A DNA stretch of 64,000 nucleotides from Riptortus pedestris (taxonomy: Eukaryota > Arthropoda > Insecta > Hemiptera > Alydidae), in contig CM032229.1 in the NCBI GenBank assembly GCA_019009955.1, positions 142,871,501 through 142,935,500 on the forward strand. Reading direction: 5' to 3'. The notes under the pieces are model-generated. The model did not search any database and was not told the DNA's origin. It saw only the letters and a program-made list of their open reading frames with translations. How positions within the stretch are numbered: position 1 is the first letter of the stretch; each line of letters starts with the position of its first letter. Positions 1 through 64,000 of the stretch are shown in pieces. Made by a program: the position numbers and the translations under genes.

Positions 1-87
1 AAGAAATGCCTGTGCAAGTTAGCTAATATGAAGTGCAATTCAAAGTGCCACAATTCTCTCCCACACTCGTTATTTAATCAAACCGGT

Positions 88-225
88 ACAGGGTGGGGTG
101 GATTTAAAAAATTCCAAATTTCTCCGTTATTGTTCATTTGATTGAAAATTTGTATAGATCAATCTTATTGGAAATATTATTTCCTATAAAAGTTGTTCTA
201 TACATTTTTTTTTCGTTTTTATTTA
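88..225 (-). repeat. Family H mid-body fragment
   Basis: Reading the minus strand, this matches the family H body: a purine-rich segment, then the 'tctccgttat' and 'gatcaatcttattgg' blocks in the order seen in better copies such as 45900-46080. Neither terminus is present. The rest of 1-476 shows nothing I can assign. Confidence 0.45.
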
Positions 226-464
226 TTAGTTACTTATCCTGATATGAAGATTTATCATATTTTTTTATAGTGAGTACTAAGTGGGTTGTATGGAATTTCA
301 GTAATTTTTCATGACTGGTAATGCCATACTTTACGACGGAACCCGGGAGCAAAATGGCTGCCTCTGTTATGGAGCTAGGAAACCCACTATTCCTATACAC
401 AAGCCCATGCTGCACTTACTCGCGCGGGGGTGCTTTCTTTTTGATAAGCCATTTCTCCGATAGA

Positions 465-476
<12 letters not shown>

Positions 477-536
<60 letters not shown>
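477..536. repeat. (GA)30 microsatellite
   Basis: An uninterrupted 60-bp GA dinucleotide run. It creates artificial Arg-Glu and Ser-Leu open frames on both strands that should not be taken as genes. Confidence 0.99.
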
Positions 537-537
<1 letters not shown>

Positions 538-1544
538 GAGTGTGGTTGCGCCCATTCGCCGAAAGATTAGCAATATCGGCCTCGCTGGCAAAGGGGCTAT
601 GGGCTTTCGGGGTTATTTATGTAAATATTGAAGAGGGAATGTTTGCAGTTGAGGAAGGCAAAGATTAGCACGGTCTGTTGGCCAATAGTTTAGGTTAATC
701 TACAGTTTGAGGTCTGCCCCTGTGTCTATATGGACTCATAACCTTTCCTATAATCAACTCTTTAATGGTTCACGGATGGCTGGTTCCTCCGCACAACGCC
801 TTCTCCAAGCGCCGTGTAACCATTTTGTAAACCACGTTGTAGTGAAAACAAAAGGCTTAGGGTGTTTATGGGCGAGGAGAGCCTGAACGGGAACTTGTAA
901 AACTTTGAATAATGCTCTAACACTAGCTCTCAAAGCTTACCTGAGTGGTACTCATACAGCCAAAAAATGTTTATATATAGTCCCTTAAAAAAAAAAATAA
1001 AATGGAAATGTTGTTATGTGATGGTTTCATAAACAAAAGTGGACCTTGTCCAAAGAATTGGATGTTCTGAAAATGTTTCAGAGGAATGGTGAACCAAGCT
1101 ATGATAAATAGTTCACTTTTCAATCTCCAGAGTATCAGAGTTCTTTATATTTTAATACTATTTAGTGTATTATTTCCTTTTAGGAATTAGCTGTTTTTAA
1201 TTCACATTTTTAAGAAGTTGAATCATATGTTTTAAATTTGAATTTTTATTACACCATATGTTTTAAGAAAAAAGAACATTGAAACATTTGAGAAATAGCA
1301 TCTGAACAAGTAAAACCTCTATTCTATTGAAGTTTAGGTTATTTTAGTTACTGTCTTATCTCTAGCGGAAATGCAGTCGAAACCAAGACAATAGCACTTT
1401 CACTTGAAGTTTATATATATGATTGAAAAAGTCTGTTAGCAGATAAGTAGTGAATAAAAATATTAAAATTAATCTTTAATATTTCATTTAAGTTAACACT
1501 GCCAAATTAACTTTAACCTGTGGGTATTGCTGAAAAGATTAAAA
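537..1544. other. No gene seen
   Basis: The first part (537-900) is somewhat richer in G+C than its surroundings, the rest is AT-rich. I see no coding potential, RNA gene or repeat match. Confidence 0.5.
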
Positions 1545-1960
1545 GTTCGTCACGCAGGGGCTGCCTAAATTAAGTAGATTTTCCACGTGATGGTATAACA
1601 CACTGGGGGGGGGGGTTACTGAAGACTGAAACAAGAAAGTAGGAATAACTCGCTTAATACTTGAGTTACGAAAAAATGCATGCCTCATCAATTGTAGAGC
1701 ATTAATAACTCAACAAGATTGGTTCTGTAACATTTTACAATCCGAATCACTATAATGGAGATATTTTGAATTTTCGAATCCCCCTATTCCAGGTCCGATT
1801 TCAGCCATTAACAAATATGATCTTAAGTGGTGAATGAAACGGAAAATATTCGAATCTGGTATAGATTAAATAAACATTTTCGAGTCAAGAAACAAAATCT
1901 TAATTGATGATATTCATCACACAATGTATTTGCATCTATCTCAACTAGTAAAGATCCATT
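1545..1960 (+). mobile_element. Family H copy, tandem-module form, 5' end retained
   Basis: The copy opens with GTTCGTCACGCAGGGGCTGC, a one-base variant of the family start, followed by the inward AAGTAGATTTTCCACGTG. A G-run and 'ttactgaagactgaaa' begin the module body. The segment 1780-1960 (ending near 'aagatccattgaaaatag') is shared with 2160-2345 and, less well, with 11510-11690. There is no (TA)n tract or terminal palindrome, so this is the second architecture of the family. Confidence 0.7.
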
Positions 1961-2019
1961 GAAAATAGTATTTGATATTTAAAGTTGTATTAAATTCGCT
2001 TATTTTTTAAAAAAAAGTT

Positions 2020-2345
2020 ATGACTGAAAGTGGGGGTTTTCTGATGACAGAGCTAGACTCGGTTAAAATTCAAGAAGGAGAAAAAATAAATATAACAATA
2101 TTTATAGAAAATGAAATGTAACAAAGCTGGTTTCAGGCAATTTTTCGATTGACGTAAAATAATGCAGATATCCAAGTCCAATTTCAGCCAAAAACAAATA
2201 CAATCGTTGTTGATGCCTGAATCGTTTAAATATCGAGTATGGTATAGATAAAATAAATATTGTCGAGACAAGAACGTAAATTCTTGACCAATGACGACAC
2301 CACACAACGAATTTGCATGTATCCCGTAAAGGTCTATTGAAAACT
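2020..2345 (+). mobile_element. Family H fragment, second tandem module
   Basis: This repeats the module seen just upstream: 'gggggttttctgatgac', the 'aaatataacaatatttatag' block, 'tttcagcc', 'gtttaaatatcgagtatggt' and 'aaggtctattgaaaac'. It lacks both element ends and probably belongs with the copy starting at 1545, giving two modules in tandem. Confidence 0.55.
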
Positions 2346-2997
2346 ACTTGTTGGGTTCCTAAGTTAAAGAAAAGTTGCCCAAGCTCGAAAAAAACAACAA
2401 CATACAATTGTGTAAGGAATGCATGAAGTCCATTAGAGAATATCATCAGGATAGAATTATAAAAAGAGGGTAAAATAATTGAACTTCATTCGACGACGAT
2501 CGAAATACCAAATGGTTTCAAATTAACAGGCGCCTAATAAAAAAAAAATTCCCTCCTCGTCTTCTTTCTTTCATAATCCATCGTCGACATGATATTGATA
2601 ACTGAAAACGATAGAAACTCCAGATGAATATCTGAGCAAATATGACATTATTAACGTTCCATAGATGGGATCAGAAACAGAACTCATTATGGAGAGGAAA
2701 AAGTTTAGAATATATAAAGAGTTGATCAGAAAGGCGGCATCTTTCCACGATTCCAAACACATTGGTCTTTGTATGTGTGGTGTATTTAAGGGAGAAGGGG
2801 AAACATTTTTTAGTCGTTGTTCCCTCCTGAATACTGATGCAACTCCCATCCTTCAAAGCTATATATGTATGTATATATAAAATTGCACCATTAGGATTAT
2901 TAACCTAAAAAATTAAAAACAAGTAATTCACGTGATATAATGGACGATTTTCATTTTAAGTACTTCAGTCACTAAATATCTCAAACCCAACAAACAT
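2346..2997. other. No gene seen
   Basis: AT-rich sequence with short overlapping open frames on both strands around 2570-2880, none with recognisable domains or a coding-like composition. No repeat was matched. Confidence 0.45.
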
Positions 2998-3110
2998 TCA
3001 GCAATTGAAGTTATACTCATGGCCCAGTTTCAGAAAAAAAAATCCTCTAATGTCCGTCGATCCTACACTACAACTGACGAAAATGAGATCTGTTCAAAAC
3101 TATGTCCAAT
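2998..3110 (-). mobile_element. Family H 3'-end remnant
   Basis: On the minus strand it contains decayed forms of the 3' blocks: 'gaacagatctcattttcgtc', 'taggatcgacggacatt' and 'catgagtataacttcaat'. The terminal palindrome and TCTGCTAA are lost. Confidence 0.5.
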
Positions 3111-3810
<700 letters not shown>

Positions 3811-4020
3811 TAACTTCCAGTTTTTGCTACTATGACTAATTGGGATGGGTTATCTACATTATACGACCCATTTGTAGCCAGGGTGGTACAAAGGATTTTA
3901 TTTAATGAGTTAATCACGAAATAAACTCCTAATGCCCAGGCGGGAATCGAACTCGTCACTCTGGGTTTACCATATGAGATTAAGGCCGACGCTTGAACTC
4001 ACTTGGCTAACCTGAGTCCC
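3811..4020 (-). mobile_element. tRNA-derived SINE, near full length
   Basis: Read on the minus strand the element starts GGGACTCAGGTTAGCC with an A-box-like segment, continues to a B-box (GAGTTCGATTCCCGCC) and TGGGCA, then a body containing AATAGGA/TTTATTT, the 'ccaccctggctac' segment and 'gataacccatcccaatta'. The head is about 85 nt, long enough for a type II tRNA with an extra arm (Leu or Ser like). The same order of blocks is seen at 6031, 34393 and 54167. Confidence 0.8.
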
Positions 4021-4034
4021 GTTTCAAAATTAAT

Positions 4035-4365
4035 TCCTTTACAGTATTCATAAACTTCAAAATTACTTAATGAAACAACAGTTGAATGTCAATTAATAAA
4101 TTACTTTTTATGATTTAAAAAAAATCACCTGCCGTGACCAGGATTCGAACCTGGGTTATTGCGGCCACAACGCAATGTCCTAACCACTAGACGATCACGG
4201 CTATCGAGGCTCTGGAGCAAAATCACTGGGAGAAGAAGCAGGACCGTGAAGCTGAGGCAGTTACATCAAGCGACGAGGGGCTAGCGGCCGCCACACAGTT
4301 TTTCTACTGCTCTTACGCTCGAAAAGGACTATCTCATGGCAATAATTGATTAATCTTATAGACAA
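4035..4365 (-). repeat. Inverted duplicate of the tRNA-His locus, copy 1
   Basis: This block, reverse-complemented, aligns with about 14070-14420 through the tRNA and about 110-130 bp on each side. Shared flank segments include 'gccctaactgcctcagcttcacgg'-like blocks (for example AACTGCCTCAGCTTCACGG) and CCAGAGCCTCGATA before the tRNA, and 'cataaaaagt' plus 'tttattaatt' after it. By eye the flanks are roughly 80% identical while the tRNA is identical. Confidence 0.8.
4130..4201 (-). tRNA. tRNA-His (anticodon GTG)
   Basis: This 72-nt cloverleaf begins GCCGTGATCGTCTAGTGG on the minus strand. The acceptor stem GCCGTGA pairs with TCACGGC, the anticodon stem TTGCG/CGCAA closes the loop TTGTGGC, and the T arm is CCAGGTTCGAATCCTGG. 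The anticodon GTG reads histidine codons. The A box and B box are intact, and a run of eight T residues on the minus strand (4124-4117) can serve as the RNA polymerase III terminator. The extra 5' G of mature tRNA-His is normally added after transcription and need not be encoded. No intron. It should be functional. Confidence 0.96.
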
Positions 4366-4412
4366 ATTTCCTTTAAGGTAAATATTTCCTTATATAATAT
4401 AGAATATAATAC

Positions 4413-5140
4413 GTCCGTCACGTAGTTGGTGAGTAAACTATGAAGATTTCCCACGTGTTGGAATGGCTCTCCGATGATACCATAAATTCGCTTTTCTACG
4501 TCCCATTAATAAGGAGCATATTACAGTAACTTTAAATTTATGTCGAACATGGCATGATTAATGAAACTATTGCTGTAAAAGTGAAAATCACATGAGTAGG
4601 AGTGAAGGTTAATATATGGCAGAAAATTAAAAAAAACACAAGTAGCCTAATTAATATTCCGATAGGAGATAACTTCTTAGAAAAACATCGTAGCGTATGA
4701 ATTATTAACAAGACTGGTTTTATAAAATGTTTATATCCGACTTATCTTATTTTAACCCTTCTACCTCCTCCTTCTGGTTCATTTACAACTATTTTCAAAT
4801 TTGATCAGTTTGACTCTTTTAAATATTTAGTACCATTTTGATCAACTAAATTTTAAAGTCTCTAGAAGTTTTAAAGTTCATTGATGACACATCGAACATA
4901 TTGCCTTAATATTTCATTGACAAACATATTTGATTTTTCAGGTCTGAATATGATGTTTCATGATGTCTAAGTAATTTGATGAGTAGAAATGGGGAGTGTG
5001 ACTCAAATATTAATTCTATCTAGATTCGAGATTGAGAAAGAACACATTAAATAACATTTACTGAAAATTAAGTGTGCAGACAGGTTGGCTTTAATTTTTC
5101 GGTTCGACTCAATAATGGTGATATTTTGTACTTTTGTACG
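4413..5140 (+). mobile_element. Family H copy, decayed, tandem-module form
   Basis: The 5' end is recognisable (GTCCGTCACGTAGTTGGTGA, then AAGATTTCCCACGTG) although the first hairpin is destroyed. Decayed body blocks follow around 4590-4960 ('gagtaggagtgaaggtta', 'aacaagactggttttata', 'tttgatcaactaaa'), and a second module around 4975-5140 ends near 'aataatggtgatattttg'. No (TA)n or 3' palindrome is seen. Confidence 0.5.
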
Positions 5141-5758
5141 GTGAAAGACAAGTATATATATACTTGACTGAGTTTGCTTTCGGTTCGTCTTGTAACTGCT
5201 GGAGGTATTTCGTTCGAGCAAGGAAAAGTTACTAGTCGAGGAAAAAGTGGCCGGATAACCAGTGGGAGGATTTGTGGAGGCTAGGGTTTTAAAATTGGAG
5301 GGATCACACTAAATGGTTTAAGATGATAGAATAGGTCGAGGTCCCATAGCGCCTACTTATGTTTTTAATGACAGGAAGTCGGAAGTCAGATTAGTAGTTA
5401 TCCTTCAAACCCAGTTTTTAACACTGTGAAAAAAAAAACCCTTAACACAATTTGTTATTTATATTTTTCTGATAGCTTAAGATTAAGAATTCCAGGCTAG
5501 AACTAAGTTTAGTTATGTTGCCTATTTTATATAACAAGGTAGTGGTTTCAAAAAAATATGATGTCACAGCAATTTTTTTGAACCCTTCCAAAGTGATTGA
5601 ACAAGCTACTAGCGGACATAGAGATAAATATTTCGATTTTGACAGAAATAGTACCAGATTCATGTGAACAATGTACTTACATCACCGAATTTAAATAGAT
5701 TTGTAGACAAACCGTAGAGATTTATTTAAATTCGTCATTATTAGAGAATTACAAGTCT

Positions 5759-5803
<45 letters not shown>

Positions 5804-5832
5804 AGGCTTTAGTTTGATTTAATAGTTATTTT
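5141..5832. other. No gene seen; poly-T run
   Basis: AT-rich sequence with no coding signal. A long T tract at about 5762-5796 is the only notable feature and could be the tail of an unrecognised retroposed sequence. Confidence 0.4.
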
Positions 5833-5841
5833 CAGCACAAG

Positions 5842-5938
5842 TACGGAAACTGAGTGTTTCGATACGAGGTCTATTTTTACGAGCGAGGCGAAGCCGAGCT
5901 TGGAAAACAGACCGAGTACCGAAAAGACAGTTTCCGTA
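5842..5938 (+). repeat. Structured hairpin element 1, GCGAGGCGAAGCCGAGC core
   Basis: The 97-nt segment folds on itself. The outer stem TACGGAAACTG pairs perfectly with CAGTTTCCGTA. Inside it TTTCG pairs with CGAAA, TAC with GTA, GGTCT with AGACC, and TTTT with AAAA. The apical core at 5883-5899 has GC/GC and GGC/GCC pairs around a GAA triloop. Facing GA/GA pairs occur twice, between TAC/GTA and GGTCT/AGACC and again inside the core; such tandem GA mismatches commonly form sheared pairs. I do not recognise the family. A partner with different stems but the same plan lies at 7784-7882. Confidence 0.8.
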
Positions 5939-6030
5939 AGAATAATGAAAATTACTTTTCATTACACTGTACAACAACCTCAAGAAATTACTGAAATTAA
6001 TTAAGCCAAACAGGTTTATTTTTATGGTAG

Positions 6031-6261
6031 TTATTATTATTATTATTTATTAACGTCCACTTTTTGCAACTCAGGCTAATTGGGACGGGTTATCTACAGG
6101 TTACCACCCTTTTCTAGTCAGGGTGGGGTTTTAGGATGTTATTTAATGAATTTCGTCACTAAATAATTTCCTCTGCCCAGGCGAGAATCGAACTCGCCAC
6201 TCTAGGTTTGCCATGTGAGATAAAGGCCAACGCTTCAACTCGCATGGCTAACCTGAGCCCC
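6031..6261 (-). mobile_element. tRNA-derived SINE, full length with ATT/AAT tail
   Basis: This is the best copy of the family. On the minus strand it runs GGGGCTCAGGTTAGCCATG, a B-box GCGAGTTCGATTCTCGCC, TGGGCA, then AATTCATTAAATAACATCC, the 'accctgactagaaaagggtgg' type block, TAGATAACCCGTCCCAATTA and GTGGACGTTAATAAATAATA with an AAT-repeat tail (6034-6050 as ATT on the plus strand). Such simple tails suggest mobilisation by a LINE that recognises a short 3' tail. Confidence 0.85.
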
Positions 6262-6617
6262 GAATGTTATGAAACATATGTCAGAACAACAAGGTTACAA
6301 ATTACATCTTTATATTGATATTAATTGTGCAATTATTATTGGCGCTAATGTTAAACCCTTTAGGGGGTATGTACGGCTTGTTGATTACCAAATTATTGGT
6401 TAATATCGATTCAACAGCATCGATTTCTTCATTAAGATAGTCATCTATTGTGAAGAACATCTCTTCATTCTTTTACATTCGTCTCACACGTATTCCCAGT
6501 ACAACTATAACAGTTATTTAGTCAATGTTTAGTAACACAGGTTACGAAGAGTTAAATGAAAAAATTAGGAATATTACAAATACATGTGTTTGATTCCCGC
6601 CAAATTTTACCTTCCTA

Positions 6618-6660
6618 GTACAGAAACTCTTAGTTTCCGTACGCAGATCATGCATAGAAA
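6618..6660 (+). repeat. Short hairpins possibly related to the structured element
   Basis: GTACAGAAACT is followed after three bases by AGTTTCCGTAC, and AGAAAACA by TGTTTTCT. The outer arms resemble those of the hairpin element at 5842-5938 (GGAAACT/AGTTTCC), and the downstream 'gtgtaatgaaaatta' resembles its 3' flank read in reverse. The GA-rich core is missing, so this may be a deleted relative or a coincidence. Confidence 0.35.
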
Positions 6661-7564
6661 ACACATGTTTTCTAGTCAGTGTAATGAAAATTATAATTTA
6701 TTACCGCTGGATTAGATTTTCAGTTGATTGGGAGGAGTGGAATAAGAAACTAGTGGAGGTGGTGAACACTTTTTTTTCTCTTCTTTTTTTTTTAAACAGG
6801 AAGGTAGTAATTATGGCTTCTTATGGAAAATTGTAGAAAGGAAGAGATATATTTTGTATCTCCCGGTTCTAAAACAAACAATTTTCGCTTCCCGTTACAC
6901 TGAAACCTTCACAAAAGCTGGAACTACCTGTGGCTGTTGTACAATAGTTAAAAGTCCCGGAAGAATGTATTGACCAAACAGCCCCGGGGTTAAGTAATAG
7001 AAATTCATGTACTTGTATTAACAGAGCCTCCTTTGGTAATAACGATGTTTAAAATAAACTTCCGCAACAATTACTATCATTCAATCTAAAGTTTATGTTT
7101 AGTCAGGTGGTTCACTCATGTTTCTCTTTCTCCAGTATTCTGAATATCATTATATGGTGAAAAGACCCTCTCACAGAAACTTACAGCTACATTATTTTAA
7201 TGGCAAGAATATCAGTAACTAGACGTTGGAATCCTCGTATTTTGAATACATCAACTTCCTGTATGGTTGGTTGGGGCAAACTTTATAACTGGGGCTTATT
7301 TTTAGTGGCTTTATAAGCGCACTTTATCGCAAGGGGTCTCAGTTAAAGTAATGAACCAATGCTATACGAAATATAACTAGTGGATACATAGAATTGCTAT
7401 ATAATATTATTACAATTAAATAAGCAAATATTCTAGAGAATATGCAGAAAAAAAAATATGAACTGTATACATACAGTCTTCACCCTTCATAATGTAACTT
7501 TTAATATGGTACAAAATTAAACTTAGGTTGAGAAACGATTTGTAAAAATTGTTAGAAACTTAAA

Positions 7565-7690
7565 ATTATTTATTATCGTTCACTTTAGGAAACTGAAGCT
7601 AATTAGGACAGCGGGTTATCTACAGGTTACTCTTTTCTAGCCAGGGTGGGACTAAGGATTTTACATAATAAATTTCGTCACTTAATTCAA
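7565..7690 (-). mobile_element. tRNA-derived SINE, head missing
   Basis: It matches the body and tail only: 'tatcgttcacttt', 'ggttatctacaggttac', 'ttctagccagggtgg' and 'aaatttcgtcact' read as at 6050-6165. The tRNA-derived half is absent, so the copy is truncated at its 5' side. Confidence 0.7.
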
Positions 7691-7783
7691 CTAATATAAA
7701 CGTATCATATGCTACCGAAGCTAATAAATGACCTGACCTTTTTTTACAAACTGAATAAAATAATAGTATATTACGTTACTAGG

Positions 7784-7882
7784 GCCGAAAGTGGCACTTT
7801 ACGTTGCGAGATCGTGTTTGACTGGCGAGGCGAAGCCGAGCTTGTTAATTCGATCGAGCATCGTAAAGTCACTTTCTGTACG
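7784..7882 (+). repeat. Structured hairpin element 2, GCGAGGCGAAGCCGAGC core
   Basis: It has the same plan as 5842-5938 with different stems. GAAAGTG pairs with CACTTTC, ACTTTACG with CGTAAAGT, TGC with GCA, and GATCG with CGATC. The GA/GA facing pairs again sit between the TGC/GCA and GATCG/CGATC stems and inside the core at 7825-7841. The loop core GGCGAAGCC is unchanged. Upstream 'taatag' and downstream 'taatg...tacttttcat' are shared with element 1. A 72-codon open frame crosses this locus but its inverted-repeat content argues against coding. Confidence 0.8.
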
Positions 7883-7929
7883 AGTAATGTACAATACTTT
7901 TCATCACGAGGCAAAAACGCATATTAAGG

Positions 7930-8639
7930 CGGTTTTTAATTCGTGAATCTTTTAATAATTAATATTTCCATTATTGGTAACAGCTGCTTCACCGTAGACA
8001 TAATAAAAAACACTTTATTTAGCGGGAGGTTAAGTGACAAACATATGACTTTACAAGCCTAGAGTCGAAAACTTTCGTCCCTCTGTAAAGGCCGAGATCT
8101 GTAAAGGCCTACTTTCCTATCTCCCAGCTGGTATCGAAAGTATCTACTTTCCAATCCGAGAGAAAAAATCTAAATCTAAATTATAATTTGAAAATTATAT
8201 GTACACATAAAATGCTGGAGTTACTCCGTCATTTCACAAATAAGTACGCTAAAAGTAAAGTTCCAATAATCTAAGAAAAAATGACATTACTTTGGATTCT
8301 ATCACATTTTGACCTTAATGGAAACGAAATTTCTATTTAAAAAAATGAATATAGCTGTATAATTCGTTCAAACAAAAATAACATATATTTCTCATAATAA
8401 AAGCCACTATGAACTTTGATATATTCGAAAATTAGAATTGGATATCTGAAAATGGAATACAATGTCCTAATGATGCGGGTTACCCCACTTACCTGTGATT
8501 CTCGTAGCAGTTATTTGGCTTTTCTATGCAGTATGTTAAAATCCATTAGATATGGTAAATCAAATAATGGGTTAGAACCACCTGTATGAATGATAGTTCT
8601 GTGCGAAAGCACCATCATCAAGCCGTCGAAAGTTGTACT
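7930..8639. other. No gene seen
   Basis: AT-rich, no recognisable repeats. The sequence around 8060-8150 ('cctctgtaaaggccgag', 'ctgtaaaggcctac') holds a short local duplication of CTGTAAAGGCC. Confidence 0.4.
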
Positions 8640-8800
8640 CTACTTGAAAAGGGGCTTTTGAGCGAGGATTTCAAAAATTCAAAATACCGCCGTTATTAAG
8701 GCTGGCTTTGAAAAATGTTATGGAGCAAATTATGATAAACTATTCCTGCTCTACAATTGTTGTTAAACACATTTTCTCGAAACTCGATTATTAAGAGAGT
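8640..8800 (-). repeat. Family H mid-body fragment
   Basis: On the minus strand the order of blocks matches the family body around the equivalent of 'ccgttattatacgtcggatcg' (here 'ccgccgttattaaggctggc') and the upstream 'gagttaatcg' type segment. No ends. Confidence 0.4.
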
Positions 8801-9439
8801 TAATCGTCCTTTTTCAGCTAAAATATTATTTTGCCCCGATGAAGGAAAAATATTTATAGATAAAGAGGTAAAACTCCTTTTTTTTTTTTTATTAAAACCC
8901 ATTTAACGGCGATTATTAAATCTTATTTTTAAAAAAAACCACTATTATTTAAAATAAGAGTTAGCACAAAACTGGAAAACGGCTGTCGTCCCCTGCCGCA
9001 TGAACTCTGCAAGGTAGATGTCCAAGTGGTGTAATAATAAACGATCATCAAGTAATAATACTAAATACCAAGTGTTGTTAATAAACGATCTCTCATTTTC
9101 TGATAACAAAAAAAAACAGAATGACTAAGATAACCTAGGCAAGTATGAACGGCCTAAAGCGATAGCAATAACAGGGAATAGCTTATATGCGGTTTTTGCC
9201 AGTAAATATTTTATCTGTAAATAATGACTGGTCTCCCCTTAACCATTTCGTCATTTAAAAATTCTAGAACTGTTATTTTAAATAATAAAGTGATTTTCAG
9301 TTAATTACGATTTAATAATAGTCTTTAAATGGATGGCCTCCCGATAATCGATATGTACCAATGTTTGAAATCCTTTATCCCTTGAGGAAGGGCCTTCATA
9401 CCTTATTTGATTAAATTGGAATATTTGGTCCTCGGTGGA
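8801..9439. other. No gene seen
   Basis: AT-rich non-coding sequence with A/T homopolymers; nothing assignable. Confidence 0.4.
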
Positions 9440-9960
9440 ATTTACATGCGCACCTCAAGCTCTTCGTGTGATAACAAACAGTTTAGCATAACCAATTCTC
9501 ACCAGTCTTCTATTGACACTCCGACAAGACGGATTTAGGATAAATAAATGTCACTTTATGTAAAGCAGAAGGGAAGTTTCCCCCAAACAAGGCGTCTTCT
9601 CGAAAGGTCGTTTAATGAATGCAGAAATGTTATAGGAAAGTTGGCGGTTTACTTAAAGGTGGGAGGGAATAATTCACTTTTGAAGTGAATTGGTAACACA
9701 ATAACCAAGTTGATTAGTATGAAAGCTGTTTGGTAACTACGACCATCGGGGTAGCGGTTTAATTTGGCGGAAGGAAGGCTTTATGCCCCTTCCCGTCCTA
9801 TTGTCGGCTCTCTTATTTTCCACTAAATATAAACTTATTTTCTGCCCTGTCGTTATCGCTAATGCTCCCTGTCGGCTGTTTGCGACCTGACAAAGACGCT
9901 CCTCTAACGTCCCGGGGGATATAAAAATACTTGAATACATGAATACATTTTGCCGGGGAT
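9440..9960. other. G+C-richer island, unassigned
   Basis: Composition rises compared with the neighbours and no repeat family is detected. Overlapping minus-strand frames of 67-70 codons (9737-10025) have no recognisable domain. It could be a conserved non-coding element or a single-copy remnant. Confidence 0.3.
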
Positions 9961-11200
9961 ATTATTTGCAACAAAAAATAATGAATGTTAAATAATGAGG
10001 AGAGCCTTGCTTTGTAGTGAGACATTAAAATGCATTTTGATTTATGCCATGGTATAAAAGGGATTAATGAATAAAAGAAATGCTAACGTTATTCTTGTTT
10101 TAGCAAGAATAACATTTTTTCATGATTCTGATTACTACCAGTACACCATATAGTGGGAATATCTATCTCCCCTTGTCTAGTCTGGCAAGACTGGAAGAAG
10201 AGTAAGTTGTAATTTGTATACTCACTTTGACTAATACCTGTCACAAGTCAGCTTACGTACGCTCACTAATTAAATTTTCTAACAATGATCCCAAAAAAAA
10301 AAATTAAACGTTTTAAAAAAAATCAAAGAGTAAGTATTACTTCACAATTTTTATTATTAAACTCAAAGTAATATTATTATGCAATAGTTTTTATCAAGAA
10401 AATTAAGGGATACAAATTATAGGAACTTTTTGAAATAAAAAGTTTTTCTTGAAAACATTAAAATTAAATTCTTAATTTTAAACCAAAAAATGAAATTATT
10501 CTGTTGTGTGAAATCGTGTATTGCTATAATATACTTTCGTTGATTCTGAACCCATACTAAAATTTATGTTTATGTTTATTTTCTTATGTGTTTACATAGA
10601 ATACATAAATTTGCACAATATATCAGTTAAAATAAATATTTTTACAATTAGAAAAGCTTTTGGCGTATAAAGGATTTAAAAATAGTTTTGGAAGAACAAT
10701 TGTTACAAAATAGTCTCAAAAATAAAAATTTGAATGAATTTTTAATTTTTAGATTCGAAAATAAAAATTAAATCTCCATTGAAACAAGCTGTTTTGTTAT
10801 AAAGTTTAATAGTTATTTTCGTCCATGTTATAACTTTAATTAAACTAAAATTAAAGATTATTATTAATTTTTTTTTATTAATATTTCATAGGTCCCCCAA
10901 AAAAGATCAAGTTCAAATATGTGAAAAAAATTCATCTAGCAATAGAGAAAAATTAGATTTATAACCATATTTCCTTGTTTATCATCTATGGGACTTAGTA
11001 GATACTACTAATTACCCTTACTTTATACTTAGTGTCAACTGTTTGAGTTGTGTCATTGGATTATTTTTGTTTATTATGAAATTGGTTTGTAATGAAAAGA
11101 GTGCATCAATTTTGAAAAAAAAATTATGAAAATTATAACTAATGATGAATGAATTAAATTATTTATTTAATGGTTTCACCGGCCAAAGAGGAGGAGGGAA
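9961..11200. other. No gene seen
   Basis: Strongly AT-rich sequence (10280-10960 is nearly all A/T). A short hairpin at about 10088-10113 (GTTATTCTTG/CAAGAATAAC) is the only clear structure. Confidence 0.45.
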
Positions 11201-11489
11201 AGTTTCAAAGCACTGGGCTACTGTGGTGTGGGTGATCCAAATTCAAACCTAGGATAACGCTTAATTTTATTTAGTCATGTGGACTCTGACCTGATGTTGG
11301 ACCTTTATGAGGTCCTCCCCTGTGAAGAAATCAAATAGGTTCTCGGTGGAAGAAGTAGGTATGTTGTGGCCAGTAATGCCGACACAATTCCACTGGGAAT
11401 GTGCCGTACTGACCATTAGACCTGACAGTGCCTTCTGACAGACCCTGGTCCTTCATGGGTTACTAATCCAAATATAAGGTCAACCTTGA
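11201..11489. other. Moderate-G+C segment, unassigned
   Basis: Roughly balanced base composition directly before a family H copy. It has a TTCAAACC block resembling a tRNA T-loop but no matching stem or A box in the right order, so I do not call it a SINE. Possibly an old element of unknown type. Confidence 0.3.
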
Positions 11490-11974
11490 CTCTAAGCCGG
11501 AACAAAAAAAAGTCTGGCCTGATTTCTGGAAATAACAAATATGATCTTTAGTATTGACTGGAACGGTTAAATATCGAGTATGGTATAGATCAAATGAACA
11601 TTTTCGACACAAGAACGTAAAACCTTAATTGCTTAATTCATCGCACAACGAATTCGCATGTATCTCGAATGGTTATGGTCGTTGTCTCTTTAAAACAATA
11701 TTTAGCTTAGAATAAAGACGTTCATGTTATAACAGGTTATTGTTATTCTGAGATGAGCAGGAGTGGGGGTTTACTGAAGGCTGAAATCTAAAAAAATCCA
11801 AATAACTCGGTTAACATTCATATTAGGGAAAATAAGTGTATAACATAATTTATAGACAATTAAATTTACAGTGAGATTAATTCCATAGAATTTTTCGATC
11901 CGACTTGGAATAACGGAGATATTTAGAATTTTCGAATCTCACGCCCTCTAGCCCCCCCCCCCCGTGGACACCGG

Positions 11975-12026
<52 letters not shown>

Positions 12027-12062
12027 GAAAATCACGACATGATTACGATCTCACTAGCTGAT
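11490..12062 (+). mobile_element. Family H copy with two modules, (TA)n and decayed 3' end
   Basis: Module blocks at 11520-11740 and again from 11760 ('gagtgggggtttactgaagg') are followed by a C-run, a (TA)n tract at 11978-12020, then 'tcacgacatgattacgatct' and 'actagctgat', which are decayed 3' blocks. The terminal palindrome is lost. This copy joins the tandem-module body to the (TA)n 3' half, linking the two forms of the family. Confidence 0.65.
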
Positions 12063-12699
12063 AAAAGATCAGAAGACTAGGAGGCTAGGAGGGAATGCTG
12101 ATCGTTTGGCAAGCCAAAATTCATGAGAGATTTAATTCATTTGGGGAGTGCGTCAAACATTATACACAGGAAGACAAATATACCTATGGCGCAAATATCT
12201 ATATTTTTTTTAACAAAACATGTTCTCTTGAGGTTGCCCCTTCTTAACACTTGAGAAAAACATGTTTGTGCGAAAAAATAGAGATATTTACGCTAGACTT
12301 TTCACATTTTTTCTCATTCTGTCTTATACGCCTTAAAGTGGAATATTGTATATATAAGAACTATACTCTAAAAAATTACAGAATCTCCTCGAAGTATGTT
12401 CTTGTATCTCGATTCATGTTTCTATTTTTGGCTTATAACCACAAATGATATGGTTTTCTGTGCATACTTTAGGGTTATATTGTTAGTTAATAGTGTAGGA
12501 TGGGGTTATATTGTATATAAAAGGTAACGAAGGCAAATATTTCCTGATGGAAGTGATAAAATCCTGCCAGGTTGATTAGAATGAAAAGTTAAGGGATTAC
12601 AAGTGGGATATGTGTGGTAGTGAACAATGTTTCTCTTGATGGGAGCATTAGGCATTTCGATGTGGGGTTAGAATCGATATAGAGTATTATCTCACCTCT
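12063..12699. other. No gene seen
   Basis: AT-rich; a 65-codon plus-strand frame at 12251-12448 lacks any recognisable feature. Confidence 0.4.
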
Positions 12700-13430
12700 G
12701 CTCAAAAGTGGGGGAATGAGGTGGGCTACCGTCGGGCCGAATACTAAAATACGGTATCTTTATTACCGCGGCAGCTAGCCGGCGGCGTAATGACCCTAAA
12801 TATTGTGTAATTAAAGCAAGTTGATAGTGTCCGTTATTGTTGGCCGGCTTGGTTAGGCCTCTGCGGTCTATTTTGCACCACTCGGACCGGCCATGCCCGC
12901 CCTCCGTTATCTCCGCATTTGCATATGGAATTCATATATGAATTTTACGGTCCGGGTTGGACACTGTTTTGATGATCCCTGGCCTGTGGGGGTGGTCGGA
13001 GGGGGAGGTTCTACCCCCTCCTAGAACCCCCCCCCCTCCGACCACCACGCGTACTTTATACTCCCAGAAATTTCAGTCGGTTTTCAGCTTTTAATTGATC
13101 GGCTGTACTCCTGCCCTCGGGGCGAGATTTTTAAACCGTCCCATTCATAACAAGGATATTACAGACGCGGGCCGAGAGCTGAGAGAGTGTGCGTGGTCCA
13201 TTTTTTCAAAAACAGAATACAAAACTCATCTGCATAAAGAGAGAACTGACAGGGTTGTCAAGCCCTGTGACACTTTTGTCCGCTCGCATCTCGGTTATTC
13301 ATCAAGAGTGCACCTTCATTTATATTTCTACGTATATCCTTTTTTTTTTTTACCAGGATAAGCCCCCTCCCCCACTCACTTTCTCTCTCTCACTCACTCC
13401 ATTTTTATGCCTACAATCTACCATTATTTA
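12700..13430. other. G+C-rich island, candidate regulatory region
   Basis: This is one of the most G+C-rich stretches of the window and matches none of the repeats. It contains an octamer ATTTGCAT (12917-12924, a POU-type site), a perfect 16-bp palindrome AATTCATATATGAATT (12929-12944) and a GC-rich hairpin (12991-13046). Two overlapping plus-strand frames of 80-88 codons (13095-13431) end in low-complexity sequence and show no domain. I read it as a candidate enhancer or an unrecognised exon; alignment to a related genome would decide. Confidence 0.35.
12991..13046 (+). repeat. GC-rich hairpin
   Basis: GGTGGTCGGAGGGGG leads into GGTTCTA; after a loop of about eight bases TAGAACC returns and is followed by a C-run and CCGACCACC. 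The arms are about 23 bp with one or two slips in the homopolymer. The strands are G-rich and C-rich respectively. Confidence 0.85.
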
Positions 13431-14069
13431 GAACGTCGAGCATGATGCTACTTTAATGAAATCCCTTTATTTTTTTGACTAATTAATGCATGTGGACGAG
13501 GGAGAAGATTACCAACGGGGAAAAAAAAACCGTATTATACTGAGATTACTGAAATTAATATTCTCGGATTTATTAGCCCTGTCAATTTGAATTACCGTGA
13601 AGGTAACTTAACTCTTTTGAATAAATGATGTTTTTCCTTTTATGACGAAATTTTTAAACTTAAAAGCCATATCGCAGTAATTAGCCATTTAATTTACTTT
13701 TATTCAGTTTCCGAAGGCAAAATCCCTGTTATATTTGCATTGTTCATCAAGTCAACACTGCTATTCTTTTTATCAAAAACATATAATAAACAAATTGTCT
13801 TTATAGTATATTATTTAGTCTGTGACATTTTTGTGCCAACTATTGAACGTCGGACAATTCACGTAACTGATTGCTTCCGATTTTTCGAAACCACCTCATG
13901 ATTTTATGATTGTACAGTAGAATGCCAAAGCCGAATTTTATCAAACTTGTTTCTACTATTTCTAAGGTTATGCACGTTGGAAATTTGCTTTATATCCTCA
14001 CCTCCTGCGACTTCTATTCTATATTATGTACACAAATATTTACCTTAAAAGAAATCCGCTAAGAACGTT
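13431..14069. other. No gene seen
   Basis: AT-rich, non-repetitive as far as I can see; no coding signal. Confidence 0.4.
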
Positions 14070-14420
14070 ATCAATAATCAATTATTGCTGTGATTGATAA
14101 ATGATTGATGAATCGACCTCTTCGAGTGTAGGAGCAGTAGAAAAACTACTAGACAGCCGTCAACCCCTTGCAGCTGGACTAACTGCCTCAGCTTCACGGT
14201 TCTGCTTCTTTCCCCAGTGATTTTCCTCCAGAGCCTCGATAGCCGTGATCGTCTAGTGGTTAGGACATTGCGTTGTGGCCGCAATAACCCAGGTTCGAAT
14301 CCTGGTCACGGCAGGCAATTTTTTTGTCATAAAAAGTTATTTATTAATTCAGATTCAAGTGTAAAAATAACAACTGCTGTCGCTTAAATTGATTTTTTTT
14401 TAAGTTTATAAACTGTGCTA
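14070..14420 (+). repeat. Inverted duplicate of the tRNA-His locus, copy 2
   Basis: This is the partner of 4035-4365 in opposite orientation, about 10 kb away. Homology begins near AATCAATTATTGC and extends past the tRNA to about AAGTTTATAAACTGT. Flank divergence with an unchanged tRNA points to an old duplication with purifying selection or gene conversion on the tRNA. Confidence 0.8.
14242..14313 (+). tRNA. tRNA-His (anticodon GTG)
   Basis: It is identical over all 72 nt to the minus-strand copy at 4130-4201: acceptor GCCGTGA/TCACGGC, anticodon loop TTGTGGC with GTG at 14275-14277, T arm CCAGGTTCGAATCCTGG, discriminator A. A run of seven T residues (14319-14325) lies five bases downstream and fits a polymerase III terminator. 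A box and B box are intact. It should charge with histidine and decode CAC, and CAT by wobble. Confidence 0.97.
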
Positions 14421-15170
14421 AGGATGTTAGTCTTAAAATAACTGACAAATTTCATAGAACCTATAACCCCCTCCTCCACATGGTTCACATAAACTGTTAA
14501 AGAACATGATCTTTAGTTTTACCTGAAACGCATATGCATCGAATATGAAAGCGAACATACAAAAATTGCGACCACTAGAGGTAACATACTACATATATAT
14601 TTTATTAGGTCGCCGAAGCGATTATATCTCTGATTTAGTGAACTGAATTTTTCTGGAAAGGTTGATTCGTTTTCAGTATTGAAAATAAGGGTGTAAAACC
14701 GGATATGTATTATAAGGTACTGTGGCAAAGGGAATCGAGAAGATATAAGGAGTTTTCATACATCTTCGAAATGTGGTGGACAGGTTTACTTCCCCGAAGA
14801 GGATGACTGTCTCTCTCCAGGGCACATGAGATATCTACACTTCAGTTGTAGAAATGCCAAAGAAAACGACAATAAGACAATTGTTTCGAAAGTCAAGTAA
14901 GGCGAGCGAGAAGGAAGAGCGGGAAACTTCTGTCTGCCACGAACGTATGCTAGCTGGCTTTTCTCTTAGTCCTTCCTCTCTTGAGTAGGCAAATATCCAT
15001 TGCTAATAATCAATAGATTATGCCAATTTCTCGACTAATAATTTTCACAGTATATAAATGAGAATAAAATAGCTATTATATACATTAAATTAATTACACT
15101 TTATAAAAACAATATAAGATCCTACGATTGGAAAAATACTCAACAAATAAATACGATTATCTGGTGATGA
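14421..15170. other. No gene seen
   Basis: No coding signal; part of 14500-14600 ('aaaaattgcgaccactagag') matches the segment that precedes (TA)n in family H, so a small decayed fragment is likely there. Confidence 0.4.
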
Positions 15171-15255
15171 TTTTGAAAGGAAAACATTTTGTTTTTCATT
15201 TTCTAGGAAGGATGGATGGACATTTAAGGAAATATCTCGAAAATCGCATAATGAG
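15171..15255 (+). mobile_element. Family H 3'-end remnant
   Basis: Blocks 'cattttctaggaaggatgga', 'ggacatttaaggaaat' and 'tcgaaaatcgcataatgagt' match the family's 3' region, but the terminal palindrome is absent. Confidence 0.5.
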
Positions 15256-15283
15256 TAAAACTTTAATTTTTGCTCACATCTAA

Positions 15284-15364
15284 TATAGGGTGATTACTGG
15301 GAAACGCATGTTTTTACCTTACATTTCATGTTTGAAACATGCGTTTCTCGGTAATCGCCCTATA
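15284..15364 (+). repeat. 81-bp hairpin (MITE or miRNA-precursor-like)
   Basis: The arms TATAGGGTGATTACTGGG plus AAACGCATGTTT and AAACATGCGTTT plus CTCGGTAATCGCCCTATA are complementary over 30 bp with three mismatches (two can be G-T wobbles), enclosing a loop of about 21 nt. The whole is bounded by TATA on each side. Size and fold resemble a pre-miRNA, but TA/TATA boundaries also fit a very short mariner-type inverted-repeat element. Confidence 0.75.
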
Positions 15365-15879
15365 TAACTGGACTTAAATTCATTATTAAGATTGTTATAG
15401 CTTTTTGTTGTGTACCTCTTCTTCTGATCGAAATCGGTTTTGGATTTGGGGAGGGGGTTAGGACAGAGTGAAAATAATAACTTAAAAAAAAGTCGTATAG
15501 TATCTTTTTTGTTATCATGAAACGATCTATAAATCATGTCTTATACATATTTTCGATCTGATGCGTCGGGACGGAGGACGGAGATATTGCACATCACTCA
15601 CTAATGAAATAAATTTAAATGATGTATAACCAAACATTTTATTTATTTAATTTGAGGAAGTCATATCAGTTTTTTAGTAAGACCCAGTGATTTCAAGGAA
15701 CTAGTAATTGGGAGTAATAGCTCTACTCTTTAAAGGTAACTTTAAGTAAATAACCTTTTTACTCCAGCTTCGGATTGAAAATTCAATGTACACTGTCCAA
15801 TCAATTACTGGAAAAATAAGCCAATAGCGCCTCGCAAAAATGAACCTGGCTCATTGAAAGGCCCAGTAAAACTTTACAA
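15365..15879. other. No gene seen
   Basis: AT-rich, no assignable feature. Confidence 0.4.
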
Positions 15880-16260
15880 CTTTCCACATTCTACTGACTA
15901 AAACAACTAGGCACTCCTGGAAACGCAGCGCACAACAAACTGGGCGATAAATTTAGCGGATTATAGACATCCGGTTTAAATTGCTCCAAGACAATGGGGT
16001 GAGAAAAGGCGGATAGGCCGTTGGGCCGTGAGTACTGCTTCCGACCTATCCTTAACAAGGCTGTTTTAATTTTACGATCTAGTCCACAATATTTCCATTG
16101 TAGTAGGGCTTGCAAGGTCCAGGATAAGCCCCAGTAACAAGCCCTACTTTGCCCCCCTCAGATGCAATTCTGTTGTTCTTCATAGAGAGTGCACCTTCTC
16201 ATACCGACACCTTCATCTCACTTGCCGGCCTCTGTAACTTATCCGAATCGTACACCATAC
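15880..16260. other. G+C-richer island, unassigned
   Basis: Mixed-composition sequence with a 74-codon minus-strand frame (15891-16115) that has no recognisable motif. Not matched to any repeat in the window. Candidate conserved non-coding element. Confidence 0.3.
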
Positions 16261-16492
16261 ACCTCAGCTATAAGTAATCCCAGTATTTCGAAATTTAAGT
16301 TCATTGCTTAGCTAGTTAACTTCTTTCACTTCTACAAAATTCAGACGGAAATTCGCTTATACCGTCAAAACATTTAAATTTACGTAAATCGACCTCACTG
16401 TGCCAAGGGAGGTTTGTACCTCAAACAGAAAAATATAAACTTTTCCATAAGCCATGTCCGAAGTATTTAGGCAGGCTTCTCTAAAGGCATAC

Positions 16493-16815
16493 CAGCTAAT
16501 GAGGTTCTACTCATGACGCGAATTTCGACTTGAATTCTTCAAATTTTCGTCGATTCTACCTAGGACAGCCTAGGTGTAGTTGTATTTTTTGTTTGGACAT
16601 TACCAAACTCGATGTTTAAGCTTTACATATCAACCTAAAGATCGACGTTGTTTACGCCTGAGAACGGATCAGAATAGGGTGAGGATTCACCGATGGTCGG
16701 ATTCAAAAATGTTACTTACCAAATCTTACTGAAAATTGAATTCCCTGCAGTTGTTGTTCTATACTTGATTTCCCTTACTCTGGTATTAAGTGGAATATTT
16801 GCATTTTTTTTTTTT
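16493..16815 (-). mobile_element. Family H fragment, 3' half without (TA)n
   Basis: On the minus strand, body blocks around 16700-16810 ('tgcaaatattccacttaata', 'gattcc...') lead to 'gtttggtaatgtccaaac' and 'gtcctaggtagaatcgacg', ending in 'gtcatgagtagaacctcat' and TAGCTGGT. The (TA)n tract has been lost. Confidence 0.55.
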
Positions 16816-16970
16816 AATTTTTTGTCAAGTAAACCAGTTTGCAGTAAACCCCCGCTCCTAATAATAAAATGTTTACATAGTACACCTGAGTCACTCAAAC
16901 GTTTATGCCCAGACTTAATATAATGTCCTACTTACATTGGTTTCTTAACACTGCAATAATGGAGAATTAA

Positions 16971-16978
16971 TGACGTCA
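16971..16978. promoter_or_regulatory. CRE-type palindrome TGACGTCA
   Basis: A perfect 8-bp TGACGTCA, the binding site of CREB/ATF-type bZIP proteins. No nearby promoter is apparent, so function is unproven; one such site is expected by chance about once per 65 kb of random DNA. Confidence 0.2.
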
Positions 16979-17257
16979 GATCAGCAATGTATCATGCTTA
17001 GTTTAAACAGCTCCTATGTGAGGCCTTTTTATGATGGGCACTAAAAGGTCATAAACATATTCTCTGTAGAAGGTAGAGAAAACAATTTTTGTATTTCCCT
17101 CTCCCCCCTCCACCAGTTTTACCATCTGCAGCTGATTTAAATTGAAAAAAAAAGAAAGGTATAGTTTTACGGTATTTAGGCATTCCGAACAGGAGCTATT
17201 GCATTTTAGGTACATGTACTATTCATTTATATACAAATTTAAGCGAATTACGTTTTC

Positions 17258-17375
17258 AGCTGATGCTCTTAAGGCGAATCGGTAATTGAGGCTGTACTTG
17301 TGAACCGATTTCCGAAAAATATCTTCAACTGGAGGAACTAAGTAGGTCTTGAAAATTAGGTCCATTTAATTATAT
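17258..17375 (-). mobile_element. Family H 3'-end remnant
   Basis: On the minus strand 'tggacctaattttc', 'cttagttcctccagttgaag', 'tttttcggaaat' and 'tcacaagtacagcctcaat' follow the family order up to a degraded palindrome near 'cgccttaagagc'. Confidence 0.45.
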
Positions 17376-18783
17376 GTGTGTAGGTAAAATGAAGTATTAT
17401 CTTGCTGCAATTGATTAAAGCTCAACTTGAGGTAGTAATGGAAAAAATGCATGGAGTGAAATGTGTTTATTTCCATTGAATTTTAAATATCAGAATAAAA
17501 TTCCTCAAATATTTTTAGTAGTATGAAGTCAATTAATTTCTTTACATATTATCAAAAAACAAACTTAGAATGTGCACTCGGTGTAAAAAATATCTCAACT
17601 ACAATTAATACATTTTCTAATACCTATGATTAATAACTGTCTGTAGTAAATTAATTTTGTTAGCAATCTTAATAAAACTATTAAGGCCGGGATTTCCAAA
17701 ATGGTCAAAATCAGTTTTCCAGGGGTTGAAATAAATGAAAACTGATTTTGGGAGTCGACGAGATCCAACCGATCCCTACTAATTAACACAATTTCTTATT
17801 GGAAATTGTTAAGACATTGTATAAGGTGCGTTGCGTGTACCAACTTCTTATAAGAATGGCTAATATTTTAGTAGAAAGTATAATTGTTGTACTTATAAGA
17901 AACTCAACAAGTTGATAAGCGTGCAAAAGTTAGCTAGATTTGTAGACAGTCACCAGGTTCATCCATCATTCAGAATTTTTATTTTTTTTTTATCTTTACT
18001 TTTGGATTTTAATGTATTTTTTTTCAAGTGATGATCTAATTAAGTTGTTTTACATCATTTTTATTAATAATTATTAGTTAAACTTGATATGTACTAAATT
18101 TTAAATGAATTTAATTTGCCAAATTTTGATGAGAAAATTATGCCAAATTAACAGAATTAACCAACGAGTTTCAAAGTTTTTAAATTGGTAAGCATTTTAT
18201 ATCAGTGGGGGGGGGGGATATAGGTAGGGGTTTTAAAGTATTTTGGCTATTTGGGACTGAGGTGTTACTTAATTTAGGAAAAGGAGTCTCTTGTCGAAAA
18301 TAGTTAGAACTCCTGCTCTAAGCATACATCATGCGTTTTTATTTTATTGATTTGAATTTTATTTGTATTAATTAATTGATGGTTAATTTGTTTTAGAAAT
18401 GTAGAGAAACGTCTCAATCTTAATGAGACAAAGTATCTAATCCTAATTTGTTTTTGTCGTCATATTGGTATTTTATTTCATATTTAAACACTCTGGTAGT
18501 ATTCATCTTGTGCATTAAAAAACACTCCTGAGATGAAATTCTTTAATTTTTTTTTTTAAACGAAGAATTTTTTTATTATATATATAATACATTCAGGAGT
18601 GTGTTAAAGAGTTTTACACCTTCCTTACTGGAAAGAATATTAAACTGAATTAGTGAAAGTTAAGCATTATTAATGCTATTAGTCTTTGACATTTTGAGTT
18701 CTAAGCGAAAATGTAAAAATTCATTAGTCACCAAGGAATATTAGCTTGACTGTTCATACGATGAAGCGATTATACGGAGTCAC
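17376..18783. other. No gene seen
   Basis: Strongly AT-rich; a G-run at about 18207-18218 and A/T homopolymers only. Confidence 0.45.
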
Positions 18784-18925
18784 CATTGGTCTCAATGAGC
18801 AAGATTCCTACTGACCTTACACAAAGAGTCATGGGTTCGATTCCCATATTAACATGGAAAGTAATTTGATGACACCCTTATCACCTCCTTGGCTTCAGTA
18901 GGTAGATAGATAACTCATTCGGATT
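18784..18925 (+). mobile_element. Probable old tRNA-derived SINE
   Basis: The T-arm-like ATGGGTTCGATTCCCAT is a perfect stem-loop and B box. Upstream 'cattggtctcaat' and 'aaagagtc' parallel 'gcgttggcctttatc' and 'cctagagtgg' of the clear SINE copies. The body is poorly conserved. Confidence 0.4.
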
Positions 18926-19800
18926 ATCGATAGTAAAACAAAACATATTTTCATTAAGTTAAGAATAGAATTTTAGAAAATTATTTGATTTCCATACAGT
19001 CTTTTTCTTTACACAAAAGATATTGTAATAGTCTTTGTTATTTCAGTGAAGGAATTAATTATTTAAGTAGACATAAAAATGTGAAACTCTGGGAAAACAA
19101 ATTCACACGCTGTAGCTGTTAATCTTGAGATAAACATGGAACTGCATGAAAAATACTGTTAAAAATTAGTAATAGAAACAAGAGAAACATTGCTAAAGTT
19201 TATATGAATTATGAAAGGAGGAGGTTGCTATGCTTGAAATACGCTATAGAGAATGCTAAGACACATTAAAAGTAGTGCATTTTAAAGTAGTGTTCATAAT
19301 TTTTAACGATAGATATCAAACATGTAATTTATGACAATGTAATTAATTATAATACCATTTATTAAAATAACAAAGTGAAATGAAAAAAATAGTTACAGCG
19401 TTATAATTAAATAGTAAAATTTGGAATTATTACAACAACGAATGTTAAACAGCGATACCGAAATCAATAAGACTCTTGAGCTGGGAGGGCAACTAATTCA
19501 TCGACGTCTGGATTAATTCCACTGATACAAAGACGAAAAGAAGTTTCCAAATTATCGTCAGTCAGCCATGAACCAAGTTTTGATTTACTAATTTTCGTCA
19601 TTGAAAAGAACTGTACGCATTTATAAATATTGCCAAACGGACAAATTTCTCCTTATCTTCCTCATTTGGAGTCAGTAGTGTAATATTTTTGTTTATTGGG
19701 TTTTCAAAATGTCTCGCGGGCCCGATCAAACCTTACAATGGGCCGGGTCCTGCCCCCGGGCCGGTGGTTGCCCATATATGATCTAAGTCTTCGGGTATTG
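18926..19800. other. No gene seen
   Basis: AT-rich to about 19660, then a short G+C-richer patch (about 19710-19770, CCCGGGCCGGTGG-type sequence) next to the hammerhead-like locus. No coding signal. Confidence 0.4.
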
Positions 19801-19814
19801 GCCGTGTAGTCATA

Positions 19815-19870
19815 TTTCTGGAAGACATTTCGATAGAGTTACTTGTAGCATCATCAGGGATTTCTCTGAA
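19815..19870 (-). ncRNA. Hammerhead-ribozyme-like core, decayed
   Basis: The minus strand reads CTGATGA, a poorly paired spacer of about 20 nt, then CGAAAT and CCAGAAATATGAC. CTGANGA...GAAA is the conserved hammerhead core, commonly found at the ends of Penelope-like retroelements. Stem II is weak here, so activity is doubtful. Confidence 0.4.
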
Positions 19871-20917
19871 ACTAAAGAGGTACTAGTTACTTACACCTGA
19901 ATAGGAACTCTTCAGCTTACAGTTGACTACTTAGATTGAAATAGTTCTAGCTTTTAGTGGGCCTGTTGTTGATATATCAGTTTCCGCCAATCATGCAATT
20001 TTTTGGAAGTAAGTAATAACAGCCTCTAGTTGAAATTTCGTATTAATATTTTTTTTTGTCATTCATTATTTCGACAATATTCATACTTCCGCATTGACTT
20101 ATGTTTAGGTAAAACTCATTTATATTAAATTTTACGTTTATTTTTTCCTAATTTTACGAACAATTCGCTAAATATATCAAGGGCAGTAAATGAATCTAAT
20201 AAAGAGTCAAAATTCGAAGCATTGAATGAAAGTTTCCAGAAGCTCCTTTTGTAAAACGATCTTAGAGAAATATAATTAGTACTCAGCAGAATATTTTCTA
20301 AGGGAGTACTCGCAATGAAGAAGAGGTAAGAGAAAATTGAAATAATATTTTTTTTTTAAAAAAAGCGGATGTGGTCTGAGGTTCTGAGAAAACACACTGA
20401 AGAACATTTTTCGATGCACCATTTTTTGAAATCTTGGTTTACCTCTTTCTCTAACAATCCCGACCACCCGTCTTGTTCGATGAAAACAAAACGTTGAATT
20501 TAAGCTTGAAATAAGAAGCTTTCTGATATATTAGCTCATTCTTAAGTAGGAGCCTTTGAGTAAATTTTCTAGAAGATGTAAAGGAAATTAACAGCGCTCA
20601 GTTACCTGAGACAATGAATGTTTGCTTGGAACGTCTCGGAATGGGCAACATAAAGAAAGGTGGGGTTTTAAAGAAATGTTCTGGCAAACAAAGTGTTAGT
20701 ATCGTAAATATCTAAGAAAATTCTTAGGAAAACTAGGAAAGTTTTTCACCTGTAGGAATGACACGCTAATGATGTAATTTCACATCGTATTATCTTTTCC
20801 CGTAATAAGACCAACCTGAGTAAGACTTGAAGTTTAGGGCTTTTGTGGCACTGTTATTTAAATCTCGTGAGTAGGAGTGGGAGTGAAAGGGGGTTAGCTG
20901 ATGGTTGAGAGAAAATA
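19871..20917. other. No gene seen
   Basis: AT-rich non-coding sequence with no repeat matched. Confidence 0.4.
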
Positions 20918-21195
20918 GTCTTTAAAGCAGGGGGTGCGTAAACTAATCAGATTTTCCATGTACTGGTAAATCCTACTTGCGATCACATCTCACCACATAT
21001 TCTATATTTCCATGGGGTCGTGGGGGGGAGGGTATTGAAGGCTGAAAACAAGAAAGTATATATAACTCCCTTAATACTTCTATTAGGGACAAATGTATAT
21101 AACCACAACTGTAGAACATCAATAGTTTTAACATGAGTGGTAATATAATATTTTGTAACCTCAATAGCTATTTCCCCTTAAGGAAAATCTGCTAA
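20918..21195 (+). mobile_element. Family H deletion derivative with both ends
   Basis: It starts with a decayed 5' end (GTC...GCAGGGGGTGCGTAAACTAA), continues AGATTTTCCATG and a shortened body ('gtattgaaggctgaaaac', 'aatactTctattaggg'), and ends ACCTCAATAGCTATTTCCCC with TTAAGGAAAATCTGCTAA. At 278 bp it is under half the usual length, with most of the body and the (TA)n deleted. Confidence 0.7.
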
Positions 21196-21426
21196 TAAAC
21201 TACAAACAGTTCTTTTAATATTCGATTTAGAGGAAAGTTTCCGTAACAGGAATAGTACTACATTACTCTTTTAATGAGTTTGGTTATACGACGTTTTTCG
21301 ATTTGATGCATAATAACGAAAACATAAATGATTTCGTATTTTACTATTCCTCTAAACATCCACACTTCCGTATTCTGCAATTGTTATTCATATTTATTTT
21401 TAGCTGGTGGTGAGTGTGATGAATGG

Positions 21427-21803
21427 TTAATCACAAAACTTTTTTATGGCTCCTCACAATTTTATTTCTTATAAACACTGAGCGCTTTCGGGGACTAAAT
21501 CCCCATCCTCAGAGCTACAAAACAATGTAACACCATAATAAAGGAGTCTAAAAAACTAAAGTCTTTTAATTGTAATTGTGTTTTTGAATATAGGTGTTAT
21601 TATTGGAAAAAAATTTTATAATGTTATAGACTGATTGTTATATGACCAACTATGTAAAACATTTTTAAGAACTGATTTTTAGACTCCTTTATTAGGGTGT
21701 TACATTGTTTTTTAGCTCTGAGGATGGGGATTTAGTCCCCAAAAGCGCTCAGCGTTTATAAGAAATAAAATTGTGAGGAGCCATAAAAAAGTTTTGTGAT
21801 TAA
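21427..21803. mobile_element. TTAA-flanked foldback element with hammerhead-like core
   Basis: The arms at 21427-21555 and 21675-21803 are inverted copies of about 129 bp with only about four to six differences, around a spacer of about 119 bp. Each arm starts TTAATCACAAAAC, so TTAA bounds the unit on both sides, the target site of piggyBac-type transposases. Each arm also carries CTGAGGA, a stem GGGGA-TTTAG-TCCCC and GAAA (left arm) or AAAA (right arm). No coding sequence is present, so it is non-autonomous. Confidence 0.8.
21481..21514 (-). ncRNA. Hammerhead-ribozyme-like core
   Basis: On the minus strand CTGAGGA fits CUGANGA, stem II is five GC-rich pairs closing a UUUAG loop, and GAAA follows directly, then GCGCTCAGTG. 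The core is intact here, while the mirrored copy at 21718-21750 has lost the G of GAAA. Helices I and III could not be confirmed by eye. Confidence 0.5.
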
Positions 21804-21834
21804 CAATTGTTATTCTTTACTTACTATCTTCTTA

Positions 21835-21996
21835 ACTGAAATATAGACGATTTATTCCTACTTTCTCGTTTTCAGCCTTCAGTAAACCCACCCTTTTAGT
21901 TCATTGAATTTTCATTTAGACATAAGTTCAGTAATGTTCCATATCAGCAAGCGGGAATTCTGCTTAGCTTATGCAGCTCCTGCTGCTTTTTTTTTA
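21835..21996 (-). mobile_element. Family H 5'-end fragment
   Basis: On the minus strand it starts at CAGCAGGAGCTGCATAAGCT, then AAGCAGAATTCCCGC, and ends with 'ggtttactgaaggctgaaaa', the start of the module body. The preceding GTCCGTCA is lost in a run of A residues. Confidence 0.6.
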
Positions 21997-22000
21997 ATAT

Positions 22001-23050
22001 TTTCAGTAGATAACTTACTAATTTTCTATTACATTTGGCTGGGATGAATTTTTTGTATGGAATTCTTTTTTATGAGTTCATAATTTTTCTCTGCACTTAT
22101 TATAAATAACATTTGTTTAATTGATGTGTTTTTCAAAATATTTGTAAGATTGGGCTAAGACCTTTACATACTAGTTGCGAAAGAGCTTATTTTAAGTTTT
22201 GAAAGTGAAAATAGGAATATAAACTCAAGAAGTGAATAGCATTTGGAACTATGGCTGAAAAAAAGATCACCTCATTTGTTTAATAAACAAATTATAATTT
22301 CAAAATGTCCATTGAGTTTAAAAAATGCGAAATTTTTCAGTATTGACGCTTATAGTTGTCGGATTTTCGAGCATGAGGTATTAGATTATGTCAGTTTATT
22401 TTGGTTTCATAAATGCTAAACAGAACATTTATCAGTTTCGTTGTAGTTGCGTAAGGTAACCACCTCGATTTCAGCGGTGAAAAATTACAGTTGGCACCAT
22501 TGATGTATTGTCCCATTAAAGATTTATAGTTTCCTGTTATTATCTTAATATTATTCTTATCGCAAGAGGTCATTCTTGAGGTGAGTACTCGGTTGAATGG
22601 CTTCGAGAAAAAAATAATTCTTCAAAATTATACTTTGCACCATTTGTGTACTGCCACAAGTAGATTTAATTTTTTTTTGTTATAATTAGTAAACCACATG
22701 GTGACACCTCCGAACTTGAATGAATTTCTCTTTAAGCCACACTAGTAACCGTTTTTATTTTTTAATTACCCTTACTTTAACAGCTGTTTATTGTCCTCTG
22801 CTCTTCTGATACATATTCTTCATTGTTTAATAGCTAGGTTTGTGTTCAGTCGTCAGTTTGAATTTTGATTTTCCCGCGCTCGCGGGGTTCATAGACCCGC
22901 CACACACACATGCATAACGTTTTGAATTTTGAACCTCAAAAAGACTAGATAATGCGGGAAATACCTTTTGAGAAAGCGAGGGTTGTGCCAGAGAGCGGTC
23001 TGAGGATCCGAGTTGCGGGAGTCACTGAGGAGACAAATCCGGGGAATGAT
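22001..23050. other. No gene seen
   Basis: AT-rich; a small hairpin CCCGCGCTCGCGGG at about 22874-22887 sits in a G+C-richer patch. No coding signal. Confidence 0.4.
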
Positions 23051-23055
23051 GATGG

Positions 23056-23219
23056 GATATATATATAATATATATATATATATAATATATATAATTTTGA
23101 ACGGACCTCATTTTCGTCATCTCTTGGGCAGGATCGATGGACATTTGAACAAATTTTTTCGAAACTCGCGTCATGAGAACGACCTCAATAGCTGATTTCC
23201 CTTAAGGGAAATCTGCTAA
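23056..23219 (+). mobile_element. Family H 3'-end, well preserved
   Basis: An interrupted (TA)n tract, TTTTGAACGGACCTCATTTT, GGATCGATGGACATTTGAA, CGCGTCATGAGAACGACCTC, then TTTCCCTTAAGGGAAA and TCTGCTAA. The 5' half is missing. Confidence 0.8.
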
Positions 23220-26200
23220 AAATTGATACAGTAAAAATTCAAAACTCTGGCCGCGACCAAGAAATAATCGAAGAATCGGATCATACTTTTGTACTGCTAA
23301 CCCTCTAGCTAGACATCCCACACGAATGAGTCAATGGACTGAGATATTTTTTTTTAATCTATTTTTGATTAATCCACTGACCTCAATGCTTCCTTAAAAA
23401 CTCTTTAAGACCTGGGCAACGCGGATTACACCTACACCACTCACGTCCAACAGGTTGCCCGGCCGGCTTACTCAGCAAATTTCAGTCCTAAAATATTCTC
23501 TTCATCAAAACTTATATTTAGTAGCCAACACGAACTATCCCTGAGATCTTACTCTCCTTACAGTTTATCTTGGTTCTTGAATAAACAATTGCAAATTTTG
23601 GAACTGAATCCTATAATTCTTATATTTTGTCACAGCCTGGTGGAATGGAAACGGACTGGAAGAATGGTGTAAAAATATCGCCCTAAAATCAATAATAGCA
23701 AATGTTAACACCAAAACCTTAATACTCAGACGCCAATTCTTCTCTCCCGCCAATTTAAAATACATCATGATTCAGCACTAATTATACCATGGGGGGGGGG
23801 CTTTATTTGGACTCACGATTGTCTTACTAAGCTTGAAATAAATTGAAAACTTAGACATTTTTGAAAAGAAGGTTATATCATTCACCTGAAGGCAAACTTA
23901 AAATGTGTATCACTCTGTCCAATAAGGAGCAGTGGCATGAACCTAGCGGTCACAACTTAAATCTCAGATATCCACATAAAATGTGCAATCCTTTCAATCA
24001 AAAGTCTTCCGAACCATTGATGGTGGTGCCTTGCATATATATTGATTCTTAACTTTCATCGAAAAGTAAATATCTCATTCGGTGAGGAGATCAAACCCTG
24101 TCGTGTTTATGCTGCCAGGATTTCCTTCTCCGGACCAGAGCTATATTTTTTTGGGTTAGTCTGTTGGACTCCAACCTATCGCTCTTATATTACATTCACT
24201 TATTTTACCACATTTATGGCATATAGATCAAAACATCACTGATAGTGAAGCAGGGTTCGTAAGGTGCTTTGCTGGGACAATATACCATATACGCCACCCA
24301 GTTATCTCGGGTTTGGGTAACAACTCATGGTTAATACTGAGGGCTTATAGTTCTGATACAAGCAACAATATTGAGATCAAGAAGGGGGTGTTTCCCAAAG
24401 TTTAATATTATACCATAGGTTGAATGGACGATTATTCTTTATTTTTTTTGGAATGTATCGTCTACGGCAAAAATTTGCGTTACTGTTACATTTCAGGCTG
24501 ATCCATTTTGATAAATTTGAATCAGCGTTAAATTGTTCAACTTATGGAAATTTTTCGCTAATTAACACTTGTGGTTTCCTTAATTAATTCCTTAAAGGAG
24601 TGGTAGCCTATATATTTTGCATTCAGCCAAAGTCTTGTTTTTGTATAATTGTCTTAGTAAACAATACACAAATGACATGACTTTGGCTTATTTTTAGTCA
24701 ATTAATAACTATTTAATGATTGTAAGAATACATTTAATTGGCGAGCTTACTGAAGAAACGACGCCGTCTGGGTTCGTTATTAGATAATTTCAAACTAAAC
24801 AAATAATCGTTGTGATTGAAGTTAAACATTTTTTATTGCTTTTAATATTGGATTATATAAAAGAAATAACAAATACTTGATATTTAATTAAACAATTTGA
24901 CAGAGGTTGTTCAGAGGACAACGAAATTTAAAACAAAATTGTGAATTTGTCCACGAATTCGAGACACAAAAGATATGTAAAGAATGAATTTTTGTTTCTT
25001 ATGAAAAGATACATTTTTACATCCCATGCATTGAAAGGAGATACCGTATATCACTTTAAAATGAAATCATTTTAAATGAATTGCACCCAAAATGTTATAT
25101 TTATTAATTCAATAGACGTAGAAGGAAGTCACGTGGTTTGCAGAAGAGATTTTTTTTTCTTTTGTGGGACAACGTTACCTATTCCTCCGCAACTATCCAG
25201 TAGCGCAAGTTTTTAATGTAATTGAGTGAATTATGCATAAAATAGGTCAAGAGTGTCGGCGTATTAACTGAAACAGTTATTCACAAAAATTACGCTAAAA
25301 ATTTGGAGTCCGATTTATTCTACAAATAGAAAAAAGGCTTCCAGAGCCAAACAGGGAGTATACTGGCCGAAAAAATAGGAGTAAAACGCCAAGTCTTTAC
25401 TCATGTATGTTTTTTTTATCGTCGGGCAAAACGCCAGCTCTCTTACCTCATGTGAGAATTTTAAACCGATTCTAAAGATGAAAAAAAACCGGAAAGAATC
25501 ATTTTTGTAAATACTAAACGAAGAAAAGAAATTGAGTAGAAAAATGATATTTCATTGTGAAAATAGCGGAAAAGGGAACATAAACTGACTTTTTAAAATA
25601 ATACTGTTCTGAGAAATAAAAAGAAAATAATAAAAAGAGTAAATCGGTCAGAAACCATTCATCGGAGTGTATATTTTGCTAGGAATGTGCGGTCTTTCTT
25701 TGCCTCCAGAGCGAGGGCTAATAATCTTAGAAAATAAACAGGGGGGTTAGTCTTATATATATATATAGGGGGGGGGGCTGTCTTTTCTCTAGGCCCCACT
25801 GTCGGGGGTTTTGAGGGAGGGGGCCACCGTAGGGGAGCAACTTTTCTCTGGGTAAATATTTAATGCTCCATAACCTAAATTTTCCTCAAGTTTCTTGGTC
25901 CAATGTTAGTATAAACATGTATATTTAACATGTCAAAACTCCCCCACGCGTGAGCGTGTGTGTGTGAGCCGGCGTCGGCGACTGTGTGCATTTTAATATG
26001 TATGAACAATATAGTGGGGTGCTGGAAAGGAGGCCCGGGAGGAGCCAGTCCCACTTTCTCAAACAACTCATAAAATATTAATGACAATAAATATTTATTG
26101 GGCTTTAAGTTTAAGTATATATAGAAGTCCCTGGGAAGATCGAATTATTGTAGAGGCCGTGACGAGATGCTTTCATTCAAAATGTCCATATTTCCAGGTG

Positions 26201-26745
26201 AATAACAACTATTTATATTAAAAACGCCTCAAGCTGCCTTCTGCATAAAATGATTGGTATGCTTCTCCACAAAACACAACTGGTGAAACGTAATAGCTGA
26301 TTAAATCCATTATCTGACCTTATAGTGTATTGAGAAAGAGACAATAAGTTAAATTAAAAAGTGACTTATCTTTTAAGTGTACTATTTCAGAAGATATTCC
26401 TTTGATTTTAGAGGAATCACCAATAGAATTATTAATGAAAATATAATTTCTAAGCATTTTACCTCTTAAGAAGAAAGGAAGTGTTGTAATCACGAATGTT
26501 ATCGGTTTTCAGATTTCCACCGCATTATCCATTTTGACGTTACTTAAACCAATTTTCACTAGTTTCTGTGTGTACGTATATCAAGTTGTGGATCACCTTT
26601 TTCATGAAAACCGATTCTGGAGGGGGTGTGGTTGAAGGGAGGAATAAAACTAGCAAATTTTTCCTTACAAATTAGAGGTAAGAATTTTGTATAGAATCAT
26701 TTCTGATTCTTATGTAATGTCTATAAATTCAGTTTTATGTCATTT
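23220..26745. other. No gene seen; G-rich tracts near 25.8 kb
   Basis: Long stretch without recognisable genes or repeats. Two adjoining plus-strand frames (23861-24242) are mixed in composition but show no domain. Around 25740-25850 there are G-runs next to a short TA repeat; 25804-25835 could form a G-quadruplex. Nothing else supportable. Confidence 0.4.
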
Positions 26746-26830
26746 TTAGCAGATTTTCTTTAGGCCCTTAATCAACTATTTATAAAACCGGCCATGTCAT
26801 TTTCAAAAAAATTATCACATTAAAAATTAT

Positions 26831-26885
<55 letters not shown>

Positions 26886-27309
26886 CACACCAAACACATA
26901 ATGTTCTTGTGGTATCATTACCAAGCTCGATATTTAATCGTTTCATGTATAAAGAACGATCAAGTTTGTGAATGGCAGAAATCGGGGAAAAGTAGGAGCG
27001 GGTGTGGTTTAGAGAGGGAGAACTTCGAAAATTCCAAATATCTCCGTTATTATACGTCGGATCAAAAAAATAAATAGGACCACTCTTATTGAAAATTTAA
27101 TGTTCTATTAATTAGTTATGTAATGTTTCTTTTAATAATTATAATAATTTCATTATCTAGAGCATTAACCGAGAGATTTCCTTTTTTCTGTTTTCAGAAT
27201 TAACTCCCACTCCTACTTTTGCCATATTGAATCATTGAACTTTTATGTTTTGAGATAAATGTAAATGCGTTGCGGGAAATCTGCTAAGTTAACGCAGTCC
27301 CTCGAGGAC
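26746..27309 (-). mobile_element. Family H copy with both ends
   Basis: On the minus strand it begins GTCCTCGAGGGACTGCGTTA and AGCAGATTTCCC, runs through the body (26905-27260), crosses a (TA)n/(GT)n tract (26828-26894) and ends with a decayed palindrome and ATCTGCTAA at 26746. Confidence 0.75.
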
Positions 27310-27329
27310 TTTTTAATCCGGCGTATTGG

Positions 27330-27332
<3 letters not shown>

Positions 27333-27380
<48 letters not shown>

Positions 27381-27785
27381 CTATTAATTTAATAGTACAT
27401 GTGGTGCATATATCAGATTTTATTCTTTAGTTCTAACATTAACCGATATATTTCAATTTTGTTGTTTTCAGCTTTAAATACCTACTCATTTTACATACAT
27501 AATGAGCCAATGTTTCATGAACCATCTTATTTCAATCATGAATAAGAAATATTGTTTTAATTAGACAGAGATGACTGGGTTTAAAGGAGGCACAAAATAA
27601 AAACTTCAAAATATTTACGTTATTATTATGCGATCGAAAATATTACAATCAGCCTTGTTGGAAATTTAATGTGCCTTAATTATTTTTCCATACAATGTTT
27701 TCATTAATTACAATGTTAACCAATATATTTATACATTTTCAGTCTTCACGTGACCCCCCTCTCTTCTACTCATGTGATTATCATA
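27333..27785 (-). mobile_element. Family H fragment with (TA)n and body modules
   Basis: A (TA)n tract (27333-27380) is followed on the minus strand by two decayed body segments, each with a 'gctgaaaa' or 'gaagactgaaaa' start (about 27470 and 27740). Neither terminus is recognisable, and another copy starts at 27794. Confidence 0.55.
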
Positions 27786-27793
27786 TTAAAAAA

Positions 27794-28206
27794 GTCCTTC
27801 ACGAAGGGCCTGCGTTAAACTAAGCAGATTTCCCACGTGAAGTTTTACAATAGATAAATTTCACGAGAGCCGAACAATTACGGAAACGGCCGAACTAGCT
27901 TTTCGGCGGAATCTCAAGACTAGAACCGAACTTAGCCGATTACTGTTACACGCACACACTTTAACTGCAAATATCTGGGTTAATATTCAAGATAGAGAAT
28001 AAATGCATATAACAATATTTATAGCAATTTTAATTTGCATTAAGATTGATTTTATGCAATTTTTCGATCCGACGCATTTCGCATTTTTGAAAACCCTCCC
28101 CTCTAAACCGTCCCTCCCAGCGGTTCTTACTCTTACATACAACGTTTAAATATCGAGTTTGGTAAACGATCAAGCAAAAATTGCGACCACTAGAGCTTTA
28201 ACAGAC

Positions 28207-28261
<55 letters not shown>

Positions 28262-28383
28262 GTACGGACCTAATTTTCGTCATCTCCTGGGTAGGATCGT
28301 GATGGACAATTGAAGAGAATTTTTCAAAATCGCGTCATGAGTACGACCTCAATAGATGATTTCCCCTAAGGGAAATCTGCTAA
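27794..28383 (+). mobile_element. Family H full-length copy A
   Basis: Start GTCCTTCACGAAGGGCCTGC (hairpin partly mutated), AAGCAGATTTCCCACGTGAA, 'aatagataaatttcacgaga', body, ATTGCGACCACTAGAGC, (TA)n at 28205-28259, 'ggacctaattttcgtcatct' and the 3' palindrome followed by TCTGCTAA. It is about 590 bp and has no coding sequence; transposition would depend on an autonomous Helentron elsewhere. Confidence 0.88.
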
Positions 28384-29560
28384 AAACTGTGTCAATAGAC
28401 AGGTCAAGGAGTGAATAAGAGAATAGGATTTTGAATGACCTCATCTGAGTGGGAGTTACTGCAGGGGGGAAATGTTCCTTGGCTACGCGGGATTTTTTAA
28501 ATTTTTAGTTTTTTATTGTATCGACATTATTAATATTCTTTTTTAAATTAATTAACAGTTTTTGCTACTATCATTAGCATTCCCAGTCTATGGTTGTGAG
28601 TCAATATCTTAAGTTCGTAAATCACGGTTCTCAATCCCTACTATTTCCATCTTATTACAGCCATTATTTATAAGAAACAGAAATTATTTGATCATACACA
28701 ACCCATTTATAACAAGTTAATAAAAAAATTCTTTTTTTTTTGTTTGATTGTGTACGGTGCCTTCGGTTAGTCTTCTATTCATCTCTGCTGAGCGTTCATC
28801 CTTATGGCACAATGTTATATGCTCAGATTCAATTTTGATTAGCTTAGGTTATTTTAACATTTGGTTAACTGAACATGGTAGCTATACTGTTTTTAAATTA
28901 CTTAATTTGCGTGTAGCCAAATAAATAATATTCAATTTACGAAATTAGATATGTATTTTACTATTTTTTGAATGACCAACATATGTAGTCACATTTACAA
29001 AACTGCTATTATGTTATTTACGGCCATAAATGTGTTGGCCGAAAATTTTTTATCGATGACATCCATGCAGTTGCATTGCGTTCCTAAAAAATCAGATAGT
29101 TTGTCCCTAAAACAGCTGATTCTCGTACCACTTTACTTCCTATTTGACTATATCTGACAGAAATTGAGTTTTTCATAATAAAAAGTGGAAATTTAGATAG
29201 AAAAAAAAACACTTTTCTAGAAGAGATTTATTGATTTATTTTTATGGACGGGCTTACTTAAATGTGAATATTTTCTATTTCTTTTATCGTTTAATCAAAT
29301 GAACGTAAATTGTATATATCTAGTAATTGGTTGATTTGTTTGTACAAAATGTTAACCTGCCTTTCACCAATAGCCAAATACCTCGAGGCATAATTCACTC
29401 TAGCTTATTCTCCTACATATTTGTTATTATTACTGTTTCATTTCCCATGCTACCCAGTTGGTATCTATATATAATTGTTTGATCATTATATTATTTTAAT
29501 GGTAAATTGTACCCCTTAGATATTTGGGAAACAGGCCTTAATAACAGGAAGTCCTCCCAC
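28384..29560. other. No gene seen
   Basis: AT-rich; a 61-codon plus-strand frame at 28972-29157 has no recognisable features. Confidence 0.45.
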
Positions 29561-29625
29561 CAATTTCTTTATTAAAGCACAAGGCGTTTCGGAACTAATG
29601 AGTCAGCATCAGGTACTAACAACAA
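29560..29625 (-). ncRNA. Hammerhead-like core, Penelope-type layout
   Basis: The minus strand reads CCTGATG, a short stem-loop (GACTCATTAGTTC), CGAAACGCC, then CTTGTGCTTTAATAAAG. The layout parallels 21514-21440. The core has C instead of A at the last CUGANGA position, so it may be inactive. Confidence 0.45.
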
Positions 29626-29997
29626 AACAACAAAGAAATATGTTTAAGGCCATGGGATGTATCAAAAAAACTTACATTTGAAATGTTAATATATAATATA
29701 ACCTAAAAAAAATTACTAAAATGAGTCTTAAGAATTGTCTTAGCTTAAAAAATATAAAAAAATCACAATCATATAAACTAATAAAACATAATTTAATTAG
29801 TTTAAAATTAAATAATACCTAAATAAATATACAGATATTTAAAAATAAAAACATCCATTTGGTATAATTAAAATTCCAATTATTGAAAAAAGTTCCTACC
29901 TCGGCCGTATGGATGGATGCTATGGGTTTCGGACCACTACTGGCGACTAGCAGAGAAGGTGGAGGCCTACTATACAGAAACCATACTCTGTTATAAG
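29626..29997. other. No gene seen
   Basis: AT-rich with a small mixed patch at 29900-29990; not assigned. Confidence 0.35.
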
Positions 29998-30000
29998 AAA

Positions 30001-30611
30001 GTCCGTCACGCAGGGGGCTGCGTAAACTAAGCAGATTTCCCACGTAAAGTTATACATTAGAGAAATCTCCATACGGGTGCCGAAACAGTTACGGAAACGG
30101 CCAAACTATTTTTCGGCGGGAACGACGAGAAGCGACCATAGCTCGTCCGTTACACTTAATAAAATGCAAATATCTCGGTTAATATTGAAGATAGAGAATA
30201 AATGTATATATAAAATAGTTATAGTAAATTTAATTTGCAATAAGATTGGTTCTATACAACTTTTCCAACATATAGTAACGGAGATACTTCGAATTTTTGA
30301 AATTTCCCCCTCTAAATCTCCCCCTCCTACAGTTCCGATTTCAGCCATTAACGAACTTGATTTTTCTTTTACTTAAAACGATTAAATACCGAGTTTGGTG
30401 ACGATTAAACAAAAATTGCGACCGCTAGATTGTTAACAGACAAATATATATAATATATATATATATATATATGTAGATAGATATATAGTTTTGAACGGAC
30501 CTCATTTTCGTCATCTCCTGAGTAGGATCGATGGACATTTAAGAAATGGTTCGAAAATCGCGTCATGAGTACGACCTCAATAGCTAATTTCCCTTAAGGG
30601 AAATCTGCTAA
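30001..30611 (+). mobile_element. Family H full-length copy B
   Basis: It carries GTCCGTCACGCAGGGGGCTG, AAGCAGATTTCCCACGTAAA, the 'acggaaacggccaaact' block, the body, ATTGCGACCGCTAGATTG, a (TA)n tract at 30446-30475, and a perfect TTTCCCTTAAGGGAAA followed by TCTGCTAA. Its ends are flanked by AA on the left and T on the right. The frames on both strands within it are not coding. Confidence 0.92.
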
Positions 30612-30639
30612 TATACTACATTATTCGAAGCTTAACTAC

Positions 30640-31058
30640 CAAATATTGTTTTCCAGAGACCTTTATTATACGAGATACATGCCAAATATATTATTGTAAC
30701 CCCCCTCCCCTCCCCCCCCCCCGTATTAAATTCTTGGACTTCTAAAATTTTGATTAAGATAAAAATTCTTCTGATTCATTATAAATTACAGTACTAGATA
30801 TAGTAAATAGTTTTCAATAAAATTAATATGTTATATTCTGATATGTTTCAGTTATTGTTATTCTTTCCGGTGAGCCGTTGGCTTATTGTTTGTTTAAATT
30901 TGAGACGCTTCCCGCCGGAAAGGGAGGGGAGAGATTTTTTTATTACCTTTTGTTTATCACTTAATGTACACGTTCGTTGTGTTATCATTATGTATGCTTA
31001 TATATTATTAAACTTCGCGAGGGAAATATGCTTAGTTTATTCAGTCCCTGCGTGACGG
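30640..31058 (-). mobile_element. Family H variant, 5' end with alternative body
   Basis: On the minus strand it starts GTCCGTCACGCAGGGACTGA and AAGCATATTTCCCTCGCG. The body then differs from copy B and matches 35935-36160 instead (blocks 'tactagatatagtaaatagt' and 'ttctttccggtgag'). It lies tail-to-tail against copy B. Confidence 0.65.
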
Positions 31059-31208
31059 ACTTTTATACAAGTTCTAAGTTTAAAATCGAAGGATTTTAGT
31101 AATTTACAATGAAAAATAATAGTCTACAAGAAAAGAAAGAATAATATTTATATTGCTTGAGTTACGGGTGATGCATTCATATAGACGTCACGCCGAACCT
31201 AGCAAAAA

Positions 31209-31441
31209 GTCCGTCACGCTGGGGCTGCGTAAACTAATGAGATTGATTCTATACAATTTTTCGATCTGACGCTTAATAACGGAGGTATTTTGAATTTTCC
31301 GAAAATCCCCCCTCTAAACCCCCCCTCCCACAACACCGATTTCAGCCATTAACGAACTTGATCTTCCATTTTACATAAAACGATTAAATTCCGAGTTTGG
31401 TAACGATCAAACAAAAATTGCGACCGCTAGAGCGTTAACAG

Positions 31442-31505
<64 letters not shown>

Positions 31506-31627
31506 TTGAACGGACACTCATTTTCGTCATCTCCTGATAGGATCGATGGACATTTGAAGAAATCTTTCGAAACTCGCGTCATGAGTACGACCTCAATAGC
31601 TGATTTCCCTTAAGGGAAATCTGCTAA
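31209..31627 (+). mobile_element. Family H copy C, internally deleted
   Basis: The 5' end GTCCGTCACGCTGGGGCTGC jumps at ACTAATGAGATTGATTCTAT straight into mid-body, removing about 200 bp. The rest is intact: a long (TA)n at 31446-31500, the conserved 3' region and TTTCCCTTAAGGGAAATCTG plus CTAA. Confidence 0.9.
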
Positions 31628-33040
31628 AACGTGTTCAGGGAAGAAACAATAAGAATGATTCCGAATAAAACTGAAATCTGAAAATGTTTACGATTACAAT
31701 ACTTCCTTTACTTCGTACATGAAAGTAAAAATGGATTCGAGATGGCGTTAGATCAGCATATAGGAAATATTCAATTTACGCAAGTATGGATTTTGTTTAC
31801 AATATGCCATTCATGCTCTATACCGATTTACTAGACCTAAAGAGGCAAACTACCACTTGTGACCTTTGCAGTGTTTTCCACCCCATCCATAAGAAATACA
31901 TATTATGGAGAACAGAGGATATATGTTATCCAATCCCTGGGCCTGTGGATTCAGCCTCTGGCCTGTTGCAAGTAAAGTTCCTTCTGAATAGTCTGAACGT
32001 ATTGTGTCCTGAAATGTTGAAGTATTCTGCACACATTGGTCCCTCACAAATGTATATCTACACGTTAAGATGGTCGCCTGAAAAAGAAATTAAAAAATCA
32101 CCAACTTCCATTGACCCTCTCTGAATATTCCCTCTGAATTTTAAGCAACTTGAAATCAGAATTCACGTTCGATTTTTCTTCCCGTTTTTTTTTCAGTTAG
32201 CGTTCACAGTTATGGAATTACATTGGCTGCAGTATGAAACGAATTGGAAATGAAGATGGAAAAGGCAGAGCCACCCAATGTTGGACCCTAGCAGTGCAAA
32301 CCCATATCGTTTATTAACTTAGTACAAAAAAAAAATTTCAAATAAAACAAAGAGAAAATTGAAAATAGCTAAAGTTCTGAATAGAACTTCAGGGCACATA
32401 TATAAACCATCATCCTTCCATTTATTAGTGCCTTTAAAAAAAAAAATAAAAACCTCTAACGAATTCACTTTGTTTCCTCGCTTTTCCGAAAATCAAATGT
32501 TAAAATAAAAAGGGGGTGTAGACCTCACAAGGGAAAAAATTCAATTGCAGGCTTCAAAAAATTCAATTGGCTACCGGTTAAAAAAATAAAAAAACACGTA
32601 CTCTTTCATATAAACTTCTCTTCTCTCGTACTGAAAGTACTTTTATGTTTGCAGATGATACAGGGCAAAAAGGTCTTTTCAAACAGAAACTTTGATGTGT
32701 TTCAACTTTTTTTTCTTTCTCTCCTTCAACATTTGAAATATATCGTCGAAGGCCATAACAAATCAAGGGTGTATGGTAGATATATTTGACTGTTAGAGCT
32801 TTTGATTATATCTACTTTTTGAAGAATATTATGGTTGGACGTCTGAAGAACGTCTTTCAATACAAATCAAATATAGATAATCAAAACATTTTTTTTTGTT
32901 TATTTATTTGCTAATTTCAATTGGACTGTTTAATATCTCGTTCTAATTTCTTTTGGAAAATCAAGAGTGTTATGAAGCTCTCAAAAAAAATAATAAGTAA
33001 TTTATATTTTTTGTTATTGATAGCGTACCAAGAAAAAGAA
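31628..33040. other. No gene supported
   Basis: A 112-codon plus-strand frame at 31786-32124 (cysteine pair CDLC near residue 28) is the longest non-repeat frame nearby, but it has no recognisable domain, homologue or splice context that I can identify. The rest is AT-rich. Confidence 0.35.
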
Positions 33041-33044
33041 AAGT

Positions 33045-33480
33045 AGGGCTGCGTAAAGTAAGATTGTCCACATAATGGAATGACTCAATTGTGGTCTAAT
33101 TTCTATTCTATTCAATGTCCTAGTCTATGCACATTTCTAAGAAGACTGTGGAAATAGGATCTAAAATTTAAATTTCGTACGAGATCTTTAATGACTAAGC
33201 TACTCAAAGTGAAAATCGGGTAAGTATAATTGGGGATTTACTGATGGATGAAGGAAAAAAAATAAATATAACTCTTTTAATATTTCATTTACAAAATAAG
33301 CATGTATAGAACATCAACTACATAATATTAAATAACTGACGAGATTGGTCCTATACAATATTTTGATTCATTTCACAATATTAGAGATATGCCACATTTC
33401 TAAACCTTCCCTCAAACCCTTCTCTTTCTGGTCTGATTTAACGGATATCAGCAAGTGTGGATTTAGTTTTGAAAGTTTTC
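33045..33480 (+). mobile_element. Family H copy, decayed, module form
   Basis: A worn 5' end ('agggctgcgtaaagtaagat', 'gtccacataatggaatga') is followed by 'ggggatttactgatgg', 'actgacgagattggtcctat' and 'gatttaacggatatcagc'. No 3' end. Confidence 0.5.
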
Positions 33481-33615
33481 AGGATATAAAACTGGGAAAA
33501 ATTCGTCACCAACAATGTTACTATTATTATATAGTGCTTTCATACTATTTATTCTTTTCTTCTGAAATCTCATTTTTTACCTTGAAATAAATTTTTGGTT
33601 CATATTTTATCAATG

Positions 33616-33627
33616 AAAAGCTAAATG
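33616..33627 (+). repeat. Target-site duplication, left (LINE at 33628)
   Basis: AAAAGCTAAATG here is repeated exactly at 34228-34239, bracketing the LINE. Because the element may end in A residues, the shared AAAA is ambiguous; at least GCTAAATG is duplicated. Confidence 0.8.
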
Positions 33628-34227
33628 AGAAATGAAAAGAACTCACGACAACACATACTGTACATATCAAGATATTCAAGCCCAAGCAAAACATATGATA
33701 CTCAACTCATGGCAGAAAACTTGGTTTACCACAACTGATAAGAAATTTCTAGAAATGAAACATACAATTGGTGAATGGCCTTCCTCAAAAAGGCTAATTA
33801 GAAGAGAAGAAGTAGTTTTAACGAGGTTGAGAATTGACACTCACACTTACCAACTTACTGGAGAAGACGAACCCTACTGCCAGCACTGTAACTGTAGACT
33901 TACTATATAACATATACTTACTGACTGCTATTTAAGGACTCACATAGACCTACCATACACTTTGACTGAATTACTACATGACTGTAGCCAGTATATAGAC
34001 CGCGTATTATACTACTTGAAACAAAACATTTTCAAAAAATTATAATGTAGGGCAATACTGAAAATATTTACAGAAATAAGCGTACTTACGTAAATATAAT
34101 AATTATATGTTATATGTTGAATATGTTAAATATGTTATATGTTAGATATGTTATATATTGTATGTTAAATAACAGATTCGTCGCTAAATGGCCCCAGTTA
34201 CGAAATGCGATTATTGTACGAATAAAT
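33628..34227 (+). mobile_element. 5'-truncated LINE (non-LTR retrotransposon)
   Basis: A 600-bp insertion bracketed by a 12-bp duplication. It keeps the last about 138 codons of the reverse-transcriptase polyprotein and a 3' UTR with an imperfect TATGTTAAATA-type tandem repeat (34100-34165), 'ggccccagttacgaaatg' and a terminal AATAAATA. Extreme 5' truncation is typical of target-primed reverse transcription. Confidence 0.85.
33629..34045 (+). pseudogene. LINE polyprotein C-terminus, one internal stop
   Basis: The frame encodes the distal part of a Jockey/I-group polyprotein: a Trp-rich segment (SWQKTW, GEWPSS), the RREEVVLTRLRIDTHTYQL block and a zinc-knuckle C-x2-C...H-x4-C (YCQHC to HILTDC). 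Families of this group usually have LT(V/I)EHIL at this point. Here the Glu codon is TAA at 33908-33910, and the frame continues for 44 codons to a natural stop. The protein would have bound nucleic acid near the end of the reverse-transcriptase polyprotein; this copy is inactive by truncation. Confidence 0.8.
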
Positions 34228-34239
34228 AAAAGCTAAATG
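34228..34239 (+). repeat. Target-site duplication, right
   Basis: The second AAAAGCTAAATG, immediately after the LINE 3' end. Confidence 0.8.
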
Positions 34240-34392
34240 CTTCTTTTAGAATTTGAAATAAATTAAATCTAAAGATAATTTGACTTAATAAAATGTCACA
34301 ATAATTCATCAAAAGTAATTGTAAAAAAAAATTGAATTTATAGGATACATAAAACAATTGAACACCTGCTGATGTTACTACAACATAAATTC

Positions 34393-34569
34393 AATTATTT
34401 ATTAACGTCCACTTTTTCCAACTAAGGCTAATTGGGACGGGTTATCTACAGGGTATCACTCTTTTCTAGCCAGGGTGGGATTAAGTAAATTCCTATTGCC
34501 TAGGTGAGAATAATACTCGCCACTTTTGGTTTACCATGTCAGATTAAGGCCAACGGCTAACCTGAGACC
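34393..34569 (-). mobile_element. tRNA-derived SINE, shortened
   Basis: Tail 'tcaattatttattaacg', then 'aggctaattgggacgggtta' and 'tctagccagggtgg' as in the full copy. Part of the body and about 13 bp of the head are deleted, and the element ends at CCAACGGCTAACCTGAG. Confidence 0.8.
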
Positions 34570-35744
34570 ACTACAACATAAGACAAACTTTAGGAACTCA
34601 TGTTAAAATATTTCTTGAATTGAATTGAAAAATTTTGGAGCAATGAAAAATATTTTAAACATTCATATTAAACCTTTAAAACTTCTTATATTTTCTTTTT
34701 CAATAATTATAAATTTTTTGAAGGTTCCAAGAGGATTCAAATAATAAAAGATATCAAACAGATCTGAGAAAAATGAAGGCGGAGAAACAATCTTCGGCCC
34801 TGAATTTCATTTATCTGACATTATCTGAAGGAATTATTCTGTTAGAATTCTTTGAAGAATGTTCTTATAACTTCGTAAGTCGGCAATTGCATTAAAGGAA
34901 CTCCTTCCCCTCCCCCCTCCAAAAGTTTGGCCTTTTTATATTAATCAAAACGCGGAGTACAACAAAGAAAACTGTTCCCCAAATCTCACCGCTCCACCCC
35001 CCCCCACCCCAACTTTTTAACTTATTTGTCAAACTTAAAATGTTACCTCGAATAAAAGTCTGGTCACTGACAATTATGTTTATCGGGAATGAAACTTCTG
35101 TAATTATGTTTTATAATCTGTCAAATATTAAAGGAAAGAATAAAAAGAAAAAGGATCCAAGATGAAATGAGTTGAAACATTTATTATTCTTATCTTGTCA
35201 CAAAGGTAGGCAAAATATTATTCTAAACTTAGAATAGACAAATATTTACTTTAGAAAATTAATCAAAATTTTAAATAAATCTTATTTCCTTCGGTCTAGA
35301 TACGAAAATAATTAATTACATACATAAAGATTTTATATATTAACGATTAAAATCTAAAGCTATGACTTAGAATAAAAGACTTTCAGCTCTTAAAGGAATT
35401 ACAAACGGTTCATTTTGAACACCTTAAAACCAATTAAATCTTCCAATGTGAAAAGATGGAAAATGACAATTAGTTATTCTTAATGTAGAGAAAATCTATG
35501 ATTCCATATAGGGATATACAAATAATATATTATTTTTAACGCCAGGGGTTGTATAAATTTAATATTTATGTAATTAAATACTGAAAATTATTTCATAAAG
35601 TGGATCATAGTTTTGAAAAATATATATATATATTTTTTTTCAATTTTTGTTTATAGGGCATTTGATTGTCAAAATTTTGGGTATTATTTTTATTACATAA
35701 CATTACCTCTTCGTCCGTTTTTTATCTTATGAGCCTTTATATGA
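34570..35744. other. No gene seen
   Basis: AT-rich with C-runs near 34905-34920 and 34995-35010 and a short (TA)n at about 35620-35632. No coding signal. Confidence 0.45.
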
Positions 35745-35813
35745 AGACATTTTTCGAAAATCGCGTCGAAACCAGCCTCAATATCTGATTTTCCTTGAGG
35801 TGAATCTGGTAAA
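35745..35813 (+). mobile_element. Family H 3'-end remnant
   Basis: 'tatgaagacatttttcg', AAAATCGCGTC, CCTCAATATCTGATTTTCC, TTGAGGTGAATCTGGTAA: the terminal palindrome and CTAA with several substitutions. Confidence 0.6.
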
Positions 35814-35839
35814 AAAACATTACCCTAGAACAAATAAAT

Positions 35840-36368
35840 ATTGTTATATACATTCGTTCTATTCGTGAGTTTCCTCCGATAGCTAGTTCGCCCGTTTCCA
35901 TAACTGTTCGGCGCTCGTGCAATTGGTTTAGACTCGTGTAATATTCTATTTTGTGAGATATATGCAAATATGTTCTGTTGATGCCATCCCCCCCTCCCTC
36001 CTTTAGTTCTTGGATTACTAAAATTTGCAATAAAAATTATTCGGATGCATTACAAATTACGGTACTAGATATACTAAATAGTTTGCAATGAAGTTAATGT
36101 GATATATTCAGAAATATTTCAGCAATTGTTTTTCTTTCCGGTGAAGAAAATGTCTATCTATCTGTTCAGCTCTAGTGGTTGGTAGACTTATATGTTTACA
36201 ATTCAGAAGCCGTTTCCGTTGTGAGTTTATTAAAATTAACTGAAATATTTCTCATTACAGTTTGTATTTAATCACGGTGGTCTTGAGTGTTACTAGTATG
36301 CAGATTTCTCTATTGTAAAACTTCACTTGGGAAATCTGCTTAGTTTACGCAGCTCCTGCGTGACGGGC
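35840..36368 (-). mobile_element. Family H variant with alternative internal segment
   Basis: On the minus strand it starts GCCCGTCACGCAGGAGCTGC, a perfect variant hairpin with the loop changed to GAG, then AAGCAGATTTCCCAAGTG. Between this and the 'ccgaacagttatggaaac' block (35880-35920) lies an extra segment of about 360 bp, part of which is shared with 30660-30900. It lies tail-to-tail against the remnant at 35745. Confidence 0.7.
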
Positions 36369-37430
36369 TTTTTTTTATTTTAAAGGTGTACAGATCCAAG
36401 CTGAATTGTTGTAGCAAGAAAGATAGTTCTAAAGAAGGTGATTATAAAAACCAAAACCTGACAAAAACTAATGGAGATTTTGTAAAGAATGGTGCAGTTT
36501 TTGTCCTTTGATCTGCTATTGTACTTGTCCCTGATACAAAAAAAAATGTTGGGATTTAACACAAGTTCTCAAAGTACAAATTAATAATATAAGGATTTTA
36601 GTTAATCCAATTAAGATGTGTAATAAAATGAATTTTTGGTAGATAAATAATACTTTTTTGCTTCTTATTCCGGACCAAATATTATTATATGTTCTTCATA
36701 GTTTCATGAAAAAGGTCACTTACAAAAACATTTTTTCTTCGTAAACTTTATTCATACTTACTAAGTTTTTCGTAGCCAAAATACTACCTCTTTAGGGACC
36801 ATCCATTTCTGAAGTACACGTTCCTTCTTACGTTCATTGCGCATGTCACTTCCTCACTGGGTGGTATTTAGGCCACGAAACACTTAGGGCAGTATGAATA
36901 ATGTTTGGGCAAAAATATTGTTTTTTATTGCTGACCATTGTTATGAAACTATGTGAAACTATTTTTCGTGCGTGGGGTGGGAAATTGGACAAACTAAGAA
37001 AATATATTTTGACAATTCTTGGTCAATGTTCCATAATCATTTTATTTTATAAATATATATGTGTGTGGGTATGTATATATGAGTGTGACGTTTTTCTGTT
37101 AAGTGGGTACAATAATATCGATCACACGTGATAAAGACGTTGCAGAGGAGTGGGGGTATGAGAGGTTTAATAGTTCAAATGATGAACAGAATTACGAGTT
37201 GCTTTGTAAATGAAAGTCATAGTTGCTTTGCTATACACACTCACAACATACGCGCACACACACAGGAGCTTTGCAGAAATGCGTTTCACAGACCATGAAA
37301 CAGCGCACAGCACTTTGCGTAGGGGGTGGGGTGGGGTCGACGGGGGATTAAAAGAAATAAAAAAAAAAGAAGTGGGACAAAAAATAAAATGGGTCTAATT
37401 GATAATTAAGCATATAGAGGAAGTTGAGTG
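36369..37430. other. No gene seen; G-quadruplex candidate
   Basis: AT-rich non-coding DNA with a short TATGTG/TGTGTG patch near 37050-37085. The tract at 37322-37346 is described separately. Confidence 0.4.
37322..37346 (+). other. G-quadruplex-forming motif
   Basis: Four G-runs (5, 4, 4 and 5 G) separated by T, T and TCGAC. It satisfies the usual G3+N1-7 rule with very short loops, which normally gives a stable parallel fold. Confidence 0.8.
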
Positions 37431-37970
37431 GGCCCGTAAGTGGAGTGTGTTGGAGTTTGGCATTGTGCCGACGAGATGTTGTGCTTCTTTCTCGAGCTAG
37501 TGGTTGTTTACTTTAAATTAGCTCCAATTTGAATGAGACTTTCAGGATCGACGGCATTTATGTCGGAGTCTCCCCGTGGTGAATGGAGGACACTCGACAG
37601 CCTGTTTTCATGCCTCCCCTTCAGCCCCCCAACCACCCCTTCTACCCCAGTTTTTATACCCCTATCGTCAAAATGTGGGAACTCGGAAGCCTCGACGTGT
37701 CCCGGCCAACGGCCGAACCTCTCCAGTATCTTCAAACGGCCCCTTGTCCCGTGTTATAATTACTTGCATATTTAAACGCGGGGCGCTGTCGCAACAGCTT
37801 TCATTTTGACTGGACTCCAGAATGAGAGAACAATTTTTTTTTTTTTTCTGTCTGTCCATTCCGCTGAATTCATTTGCAGTCGGCTGAAATATAGAATATC
37901 ACCGATGCTCCCCCCTCCCCTTCCAGTTTTTTTTTTTTCGTATTCTACATTCATCATACTGAAATTTGCA
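37430..37970. other. G+C-richer island, candidate exon or regulatory region
   Basis: Overlapping plus-strand frames of 77-80 codons (37533-37809) and minus-strand frames cover this island, but none has a recognisable domain. It contains 'gtgtcccggccaacggccga' and TATTTAAACGCGGGG (about 37769). No repeat match. It could be conserved non-coding DNA, a UTR or an exon. Confidence 0.3.
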
Positions 37971-39589
37971 TATATAATTCTTATAGTATTGCACAGGAAA
38001 GGAAAAAAAAATATCCATGCACATTACGTTGCAAAACTCTTCATAGCAGATAAATAAAACCAAAAGTTGACGTTAACTGAAATAGATGAAACAGTAAAAA
38101 AATACGTTGAATACTCTTAAACTCACGAACAAGACTGATTGATAAATAAAATCTGGAAAATTAAGTAGATTTACGAAGTAATGGAATGCCTAACACGTTA
38201 TAAATATTTTTGTTATAGTAAGAACCATATTTGAGCAAGACTTGAAATTAACAGTGGACGAAAGACTTTGAGTGACGTTATCACATGAAAATTGGCAAAC
38301 ACATTAAATGATATTGGCTGCCAGGACACAAAGACTTTGCACTAACAATAAGTACGATTACAGTCCTAGAGCCAAAATAAGTCAGCGAGGAACAAGCTTA
38401 TGAACCATTGGAAGCAACTCACCGGCACTTGACAACACAAATGTTTGGAAATCTAGGTGAACGTAGGAAAACAAATTTTGATCAATTAAAAATGAAAATT
38501 GTAAATTTAAATAAGTCTATAGAAATAATCGAGAAGAAATAGTGCTATTGCCGAAACAATTATAAAAAAAAAAAAAATAATTTTCCATTATAGCTTTAAG
38601 ACATTTCGCCTATTAATATCCGCAACGTTGGTGAGGATATTTTGTTACTCAAGGAAGATCCAGGATGAAGCGTTCAAAGTTATTTGTAAACATGAAATGT
38701 AAATCTTTTATTTCCTTGTTTTAGGTAGTGTTGTTCAGTCTGTCAGGAAATGACAGTTTCATTGTTGATCTTTAGAGTAATAAAGATTGAGCGAATATGG
38801 AAGTTGGAGGCATATGAATGTTATGTGTGAAATTGTTTAATCCACTGTTAAAAAGATCAACTGTCTTAAAATAAATAAAATTGGCTTTCATTACTTAACA
38901 GGAAAATCGAAATCCACTGGTTTATTTATCTTATTTTTAAAAGCAGTTTAGAGCACTCAATCAAGGTGTCCGAAATTTGTTTATTTTGTGACAGGAAATC
39001 TCAAGATTGTTTTCCATTTGTATATTACTCTGCATTACTATTATGTAATGTACATTGAAACACTTAATTATAATAATACCACGTTCGTCTTATGGTGCTT
39101 AAGACATATTCGATAGTTAGAGATTTGGAGTGAGCTTAGTAGCAGACAAGCATATTTTCAGTAACTATCTATCTTCGTGAAAAGAGTTCCTAACATAAAA
39201 TTAAATGAGTTATTTTGATTCAATAGTGGACATTAGGTGATTGAAAGAGTAGCAATGGATACAAAGATTAGAAAAAACTAAGGCTTGAGCTCAATAAAAC
39301 GAGATGAATTAGGGTCGTTAACTAGAAAAATAAAATACCTGGTACTGGAGGCTATATGCTTGGAACAATGTACCATACGATATTAAATAATTTTATATCT
39401 CAAAAATAGAGGTCTTAATTCTCTGAAAGCATTTGATACCATAAGAATATTTTAATATTGTTATTAATAAGGTGACCATTTTCTTCGTTCTTTTTTGCTA
39501 ATTAAAATATTTGTAATCATTATTAAATAAATAGGATAATTATTTGTAAGAAGCAATCAAATAGATTCATGTAGAAATGTATAATTTAA
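37971..39589. other. No gene seen
   Basis: AT-rich. 38150-38190 ('aaattaagtagatttacg') could be a worn family H 5' end. Nothing else. Confidence 0.4.
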
Positions 39590-39990
39590 ATTTGGCGCCC
39601 GTTTTGCAATCTAGGGATCCGTAGACTTTCCGCCCTCTACCGATCGCCTAGCTGAACCATTCATTCTACCACGATTGACGACGGTGAGAGGTTAGTTAAT
39701 CTCAGTGCACGACAAGCTGTTGCAAAGGAAGTATGATACGGCTTATCGCCGTTGTTTCAGTGTCCATGCTTCTGGGTTTACGGTTGCATCGCAGGGACCT
39801 TCTCTCCTTCTCTGTGGGAATCCGTTTCCCTTAAAAGAATACAAAGCTGTATTCTTTTCTCTGATGCTATTACAGGCCCAAATCGTCTTTACTTACATAT
39901 TTCTGAATTTTACCCACACCGGCGAATAAGTGGTAACTCTCTTTTATCCCATCGAAATCTTTTCTTCCCTTTCAATTACCCTCCGGTGCT
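39590..39990. other. G+C-richer island, unassigned
   Basis: Mixed composition with overlapping plus-strand frames of 74 and 84 codons (39705-40006), no recognisable domain. A hairpin GAATACAAAGCTGTATTC occurs at 39837-39854. Confidence 0.3.
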
Positions 39991-40191
39991 GTTTCTAACA
40001 GGGTAAATGCTTCAGAAGTTGGAAGGATTTATTATAATATTTAATATTTATGAATGCGTTATCTTTGTATATCTGTTGCTTATTTGAGCTAACCAGAGCC
40101 TAACGCATTATTTTAGTTATTCAACATTTCGTCTATCTCTCCAATCTTTGTTTTTATAACTATAGCTCACATCATTTAAAGGACTCACGTT

Positions 40192-40356
40192 AACCATGTG
40201 TTTAAGGCATTGGTCTTAATCACACTTGTTATACCTAGAGTCGTTAGTTCAAATCTCTGCTGGGCTATAGGAACTTGGAATTCATTTGGTAAAATCTTTG
40301 AAATAATCTGTCCCAATTATCCTTTGTAGCATAAAGTGGATGTCAGTAAATAGCGC
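40192..40356 (+). mobile_element. tRNA-derived SINE, old copy
   Basis: The order of blocks is kept: 'aaggcattggtcttaatcac', 'acctagagtcgttagttc' with B-box remnant, 'ggctataggaact', and 'tctgtcccaattatcctttg'. About a third of positions look changed relative to 6031-6261. Confidence 0.6.
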
Positions 40357-40979
40357 TTGTTTTAATACATTTAAATATTCTGGCATTATCTTTATTACTC
40401 GCAGATTAGTGATAAATTGTATTTTGCATTCGATTCGTTTTATTCATTTTTCAGATTTTTAGCCGTAAAAAAAGTGTTGCAATCACTGGTAATACGCAGT
40501 GATCTGACCATGCAACATACGAAGAAGAAATTAACTTATACATATTTATTACATATTTCGAGTAAATAATTGTCTTTAATTAACCCCAATGTGTTCTAAG
40601 ATAATATATATATATAAATTTTGTTTAAAAAGCAGAATATTAAAAAGTTACTGACTCAATTCCAGCTGAAATAGGTTACATTGATGAGCGATTGAGGGTT
40701 CTATATGCAGAGTTGCTGGTGGATGAAATGCGAGAAGGGCTTCTAAATGCTTAATAAAAGGAGATGAAATGGGGTCGTCAAATAGAAAAATAAAATATCA
40801 TGCTGAGAGGGGGAAAACTATTTGTAAGGTTGAGGAGGAGAGGGGAGTGGGGGTGGGGGGAGATATAAGTTTGCAACATTGTAGGCGACAATAGTGTATC
40901 TGTAGGAAAGTTGACGTTTTCATTTTATAGCCTGAGAGAAGGGAGGTCTAAATTTGTCATATCGGTGGATGATGTCTTT
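40357..40979. other. No gene seen
   Basis: AT-rich, then a purine-rich stretch (40800-40870) with G-runs of 4, 5 and 6. No coding signal. Confidence 0.4.
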
Positions 40980-41510
40980 TAGTGGGCAATAAATGCGGAG
41001 GCCTGCCGTCAGTGAGAGCACTCTTATTATGGTCCCAAACATATCCAGCAGGGCCTAAATGGACTATAACGGCCTTTTATACTCAGCTCCCAGGCATAAA
41101 ACCAAGTCGTGCCCTTCCTCATTAAAACAATATAAATAACACGTCGACGAGTTGTTGCGAGAATTGAAAACAATAAAGTTTAAGTATATATGGCCGTGCC
41201 CCCGCGCTCTCTGAGAGCCCGCAGTAAAATACCTCCGAGGGAAAAGGACGAGGGGGGGGGGGTTGCTTGCCCCCGCGGAATACGTAACTCCCCCCCCCAT
41301 CTCATGCTACTACCACCAGTTTACGAGGTGAATTTATTATTATAATCATCCAAAGGTCTGTTTAATTACTGTTGACTCCATGGCGGAGGTGTTGTCAGGC
41401 TTAGCTGCCGGCTCACTAGTAAATCCCTTTTAGCCCACCCTTATTTAATCCATTTGAACACTTTATACACCCTCTTAGTCACCTTATACACCCCATTCCG
41501 CCTCTTACAG
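40980..41510. other. G+C-richer island, unassigned
   Basis: It includes a long G-run (41253-41264) and a C-run (41290-41297) that could pair. A 78-codon minus-strand frame (41064-41300) has no domain. Candidate conserved non-coding element. Confidence 0.3.
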
Positions 41511-42378
41511 AAGGAGTTCAAAATGACTGCATTAACATTAGCACATATTTACTCCGTCGGCGTGTTGTAATTTATACAGACGTCATGGTTATGAATTTTA
41601 GACTACCTCCTCTATAAAGCTTCTTGGAACTTGATTCTGTACAACAACCGCACGGAGTAAAACACATTGTACTAATCCTTAAAAGGATTTCTAGGTAAAC
41701 CTGGATTTAAAATGCCTCTTTTTAATAGGGGCTCTACAACTGCCCTTATATTCTTATCATTCTGGACAACAATTTGTCAGACTTTTGTATATTGATAACT
41801 AATACTTCCAAATATTTCTTCATCAGTTCTCATGGTGATTACCTAAATTGTTTTTGGCCCCTCCCTTCCCCCCATGTTCATTTGTTTGGTTGGCTTTGTA
41901 CAACTTGAAGATGATTGGCTTCTCCAGTCAGAGGCATTACGTAATAGGTTATCATCTCGACTACGTTAACCACAGAGGATCATCTGGAATGAGTCAACTC
42001 CAATAGACTTACGTGTCTCATTGTAGGGAAGAGGCCAGGTCACCAGGCCTTGCCTGTAGACGGGATCTAGGAGAGCCGAGCCCTTTTTCAGGTGGATTTC
42101 TCATTAGACTTCTTACACCTCAACAGTAACTCTCTGTGGTGTTACTGGTGAACTAACGTTCTCTCTTGGCGGGTGGCTTACTGACTGTAGCTAAAGATGT
42201 ACCCTTGCCCTTAACACGCAAAGCTTTCTGTGACCTCAAAAAATGTTAAGAACATTAATTCGGGGTCTGTTAAAATCTTTATGTGGGTAGCACCTTCTCT
42301 GGAAAACTCTTGCTCTTTTGTTGAATATTCATAAATGAGCGATTCCATTGGCTAGGAACCAAGGGATTCTTATGAAAT
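41511..42378. other. No gene seen
   Basis: Mixed composition, no frame or repeat I can support. Confidence 0.35.
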
Positions 42379-42379
42379 A

Positions 42380-42588
42380 CACTTAAACATTTCCGTTTAC
42401 TCAACTTTGTCCTAGGCTAACGCTTGGAGCGAAAAGTTAGGTTCCGAAATTCCATTTTCAGTGATGATACGTTTGGACTACTTCGTTTTGACCTTTCGGA
42501 TCTCTTCAGCTAGGCGTGTGCTAAACGTGAGCTTTTCGCTCCAAGCGTTAGCCTAGGACAAAGTTTAATAAACGGAAATGTTTAAGTC
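42380..42588. mobile_element. TA-flanked foldback element (MITE-like)
   Basis: Arms 42381-42436 and 42532-42587 are inverted copies matching at 54 of 56 positions, starting ACTTAAACATTTCCG and ending CTTGGAGCGAAAAG, with a 95-nt spacer. TA lies outside each end (42378-42379 and 42589-42590), the target of Tc1/mariner-type transposases. No coding content. Confidence 0.75.
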
Positions 42589-42590
42589 TA

Positions 42591-43190
42591 TTTTCAAACA
42601 CTTCGGAAATGGTTGTGAAGCAAAGTTCATTTGACACAAGTTCTTTTGAAAAAGTCTGTTTGACCAAAGTCTTTATTCAAAAGTCTTTTGAGCAAGTATC
42701 TTTAATTCTTATGAAGGTTGAGAATCCAAAAAATGTAGTCAATCGTTTACCAATATTTTAAAGTTAGCCGGCTTTCGATGAAACATTTGTCTATCAGAGA
42801 TCCTGCTCGAATCAAGGTCTAAGAGACATTCCAGCCTCTTATCCTGCCGGGCCTAACTCTGATAATGGGAAATTGATTCTCCGAACACTGGCTAAGCTAA
42901 ACATATTGAGGAAGGACCTTGAATTTTTAGATTCTCTACCTCGAAGAAGAAGTTGTTATTTTGTTGTCTTCGGCGGAGTATTTATGCTTTGTAAAAAATA
43001 TGTTTTGGCCTATTAAATCGTGTTCACATTAATGGTAGGCATTTGCGCCATTATTGACTAAATTGGCTCGTATATTACAGTATTATGAGATTAAAAATAT
43101 TATTAATTTATCATGATTTGTTTAATTTTCTCAGATGGATTTGAGAGCGACCCATCGAGAAAATAGGCTTTATAAACATGTTGTCTTCCC
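42591..43190. other. No gene seen
   Basis: Non-coding, unassigned. 42620-42700 has several short AAAGTCTTT-like repeats ('aaaagtctgt', 'aaagtctttattcaaaag'). Confidence 0.35.
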
Positions 43191-43259
43191 CCAAAGATAT
43201 ATATTTCGCAATAAGGCCATTCGGCACTAAGTATATCATAAACAATATTGTTTATGAAA

Positions 43260-43480
43260 CAAAACTTGTTTTACAAAAATAGTATAACACGTAATGATAA
43301 AACAAGATACAAGAATTTGCTTCAAACCCTAACCGCAAACATAAATATTTCGAGAAAAGCATGTCATTTTTAGGCTTAAAACTCTTTAATACTCTGCCCG
43401 AATGTGTTAAATATGTTAAAAAATAAACTAAACAACTTCTTGTCTTACAAAAATATTCAATTATTAAATAAAACTATAAA
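43260..43480 (+). pseudogene. LINE reverse-transcriptase tail, frameshifted relic
   Basis: In one frame 43301-43426 encodes KYFEKSMSFLGLKLFNTLP followed by ECVKYVKK and a stop. This matches the pattern seen after the reverse transcriptase of CR1/Jockey-like LINEs (F-E-K-S-x-x-F-x-G-x-K-L-(F/Y)-N-x-L-P). Upstream, NTRNDKTRYKN occurs in a neighbouring frame, so at least one frameshift separates them. After the stop, TKQLLVLQKYSII continues in frame. No target duplication was found. Confidence 0.5.
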
Positions 43481-43996
43481 ATATTTGTTATAAAGTGAAA
43501 CAATAATTAGTAATCAGGAAAATTGTCTCTTTATTTCAATTTCTCATCATTTATAAAGCTTCTGATACTTTATTAAATTTGAATGTCAATAAATCAAAAA
43601 ATGTATATTATAAAGAGTGGTATTAAGTATGTTAACGGAATTAATTTAATTTATATATAATTATTAAATTTATAAATTTTATAAAAACTATTAATGGAAT
43701 TTGAGCTAATTTTATAAGGAACGTATAATATAATTATAAACGCTGTTGAAGAATATGTAAAGAAATTAATGATATCATATTTGTGAGTATTTATAGAAAA
43801 TATATGACTTATCCTATTATGTTATGTTAATATTTAATAGAAATAAATACATTTCAAAGCGTTTTGGCTACGGAACTAAAAGCCAGAATGGAAAGAGAGG
43901 CAGCACTATCTTAACGCTGGCATCTATACTTGATAGATGAAAGGCATGACTTAAAATAAATATATGGTGGATCCTGTAAATAAATATCCTGTTTGT
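43481..43996. other. No gene seen
   Basis: Very AT-rich sequence. Nothing assignable. Confidence 0.4.
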
Positions 43997-44000
43997 AAAA

Positions 44001-44576
44001 GTCCGTCACGCAGGGGCTGCGTAAACTAAGCAGATTCCCCACGTGAAGTTATACAATAGAGAAATTTCACGAGAGCCGAGCAGTCAAGGAAACGGCCGAA
44101 CTAGCTTTTGGCGGGAAATTCACTCTCCCCCCCAGATTCAATAAAAATGCCAATATCTCGGTTAATATCCAAGATAGAGAATAAATGTATATAACAATAT
44201 TGATAGTACATTTAATTTTCAATAAGATTGATTCTGTACACTTTTTCGATCCGATGTATAGTAACGGAGATATTTCGAAAATCCTCCACCCTAAACCTCG
44301 CCTCTCACTGGTCCGATTTCAGCCGTTAACGAACTTGATGTTTCTTTTTACATAAAACGGCTAAATATCGAGTTTGGTAACGATCAAACAAAAATTGCGA
44401 CCGTCACAGGGCTAACAGACAAGTATATATATACACACACTCACACACACACAGTTATGAACGGACCTCATTCTCCTCATCTACTAGGTAGGATGGAAGG
44501 ACATTTGAAGAAAAATATCGAAAATTCCGTCATGAGTACGACCTCAATAGCTGATTTCCCAGGGGAAATCTACTAA
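44001..44576 (+). mobile_element. Family H full-length copy D
   Basis: A near-consensus 5' end (GTCCGTCACGCAGGGGCTGC, AAGCAGATTCCCCACGTGAA), the 'gagccgagcagtcaaggaaa' block and a complete body. The dinucleotide tract is short and has become (TA)n(CA)n (44423-44452). The 3' palindrome is reduced to TTTCCCAGGGGAAAT, followed by CTACTAA. Confidence 0.9.
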
Positions 44577-45611
44577 AACGAGTTTATCAGATCCGTACTC
44601 CCACATATATCACCTTATGAAGAAATTAAGAATTTTAGTTAATTTTGTGGGGTACCCATGAATTTTCCCATCCCTTCATCTGTATTTTTCAACATCAGAC
44701 TCACTCACTTCAATAACTGCTCGTTGTTGCAGTAAGAGATGGACTCTTATAGAACAATAAGTATGTTAGGCTGTGTTTATTTTATGCAACGCAACTCAAC
44801 CGGCAAATAAATACCGAGAGATCCGTCTTATAAGCATGCGAAAACCGGCTGCCTGCAGATAATAAATGTCACAATTTCACAGGCAGGTGCTGAGCCGTGA
44901 CAGTCAGAAAATAATGAAGGACAAAACTGAGGGTATTGTATGTAAATGTAACGATATACTATAATGAATCATTCTTGTAATTATTTTCAACCTCCTTTTT
45001 TTTTATTGGAGGAAACAGAAACAGGAAAAAAAAAAAACTTCATGTAGTAAAATATAATAACTCAACGGGTTCTTCTTCATGCATAACTTATTTTTAGCCT
45101 TGAAATGGTTTTTACTCGAATAATTAATCTGAAGACGTGTTATTATTTTTTCAAATTTATTATTGTGATTATATTCCTTAGGACTATTATCTCTAAGCAG
45201 ATTCAGTGGATCACTAACTATTTAATCAGCAAACAGGATTTTCAAAAAATTGACACTTTGTCTACTCGTTTTTGAAAATGAATAACTTTTTTAAAATATT
45301 AAAATGTCAAAGTTTAAATTTTGACAAGTCATATCTTTTGACTCATATAAAAAATGAGATTTTTGTCCATGCCCCACCAGGATGTTATGCTTTAAACTTT
45401 GCAAAAAACATATTCTCAACTTTTAAAAAATCATAAAAAATAAAGGTAACATTTATTATTGTTAAGATGCCTCTCGCTGTATTGAATATGAAAATAAAAT
45501 TTGATATCCCAGCCCTTCATCATAAACATAGGCTCTGAATAGCAAGACCTGTTATATATCGCTGCCAAACTTTAAGAAACATTTTCATGCATAAAACTAC
45601 AAGTAAGGCTT
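44577..45611. other. No gene seen
   Basis: AT-rich sequence; no feature identified. Confidence 0.4.
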
Positions 45612-45733
45612 TTAGCAGATTTCCCTTAGGGGAAATCAGCTATTGAGGTTGTACTCATGACGGAATTTTCGAAATTTTTCTTCAAATGTCCATCGATCCT
45701 ACCTAGTAGATGACGAAAATGAGGTCCGTTCAA

Positions 45734-45785
<52 letters not shown>

Positions 45786-46228
45786 CTGTTACCTGTTACC
45801 ACTCTAGCGGTTGCAATTTTTGTTTAATCGTTACCAAACTCGATATTTAGTCGTTTTATGTAAAAAGAAAGATCAAGTTCGTTAACGGCTGAAATCGAAC
45901 CAGTGGGAGGGGGGGTTTAGAGGGGAGGATTTTCGAAAATTCGAAATATCTCCGTTACTATACGTCGGATCGAACAATTGTACAGAATCAATCTTATTGC
46001 AAATTAAATTTACTATGAATATTGTTATATACATTTTTTCTCTATCTTGAATATTAACTGAGATATTTGCATTTTTATTAAATCGGGGCGCCTAACGGAC
46101 GATAGTTACTTTCCCGCCAAAAGCTAGTTTGGCCGTTTCCTTGACTGGCTCGGCTCTCGTGAAATTTCTCTATTGTAAAACTTCACGTCTGAGATCTGCT
46201 TAGTTTACGCTGCCCCTAAGTGACCGAC
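45612..46228 (-). mobile_element. Family H full-length copy F
   Basis: On the minus strand: 5' end GTCGGTCACTTAGGGGCAGC, AAGCAGATCTCAGACGTGAA, 'cacgagagccgagccagtca', full body, ATTGCAACCGCTAGAGTG, (TA)n at 45737-45781, 'gaacggacctcattttcgtc' and 'ctgatttcccctaagggaaa' with TCTGCTAA at 45612. Confidence 0.9.
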
Positions 46229-47829
46229 TTTTTGTGGTGGGACACGAAATTAATGGATAATAAATGTTTAATAAATTGGTCATAGTTGCAGTATTATAGC
46301 ATAATACTGCGCAAAGAAAAACATGTGTTTTCATCATGCATCATGCTGCAAGCCACTAACTGGTGCGAGTTGAAATACAAAAATGGGTTCCACAAACAAT
46401 CAAGGTGCCATAAAATCATTTTTGTACATCGAGTGCATATAACATAACTTTTTTATATTTTGAAATTACGTTTTTTGTAGTAAAAAATATTCAAAATGGT
46501 CATGCAACCGTCATTATATTACTTCATATTCTTTGAACCTGCTTATAGTTGAATTTCTCAACTTTTTGAACACGTGGAAATAAACATTTACTTCCTCAAA
46601 TTTTCATCCTTAATTATATATAATTTCGATTTACTCCTTTTTTTTTTGTAAAATGGAATATATTATTTCTGAATTAACGTTCAACCCTTCGCCGGGTCGA
46701 AACTTGTATTTGCAAAATAAATGCATCAATTATTTAATTCTTTACGTAATGAAACTTCCAATTCTCAGAGCTTAGATTTTTGTAATCTTTATCCAGAGAA
46801 TAATCGCAAAATTTTCAGTTGCTGCTACTGTTTAATATCTATTATTTGAACAAATTACTGATATTTTCACCTTTCGCTGAAGACAATGAAGTTATTTATT
46901 TCTGAATAACTCGTTGTACATTTAAGTACTTTATTAAGTAAGACTCTCATTCTTTTTACTCAATCTTGGGAAAAATAAGTGTGTTGTCAAATGAAGTTTG
47001 GTAAGTTATAATATAATATTAATTATTGTTAGAACTAATATTGTTTTTAGCATATTATGCTTATTGACATAATAAATATTATTATTAATGTGGAGACGCC
47101 TGTAATTAATTCCGTTACCCGGAGAATCCCCATCTAAATGTTTACAATAACTATCGGCTTGTTACAATATTATTATTGTTTTCGGTTATTATACTGTTAT
47201 GATATAAATCTGTATTACGGGTTAAGTATACAAATGCGATTGAGCTCTGTCTCATATTAATTCGTTAAATTTATCATATGCTAAAATGTATGCCCGTGTA
47301 GAGCTCCTCCCTAGTAATTAAAGTTTCATATATTAATTCCGCTATGCCAAAAGATTTTAGAAAATCGAATCACGATTAACGACAATATATCAATAACAGC
47401 GGATAGGTTTTTTTTTGTTTTTTCATATACTATTTTTTAAATGGAAATTAACCTTGTATAACCATGGTGGAACTAGATACTTTACTAAGTGAATCTGTTA
47501 CCAAAAATCAAATTACTCAAAGTAATCCTTTTAAATTTTAAAACAAATACTGGAGCATATGTCTTAAGCTTAGCTCACATGAAGTTTTTAAAACCAACCA
47601 AAACATTGACTACATTCCTGGACACCAAGATGTCCCACAGTAATGCATCTGCTGCCAAAAAAGTTCAATTTAATTCTGAAATTTAACGATTGGAGTAAAA
47701 CCCCGGGCATTCATTCATAAATGGCGGAAGGAAGTACAAGGTGTTCATGTCTTAGCTAATTCAAAAATGTTTTAAAAATTACTGCGTATGACTACTATTC
47801 CTATACACCTGATGACGAATATATATACA
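46229..47829. other. No gene seen
   Basis: Very AT-rich. A 65-codon plus-strand frame (47489-47686) shows no domain. No repeat identified. Confidence 0.45.
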
Positions 47830-47912
47830 TAACGAACTTGATCATATATATATATATATAGATATATATATATATATAGTTTTGAACGGACCTCATTTTC
47901 GTCATCTCCTGA
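47830..47912 (+). mobile_element. Family H (TA)n and partial 3' region
   Basis: 'aacgaacttgatc', an interrupted (TA)n (47845-47878), then TTTTGAACGGACCTCATTTT and CGTCATCTCCTG, after which the match stops abruptly. Both element ends are missing. Confidence 0.75.
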
Positions 47913-48323
47913 ACACAATCGCCCTTCCATATAAGCAGGGACTTCCTCGAAAAACTGTCAAGAATTCTCCGGAAACATTTTCGGATAGCAAAAACACCTT
48001 GTTTTTCAGTAAGGTAGAGTCTATTTGATAGCCTGAGATAGTAAAGCTTACGCAGGACTGAGAGGAATGAACACTGTCAAAAGAGTCAACATGTAGCAGA
48101 TCTGAAACATTACACATTCAACCCCTCCTCTCATAGCTAGCCACTACAGGGTTTGTACTCCCGAAATTAAATTTGACAAAACATAACTTTTACACAGAGA
48201 AAAATGCTAAGATAAAACATTAGTACTAGAAGCTCTCGAAATTATTAAGAGAAAACATTATAAACAGCGTAGACTGAGTAATTCCCCCTGGAACCATTTG
48301 AGGAGATAGTAAATTACTTCACA

Positions 48324-48380
<57 letters not shown>

Positions 48381-48445
48381 ATCAGTTAGGCCCACAAGTT
48401 TTTGACTAGGCTCATGAGACTTAAACTATTCATGAAACTAAAAAA
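47913..48445. other. Unassigned; (TA)n(TG)n microsatellite
   Basis: Non-coding sequence with a compound (TA)(TG) microsatellite at 48325-48377. A minus-strand frame of 71 codons (47902-48117) overlaps family H sequence and is not credible. Confidence 0.5.
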
Positions 48446-48899
48446 GTCCGTCACGCAGGGGCTGCGTAAACTAAGCAGATTTCCCTCGTGATGTTTTACA
48501 ATAGAGAAATTTCAGAATAAAGAGCCGGAACCATTATGGGAACAGCCCGAACTACCTCTTGGCGGAACCTCACGAATAGACCCGAAGAGAGCCGATCTCA
48601 TCTCAGAAGATAAAAACAAAAATGCAAATATCTCGGTTAATATTCAAGATACAGAATACACGTATATAACACGATTTATAGTAAATGTAATTTGCAATAA
48701 GATTGATTCTATATAATGTTTCGATCCGACGTATAGTAACAGAGATATTTCGAATTTTCAATAATCCTCCCCTCTAAACCACCTCCCACTGGTCCGATTT
48801 CAGCCATTAACGAACCAGATCTTTATTTTTACATAAAACGTTTAAATTCCGAGTTTGGAAACGATCAAACTAAAATTGCTACCGCTAGAGCGTTAACAG

Positions 48900-48953
<54 letters not shown>

Positions 48954-49072
48954 GAACGGACCTCATTTTCGTCTCTCCTGGATAGGATCGATGGACATTT
49001 GAAGAAATTTTTCGAAACTCGCGTCACAAGTACGACCTCAATAGCTGATTTCCCTTAAGGGAAATCTGCTAA
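48446..49072 (+). mobile_element. Family H full-length copy E
   Basis: GTCCGTCACGCAGGGGCTGC, AAGCAGATTTCCCTCGTGAT, complete body, TTGCTACCGCTAGAGCGTTA, (TA)n at 48904-48948, TTTTGAACGGACCTCATTTT, a perfect TTTCCCTTAAGGGAAA and TCTGCTAA. With copy B it is among the best-preserved members. Confidence 0.93.
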
Positions 49073-50179
49073 TATGAATCAAAATTGCCGAAATTCAGCA
49101 GTAAGGGGAAACATTTAAAACCATTGATATCTATGTTATTGTTTATAGTCAAATTGTTTGTCTCTCCTGTACATTTCATTGAATATTTATGTAACTCTGA
49201 TATTAACCACGAACGTTACCCATTATTATATACTAAAAATATTTCATCTCCTGCTTTCAGTTTCAAATCTGATTTATACTGGGTTCTCAGTAAGTAGGAG
49301 AAATAATGAATATGATGTGAGAAAATTTCATATCCATGTTGAGAACGCGGAAAATTCTTTAGTTAACCCTTCATCAACATAACAGAGGTAAACTAGGGGT
49401 ATTGTGACCACCATATATCCTAATCGAAGCTTATAGTATGAAAATGTACTTTTTGATTCTGTCATATATGAGCATAATTGCACACAGATATGCATCTCTG
49501 TAAAAATGGTAGTCTATGTACTCTGTTTTCATTGATTCTTTGAGTAAATCAATAAACATAACTTTATTTCTAATTTAAAAAAAGAAATCTATAGTATCTA
49601 ACTCCAATTAATCTAAAAAATCTATAATTCTATTAATACATGTTTAGCTCTCCATGGCAAAGATTTTAGAATTACCAGAAACGAGTTCTGCCCAAAATAC
49701 ATTCATATCGAAACGTCTCGTATATAAGTCGGGATTTGGGCTGGCTGGTGGAGGTCCATCATCAACAGAAGGATAATAAGGTCAAAACACATCCACTCTT
49801 AAGACTTCATTTATTAAATGCAGAGTAATTTCTCCCATATTCCCATATTCAGTGCTCTGTGACACAACGTTTACATTTTTTAAACAACATGTAACATAAA
49901 TAAATATAATAGTCAATAAAAGATAGTCAACATATTAAAAAGTTAAAAACAAATAGGTATATAAAAAATGTAAAAACACAATGTAAATCTTATAACTAAA
50001 ACATTTTCTAAATAACTATTAAATGATGCATAAAATAGAATAAATAGGAAATTCATCTCATATATCAGTACTAGGACAGCAGTATATTTCCAGTAAACCC
50101 CATAGAAGTCCAGATAAGATCCAACCGACCAGTATATTTTTTCTGGAGTTTGTCAACAGAAATTGTATGCGAATCTACA
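49073..50179. other. No gene seen
   Basis: AT-rich; overlapping plus-strand frames at 49085-49382 have no recognisable features. Confidence 0.4.
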
Positions 50180-50880
50180 ATTCTTCTTCTTCACATGCTA
50201 TTCTGCGCTTATTGCCGACAAATATTACAGTGTATTATTTCTCCCATTACGTTTAGCACCGGACTTCATTATCGCTGCCAATTCCTGGTGTGAACTATAA
50301 GGAGTCACGACCGGATTGCAAAGGTATGTTTGAACTATACAAGTCTGCGGTTAACACGCTGTCAATAGTAACGAAAGGGAGGAAGTGTATATAGGAAGTG
50401 GAGGGAGAAGAGATCCATATCAAATGAAGCAGTTGGCCGACACAGACACTCGGACAGACCACAATCAGCCCGGGTCATTACACAACAGTTGTACCAACAC
50501 GGATAAAACCTAATGATCATGCGCTCGGGACTGCTTGGGGGTTGGAGGGGGGTGGGTCTTAGGTGTGAGAATGCCACCCTGCAGCCATTTGTAGAGGGGT
50601 AGTTTTAAATGAAATTGTAGGTTTGCTCCTTGCAATGGGGGGACTTGGAAATTACTGAGCACTACGGTGGCGTGAACTTAAACGCGCCGCCTCCTCCCCA
50701 CCGCCTCCATCGGTGTTATAATGGCGTCAAAACTGTGATTTAGAGCGAGGGTCACCGCCCACCGTACCGCCAGTCAATGGATAATTAGCCAGACCTAAAA
50801 ACGCAGATCTGCCCATTAAATAACGACTGTATAATTTTTAATTGATGGCGTGCCTATTTTACCTGTAGCCTTAATCTGAC
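50180..50880. other. G+C-richer island, candidate regulatory region
   Basis: The second half (50600-50880) has alternating GC-rich blocks (cgccgcctcctccccaccgc) and homeodomain-type TAATTA/TTAATTGAT sites (for example GATAATTAGCC near 50780 and TTTTTAATTGATGG near 50836). No repeat match. A minus-strand frame (50362-50577) has no domain. A candidate enhancer by composition only. Confidence 0.35.
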
Positions 50881-51047
50881 TTTTTAACCTGCACAATGTA
50901 GACACTCTTAGTTACATTGGATAGGTCCTTTTCTTTATTTTTTTATCACCAACACTAAATACCATTACTTCACTGTTCGGTACTCTTTTACTGGCACTTA
51001 GCTTGGTCGAGGTTCAGGCCACAAATCCTATTACTATCAATTAATTG

Positions 51048-51060
51048 AGATAATAACTCT
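51048..51060 (+). repeat. Target-site duplication, left (LINE at 51061)
   Basis: AGATAATAACTCT here recurs exactly at 51974-51986. Confidence 0.92.
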
Positions 51061-51973
51061 CACAAGCTATTATTTTTACAAAAAGAAGACCGAAAATCCC
51101 AGAGCAATCCAACTTTGACAATAATCCTATATCATGGTCGAAATATATTAAATATTTAGGGGTGACGTTAGACAAAGGACTAACATTCACAGAACACATA
51201 AATAAAACGTGTGATAAAGCTAACAAAGTTATTTGCCAGATTTACCCATACTTTAATCGTAAATCGAAACTGAGCCCTGTGAATAAACTAATGTTATACA
51301 AAGCCTGCATCAGATCAGTATTAACATATGCTTGCCCCGTATGGAGCTATATATCAAACACCAATTTAAGAAAACTACAAATATTTCAAAACAAATGCCT
51401 GAGAATTGTGTATAATCTTCCCTATCATACAAGAATAAGAAAATTACATCAAATTTCAAACTTACCAATGGTAAAGACATATATCCGTAATCTAACCACT
51501 AAATTTTTCAAATCTTGCAAACACAAAAACAACCCACTCATCAATGAAATAGGTAATTATAACAAAGAAAGCACTGCTAGGTACGTACATAAACGAACGA
51601 AGCACATCTTACTCTAACACAAGAAACTGACTGAATCAATACCCAACAGGCTAGGCTAAAGACATGTAACACCTTTATCTTAATCCCTATTTTACCTCTA
51701 ATCATATTAAATAATCATAAGAAAGTCTGTACTTGTTATTATTATTAGCTCATAAGGTCTCTTAAATTTGTAAATATTTAAAATAACTGTTATCACTAAG
51801 TTGCAATATGACTGCCTACTATTAGTCAATTGCATTTCAACAATCCGCTACTTAAATAGAAATTTTTATTTTATGTTTCCTTTTGTAAATTGCAGTGGTC
51901 ACAAGGAACACTATGAATTATCTTGTAAAAATTCTTGTTATTCAATAAAGGATTATTATAAAAAAAAAGAAAA
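51061..51973 (+). mobile_element. 5'-truncated Jockey-like LINE with exact 13-bp TSD
   Basis: A 913-bp insertion. It begins inside the reverse-transcriptase gene, continues through about 184 intact codons and a 3' UTR of about 350 bp, and ends with AATAAA (51944-51949) and an A-rich tail (51960-51973). The exact duplication and near-intact frame indicate a fairly recent insertion. Confidence 0.93.
51063..51617 (+). pseudogene. Reverse transcriptase C-terminal part (thumb and tail)
   Basis: The protein shows the hallmark post-palm segment of Jockey/CR1-group enzymes: W-x-K-Y-I-K-Y-L-G-V-T-L-D (about residues 25-37), then HINKTCDKANK, the YKACIRSVLTYACPVW motif (about 81-96), and LQIFQNKCLRIVYN (about 106-119). 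The fingers and the YxDD-bearing palm are missing through 5' truncation. The frame is uninterrupted to TAA at 51615-51617. In an intact element this enzyme would copy the element RNA at a nicked chromosomal site; this fragment cannot. Confidence 0.93.
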
Positions 51974-51986
51974 AGATAATAACTCT
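51974..51986 (+). repeat. Target-site duplication, right
   Basis: Second exact copy of AGATAATAACTCT, directly after the A-rich tail. Confidence 0.92.
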
Positions 51987-52072
51987 ACATCCCTCATTCA
52001 ACTTTAACACAAACTCCACAAGGTGAGTGTGTATCCTTTAATTCTGACCTACTCAGAAGTTTACTAAAAAAA

Positions 52073-52140
52073 GTCCGTCACGCAGGGGCTGCGTAAACTA
52101 AGTAGATTTCCCACGCAAGGTTTGCAATAGATAAATCTGC
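52073..52140 (+). mobile_element. Family H 5' end only
   Basis: GTCCGTCACGCAGGGGCTGC and AAGTAGATTTCCCACGCAAG are well kept, but after 'atagataaatctgcatgg' the sequence leaves the family. A small hairpin GGTGGTAACACCACC follows at 52144-52158. Confidence 0.75.
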
Positions 52141-52159
52141 ATGGTGGTAACACCACCGT

Positions 52160-54160
52160 GAATATTAAGTGAATAAATACAAACGGTAATGTGAAATATT
52201 TCAGTCAATTTACAAGTTAATAATCTCTACAAGGGAAAGCATCTGAATTGGTAAACAAACTGGTCAGCGAACCTCGCAGAGCTGAATAGATAGATAGAAT
52301 TATTCTAGACCGAAAAGAAAAACCATATTGAATATAGCATAGGCATTTCATTGATAACTATTTACTATAGCTAGTGCTGCAATTTATAATGAGTCAGATT
52401 AAGTTTTATCTCAATCACTCAAATTTGATTAATCCAAGAACAAAATAAGGGGAGGGGGAAGGAGGGATCAACAGTATGTATTTGCATATACAAAGTAAAA
52501 GTCAATGAAAACAATATTTGGTATTTGACCTTGTAAAGAAGTGTTTCTTGATTCAACAGCTTATCATTAATGATTTTTTTTTGTGTTTTCTTTTTTGGTG
52601 GTTTGTTATGCAGTCTACGAAGTCATCTCATGAATAATCAAGTGAATATCTTAAAGTTTATAAAACTGCAGTAGCCTTGTTATTGATAAACATGGGCTGT
52701 AATATTGGCAGTTACCGATTATAAAATGCAGTAGATCATTAACCAGTATAAAACAAATAATGACATTGAATTGCATTCGAAAAACTCGGTTAATGGTAGA
52801 AATCAACCATTTTTCTCTTTAAAAAAAATTGATGCGGTTGTATCGGAACGGGAAATCGAATCTTTAATTTTTGCAATAGTAGTCATTAATTAGAGATGTA
52901 TTGCTTTCTTTCACAAAACCAAGCATTTGTGAATGTTTGATGAGTTAAAAAAAATTAGGCAGAAAAAAACATGCATTAGCCGTACATTCATTTAACTTCA
53001 TCAACCCGCGGCGTTCATAATATTCACTGAGGTTTTTCCTAGGCGGTTTTCACGAAAAAAAAAAGGCTTTTTAATTTTTTTTTTCATCCTTAATTTAACT
53101 GATTTCAGGGTTTTATCTCAATTAGTGATATACCATTCAGTATTGTGCTCGACTTCATTCCACCAATCCCCCCACCCAAAACCCCCTCATTTTTTTTATT
53201 TTAAAGCATTGAAATGGAAGCTCAGCGCTGGTAAGCCATTTCACGTTTCAACAAATATTGGTTAATTCTGGTAAGGGATTATCGTTTGGGTTCGAAAGTC
53301 CTTGTTCATTGTGAAAAATGCATTAACTTGCATCGGAATTATTTGTGAATTGCCATGTTATCCGTTATTGGCGGCTCGAAATAAAAAGTGATTGAGTGCA
53401 AAATCATCCCGTCATATTCTAGAGATATCATCACCATTGACGGGTACTAAGAGAAATGGTTTTCCGTGTATATATAAAGATTGAAATAAACTAATGAAGA
53501 AACCATCCAGCCGTTTTCACCAAGTTACGGCAATGTCCTATAACATGTACAATAACTATACAGTCATTAAGTATTAATACCCATGAAGTAAAATGTGGGG
53601 GTTTGACGAATACAATTCTTAAAGGTTTTTCGTTGAAATATTAATATTAGTTTAACTAAGCTCTGACTAATCCCTTCATTGACGTGAAATTGTCGTAATA
53701 TTGTTGTAAGCTTAAGGCATGGGTATGGGACAAATAATGACGACTTATTACCTTTCATGAGCTCACAAAAATCAAGTTTCGAGTAAAAAATGATTTGAAA
53801 CAATTAGCTGGTTGTCTTACCAGTTGTAGCTGGTTGAAATAAAAATGGTATTACGTGGAAATTTATTAGGGAGCCAAAATTCAATCCCTAATGAAATTAA
53901 AGAATGGCATTCTACTACTACACGAGGCCCTTCAGAACTACTACACGACAACAGCCTATATATAGACACAATAGTGAAACTTCTCTAATAGACACTTATT
54001 TTCAATAAAATTTAATTGCGCTCTAACACAAGAAAAAACGGAATATTTGGCTTTCTGTTCCTATTATTCCACTAGAGAAAATCCAACGGTGTTTTTATAT
54101 TACAAATGTAAATCTTTTATCATATGTCTTAGAAGAAGATGGCTTTTATTTTACTTTAAA
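52160..54160. other. No gene seen
   Basis: AT-rich. 52980-53500 is slightly more mixed and unmatched to repeats (possible conserved non-coding block). No coding signal. Confidence 0.4.
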
Positions 54161-54166
54161 ATATGT

Positions 54167-54362
54167 GCTCAGCTTAGCCACGTTGGCCTTAATCTCATAT
54201 GGTAAACCTAGAGTGGCGAGTCCGATGCTCGCCTGGGCAATAGGAGTTTATTTAGTGACAAACGCATTAAATATCCCACCCTGGCTAGAAAAGGGTGGTA
54301 ACCTGTAGATTACCCGTCCCAATTAGCCTTAGTAGCAATAGGTGGGAGTTACGAATAACGAC
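54167..54362 (+). mobile_element. tRNA-derived SINE
   Basis: GCTCAGCTTAGCCACGTTGG, 'cttaatctcatatggtaaac', CTAGAGTGGCGAGTCCGATG (mutated B box), GCCTGGGCAATAGGAGTTTA, 'accctggctagaaaagggtg' and CCGTCCCAATTAGCCTTAG. About 12 bp of the D-arm region are deleted relative to 6031-6261. Confidence 0.85.
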
Positions 54363-54404
54363 AACAGTAACCAACTATTAATGATCCACAATAGTGGTTC
54401 TATG

Positions 54405-54601
54405 CATTTCTCGTAACTCAAGTATAAGCGAGTTATTTGCACTTTCTTGTTTTCAACCTCCAGCCCCCCTCCTTTCCCATCGGCCCTCTTGTCATAGATT
54501 TTTTACGTAGAAATAGAGAATTGTTAGTAAGATGAGATCAGTAGCGTGTTAAACCAGCAGGTGTGAAATCTGCTTAGTTTACGCAGCCCTGCGCTGCGGA
54601 C
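54405..54601 (-). mobile_element. Family H 5'-end fragment
   Basis: On the minus strand it starts GTCCGCAGCGCAGGGCTGCG, AAGCAGATTTCACACC, and reaches 'gggggctggaggttgaaaac' and 'aataactcgcttatacttga', the start of the module body. Confidence 0.7.
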
Positions 54602-54639
54602 GTTTTATGTTCAGTATTAATCTGAAGCGCTCTCTTGTC

Positions 54640-55201
54640 AGATTATTAAGGGAAATGAACTATTGACTCATTCGTAAAATGTCTTCAAATCGTCTCTGTA
54701 CATGGGATGATGTAAATGAGGTCCCTTCAAAACTATATAAATGATAGCGTTCTAGGGATCAGAATTTTGTTTGGCCTTACAAAAATTTGACATTTAAATG
54801 GCTTATACAAACCCAAGATCAATATTGATTAAAAAAAAAAATTAAAATATATCGGGTATTATGAGTCGAATAAAAAAATTGTATGTTATTAATCTTCTTT
54901 TATATAATCCATTTAATTTTCTATAATTATTCTTTTATGTACGTTTAGTGTAACTTGTATATGAACAGAGTTATTTTTATTTTTTTGGTTTTAGCCCTTA
55001 GTAAAGCCGCACTTGTACTTATCACTTGTATGTTTTCTCTTTAAGTACCTCAGACGCTAAATATCTCGTGTACAGCTTACAATTCTTTTTTACAAACTAG
55101 ATAGTTTGTAGAAGATATGTAGAATAGACAATAGTAGGTGAAATGAGAGTATCCAGAACGCTTGAAATCTGTTTAGGTACCACCTAAACGCGATGACGGG
55201 C
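54640..55201 (-). mobile_element. Family H copy, decayed, both ends recognisable
   Basis: The minus strand opens GCCCGTCATCGCGTTTAGGT and 'aaacagatttcaagcg', passes a body with 'agggctaaaaccaaaa', and ends in 'gaagggacctcatttac', 'atgtacagagacgatttg' and 'aatgagtcaatagttcattt'. The palindrome and CTAA are worn away. Confidence 0.55.
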
Positions 55202-56770
55202 CTTTCAGTACTATGCAAATACCATCACAAAAAAATAACAACTATAGTTAATAGTATATATTAATAATAGAGTTCTATTATTATGTATAATAATGCAGAT
55301 ACATTTATCAATCCCTTGGAATTTGATAATGGACGACAGCTTTTGCTATTGTGGTTTCCCCGTTGGAAACCCTAATAAAGCTATTGGTGTATCCTATTTC
55401 TATTAGGACGAGCTATAACTGCGCACAGCCCTCGCTAATATTGCCAGTGATGAACTACCCCATGGAAGAGATTCATTTCGACACCCCAATCATAGGTAAC
55501 ATTGTTGTTCTGGACGGCGGGGGGGGGGGGGTTATTATCGGCTGGACATGGTCAGAAGCCCATTCTACCAATTTTGGATAGCGGTGAACTGGATTGACAA
55601 CTTGTTAACGTGAAATATCCGGCATTGAATAGGTTAGCCATTGATTTGGCTGTTCCTCATATTTGTAATTAACTGAGTCATTATAAGTCCACTCGGCGTA
55701 TCGATAATGCCACTGATGACTGCACGGAATGAAACCTTTTTCGTGTTTTAATTGACTGAAACTAATGTATGAGGGCATGTAAAGGATACTGAAAATTGAA
55801 TTACATGAAAAAGGTTACTAGAATAATTTCATATGCATATACAAAGAGACAGACACACTTACGTATGTGTGTGAAAGTCTGGACATGGCCTGTCAAAAAC
55901 AAACACTTTTTTCCTTCTGCACATTTTATTTATTTGAGAAAGTATCCCAACGTGTTTCAAGACCCTCATCAAGGGGTTAATTTTTATCAAAAGATTTTGG
56001 TTAATTCTTTATATTAATAACCTGTTACTCTATACATTCCCATATTATTTAAATTACCAAATGTGTAATGCACAAGTAGCATAGCCAAAGTTTTTTATTA
56101 ATATATACATTAAATTATTTAATATTTAACTTTACTCAGTTTATATCGTTTGAGGATCTACAAGTTAATGCCAAATATATATATATATATATATACATAG
56201 GTTTATCTTCAGGACATGTGGGAAATGAAATACGCCCCTTCCTTTCGGGTTACTTTTCAAGCAATGACTCAATCAAGAGCATGAGTCAAGTCATTTTAAT
56301 GATAAAATACTTATATTATTATTTGAAGTAGCTAAGAGAATTGGCAATAATCGCTAAGGCAGGGCATTTATTTAGAAAAAGGTTCATACCAAATCAATTT
56401 TCGGACCCTGGCTAAAAATGGATGGCCTTTTGCAGGAAACCCGTCCTCATTAGCTGCAGTTAAGTAAAGTGGACCTTAAATAAAATATATAAAACTAAAT
56501 TGTGTTAACAAATCCCTCTTCAGAACTCTTATCACACTGCATTTGATGTATTGAACACTTCAGTATTCTCTACTGAATAGGTTATTAAACTGTAACAACT
56601 TTTGTCGTTTAGCCATATCAAGCAGATTTTAAATATTCACTTTTTAAAATTAAATAAAACAGCTGGAAAATATTAATTCTTGGGAAATTATGTAAAAGCA
56701 TGCAGGGGGAAGAGCACAGTTTAGGTAAGGTGCTGGTTTAAATATGTTTGGTGAGCCAAGAGTCATTGGT
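55202..56770. other. No gene seen; island at 55320-55740
   Basis: 55320-55740 is G+C-richer with an open frame of 76 codons (55351-55581) lacking a domain and a G-run at 55521-55531. Elsewhere AT-rich with a short (TA)n at 56177-56194. Confidence 0.4.
55920..55985 (-). ncRNA. Hammerhead-like core, Penelope-type layout
   Basis: The minus strand reads CCCCTTGATGAGGGTCTTGA then AACACGTTGGGATACTTTCT and CAAATAAATAAAATGTG. CTTGATGA stands for CUGANGA with an extra or changed base, and GAAAC follows a short stem. The same order is seen at 21514-21440 and 29614-29560. Confidence 0.4.
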
Positions 56771-56774
56771 CAGA

Positions 56775-56902
56775 TTGGGGCGTGTCCAATAGAAATTTGT
56801 TCAGTGGCAGACACATTTAACGAAATCGTTAGTCCTAGGGTTGCTAGAAAAAAGGTGGTAATCCATAGATGACCTTCCCCAGTTCGCCTTAGTAAGAGAA
56901 AA
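56775..56902 (+). mobile_element. tRNA-derived SINE, body only
   Basis: 'caatagaaatttgttcag', 'acgaaatcgttagtcc', 'gttgctagaaaaaaggtggt' and 'ttccccagttcgccttag' parallel the SINE body. The head is unrecognisable. Confidence 0.5.
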
Positions 56903-57462
56903 AGCTTTGTTTACTAGACTTATAAATGACATTTCCAATGCCTTATAAATATTTAGAACATTAAAACTACCCTAAAATATTTTTTATCATTCTTAGTCCT
57001 CACTTTTTGAGTAGAGATAAATTGGAGCAGGGGATGTAATGAAGTATAGAGCGTGTAAGGGGGTAGGAAGAAAGAAGTTGGTAGATTGTAAAAAGAGGTG
57101 TCTGGGGTGATAGCCGCAAATTGAGCCTAGAGAAACACAGGGATCAGTTTTTTTTTTTTCTGGCAGCCCTCTTCCAGGCCGACGTCGCCCTGAGGGTAAG
57201 GAAATATTACTGGCTGCCTGGAAGATCCGCTCCAAGAGAGGACCACAGAAGAATGCAAATGCTCCGTAAAATATACCCTCATTTGTTACTTTCCCCCACT
57301 CCAGGGCCGTTAAAGCGGCCCAGAAGTAAAAAAAAAAAAAAAAATAAGGCTCAAAGTAAGTCCCTCCCCTACACTGATAAGGGTAGTACTCCCTTTCAGA
57401 AATATAGGTTTGTTAAATCATTCCTCTTCTACCTGATCGTCGCTCAACCATCGGGAGTCAGT
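56903..57462. other. No gene supported
   Basis: Overlapping frames on both strands (57121-57489 plus, 122 codons; 56993-57235 minus, 80 codons) in a mixed-composition segment. The longer one is interrupted by Phe and Lys homopolymers from T and A runs and has no recognisable domain. Confidence 0.35.
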
Positions 57463-58085
57463 TCGGCTATCTTCTTCGAAGACGACTAGAATATTTTGGC
57501 ATTATTAACAGATCCTGAGGCGTTACTTACAAACGGTACAATAACGCACGCCTTCTGTCGTTATTGGATATTTGTTGAGCCAGACGACTATACCGAGTTT
57601 ATATATTCCTTGCCCAGCTCACCAGTACCAATGAACATCTCAGGTCATATCCTCTACTCATCTCGGTCCAAGGCAGACGTCTTTCTTTGACCCTCCAGAG
57701 GATCTCAGTGTGGCTATTTTGCATGAATCCACTCAGCCAGGCAAGTGGTAGCAAATAAACGGGACTGTTATCATAATAACAATTTTTTTGGGAAAGTAAT
57801 TCCATTCATTCCTACGTATTCGCCAACTCCTCTAAGTACTCGACCAGCAGATCGGCTACGCTCTTCGACGACGACTTGAATGTTGTTGCATTATTAACAG
57901 ATTTTGCGAAATTGGTCTCAAAACTGTTTCAATATCCGGCTTTTATCAATATAAATAGCCTTGTCACCCTTATTATATATTTAAGTTATTCGGCAATGGC
58001 GACTTCCTTCTCTCGTTATTATCTTCTAAGTGTCAATTAGCGTTGCAATTTGAAATCGTTTCCTCTTCTCATCTCGTTTCAAGGA
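57463..58085 (+). repeat. Old tandem duplication, period about 390-410 bp
   Basis: TCGGCTATCTTCTTCGAAGA (57463) matches TCGGCTACGCTCTTCGACGA (57852), and GCATTATTAACAGAT occurs in both. Near the far end CCTCTACTCATCTCGGTCCA (57651) matches CCTCTTCTCATCTCGTTTCA (58062). The interior has diverged with indels. Function unknown. Confidence 0.6.
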
Positions 58086-58099
58086 TGTTCCTATAATTT

Positions 58100-59929
58100 A
58101 CAGCAGAGCTTCCTCTGAGTCCCCTGGCTATGTCTATGTGATCCTCATGATCGGCTTTGCCGTGGAAGGCAGTTGAAACGAAATAACAGATGGAATGTAC
58201 AGTGATGATGTCCCTACAAATGATAATATTATCCAAATAAATGTTTTTTTAAAAAGCTAGATATTTCATTCTGATGAATCTCCTGATCGCTGGCTTGTTA
58301 CACAACGGTCGTTAACTATCTCCACATCCAGATCAGAACCCTTCCTGTGATTCTCCTAATTTCTTTACTACCTCCCTAGTACTAGCGTACGTTCCATATG
58401 CTCCTTATTCTACTACTAATCATGTCAGTCCAGAGGTCTTATACTCATTTTGAGATAAGTACTTCCTCTGCCTGATAAGTACTGCCATTGGTATTGCTTG
58501 AGAATTCTTTTGTCAGTATCTCGGGTAACATTTTTGGCCTTAAATACTCCCTTTTAGAGACTGCTTTGCATGGTGTGACACAAAGGTCGTTCTGTTAACT
58601 TTTCGTTTGATTATTGATGGTGATTAACTCTTTCAAATATTGCAAACAAAGAAAAAATAGAAGTAGGCAGTGAAAGAAATAAAAGCTGGTAGAAGCCCGT
58701 AAAATAGAATTCATAGTTTTCTTTTTGTATCTTTAATTGATGCAATGTACTGGTTTTGAAACGTGTTTAAAGAAATACGTAAGATTCGTCTTATTAGATG
58801 GCTTCACCTCTGGTATGTTATTACTAGAGGTGAGGTTTTGTCTTTCAAGTGACACATGCAGAAAGGTCAATACATGTCAGTCTTCATGTATTTTAATTTA
58901 CGATCAAGAGAGAAAGCGAAAGGAATTTGTTCGTGCTTTAGTTTGCAATTCGATAGCAGCCATGTTAAGAAGCGGATCAAAACGGAATACATTTTCATCC
59001 AACATAGAGTCGAAGCTATGTAGTAACTTAACTATTCATATAGTTTGATTAGCGAATGTTCTTTGAGCTTAATAATGATTAAGATATGTCAAACATTTCT
59101 GTCCCTAACGTCATAAGAACCTGATGGATACAAAATATTGGTAGAACTTATCTCAAAGACACAACAAAAATGGGAGGTTATAGATGCAGAATTAAGTGAG
59201 GTTATCTTTTAACTGGGCAGCTCTCGGGGTTTTCATTTTTTCAACATTATGCAGCGCAAACACTCTTCTTAATGTACTTCAAGGTGTGAGGGATAAAGTA
59301 ACCACAATACAGGTAAGGTTTCAGGAGTTTACACACTAAATGGTTGAAACTCATAACTCAGCCATGAGTAACATTTTAACCCCAGTGGACCTTTATATAA
59401 ATTCCATAAAAGTGCAATTATGGCTAAGATATGATGAATTAAAATCAGCTGATTATGTGAAGGAATATTTCAAACCCGTATTCAGAGGAAATAATCACAT
59501 ATTAAATATAAAACGTTATCAAACTAAAATAAGAATATGTGATAAAATGTAATAATTACCTGGCCTTATTCGCCAAAGTAGCAAATAATATTATCAACGA
59601 AAGTTTTAAATATTTTCTAAATGATTAATGTAGAATTTGCTTTTTGTCTTTTTCTTCCACCTAAATATGACAGATGACAATCAGGTTTGCTATAAATATA
59701 AATTCTCTAGCAGAAGCTTTCAACTCAAATATGTGAATGTTCAAAATCAATATAACTATTTATCAATATTATTACAATGGCCTGTTCATAGCACAAGGAT
59801 AAGATGGTTTATAGAAAACATGGAAGGTTGTAAGTAAGAAGAGGAAGACGTCTAAAATTGTTTACTGGCCCACCTGAACTGTTTAATCAACTGGACACCA
59901 TCTCTGAAGGCTATTTCTTCATTTAGACA
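58100..59929. other. No gene supported
   Basis: The 103-codon plus-strand frame at 58737-59048 and the frames at 59340-59552 and 59637-59837 show no motif I recognise. No repeat family detected. Confidence 0.35.
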
Positions 59930-60370
59930 CAAACCAAATTATTTATAGTCTCGGGCCAAACCCCCCACCACGGTATCCAGGCATTGTTTCCCCGTCACGG
60001 GGATGCCTTCAAATAACATGGCCGCCGTATAGAGACACGGATCACCCACTTATTTATATACCGGGCGGCAAACTATTTATATGTTGTACTCTGGAAGAAG
60101 AAGAACCCTCTGCCTTTTGTATATTGTAAATCATCTGTTCTCTCTCCCCCCTCTCCACCCCCACACTTCCAGTAAACATCCGGATGTTAAAACATTCAAA
60201 AAGAGTATGATCCCTGGGAGTAGAGGGTATGTTTTATTTATTCGACGAGAGAAGCTTTACATGTGTTACCCCCTCCCCCCCCCCGTCGAAGGGAGGCGGG
60301 GGGAGGCAGCCTTAAAATGGATATATCGAAATGTTGATTCCAACTGAGGATGTTGACGGAGTCCAAAGCG
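59930..60370. other. G+C-richer island, unassigned
   Basis: It contains TCACGGGGATGCC and ACATGGCCGCCGTATAGA blocks and a C-run/G-run pair (60270-60305: CCCTCCCCCCCC then GGGAGGCGGGGGGAGG) that can fold back. Not a known repeat here. Confidence 0.3.
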
Positions 60371-60639
60371 ACATCTCACTACCGGCTTCCACAAAAAGAC
60401 TACACCCACAGTTCTAATATCATAAGTCAGTCGCGATAACTAAGCAGACTTGTTATGTGCATAGTCTGTTCTGTATTTCTCACTTAGTAAGAACTCTATG
60501 TAAACGAGACTTGGAATAGAAACTGCTAATGTGGTATTTAGTAATAGCTTAACATGGAAATCCCATTACTTGGAATCTATTGAAGACAGAAAACTCTAAA
60601 TACAAATAATAGGTAATTATTTAGTTAAAGAAATCTATT

Positions 60640-60960
60640 TATAGTGCAATAATTAAAAAAATTAATTCTTCAACAATACTAGATATATGAGGCAACAATG
60701 CTTGTTTGTAGTTACCAAACTTGATACATAAGTGGTTCATGTAAAAATATAGATCAATTTCGTTAATGGCTGAAATCAAACCAGTGGAAGGGGGAATTTT
60801 GAAAATTGAAAATATCTTTGTTATTGTACGCCGGATCGAAAAATTGTATAAAACCAATGTTATTCCAAATTAAATGTACTATAAATATTGTTATACACAT
60901 TTATTCTCTATCTTCAATAATAACCGCCGTAGTTTTCAGCCGTCAGAATAGCAATACACT
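60640..60960 (-). mobile_element. Family H body fragment
   Basis: On the minus strand: 'ctgacggctgaaaac', 'aacaatatttatagtacatt', 'aacattggttttatac', 'ccggcgtacaataac', 'tttgatttcagccattaac', 'tgtatcaagtttggtaac'. No ends are preserved. Confidence 0.65.
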
Positions 60961-60984
60961 GTTTAAATGATGAATCACTTTATT

Positions 60985-61480
60985 CTACACCGTAAATTGT
61001 TTTCAAGAGATCTTTATTATGAGAGATACATGACAATTCATTGTGAGATGACCTCATCACTTAAGAATTTTCGTTCTTGTTTCGAAAATGTTTATTTGAT
61101 CTATTCCACATTTAACCGGTTCAGTCAATAGTAAAGATCATATTTATTAATGGCAGAACTCGGACATGGAATAGTGGCGGCTTTGAAGGGGATTTGAAAA
61201 TTCAAAATATACCCGTTTTTATGAGTCAGATCGGAAAATGTCATAGAACCAATCTTGTAAAACTATTGACGTTCACAATTCTTGTTCATTGCGTTTTTTC
61301 GCAAATCAAGTATTAAGCTAGTTATTCGTATTTTCTTGTTTTGTGCCGTCAGTAACCCACCCTCCTCCCCTACTCGTCAGTTTTTTTACATATAACTAGA
61401 GAATATGTGGTGAGATGAGATTAAAAGTGTGATACGCCGTGGGAAATCCGTTTGGTTTACTCAGCTCCTGCGCGAATGAC
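60985..61480 (-). mobile_element. Family H copy, module form, 5' end retained
   Basis: The minus strand begins GTCATTCGCGCAGGAGCTGA and 'aaacggatttcccacgg', continues to 'ggttactgacggcac', and ends in 'gatctcttgaaaacaattt'. The final block is shared with 63660-63735 and 30640-30690. Confidence 0.65.
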
Positions 61481-61524
61481 TTTTACCTTTTATAACAGTT
61501 ACTGTTTTATTAAGTTTAAATTTA

Positions 61525-61690
61525 TTGGTCTTAAAATAACTAGAGTCGTGAGCTCGATTCTCATAAGGGCAATTGGAATATATTTTGCGACAATCTCATT
61601 AAAATTAATATAATCCTTAGTCCCACCCTGCCTAGAAAAGGGTGGAAACCTGTTCATACCCCAATGTCTTTATAGATCAATTAGCCATAT
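61525..61690 (+). mobile_element. tRNA-derived SINE, old copy
   Basis: 'ttattggtcttaaaataact', AGAGTCGTGAGCTCGATTCT (B box with one change), 'gggcaattggaata', 'tcccaccctgcctagaaaag' and GGTGGAAACCTG match in order. Confidence 0.7.
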
Positions 61691-61849
61691 GAGCACGAAG
61701 AGGACGGCAAATAAATAACGTGCTTATATCTGGTTGGAAATTAAATAAGTAAACGATATTCATTTTCTTATTAATGCGAACTAACTAACTTTTGAACTAA
61801 ACAGCCATTCATATAACTGAGGCAAACTGTGTTGGAACAACGGACGCGA

Positions 61850-62330
61850 AAAAAAACCATGTAATCGGTTTAATTTTGCGTCGGAAGCTATTATGTCGGC
61901 TAATGTCAAATAACCAAAGCTTCCAATGGTCTCTTTTCTTTTTTAAACCTTTCTGAACTGCGATCATTACATTTGTGTCAAATTTTTCTTCATTGGTTTT
62001 GTCGGCAATCATGTCGTCGTAAAACCCAATTACACATGGCAGAGCTCTGATCGGACCACACCATTCGGAGATTATCACATTTTTTTTTCTGTTTTTTTTT
62101 CTTTTTTTCGACAAAATGAAATTGTGGACAAAGCCCGTGAGGGGAGAGACTAATTCTACTTAAGCCCCACCAATCAGTACGAAGCGATTCACCACATTTT
62201 TATCCCTAATGCGCTAAAGCAGGTGTCACCCTTCCGGCGGTCGTTTACGGTTTTAATTCATATTATCGGACGTCCAAACGATTACTAGTAAGCCGTAATA
62301 AAGAAGTAAATTGGAAACTGTCCGGACATT
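61850..62330. other. G+C-richer island, candidate regulatory region
   Basis: Single-copy looking sequence with motifs such as GCGCTAAAGCAGGTGTCACC (a CAGGTG E-box) and TTTTAATTCATATTATCGGA. A 101-codon minus-strand frame (61809-62114) is Lys-rich at its start because of T-runs and shows no domain. Candidate conserved non-coding element. Confidence 0.3.
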
Positions 62331-63117
62331 TTCCTGTCTAATAGATACAAGTGGATTGCTGATAGTAGATAACGCAATCGATGTTTTTATAGATTTCTAA
62401 TTTTGGATAGCCTTAATGACAGATTTGAGACCTATTATTGATAAATTATAGGACTATCAAAAGAATACTTTTACTACCGTGTCAGCTGTTTTTTAAATGC
62501 TACATCTAACCAATTTTCCTAGTCGGCCCTTACCATGTGAAATAAAAAAAAAGACAATATATTTTTCAAATTCACCTCCATAAACCTCACATTTACATCA
62601 ATAAAAATAACAATATTTTTTTTCTAATTTTCCATCACAGCAGTCAAAGAAAATACCTCAATCTGTTTATAATTACTTATATGAGTTTGGTTTGACTCTG
62701 GTGAAGAAGAAAAGTGAGATCCGATGATTTCGTTCTTTATAGAACTATTTCAATACCAATTCTACTGATAAGCCAAATAACACACTCTTGTGTCATTAGC
62801 CGAATTCGTCTTTTTGAATATATCAAGAAGTGTATTTTTAAAAACTTAGGAAAACTAAAACTGATAAATATTAAATGTTCTGTTCATCAATGAATCAGCC
62901 AGAAATTAAAATTTGAACGTAAAAATCCGGTTTTAAAATCCCGTTTTCTAAAGAAGAATCCCAATGTCTATTTATCATGTATATATATATATACGCACAC
63001 TTATAAATATAATAATGTCAAATAAAGTTCCAGTTTTGAAGTTAATGATGATTTTTATTTTCTTCCAGGATAAGAAAATAACAACATCACTGACTAAACT
63101 TAAAATTAGAAATCATT
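62331..63117. other. No gene seen
   Basis: AT-rich DNA without assignable features. Confidence 0.4.
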
Positions 63118-63179
63118 TTAGCAGATGTCTCTTTGGGTAGCTCGGCTATTGGGGTTGTGTTCATGACCCCATTTTCTAA

Positions 63180-63269
<90 letters not shown>

Positions 63270-63981
63270 TAAAAATCAATTCTTTTAACGCTCTTTAATA
63301 TTAGTTGGATCGGATAATTGTTTATTGCCAATCTTCTTGCAAATTGATTTTTTTTTATAAATATTGCTTTGCACACTTCGTCTCTATCTGAATATTGCCC
63401 ATGATTTGTTTACTTTTTTTTTATTTTCAGCCTTCGAAAATTGGAAATATCTCCGTTATTATACGTTGGATCGAAAAATTGTATAGAACCAATGTTATTC
63501 TAAATTTAATTGTCTATAAATGTTGTTATGTGGATATTATCTCTAATATGAGTATTAACTGAAATATCTGGAATTTTTAGTTTTCAGCCTTCAGTAAACC
63601 CCTACTGTTCTCATTTTAACAACAAGCTGTTATAACATGAACTTTTTTATTCTAAGCTTACTTACCAAACATTGTTTTCACTAGACCTCTATTATGGGAA
63701 ATACATAAAAATTCGTTGTACAATGACGTCACCTATTAAGATTTTACCTTCTTGTCTTGGAAATGCTTATTTGATCTATACTATACTCGGCATTAACCTG
63801 TTTCAGTCAATACTAAAGATCCTGTCGTTTGCAGTCATCAGAATAAAGGGGGAGGGAATCGAAAATTCAATATATCTCAGTTATTATGAGTTGAATCGAA
63901 AAATGTTATAGAATCAATCTTGGTAAAATATTCATGCATGTGAGAAATCTGCTTAGTTTACGCAGCACATGCGTGACGGAC
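63118..63981 (-). mobile_element. Family H long copy: both ends, (TA)n and tandem modules
   Basis: On the minus strand: GTCCGTCACGCATGTGCTGC, AAGCAGATTTCTCACATG, a first module to about 63650, a second module starting 'ggtttactgaaggctgaaaa' (about 63600), a body, then the longest (TA)n of the window (about 63180-63266) and a worn palindrome ending ATCTGCTAA. At 864 bp it combines both architectures and may be closest to the ancestral layout. TGACGTCA occurs at 63725-63732 within it. Confidence 0.8.
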
Positions 63982-64000
63982 GTTTTCTTGTAAGGATTTC

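Follow-up and report, generated by a model that had tools for sequence, protein, structure and literature searches.

A covarying hairpin near one end of putative Crypton-type elements in the genome of Riptortus pedestris

Introduction

In integron cassettes, the recombination site lies downstream of the gene, and the strand of it that folds is the one opposite the gene. This site, attC, is a palindromic stretch of 57-142 nt of which one strand folds and is used by a tyrosine recombinase (YR), and it is described as poor in conserved sequence and conserved in structure, with stem interruptions that distinguish the two strands (PMC2727003). Tyrosine recombinases are also carried by Cryptons. CryptonI, the insect Cryptons of Kojima and Jurka (2011, PMC3212892), carry a single YR gene and have non-autonomous derivatives. 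Animal Cryptons are reported, in the text of PMC3212892 accessible to us, to have no terminal repeats, direct or inverted, the comparison there taking in 50 copies that belong to a single family and to its derivative, and the word "hairpin" is absent from the main text of that paper. The usual YR site is given in the same source as arms of 11-13 bp around a spacer of 6-8 bp. Among the open-licence papers listed for Crypton and attC together, no study of Crypton recombination sites was apparent from titles and abstract openings. We know of no account of the way in which the ends of animal Cryptons are selected and joined.

Structured ends are also described for Helitrons and their relatives. 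Helentrons, HINEs and DINE-1 elements have subterminal inverted repeats, stems or palindromes of 5-11 nt and insertion at TT without target duplication, and the stems of DINE-1 differ between species in a way that was read as compensatory (PMC4067079, PMC2374699). In the Helitron Helraiser, whose 3' hairpin is a 19-bp palindrome, ~90% of the activity remained after the stem was swapped, and a change in the loop did about the same harm as its removal (PMC4778049). A search of the open-licence literature for Helitron, hairpin and covariation together found no paper.

Here we describe a family of mobile elements with a hairpin of about 100 nt near one end. The analysis started from two hairpins, h1 and h2, in a 64,000-nucleotide stretch of R. 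pedestris DNA (the window; GCA_019009955.1, contig CM032229.1, positions 142,871,501 to 142,935,500).

Results

Two hairpins with an identical core

An earlier note, made from the letters of the window, had placed two hairpin elements with a common exact 17-nt core there, and both the coordinates and the core were found again (Table 1). The core had no other match in the window with up to three mismatches allowed, and none of 100 shuffled windows contained a match. Both hairpins outdid all of 200 dinucleotide shuffles in each of eight folding runs (both strands, DNA and RNA parameters), with DNA z-scores of -6.3 (h1) and -5.0 (h2) on the plus strand and -6.7 (h1) and -3.8 (h2) on the minus strand, and RNA z-scores between -3.9 and -9.1 over both hairpins and strands. 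The homology of h1 and h2 extended over ~145 nt (nhmmer E-value 6.8e-16). Comparison of 40 hand-registered pairs showed that 24 were unchanged Watson-Crick pairs, five were Watson-Crick in both hairpins with both sides changed, one more was changed on both sides and is G-T in h2, and the remaining 10 varied on one side or were broken in one copy. The observation made in the note was thereby confirmed. In the open-licence literature, the exact core was not found as letters, and no paper was found that combined its GCGAAGC motif with a hairpin and a transposable element.

Table 1. Features of the two hairpin-bearing elements in the window
Feature	Position	Strand	Remarks
Hairpin h1	5842..5938	+	GA/GA fold is on the plus strand
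Core in h1	5883..5899	+	GCGAGGCGAAGCCGAGC; GAA triloop and inner GA/GA
Hairpin h2	7784..7882	+	Folding and hand-registered pairs
Core in h2	7825..7841	+	Exact match
Subfamily C non-autonomous element with h1	5822..6688	-	Sharp ends common to other copies
Termini of C element, in recombinase-gene direction of full copies	5822; 6688		3' (hairpin) end 5822; 5' end 6688
Internal copy of 12-nt subterminal inverted repeat, C element	5958..5969	-	TTCATTACACTG on plus strand
tRNA-like, SINE-like dispersed repeat nested in C element	6041..6262		Matches in many sampled loci, ~66-99% identity
Small hairpin near other end of C element	6618..6642		GTACAGAAACT-CTT-AGTTTCCGTAC
Second small palindrome near 5' end of C element	6655..6674		TAGAAAACACATGTTTTCTA
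Terminal copy of subterminal inverted repeat, C element	6677..6688	-	CAGTGTAATGAA on plus strand
Subfamily B non-autonomous element with h2	7763..8167	-	8167 end approximate and degraded, GAGAGAAAAAA in place of GAGTGATGAAAA
Internal copy of 8-nt inverted repeat, B element	7900..7907	-	TTCATCAC on plus strand; repeat measured on other B copies
Palindrome near 5' end of B element	8136..8151		GAAAGTATCTACTTTC

Family size and subfamilies

Restriction of the core to the two window loci, which the earlier note had named as telling against its reading, is not what the genome holds. A search of the 1,078,779,003-base assembly (1.08 Gb, 138 contigs) with up to two mismatches gave 484 + 450 = 934 places, versus 44 + 43 = 87 for the reversed core. 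We sampled 72 of the 934 places, in 70 loci, together with the window; the 72 were drawn from 100 exact matches listed, and all lie on one chromosome (contig C1). With the two window copies they gave 78 readings, 74 of which were distinct after the removal of double readings from overlapping loci.

By nearest representative, the 74 copies comprised 37 of subfamily A, five of which form a further subfamily, D, as well as 26 of B, which includes h2, and 11 of C, which includes h1. A covariance model built from h1 and h2 and run over 69 sampled sources added subfamilies E (in L113, L123 and L151) and F (one copy in L150 and two in L152), in both of which the core is altered; because copies were selected by an exact match to the core, the sample is uninformative on how frequently the core changes. 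The stretch of 20 nt common to h1 and h2, the core plus TTG, overstates the identity, as the other B copies examined have CTG after the core.

The fold is conserved while the stems change

Covariation was examined with one hand-chosen representative of each of subfamilies A-F (n = 6). Across these, 88.9% of the cells were paired and 14 of the 29 stem pairs were changed on both sides (shuffled mean 6.1; 0/500 shuffles), with a covariation score of 0.441 compared with 0.196 for shuffled alignments and 0.048-0.097 for slid versions. GA/GA faced each other at both expected sites in all six representatives, as they do in h1 and h2, and the 3-bp stem between the two sites also covaried. The apical loop was a GNA triloop in 6/6 (GAA in five, GTA in F). 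In F, the apical stem was changed from GGC/GCC to GAC/GTC with GA/GA and GNA kept, and in E one core pair was changed from G-C to A-T. Among the 74 sampled copies, 63 had the outer GA/GA at the expected offset, and the other 11 carried indels or changes, as expected of dead copies. These results, from many copies, support the view that the fold was kept under selection while its sequence changed.

The earlier note had offered, besides selection, that templated repair from arm to arm keeps the arms matched. Changes within subfamilies were therefore counted in 67 copies; seven of the 74 were dropped for having more than eight differences, and core pairs were left out because the sample had been chosen by the core. 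Of 52 changed pair-cells, 51 had a change in a single arm, with pairing retained in 16 of these and lost in 35, one was changed on both sides and broken, and none was compensated, which indicates that compensation arose in the source lineages and not by repair of resident copies. Arm-to-arm repair or template switching without selection on the fold would agree with the matched arms of each subfamily, and one inverted hairpin in L153 shows that arms can exchange or flip; however, we consider it very unlikely, given the absence of compensated cells and the persistence of GA/GA mismatches that the copying of one arm to the other would erase.

Strand asymmetry

The strand that carries GA/GA (the GA strand) had the lower folding energy in 6/6 representatives, by 1.5-7.7 kcal/mol with DNA parameters and by 1.9-26.3 with RNA parameters, in a structure first drawn from plus-strand folds, which somewhat favours that strand. 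The imperfect cells on the GA strand comprised 10 G.T and 0 A.C (A.C mismatches on the opposite strand), the 10 cells representing fewer independent events. For h1, the z-score of the minus strand was as good as or better than that of the plus strand (-6.7 versus -6.3 with DNA, -9.1 versus -7.9 with RNA parameters).

The recombinase gene described below lies on the strand facing the GA strand, which is antisense to the YR frame in the seven coding loci found (L105, L112, L113, L147, L149, L153 and L159). This bears on the possibility that the fold acts in RNA, for instance in antisense RNA or in a transcript of the element with the GA-strand sequence. The RNA folds are strong and G.U wobble is tolerated, but the antisense position places the fold outside the YR mRNA, and Rfam gave no family above the gathering score at 5500-8200; we consider an action in RNA improbable.

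Anatomy and insertion of the elements

The mobile unit is an element of roughly 0.4-1.9 kb and not the hairpin alone. Each window hairpin is set ~20 nt in from a terminus of an element with sharp boundaries. Copies begin sharply with ATAG ~62 nt before the core and end in ..ATGAA; both ends were located in 62 of the 74 distinct copies, 358-1877 bp apart with nested insertions counted. In gene direction, the elements of A, B, C and E have a terminal repeat TTCAT.., its inverted copy of 8-13 nt, whose end lies at a distance of 136-137 nt from the opposite terminus, then the big hairpin and finally ..CTAT. A third hairpin-like stretch, at 6618-6690 of the window, represents the opposite end of the element that holds h1, and the stem of the small hairpin within it resembles the outer stem of h1, as it does in another C copy.

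When the element was removed, the joined flanks matched uninterrupted copies of the host repeat (L104, L108, L147 and L151). Compared with the trimmed flanks, the uninterrupted copies mostly had two extra bases at the junction, usually AA, and a few alignments placed the gap elsewhere among the matches listed for these loci. Insertion thus took place between A and A, without visible target duplication. Of the 62 copies, 54 had A and eight had T immediately before ATAG. Four head-to-tail joints, ATGAA|ATAG, were found in sampled loci (L113, L123, L134 and L147). After a fifth, exact joint, in L153, the next hairpin is turned round relative to the preceding element (3531-3730), perhaps through a flip between the inverted repeats that flank it. 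At window position 48306, a D-like left end was dismissed as chance, there being no hairpin at that place.

Several other repeats were observed in the window. The SINE-like repeat nested in the C element also occurs at 3811-4023, 7565-7686, 34394-34555 and 54181-54351 and is in places nested in hairpin-bearing elements. Two tRNA-His genes (4130-4201 and 14242-14313) lie in a repeated unit (4078-4409 and 14362-14012, 80% identical) that is perhaps a tRNA-derived SINE. A ~600-bp repeat has at least five copies (27787-28385, 29994-30614, 43997-44578, 45610-46233 and 48439-49075), and a 186-aa open frame at 51057-51614 is a LINE reverse-transcriptase fragment, related to, among others, an X-element protein from Lucilia cuprina and one from Ranatra chinensis.

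Longer copies carry a tyrosine recombinase gene

In some of the longer copies that have these ends, a single YR gene is present, and its reading direction is towards the hairpin. The C copy in L153 (element of ~1.62 kb) encodes 385 aa (L153:2187-3341:-), the B copy 347 aa (L147:2412-3452:+, with pieces in L112, L149 and L159) and the A copy 227 aa (L105:1815-2495:-). The domain PF00589 was found above the cut-off in C, B and A (E-values 3e-10, 4.7e-14 and 3.4e-11, respectively), and in the L153 element, which has one 385-aa frame, it was the sole Pfam domain found. Subfamily E has an N-terminal fragment of 129 aa (L113:814-1200:-), below the Pfam cut-off and 60% identical to C over 124 aa. The R, HxxR and Y motifs were recognized by eye in the translations as ACRxDD/ACRxDE, GHxxRRSSA and AEGYxxxS, and protein identity between subfamilies was 45-60%. 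Both window copies are without the gene and would need mobilisation in trans.

Fifty database proteins matched the YR, and all those with an organism name were from insects; the named relatives are from Tribolium castaneum, Microplitis mediator, Exocentrus adspersus, Ignelater luminosus and Aquatica leii. The best named relative was T. castaneum LOC107397938 (46% identity over 97% of the query), and none of the solved structures matched the YR by sequence. Because coding copies with these ends carry a YR and not Rep/Hel, we assign the hairpin-bearing family, on sequence grounds, to the Crypton-type tyrosine-recombinase elements; by similarity search, it is probably CryptonI, with which it has in common the single YR gene and the non-autonomous derivatives (PMC3212892).

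The assignment bears on another candidate. From the anatomy of the ends and the target, the elements had been suspected to be Helentron derivatives, that is, rolling-circle Helentron/HINE elements in which the hairpin acts as a replication terminator. Subterminal inverted repeats, stem-loops at both ends with a 3' stem-loop, T-runs at the ends and T|T insertion without duplication are all HINE-type features found here (PMC4067079, PMC2374699), and one Rep/Hel element carries an E end. However, the gene of the coding copies is YR and not Rep/Hel, and the Rep/Hel element acquired its E end by insertion, the empty site being found in L177, a sister copy. That Rep/Hel family ends in ..GCTAG with a small hairpin of its own, like a canonical Helitron. 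The hairpin here is ~100 nt, whereas the described stems and palindromes are 5-11 nt, and the subterminal inverted repeat lies 136-137 nt from the 3' end, in contrast to 38-60 nt in mite HINEs, as far as the accessible text of these sources goes. The Helentron candidate was rejected on the YR genes and the empty site, and we regard it as extremely unlikely.

The Rep domain PF14214 had 153 matches in the genome. An E piece with one native and one cut end lies inside a Rep/Hel element in L169 (~8088-8406) and in L175 and, since it is present in two loci, was probably copied along with that element. The cut is at ACATATG/TTT. One-ended rolling-circle transposition of the E piece was considered and set aside, as a deletion at the TTT microhomology explains the cut equally well. 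Separately, recent Helitron activity is suggested by Rep/PIF1 elements whose open frames are long (L168:1796-7258:+, 1821 aa) and by a dozen or so places of equal score.

The other end repeats part of the hairpin stem

The two ends of the elements were compared in subfamilies A, B, C and E, the other ends of D and F not having been located. The other end repeats part of the stem of its own hairpin, with reverse-strand scores of 26, 18, 33 and 36 for A, B, C and E, respectively, each the highest value in its row and in its column of the comparison. With the forward strand, the match to the own stem was clear in C and E only, A tied with C, and the left end of B scored higher with the right end of E than with its own. 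The joined ends of A, C and E form an inverted repeat of 8-11 bp with one or two mismatches and a 7-nt spacer, near the usual layout of a YR site (PMC3212892); the joint of B is without an inverted repeat.

This arrangement raises the main alternative to recognition of a folded strand, namely, that YR protomers bind the arms as inverted repeats in duplex DNA. The covariation would then follow from the changing preference of one protein, and the fold would be a by-product. The ends are short inverted repeats, an arm sequence is common to both ends of an element, YR sites are normally duplex inverted repeats (PMC3212892), and a dimeric protein on double-stranded arms could make the arms covary. 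On the other hand, the pairing runs on to a 3-nt loop, the two GA/GA steps are fixed in 6/6 representatives, the 3-bp stem between them covaries, and G.T, but not A.C, occurs on one strand. We judge recognition of duplex arms to be rather unlikely.

The core occurs in apparently unrelated sequences

The exact core was found in 87 stretches of viral contigs and a 20-mer in 10 prokaryotic contigs. Among the matches listed, inspection by eye of the viral and prokaryotic flanks found no second GA/GA step at the same place. The AT-rich viral contigs L002, L015, L024 and L076 contain the same 17-nt mini-hairpin twice, 867 bp apart and with unrelated flanks, and in bacterial contig L095 (7621-7640) the core forms the apex of another long hairpin, one rich in GC. 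To judge from these sequences, the viral and bacterial matches seem unrelated to the family, the mini-hairpin recurring independently.

Discussion

We have described a family of putative Crypton-type elements whose hairpin near one end keeps its fold while its stems change. In contrast to the animal Cryptons of PMC3212892, at least as presented in its accessible text, these elements have inverted repeats at the ends and a structured hairpin of ~100 nt at one of them. The subterminal inverted repeats of subfamilies A, B, C and E, 8-13 nt long, run contrary to the criterion reported for animal Cryptons; our reading is that terminal repeats were missed in, or are absent from, other Crypton families and that their lack does not define the group.

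We give about an even chance to the reading that the hairpin is a 3'-terminal cis element of Crypton-type DNA transposons that is read as a folded single strand. The YR would excise the element, or copy it, in the form of a circle, and the joint of the circle would then be recombined into an A-run. The hairpin end would be recognised as a folded single strand, the one opposite the YR gene, and would serve as a recombination or recognition site like the attC of integrons. In such a working, the GNA triloop and the two tandem GA/GA steps may form a structural handle, and the covarying stems may form an address matched to the YR of each subfamily, with a smaller form of it at the other end. The single-stranded step is what we infer here, a double-stranded inverted-repeat site being its principal competitor.

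The likeness to attC covers the class of the recombinase, the length, the strand asymmetry and a conserved structure with poor sequence (PMC2727003), and here too the folding strand is opposite the gene and the hairpin is downstream of it. The elements differ from attC in being eukaryotic, in a strongly conserved apex where the tip of attC is variable and in constant interruptions that are symmetric GA/GA instead of one-sided extra-helical bases, in so far as the accessible text of PMC2727003 describes them. The likeness would be one of working and not of descent. A fixed apex with a free stem, the pattern found here, also resembles Helraiser, although that element is a rolling-circle Helitron (PMC4778049). 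A GAA triloop is present as well in the 5' hairpins of Helitron2-type elements of Fusarium (AGCC GAA GGCT; PMC5148889), and the stable mini-hairpin is possibly favoured in several single-strand systems. More tentatively, we raise the possibility, itself doubtful, that an animal DNA transposon recombines through a folded single-stranded end and would be an independently evolved eukaryotic parallel to the integron cassette. It would have a single gene and, downstream of it, a structured recombination site on the other strand, in which the apex is the fixed handle and the stems are a changeable address coupled to the YR.

The genome of R. pedestris contains several YR lineages, each with a matching structured end, so that a candidate recombination site can be spelled out base by base and the pairing of YR and site can be tested between subfamilies. 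If the single-stranded working is true, structure-guided recombination by tyrosine recombinases exists outside bacteria. The family also carries a warning for annotation, in that geneless DINE-1-like elements can be Cryptons rather than Helentrons.
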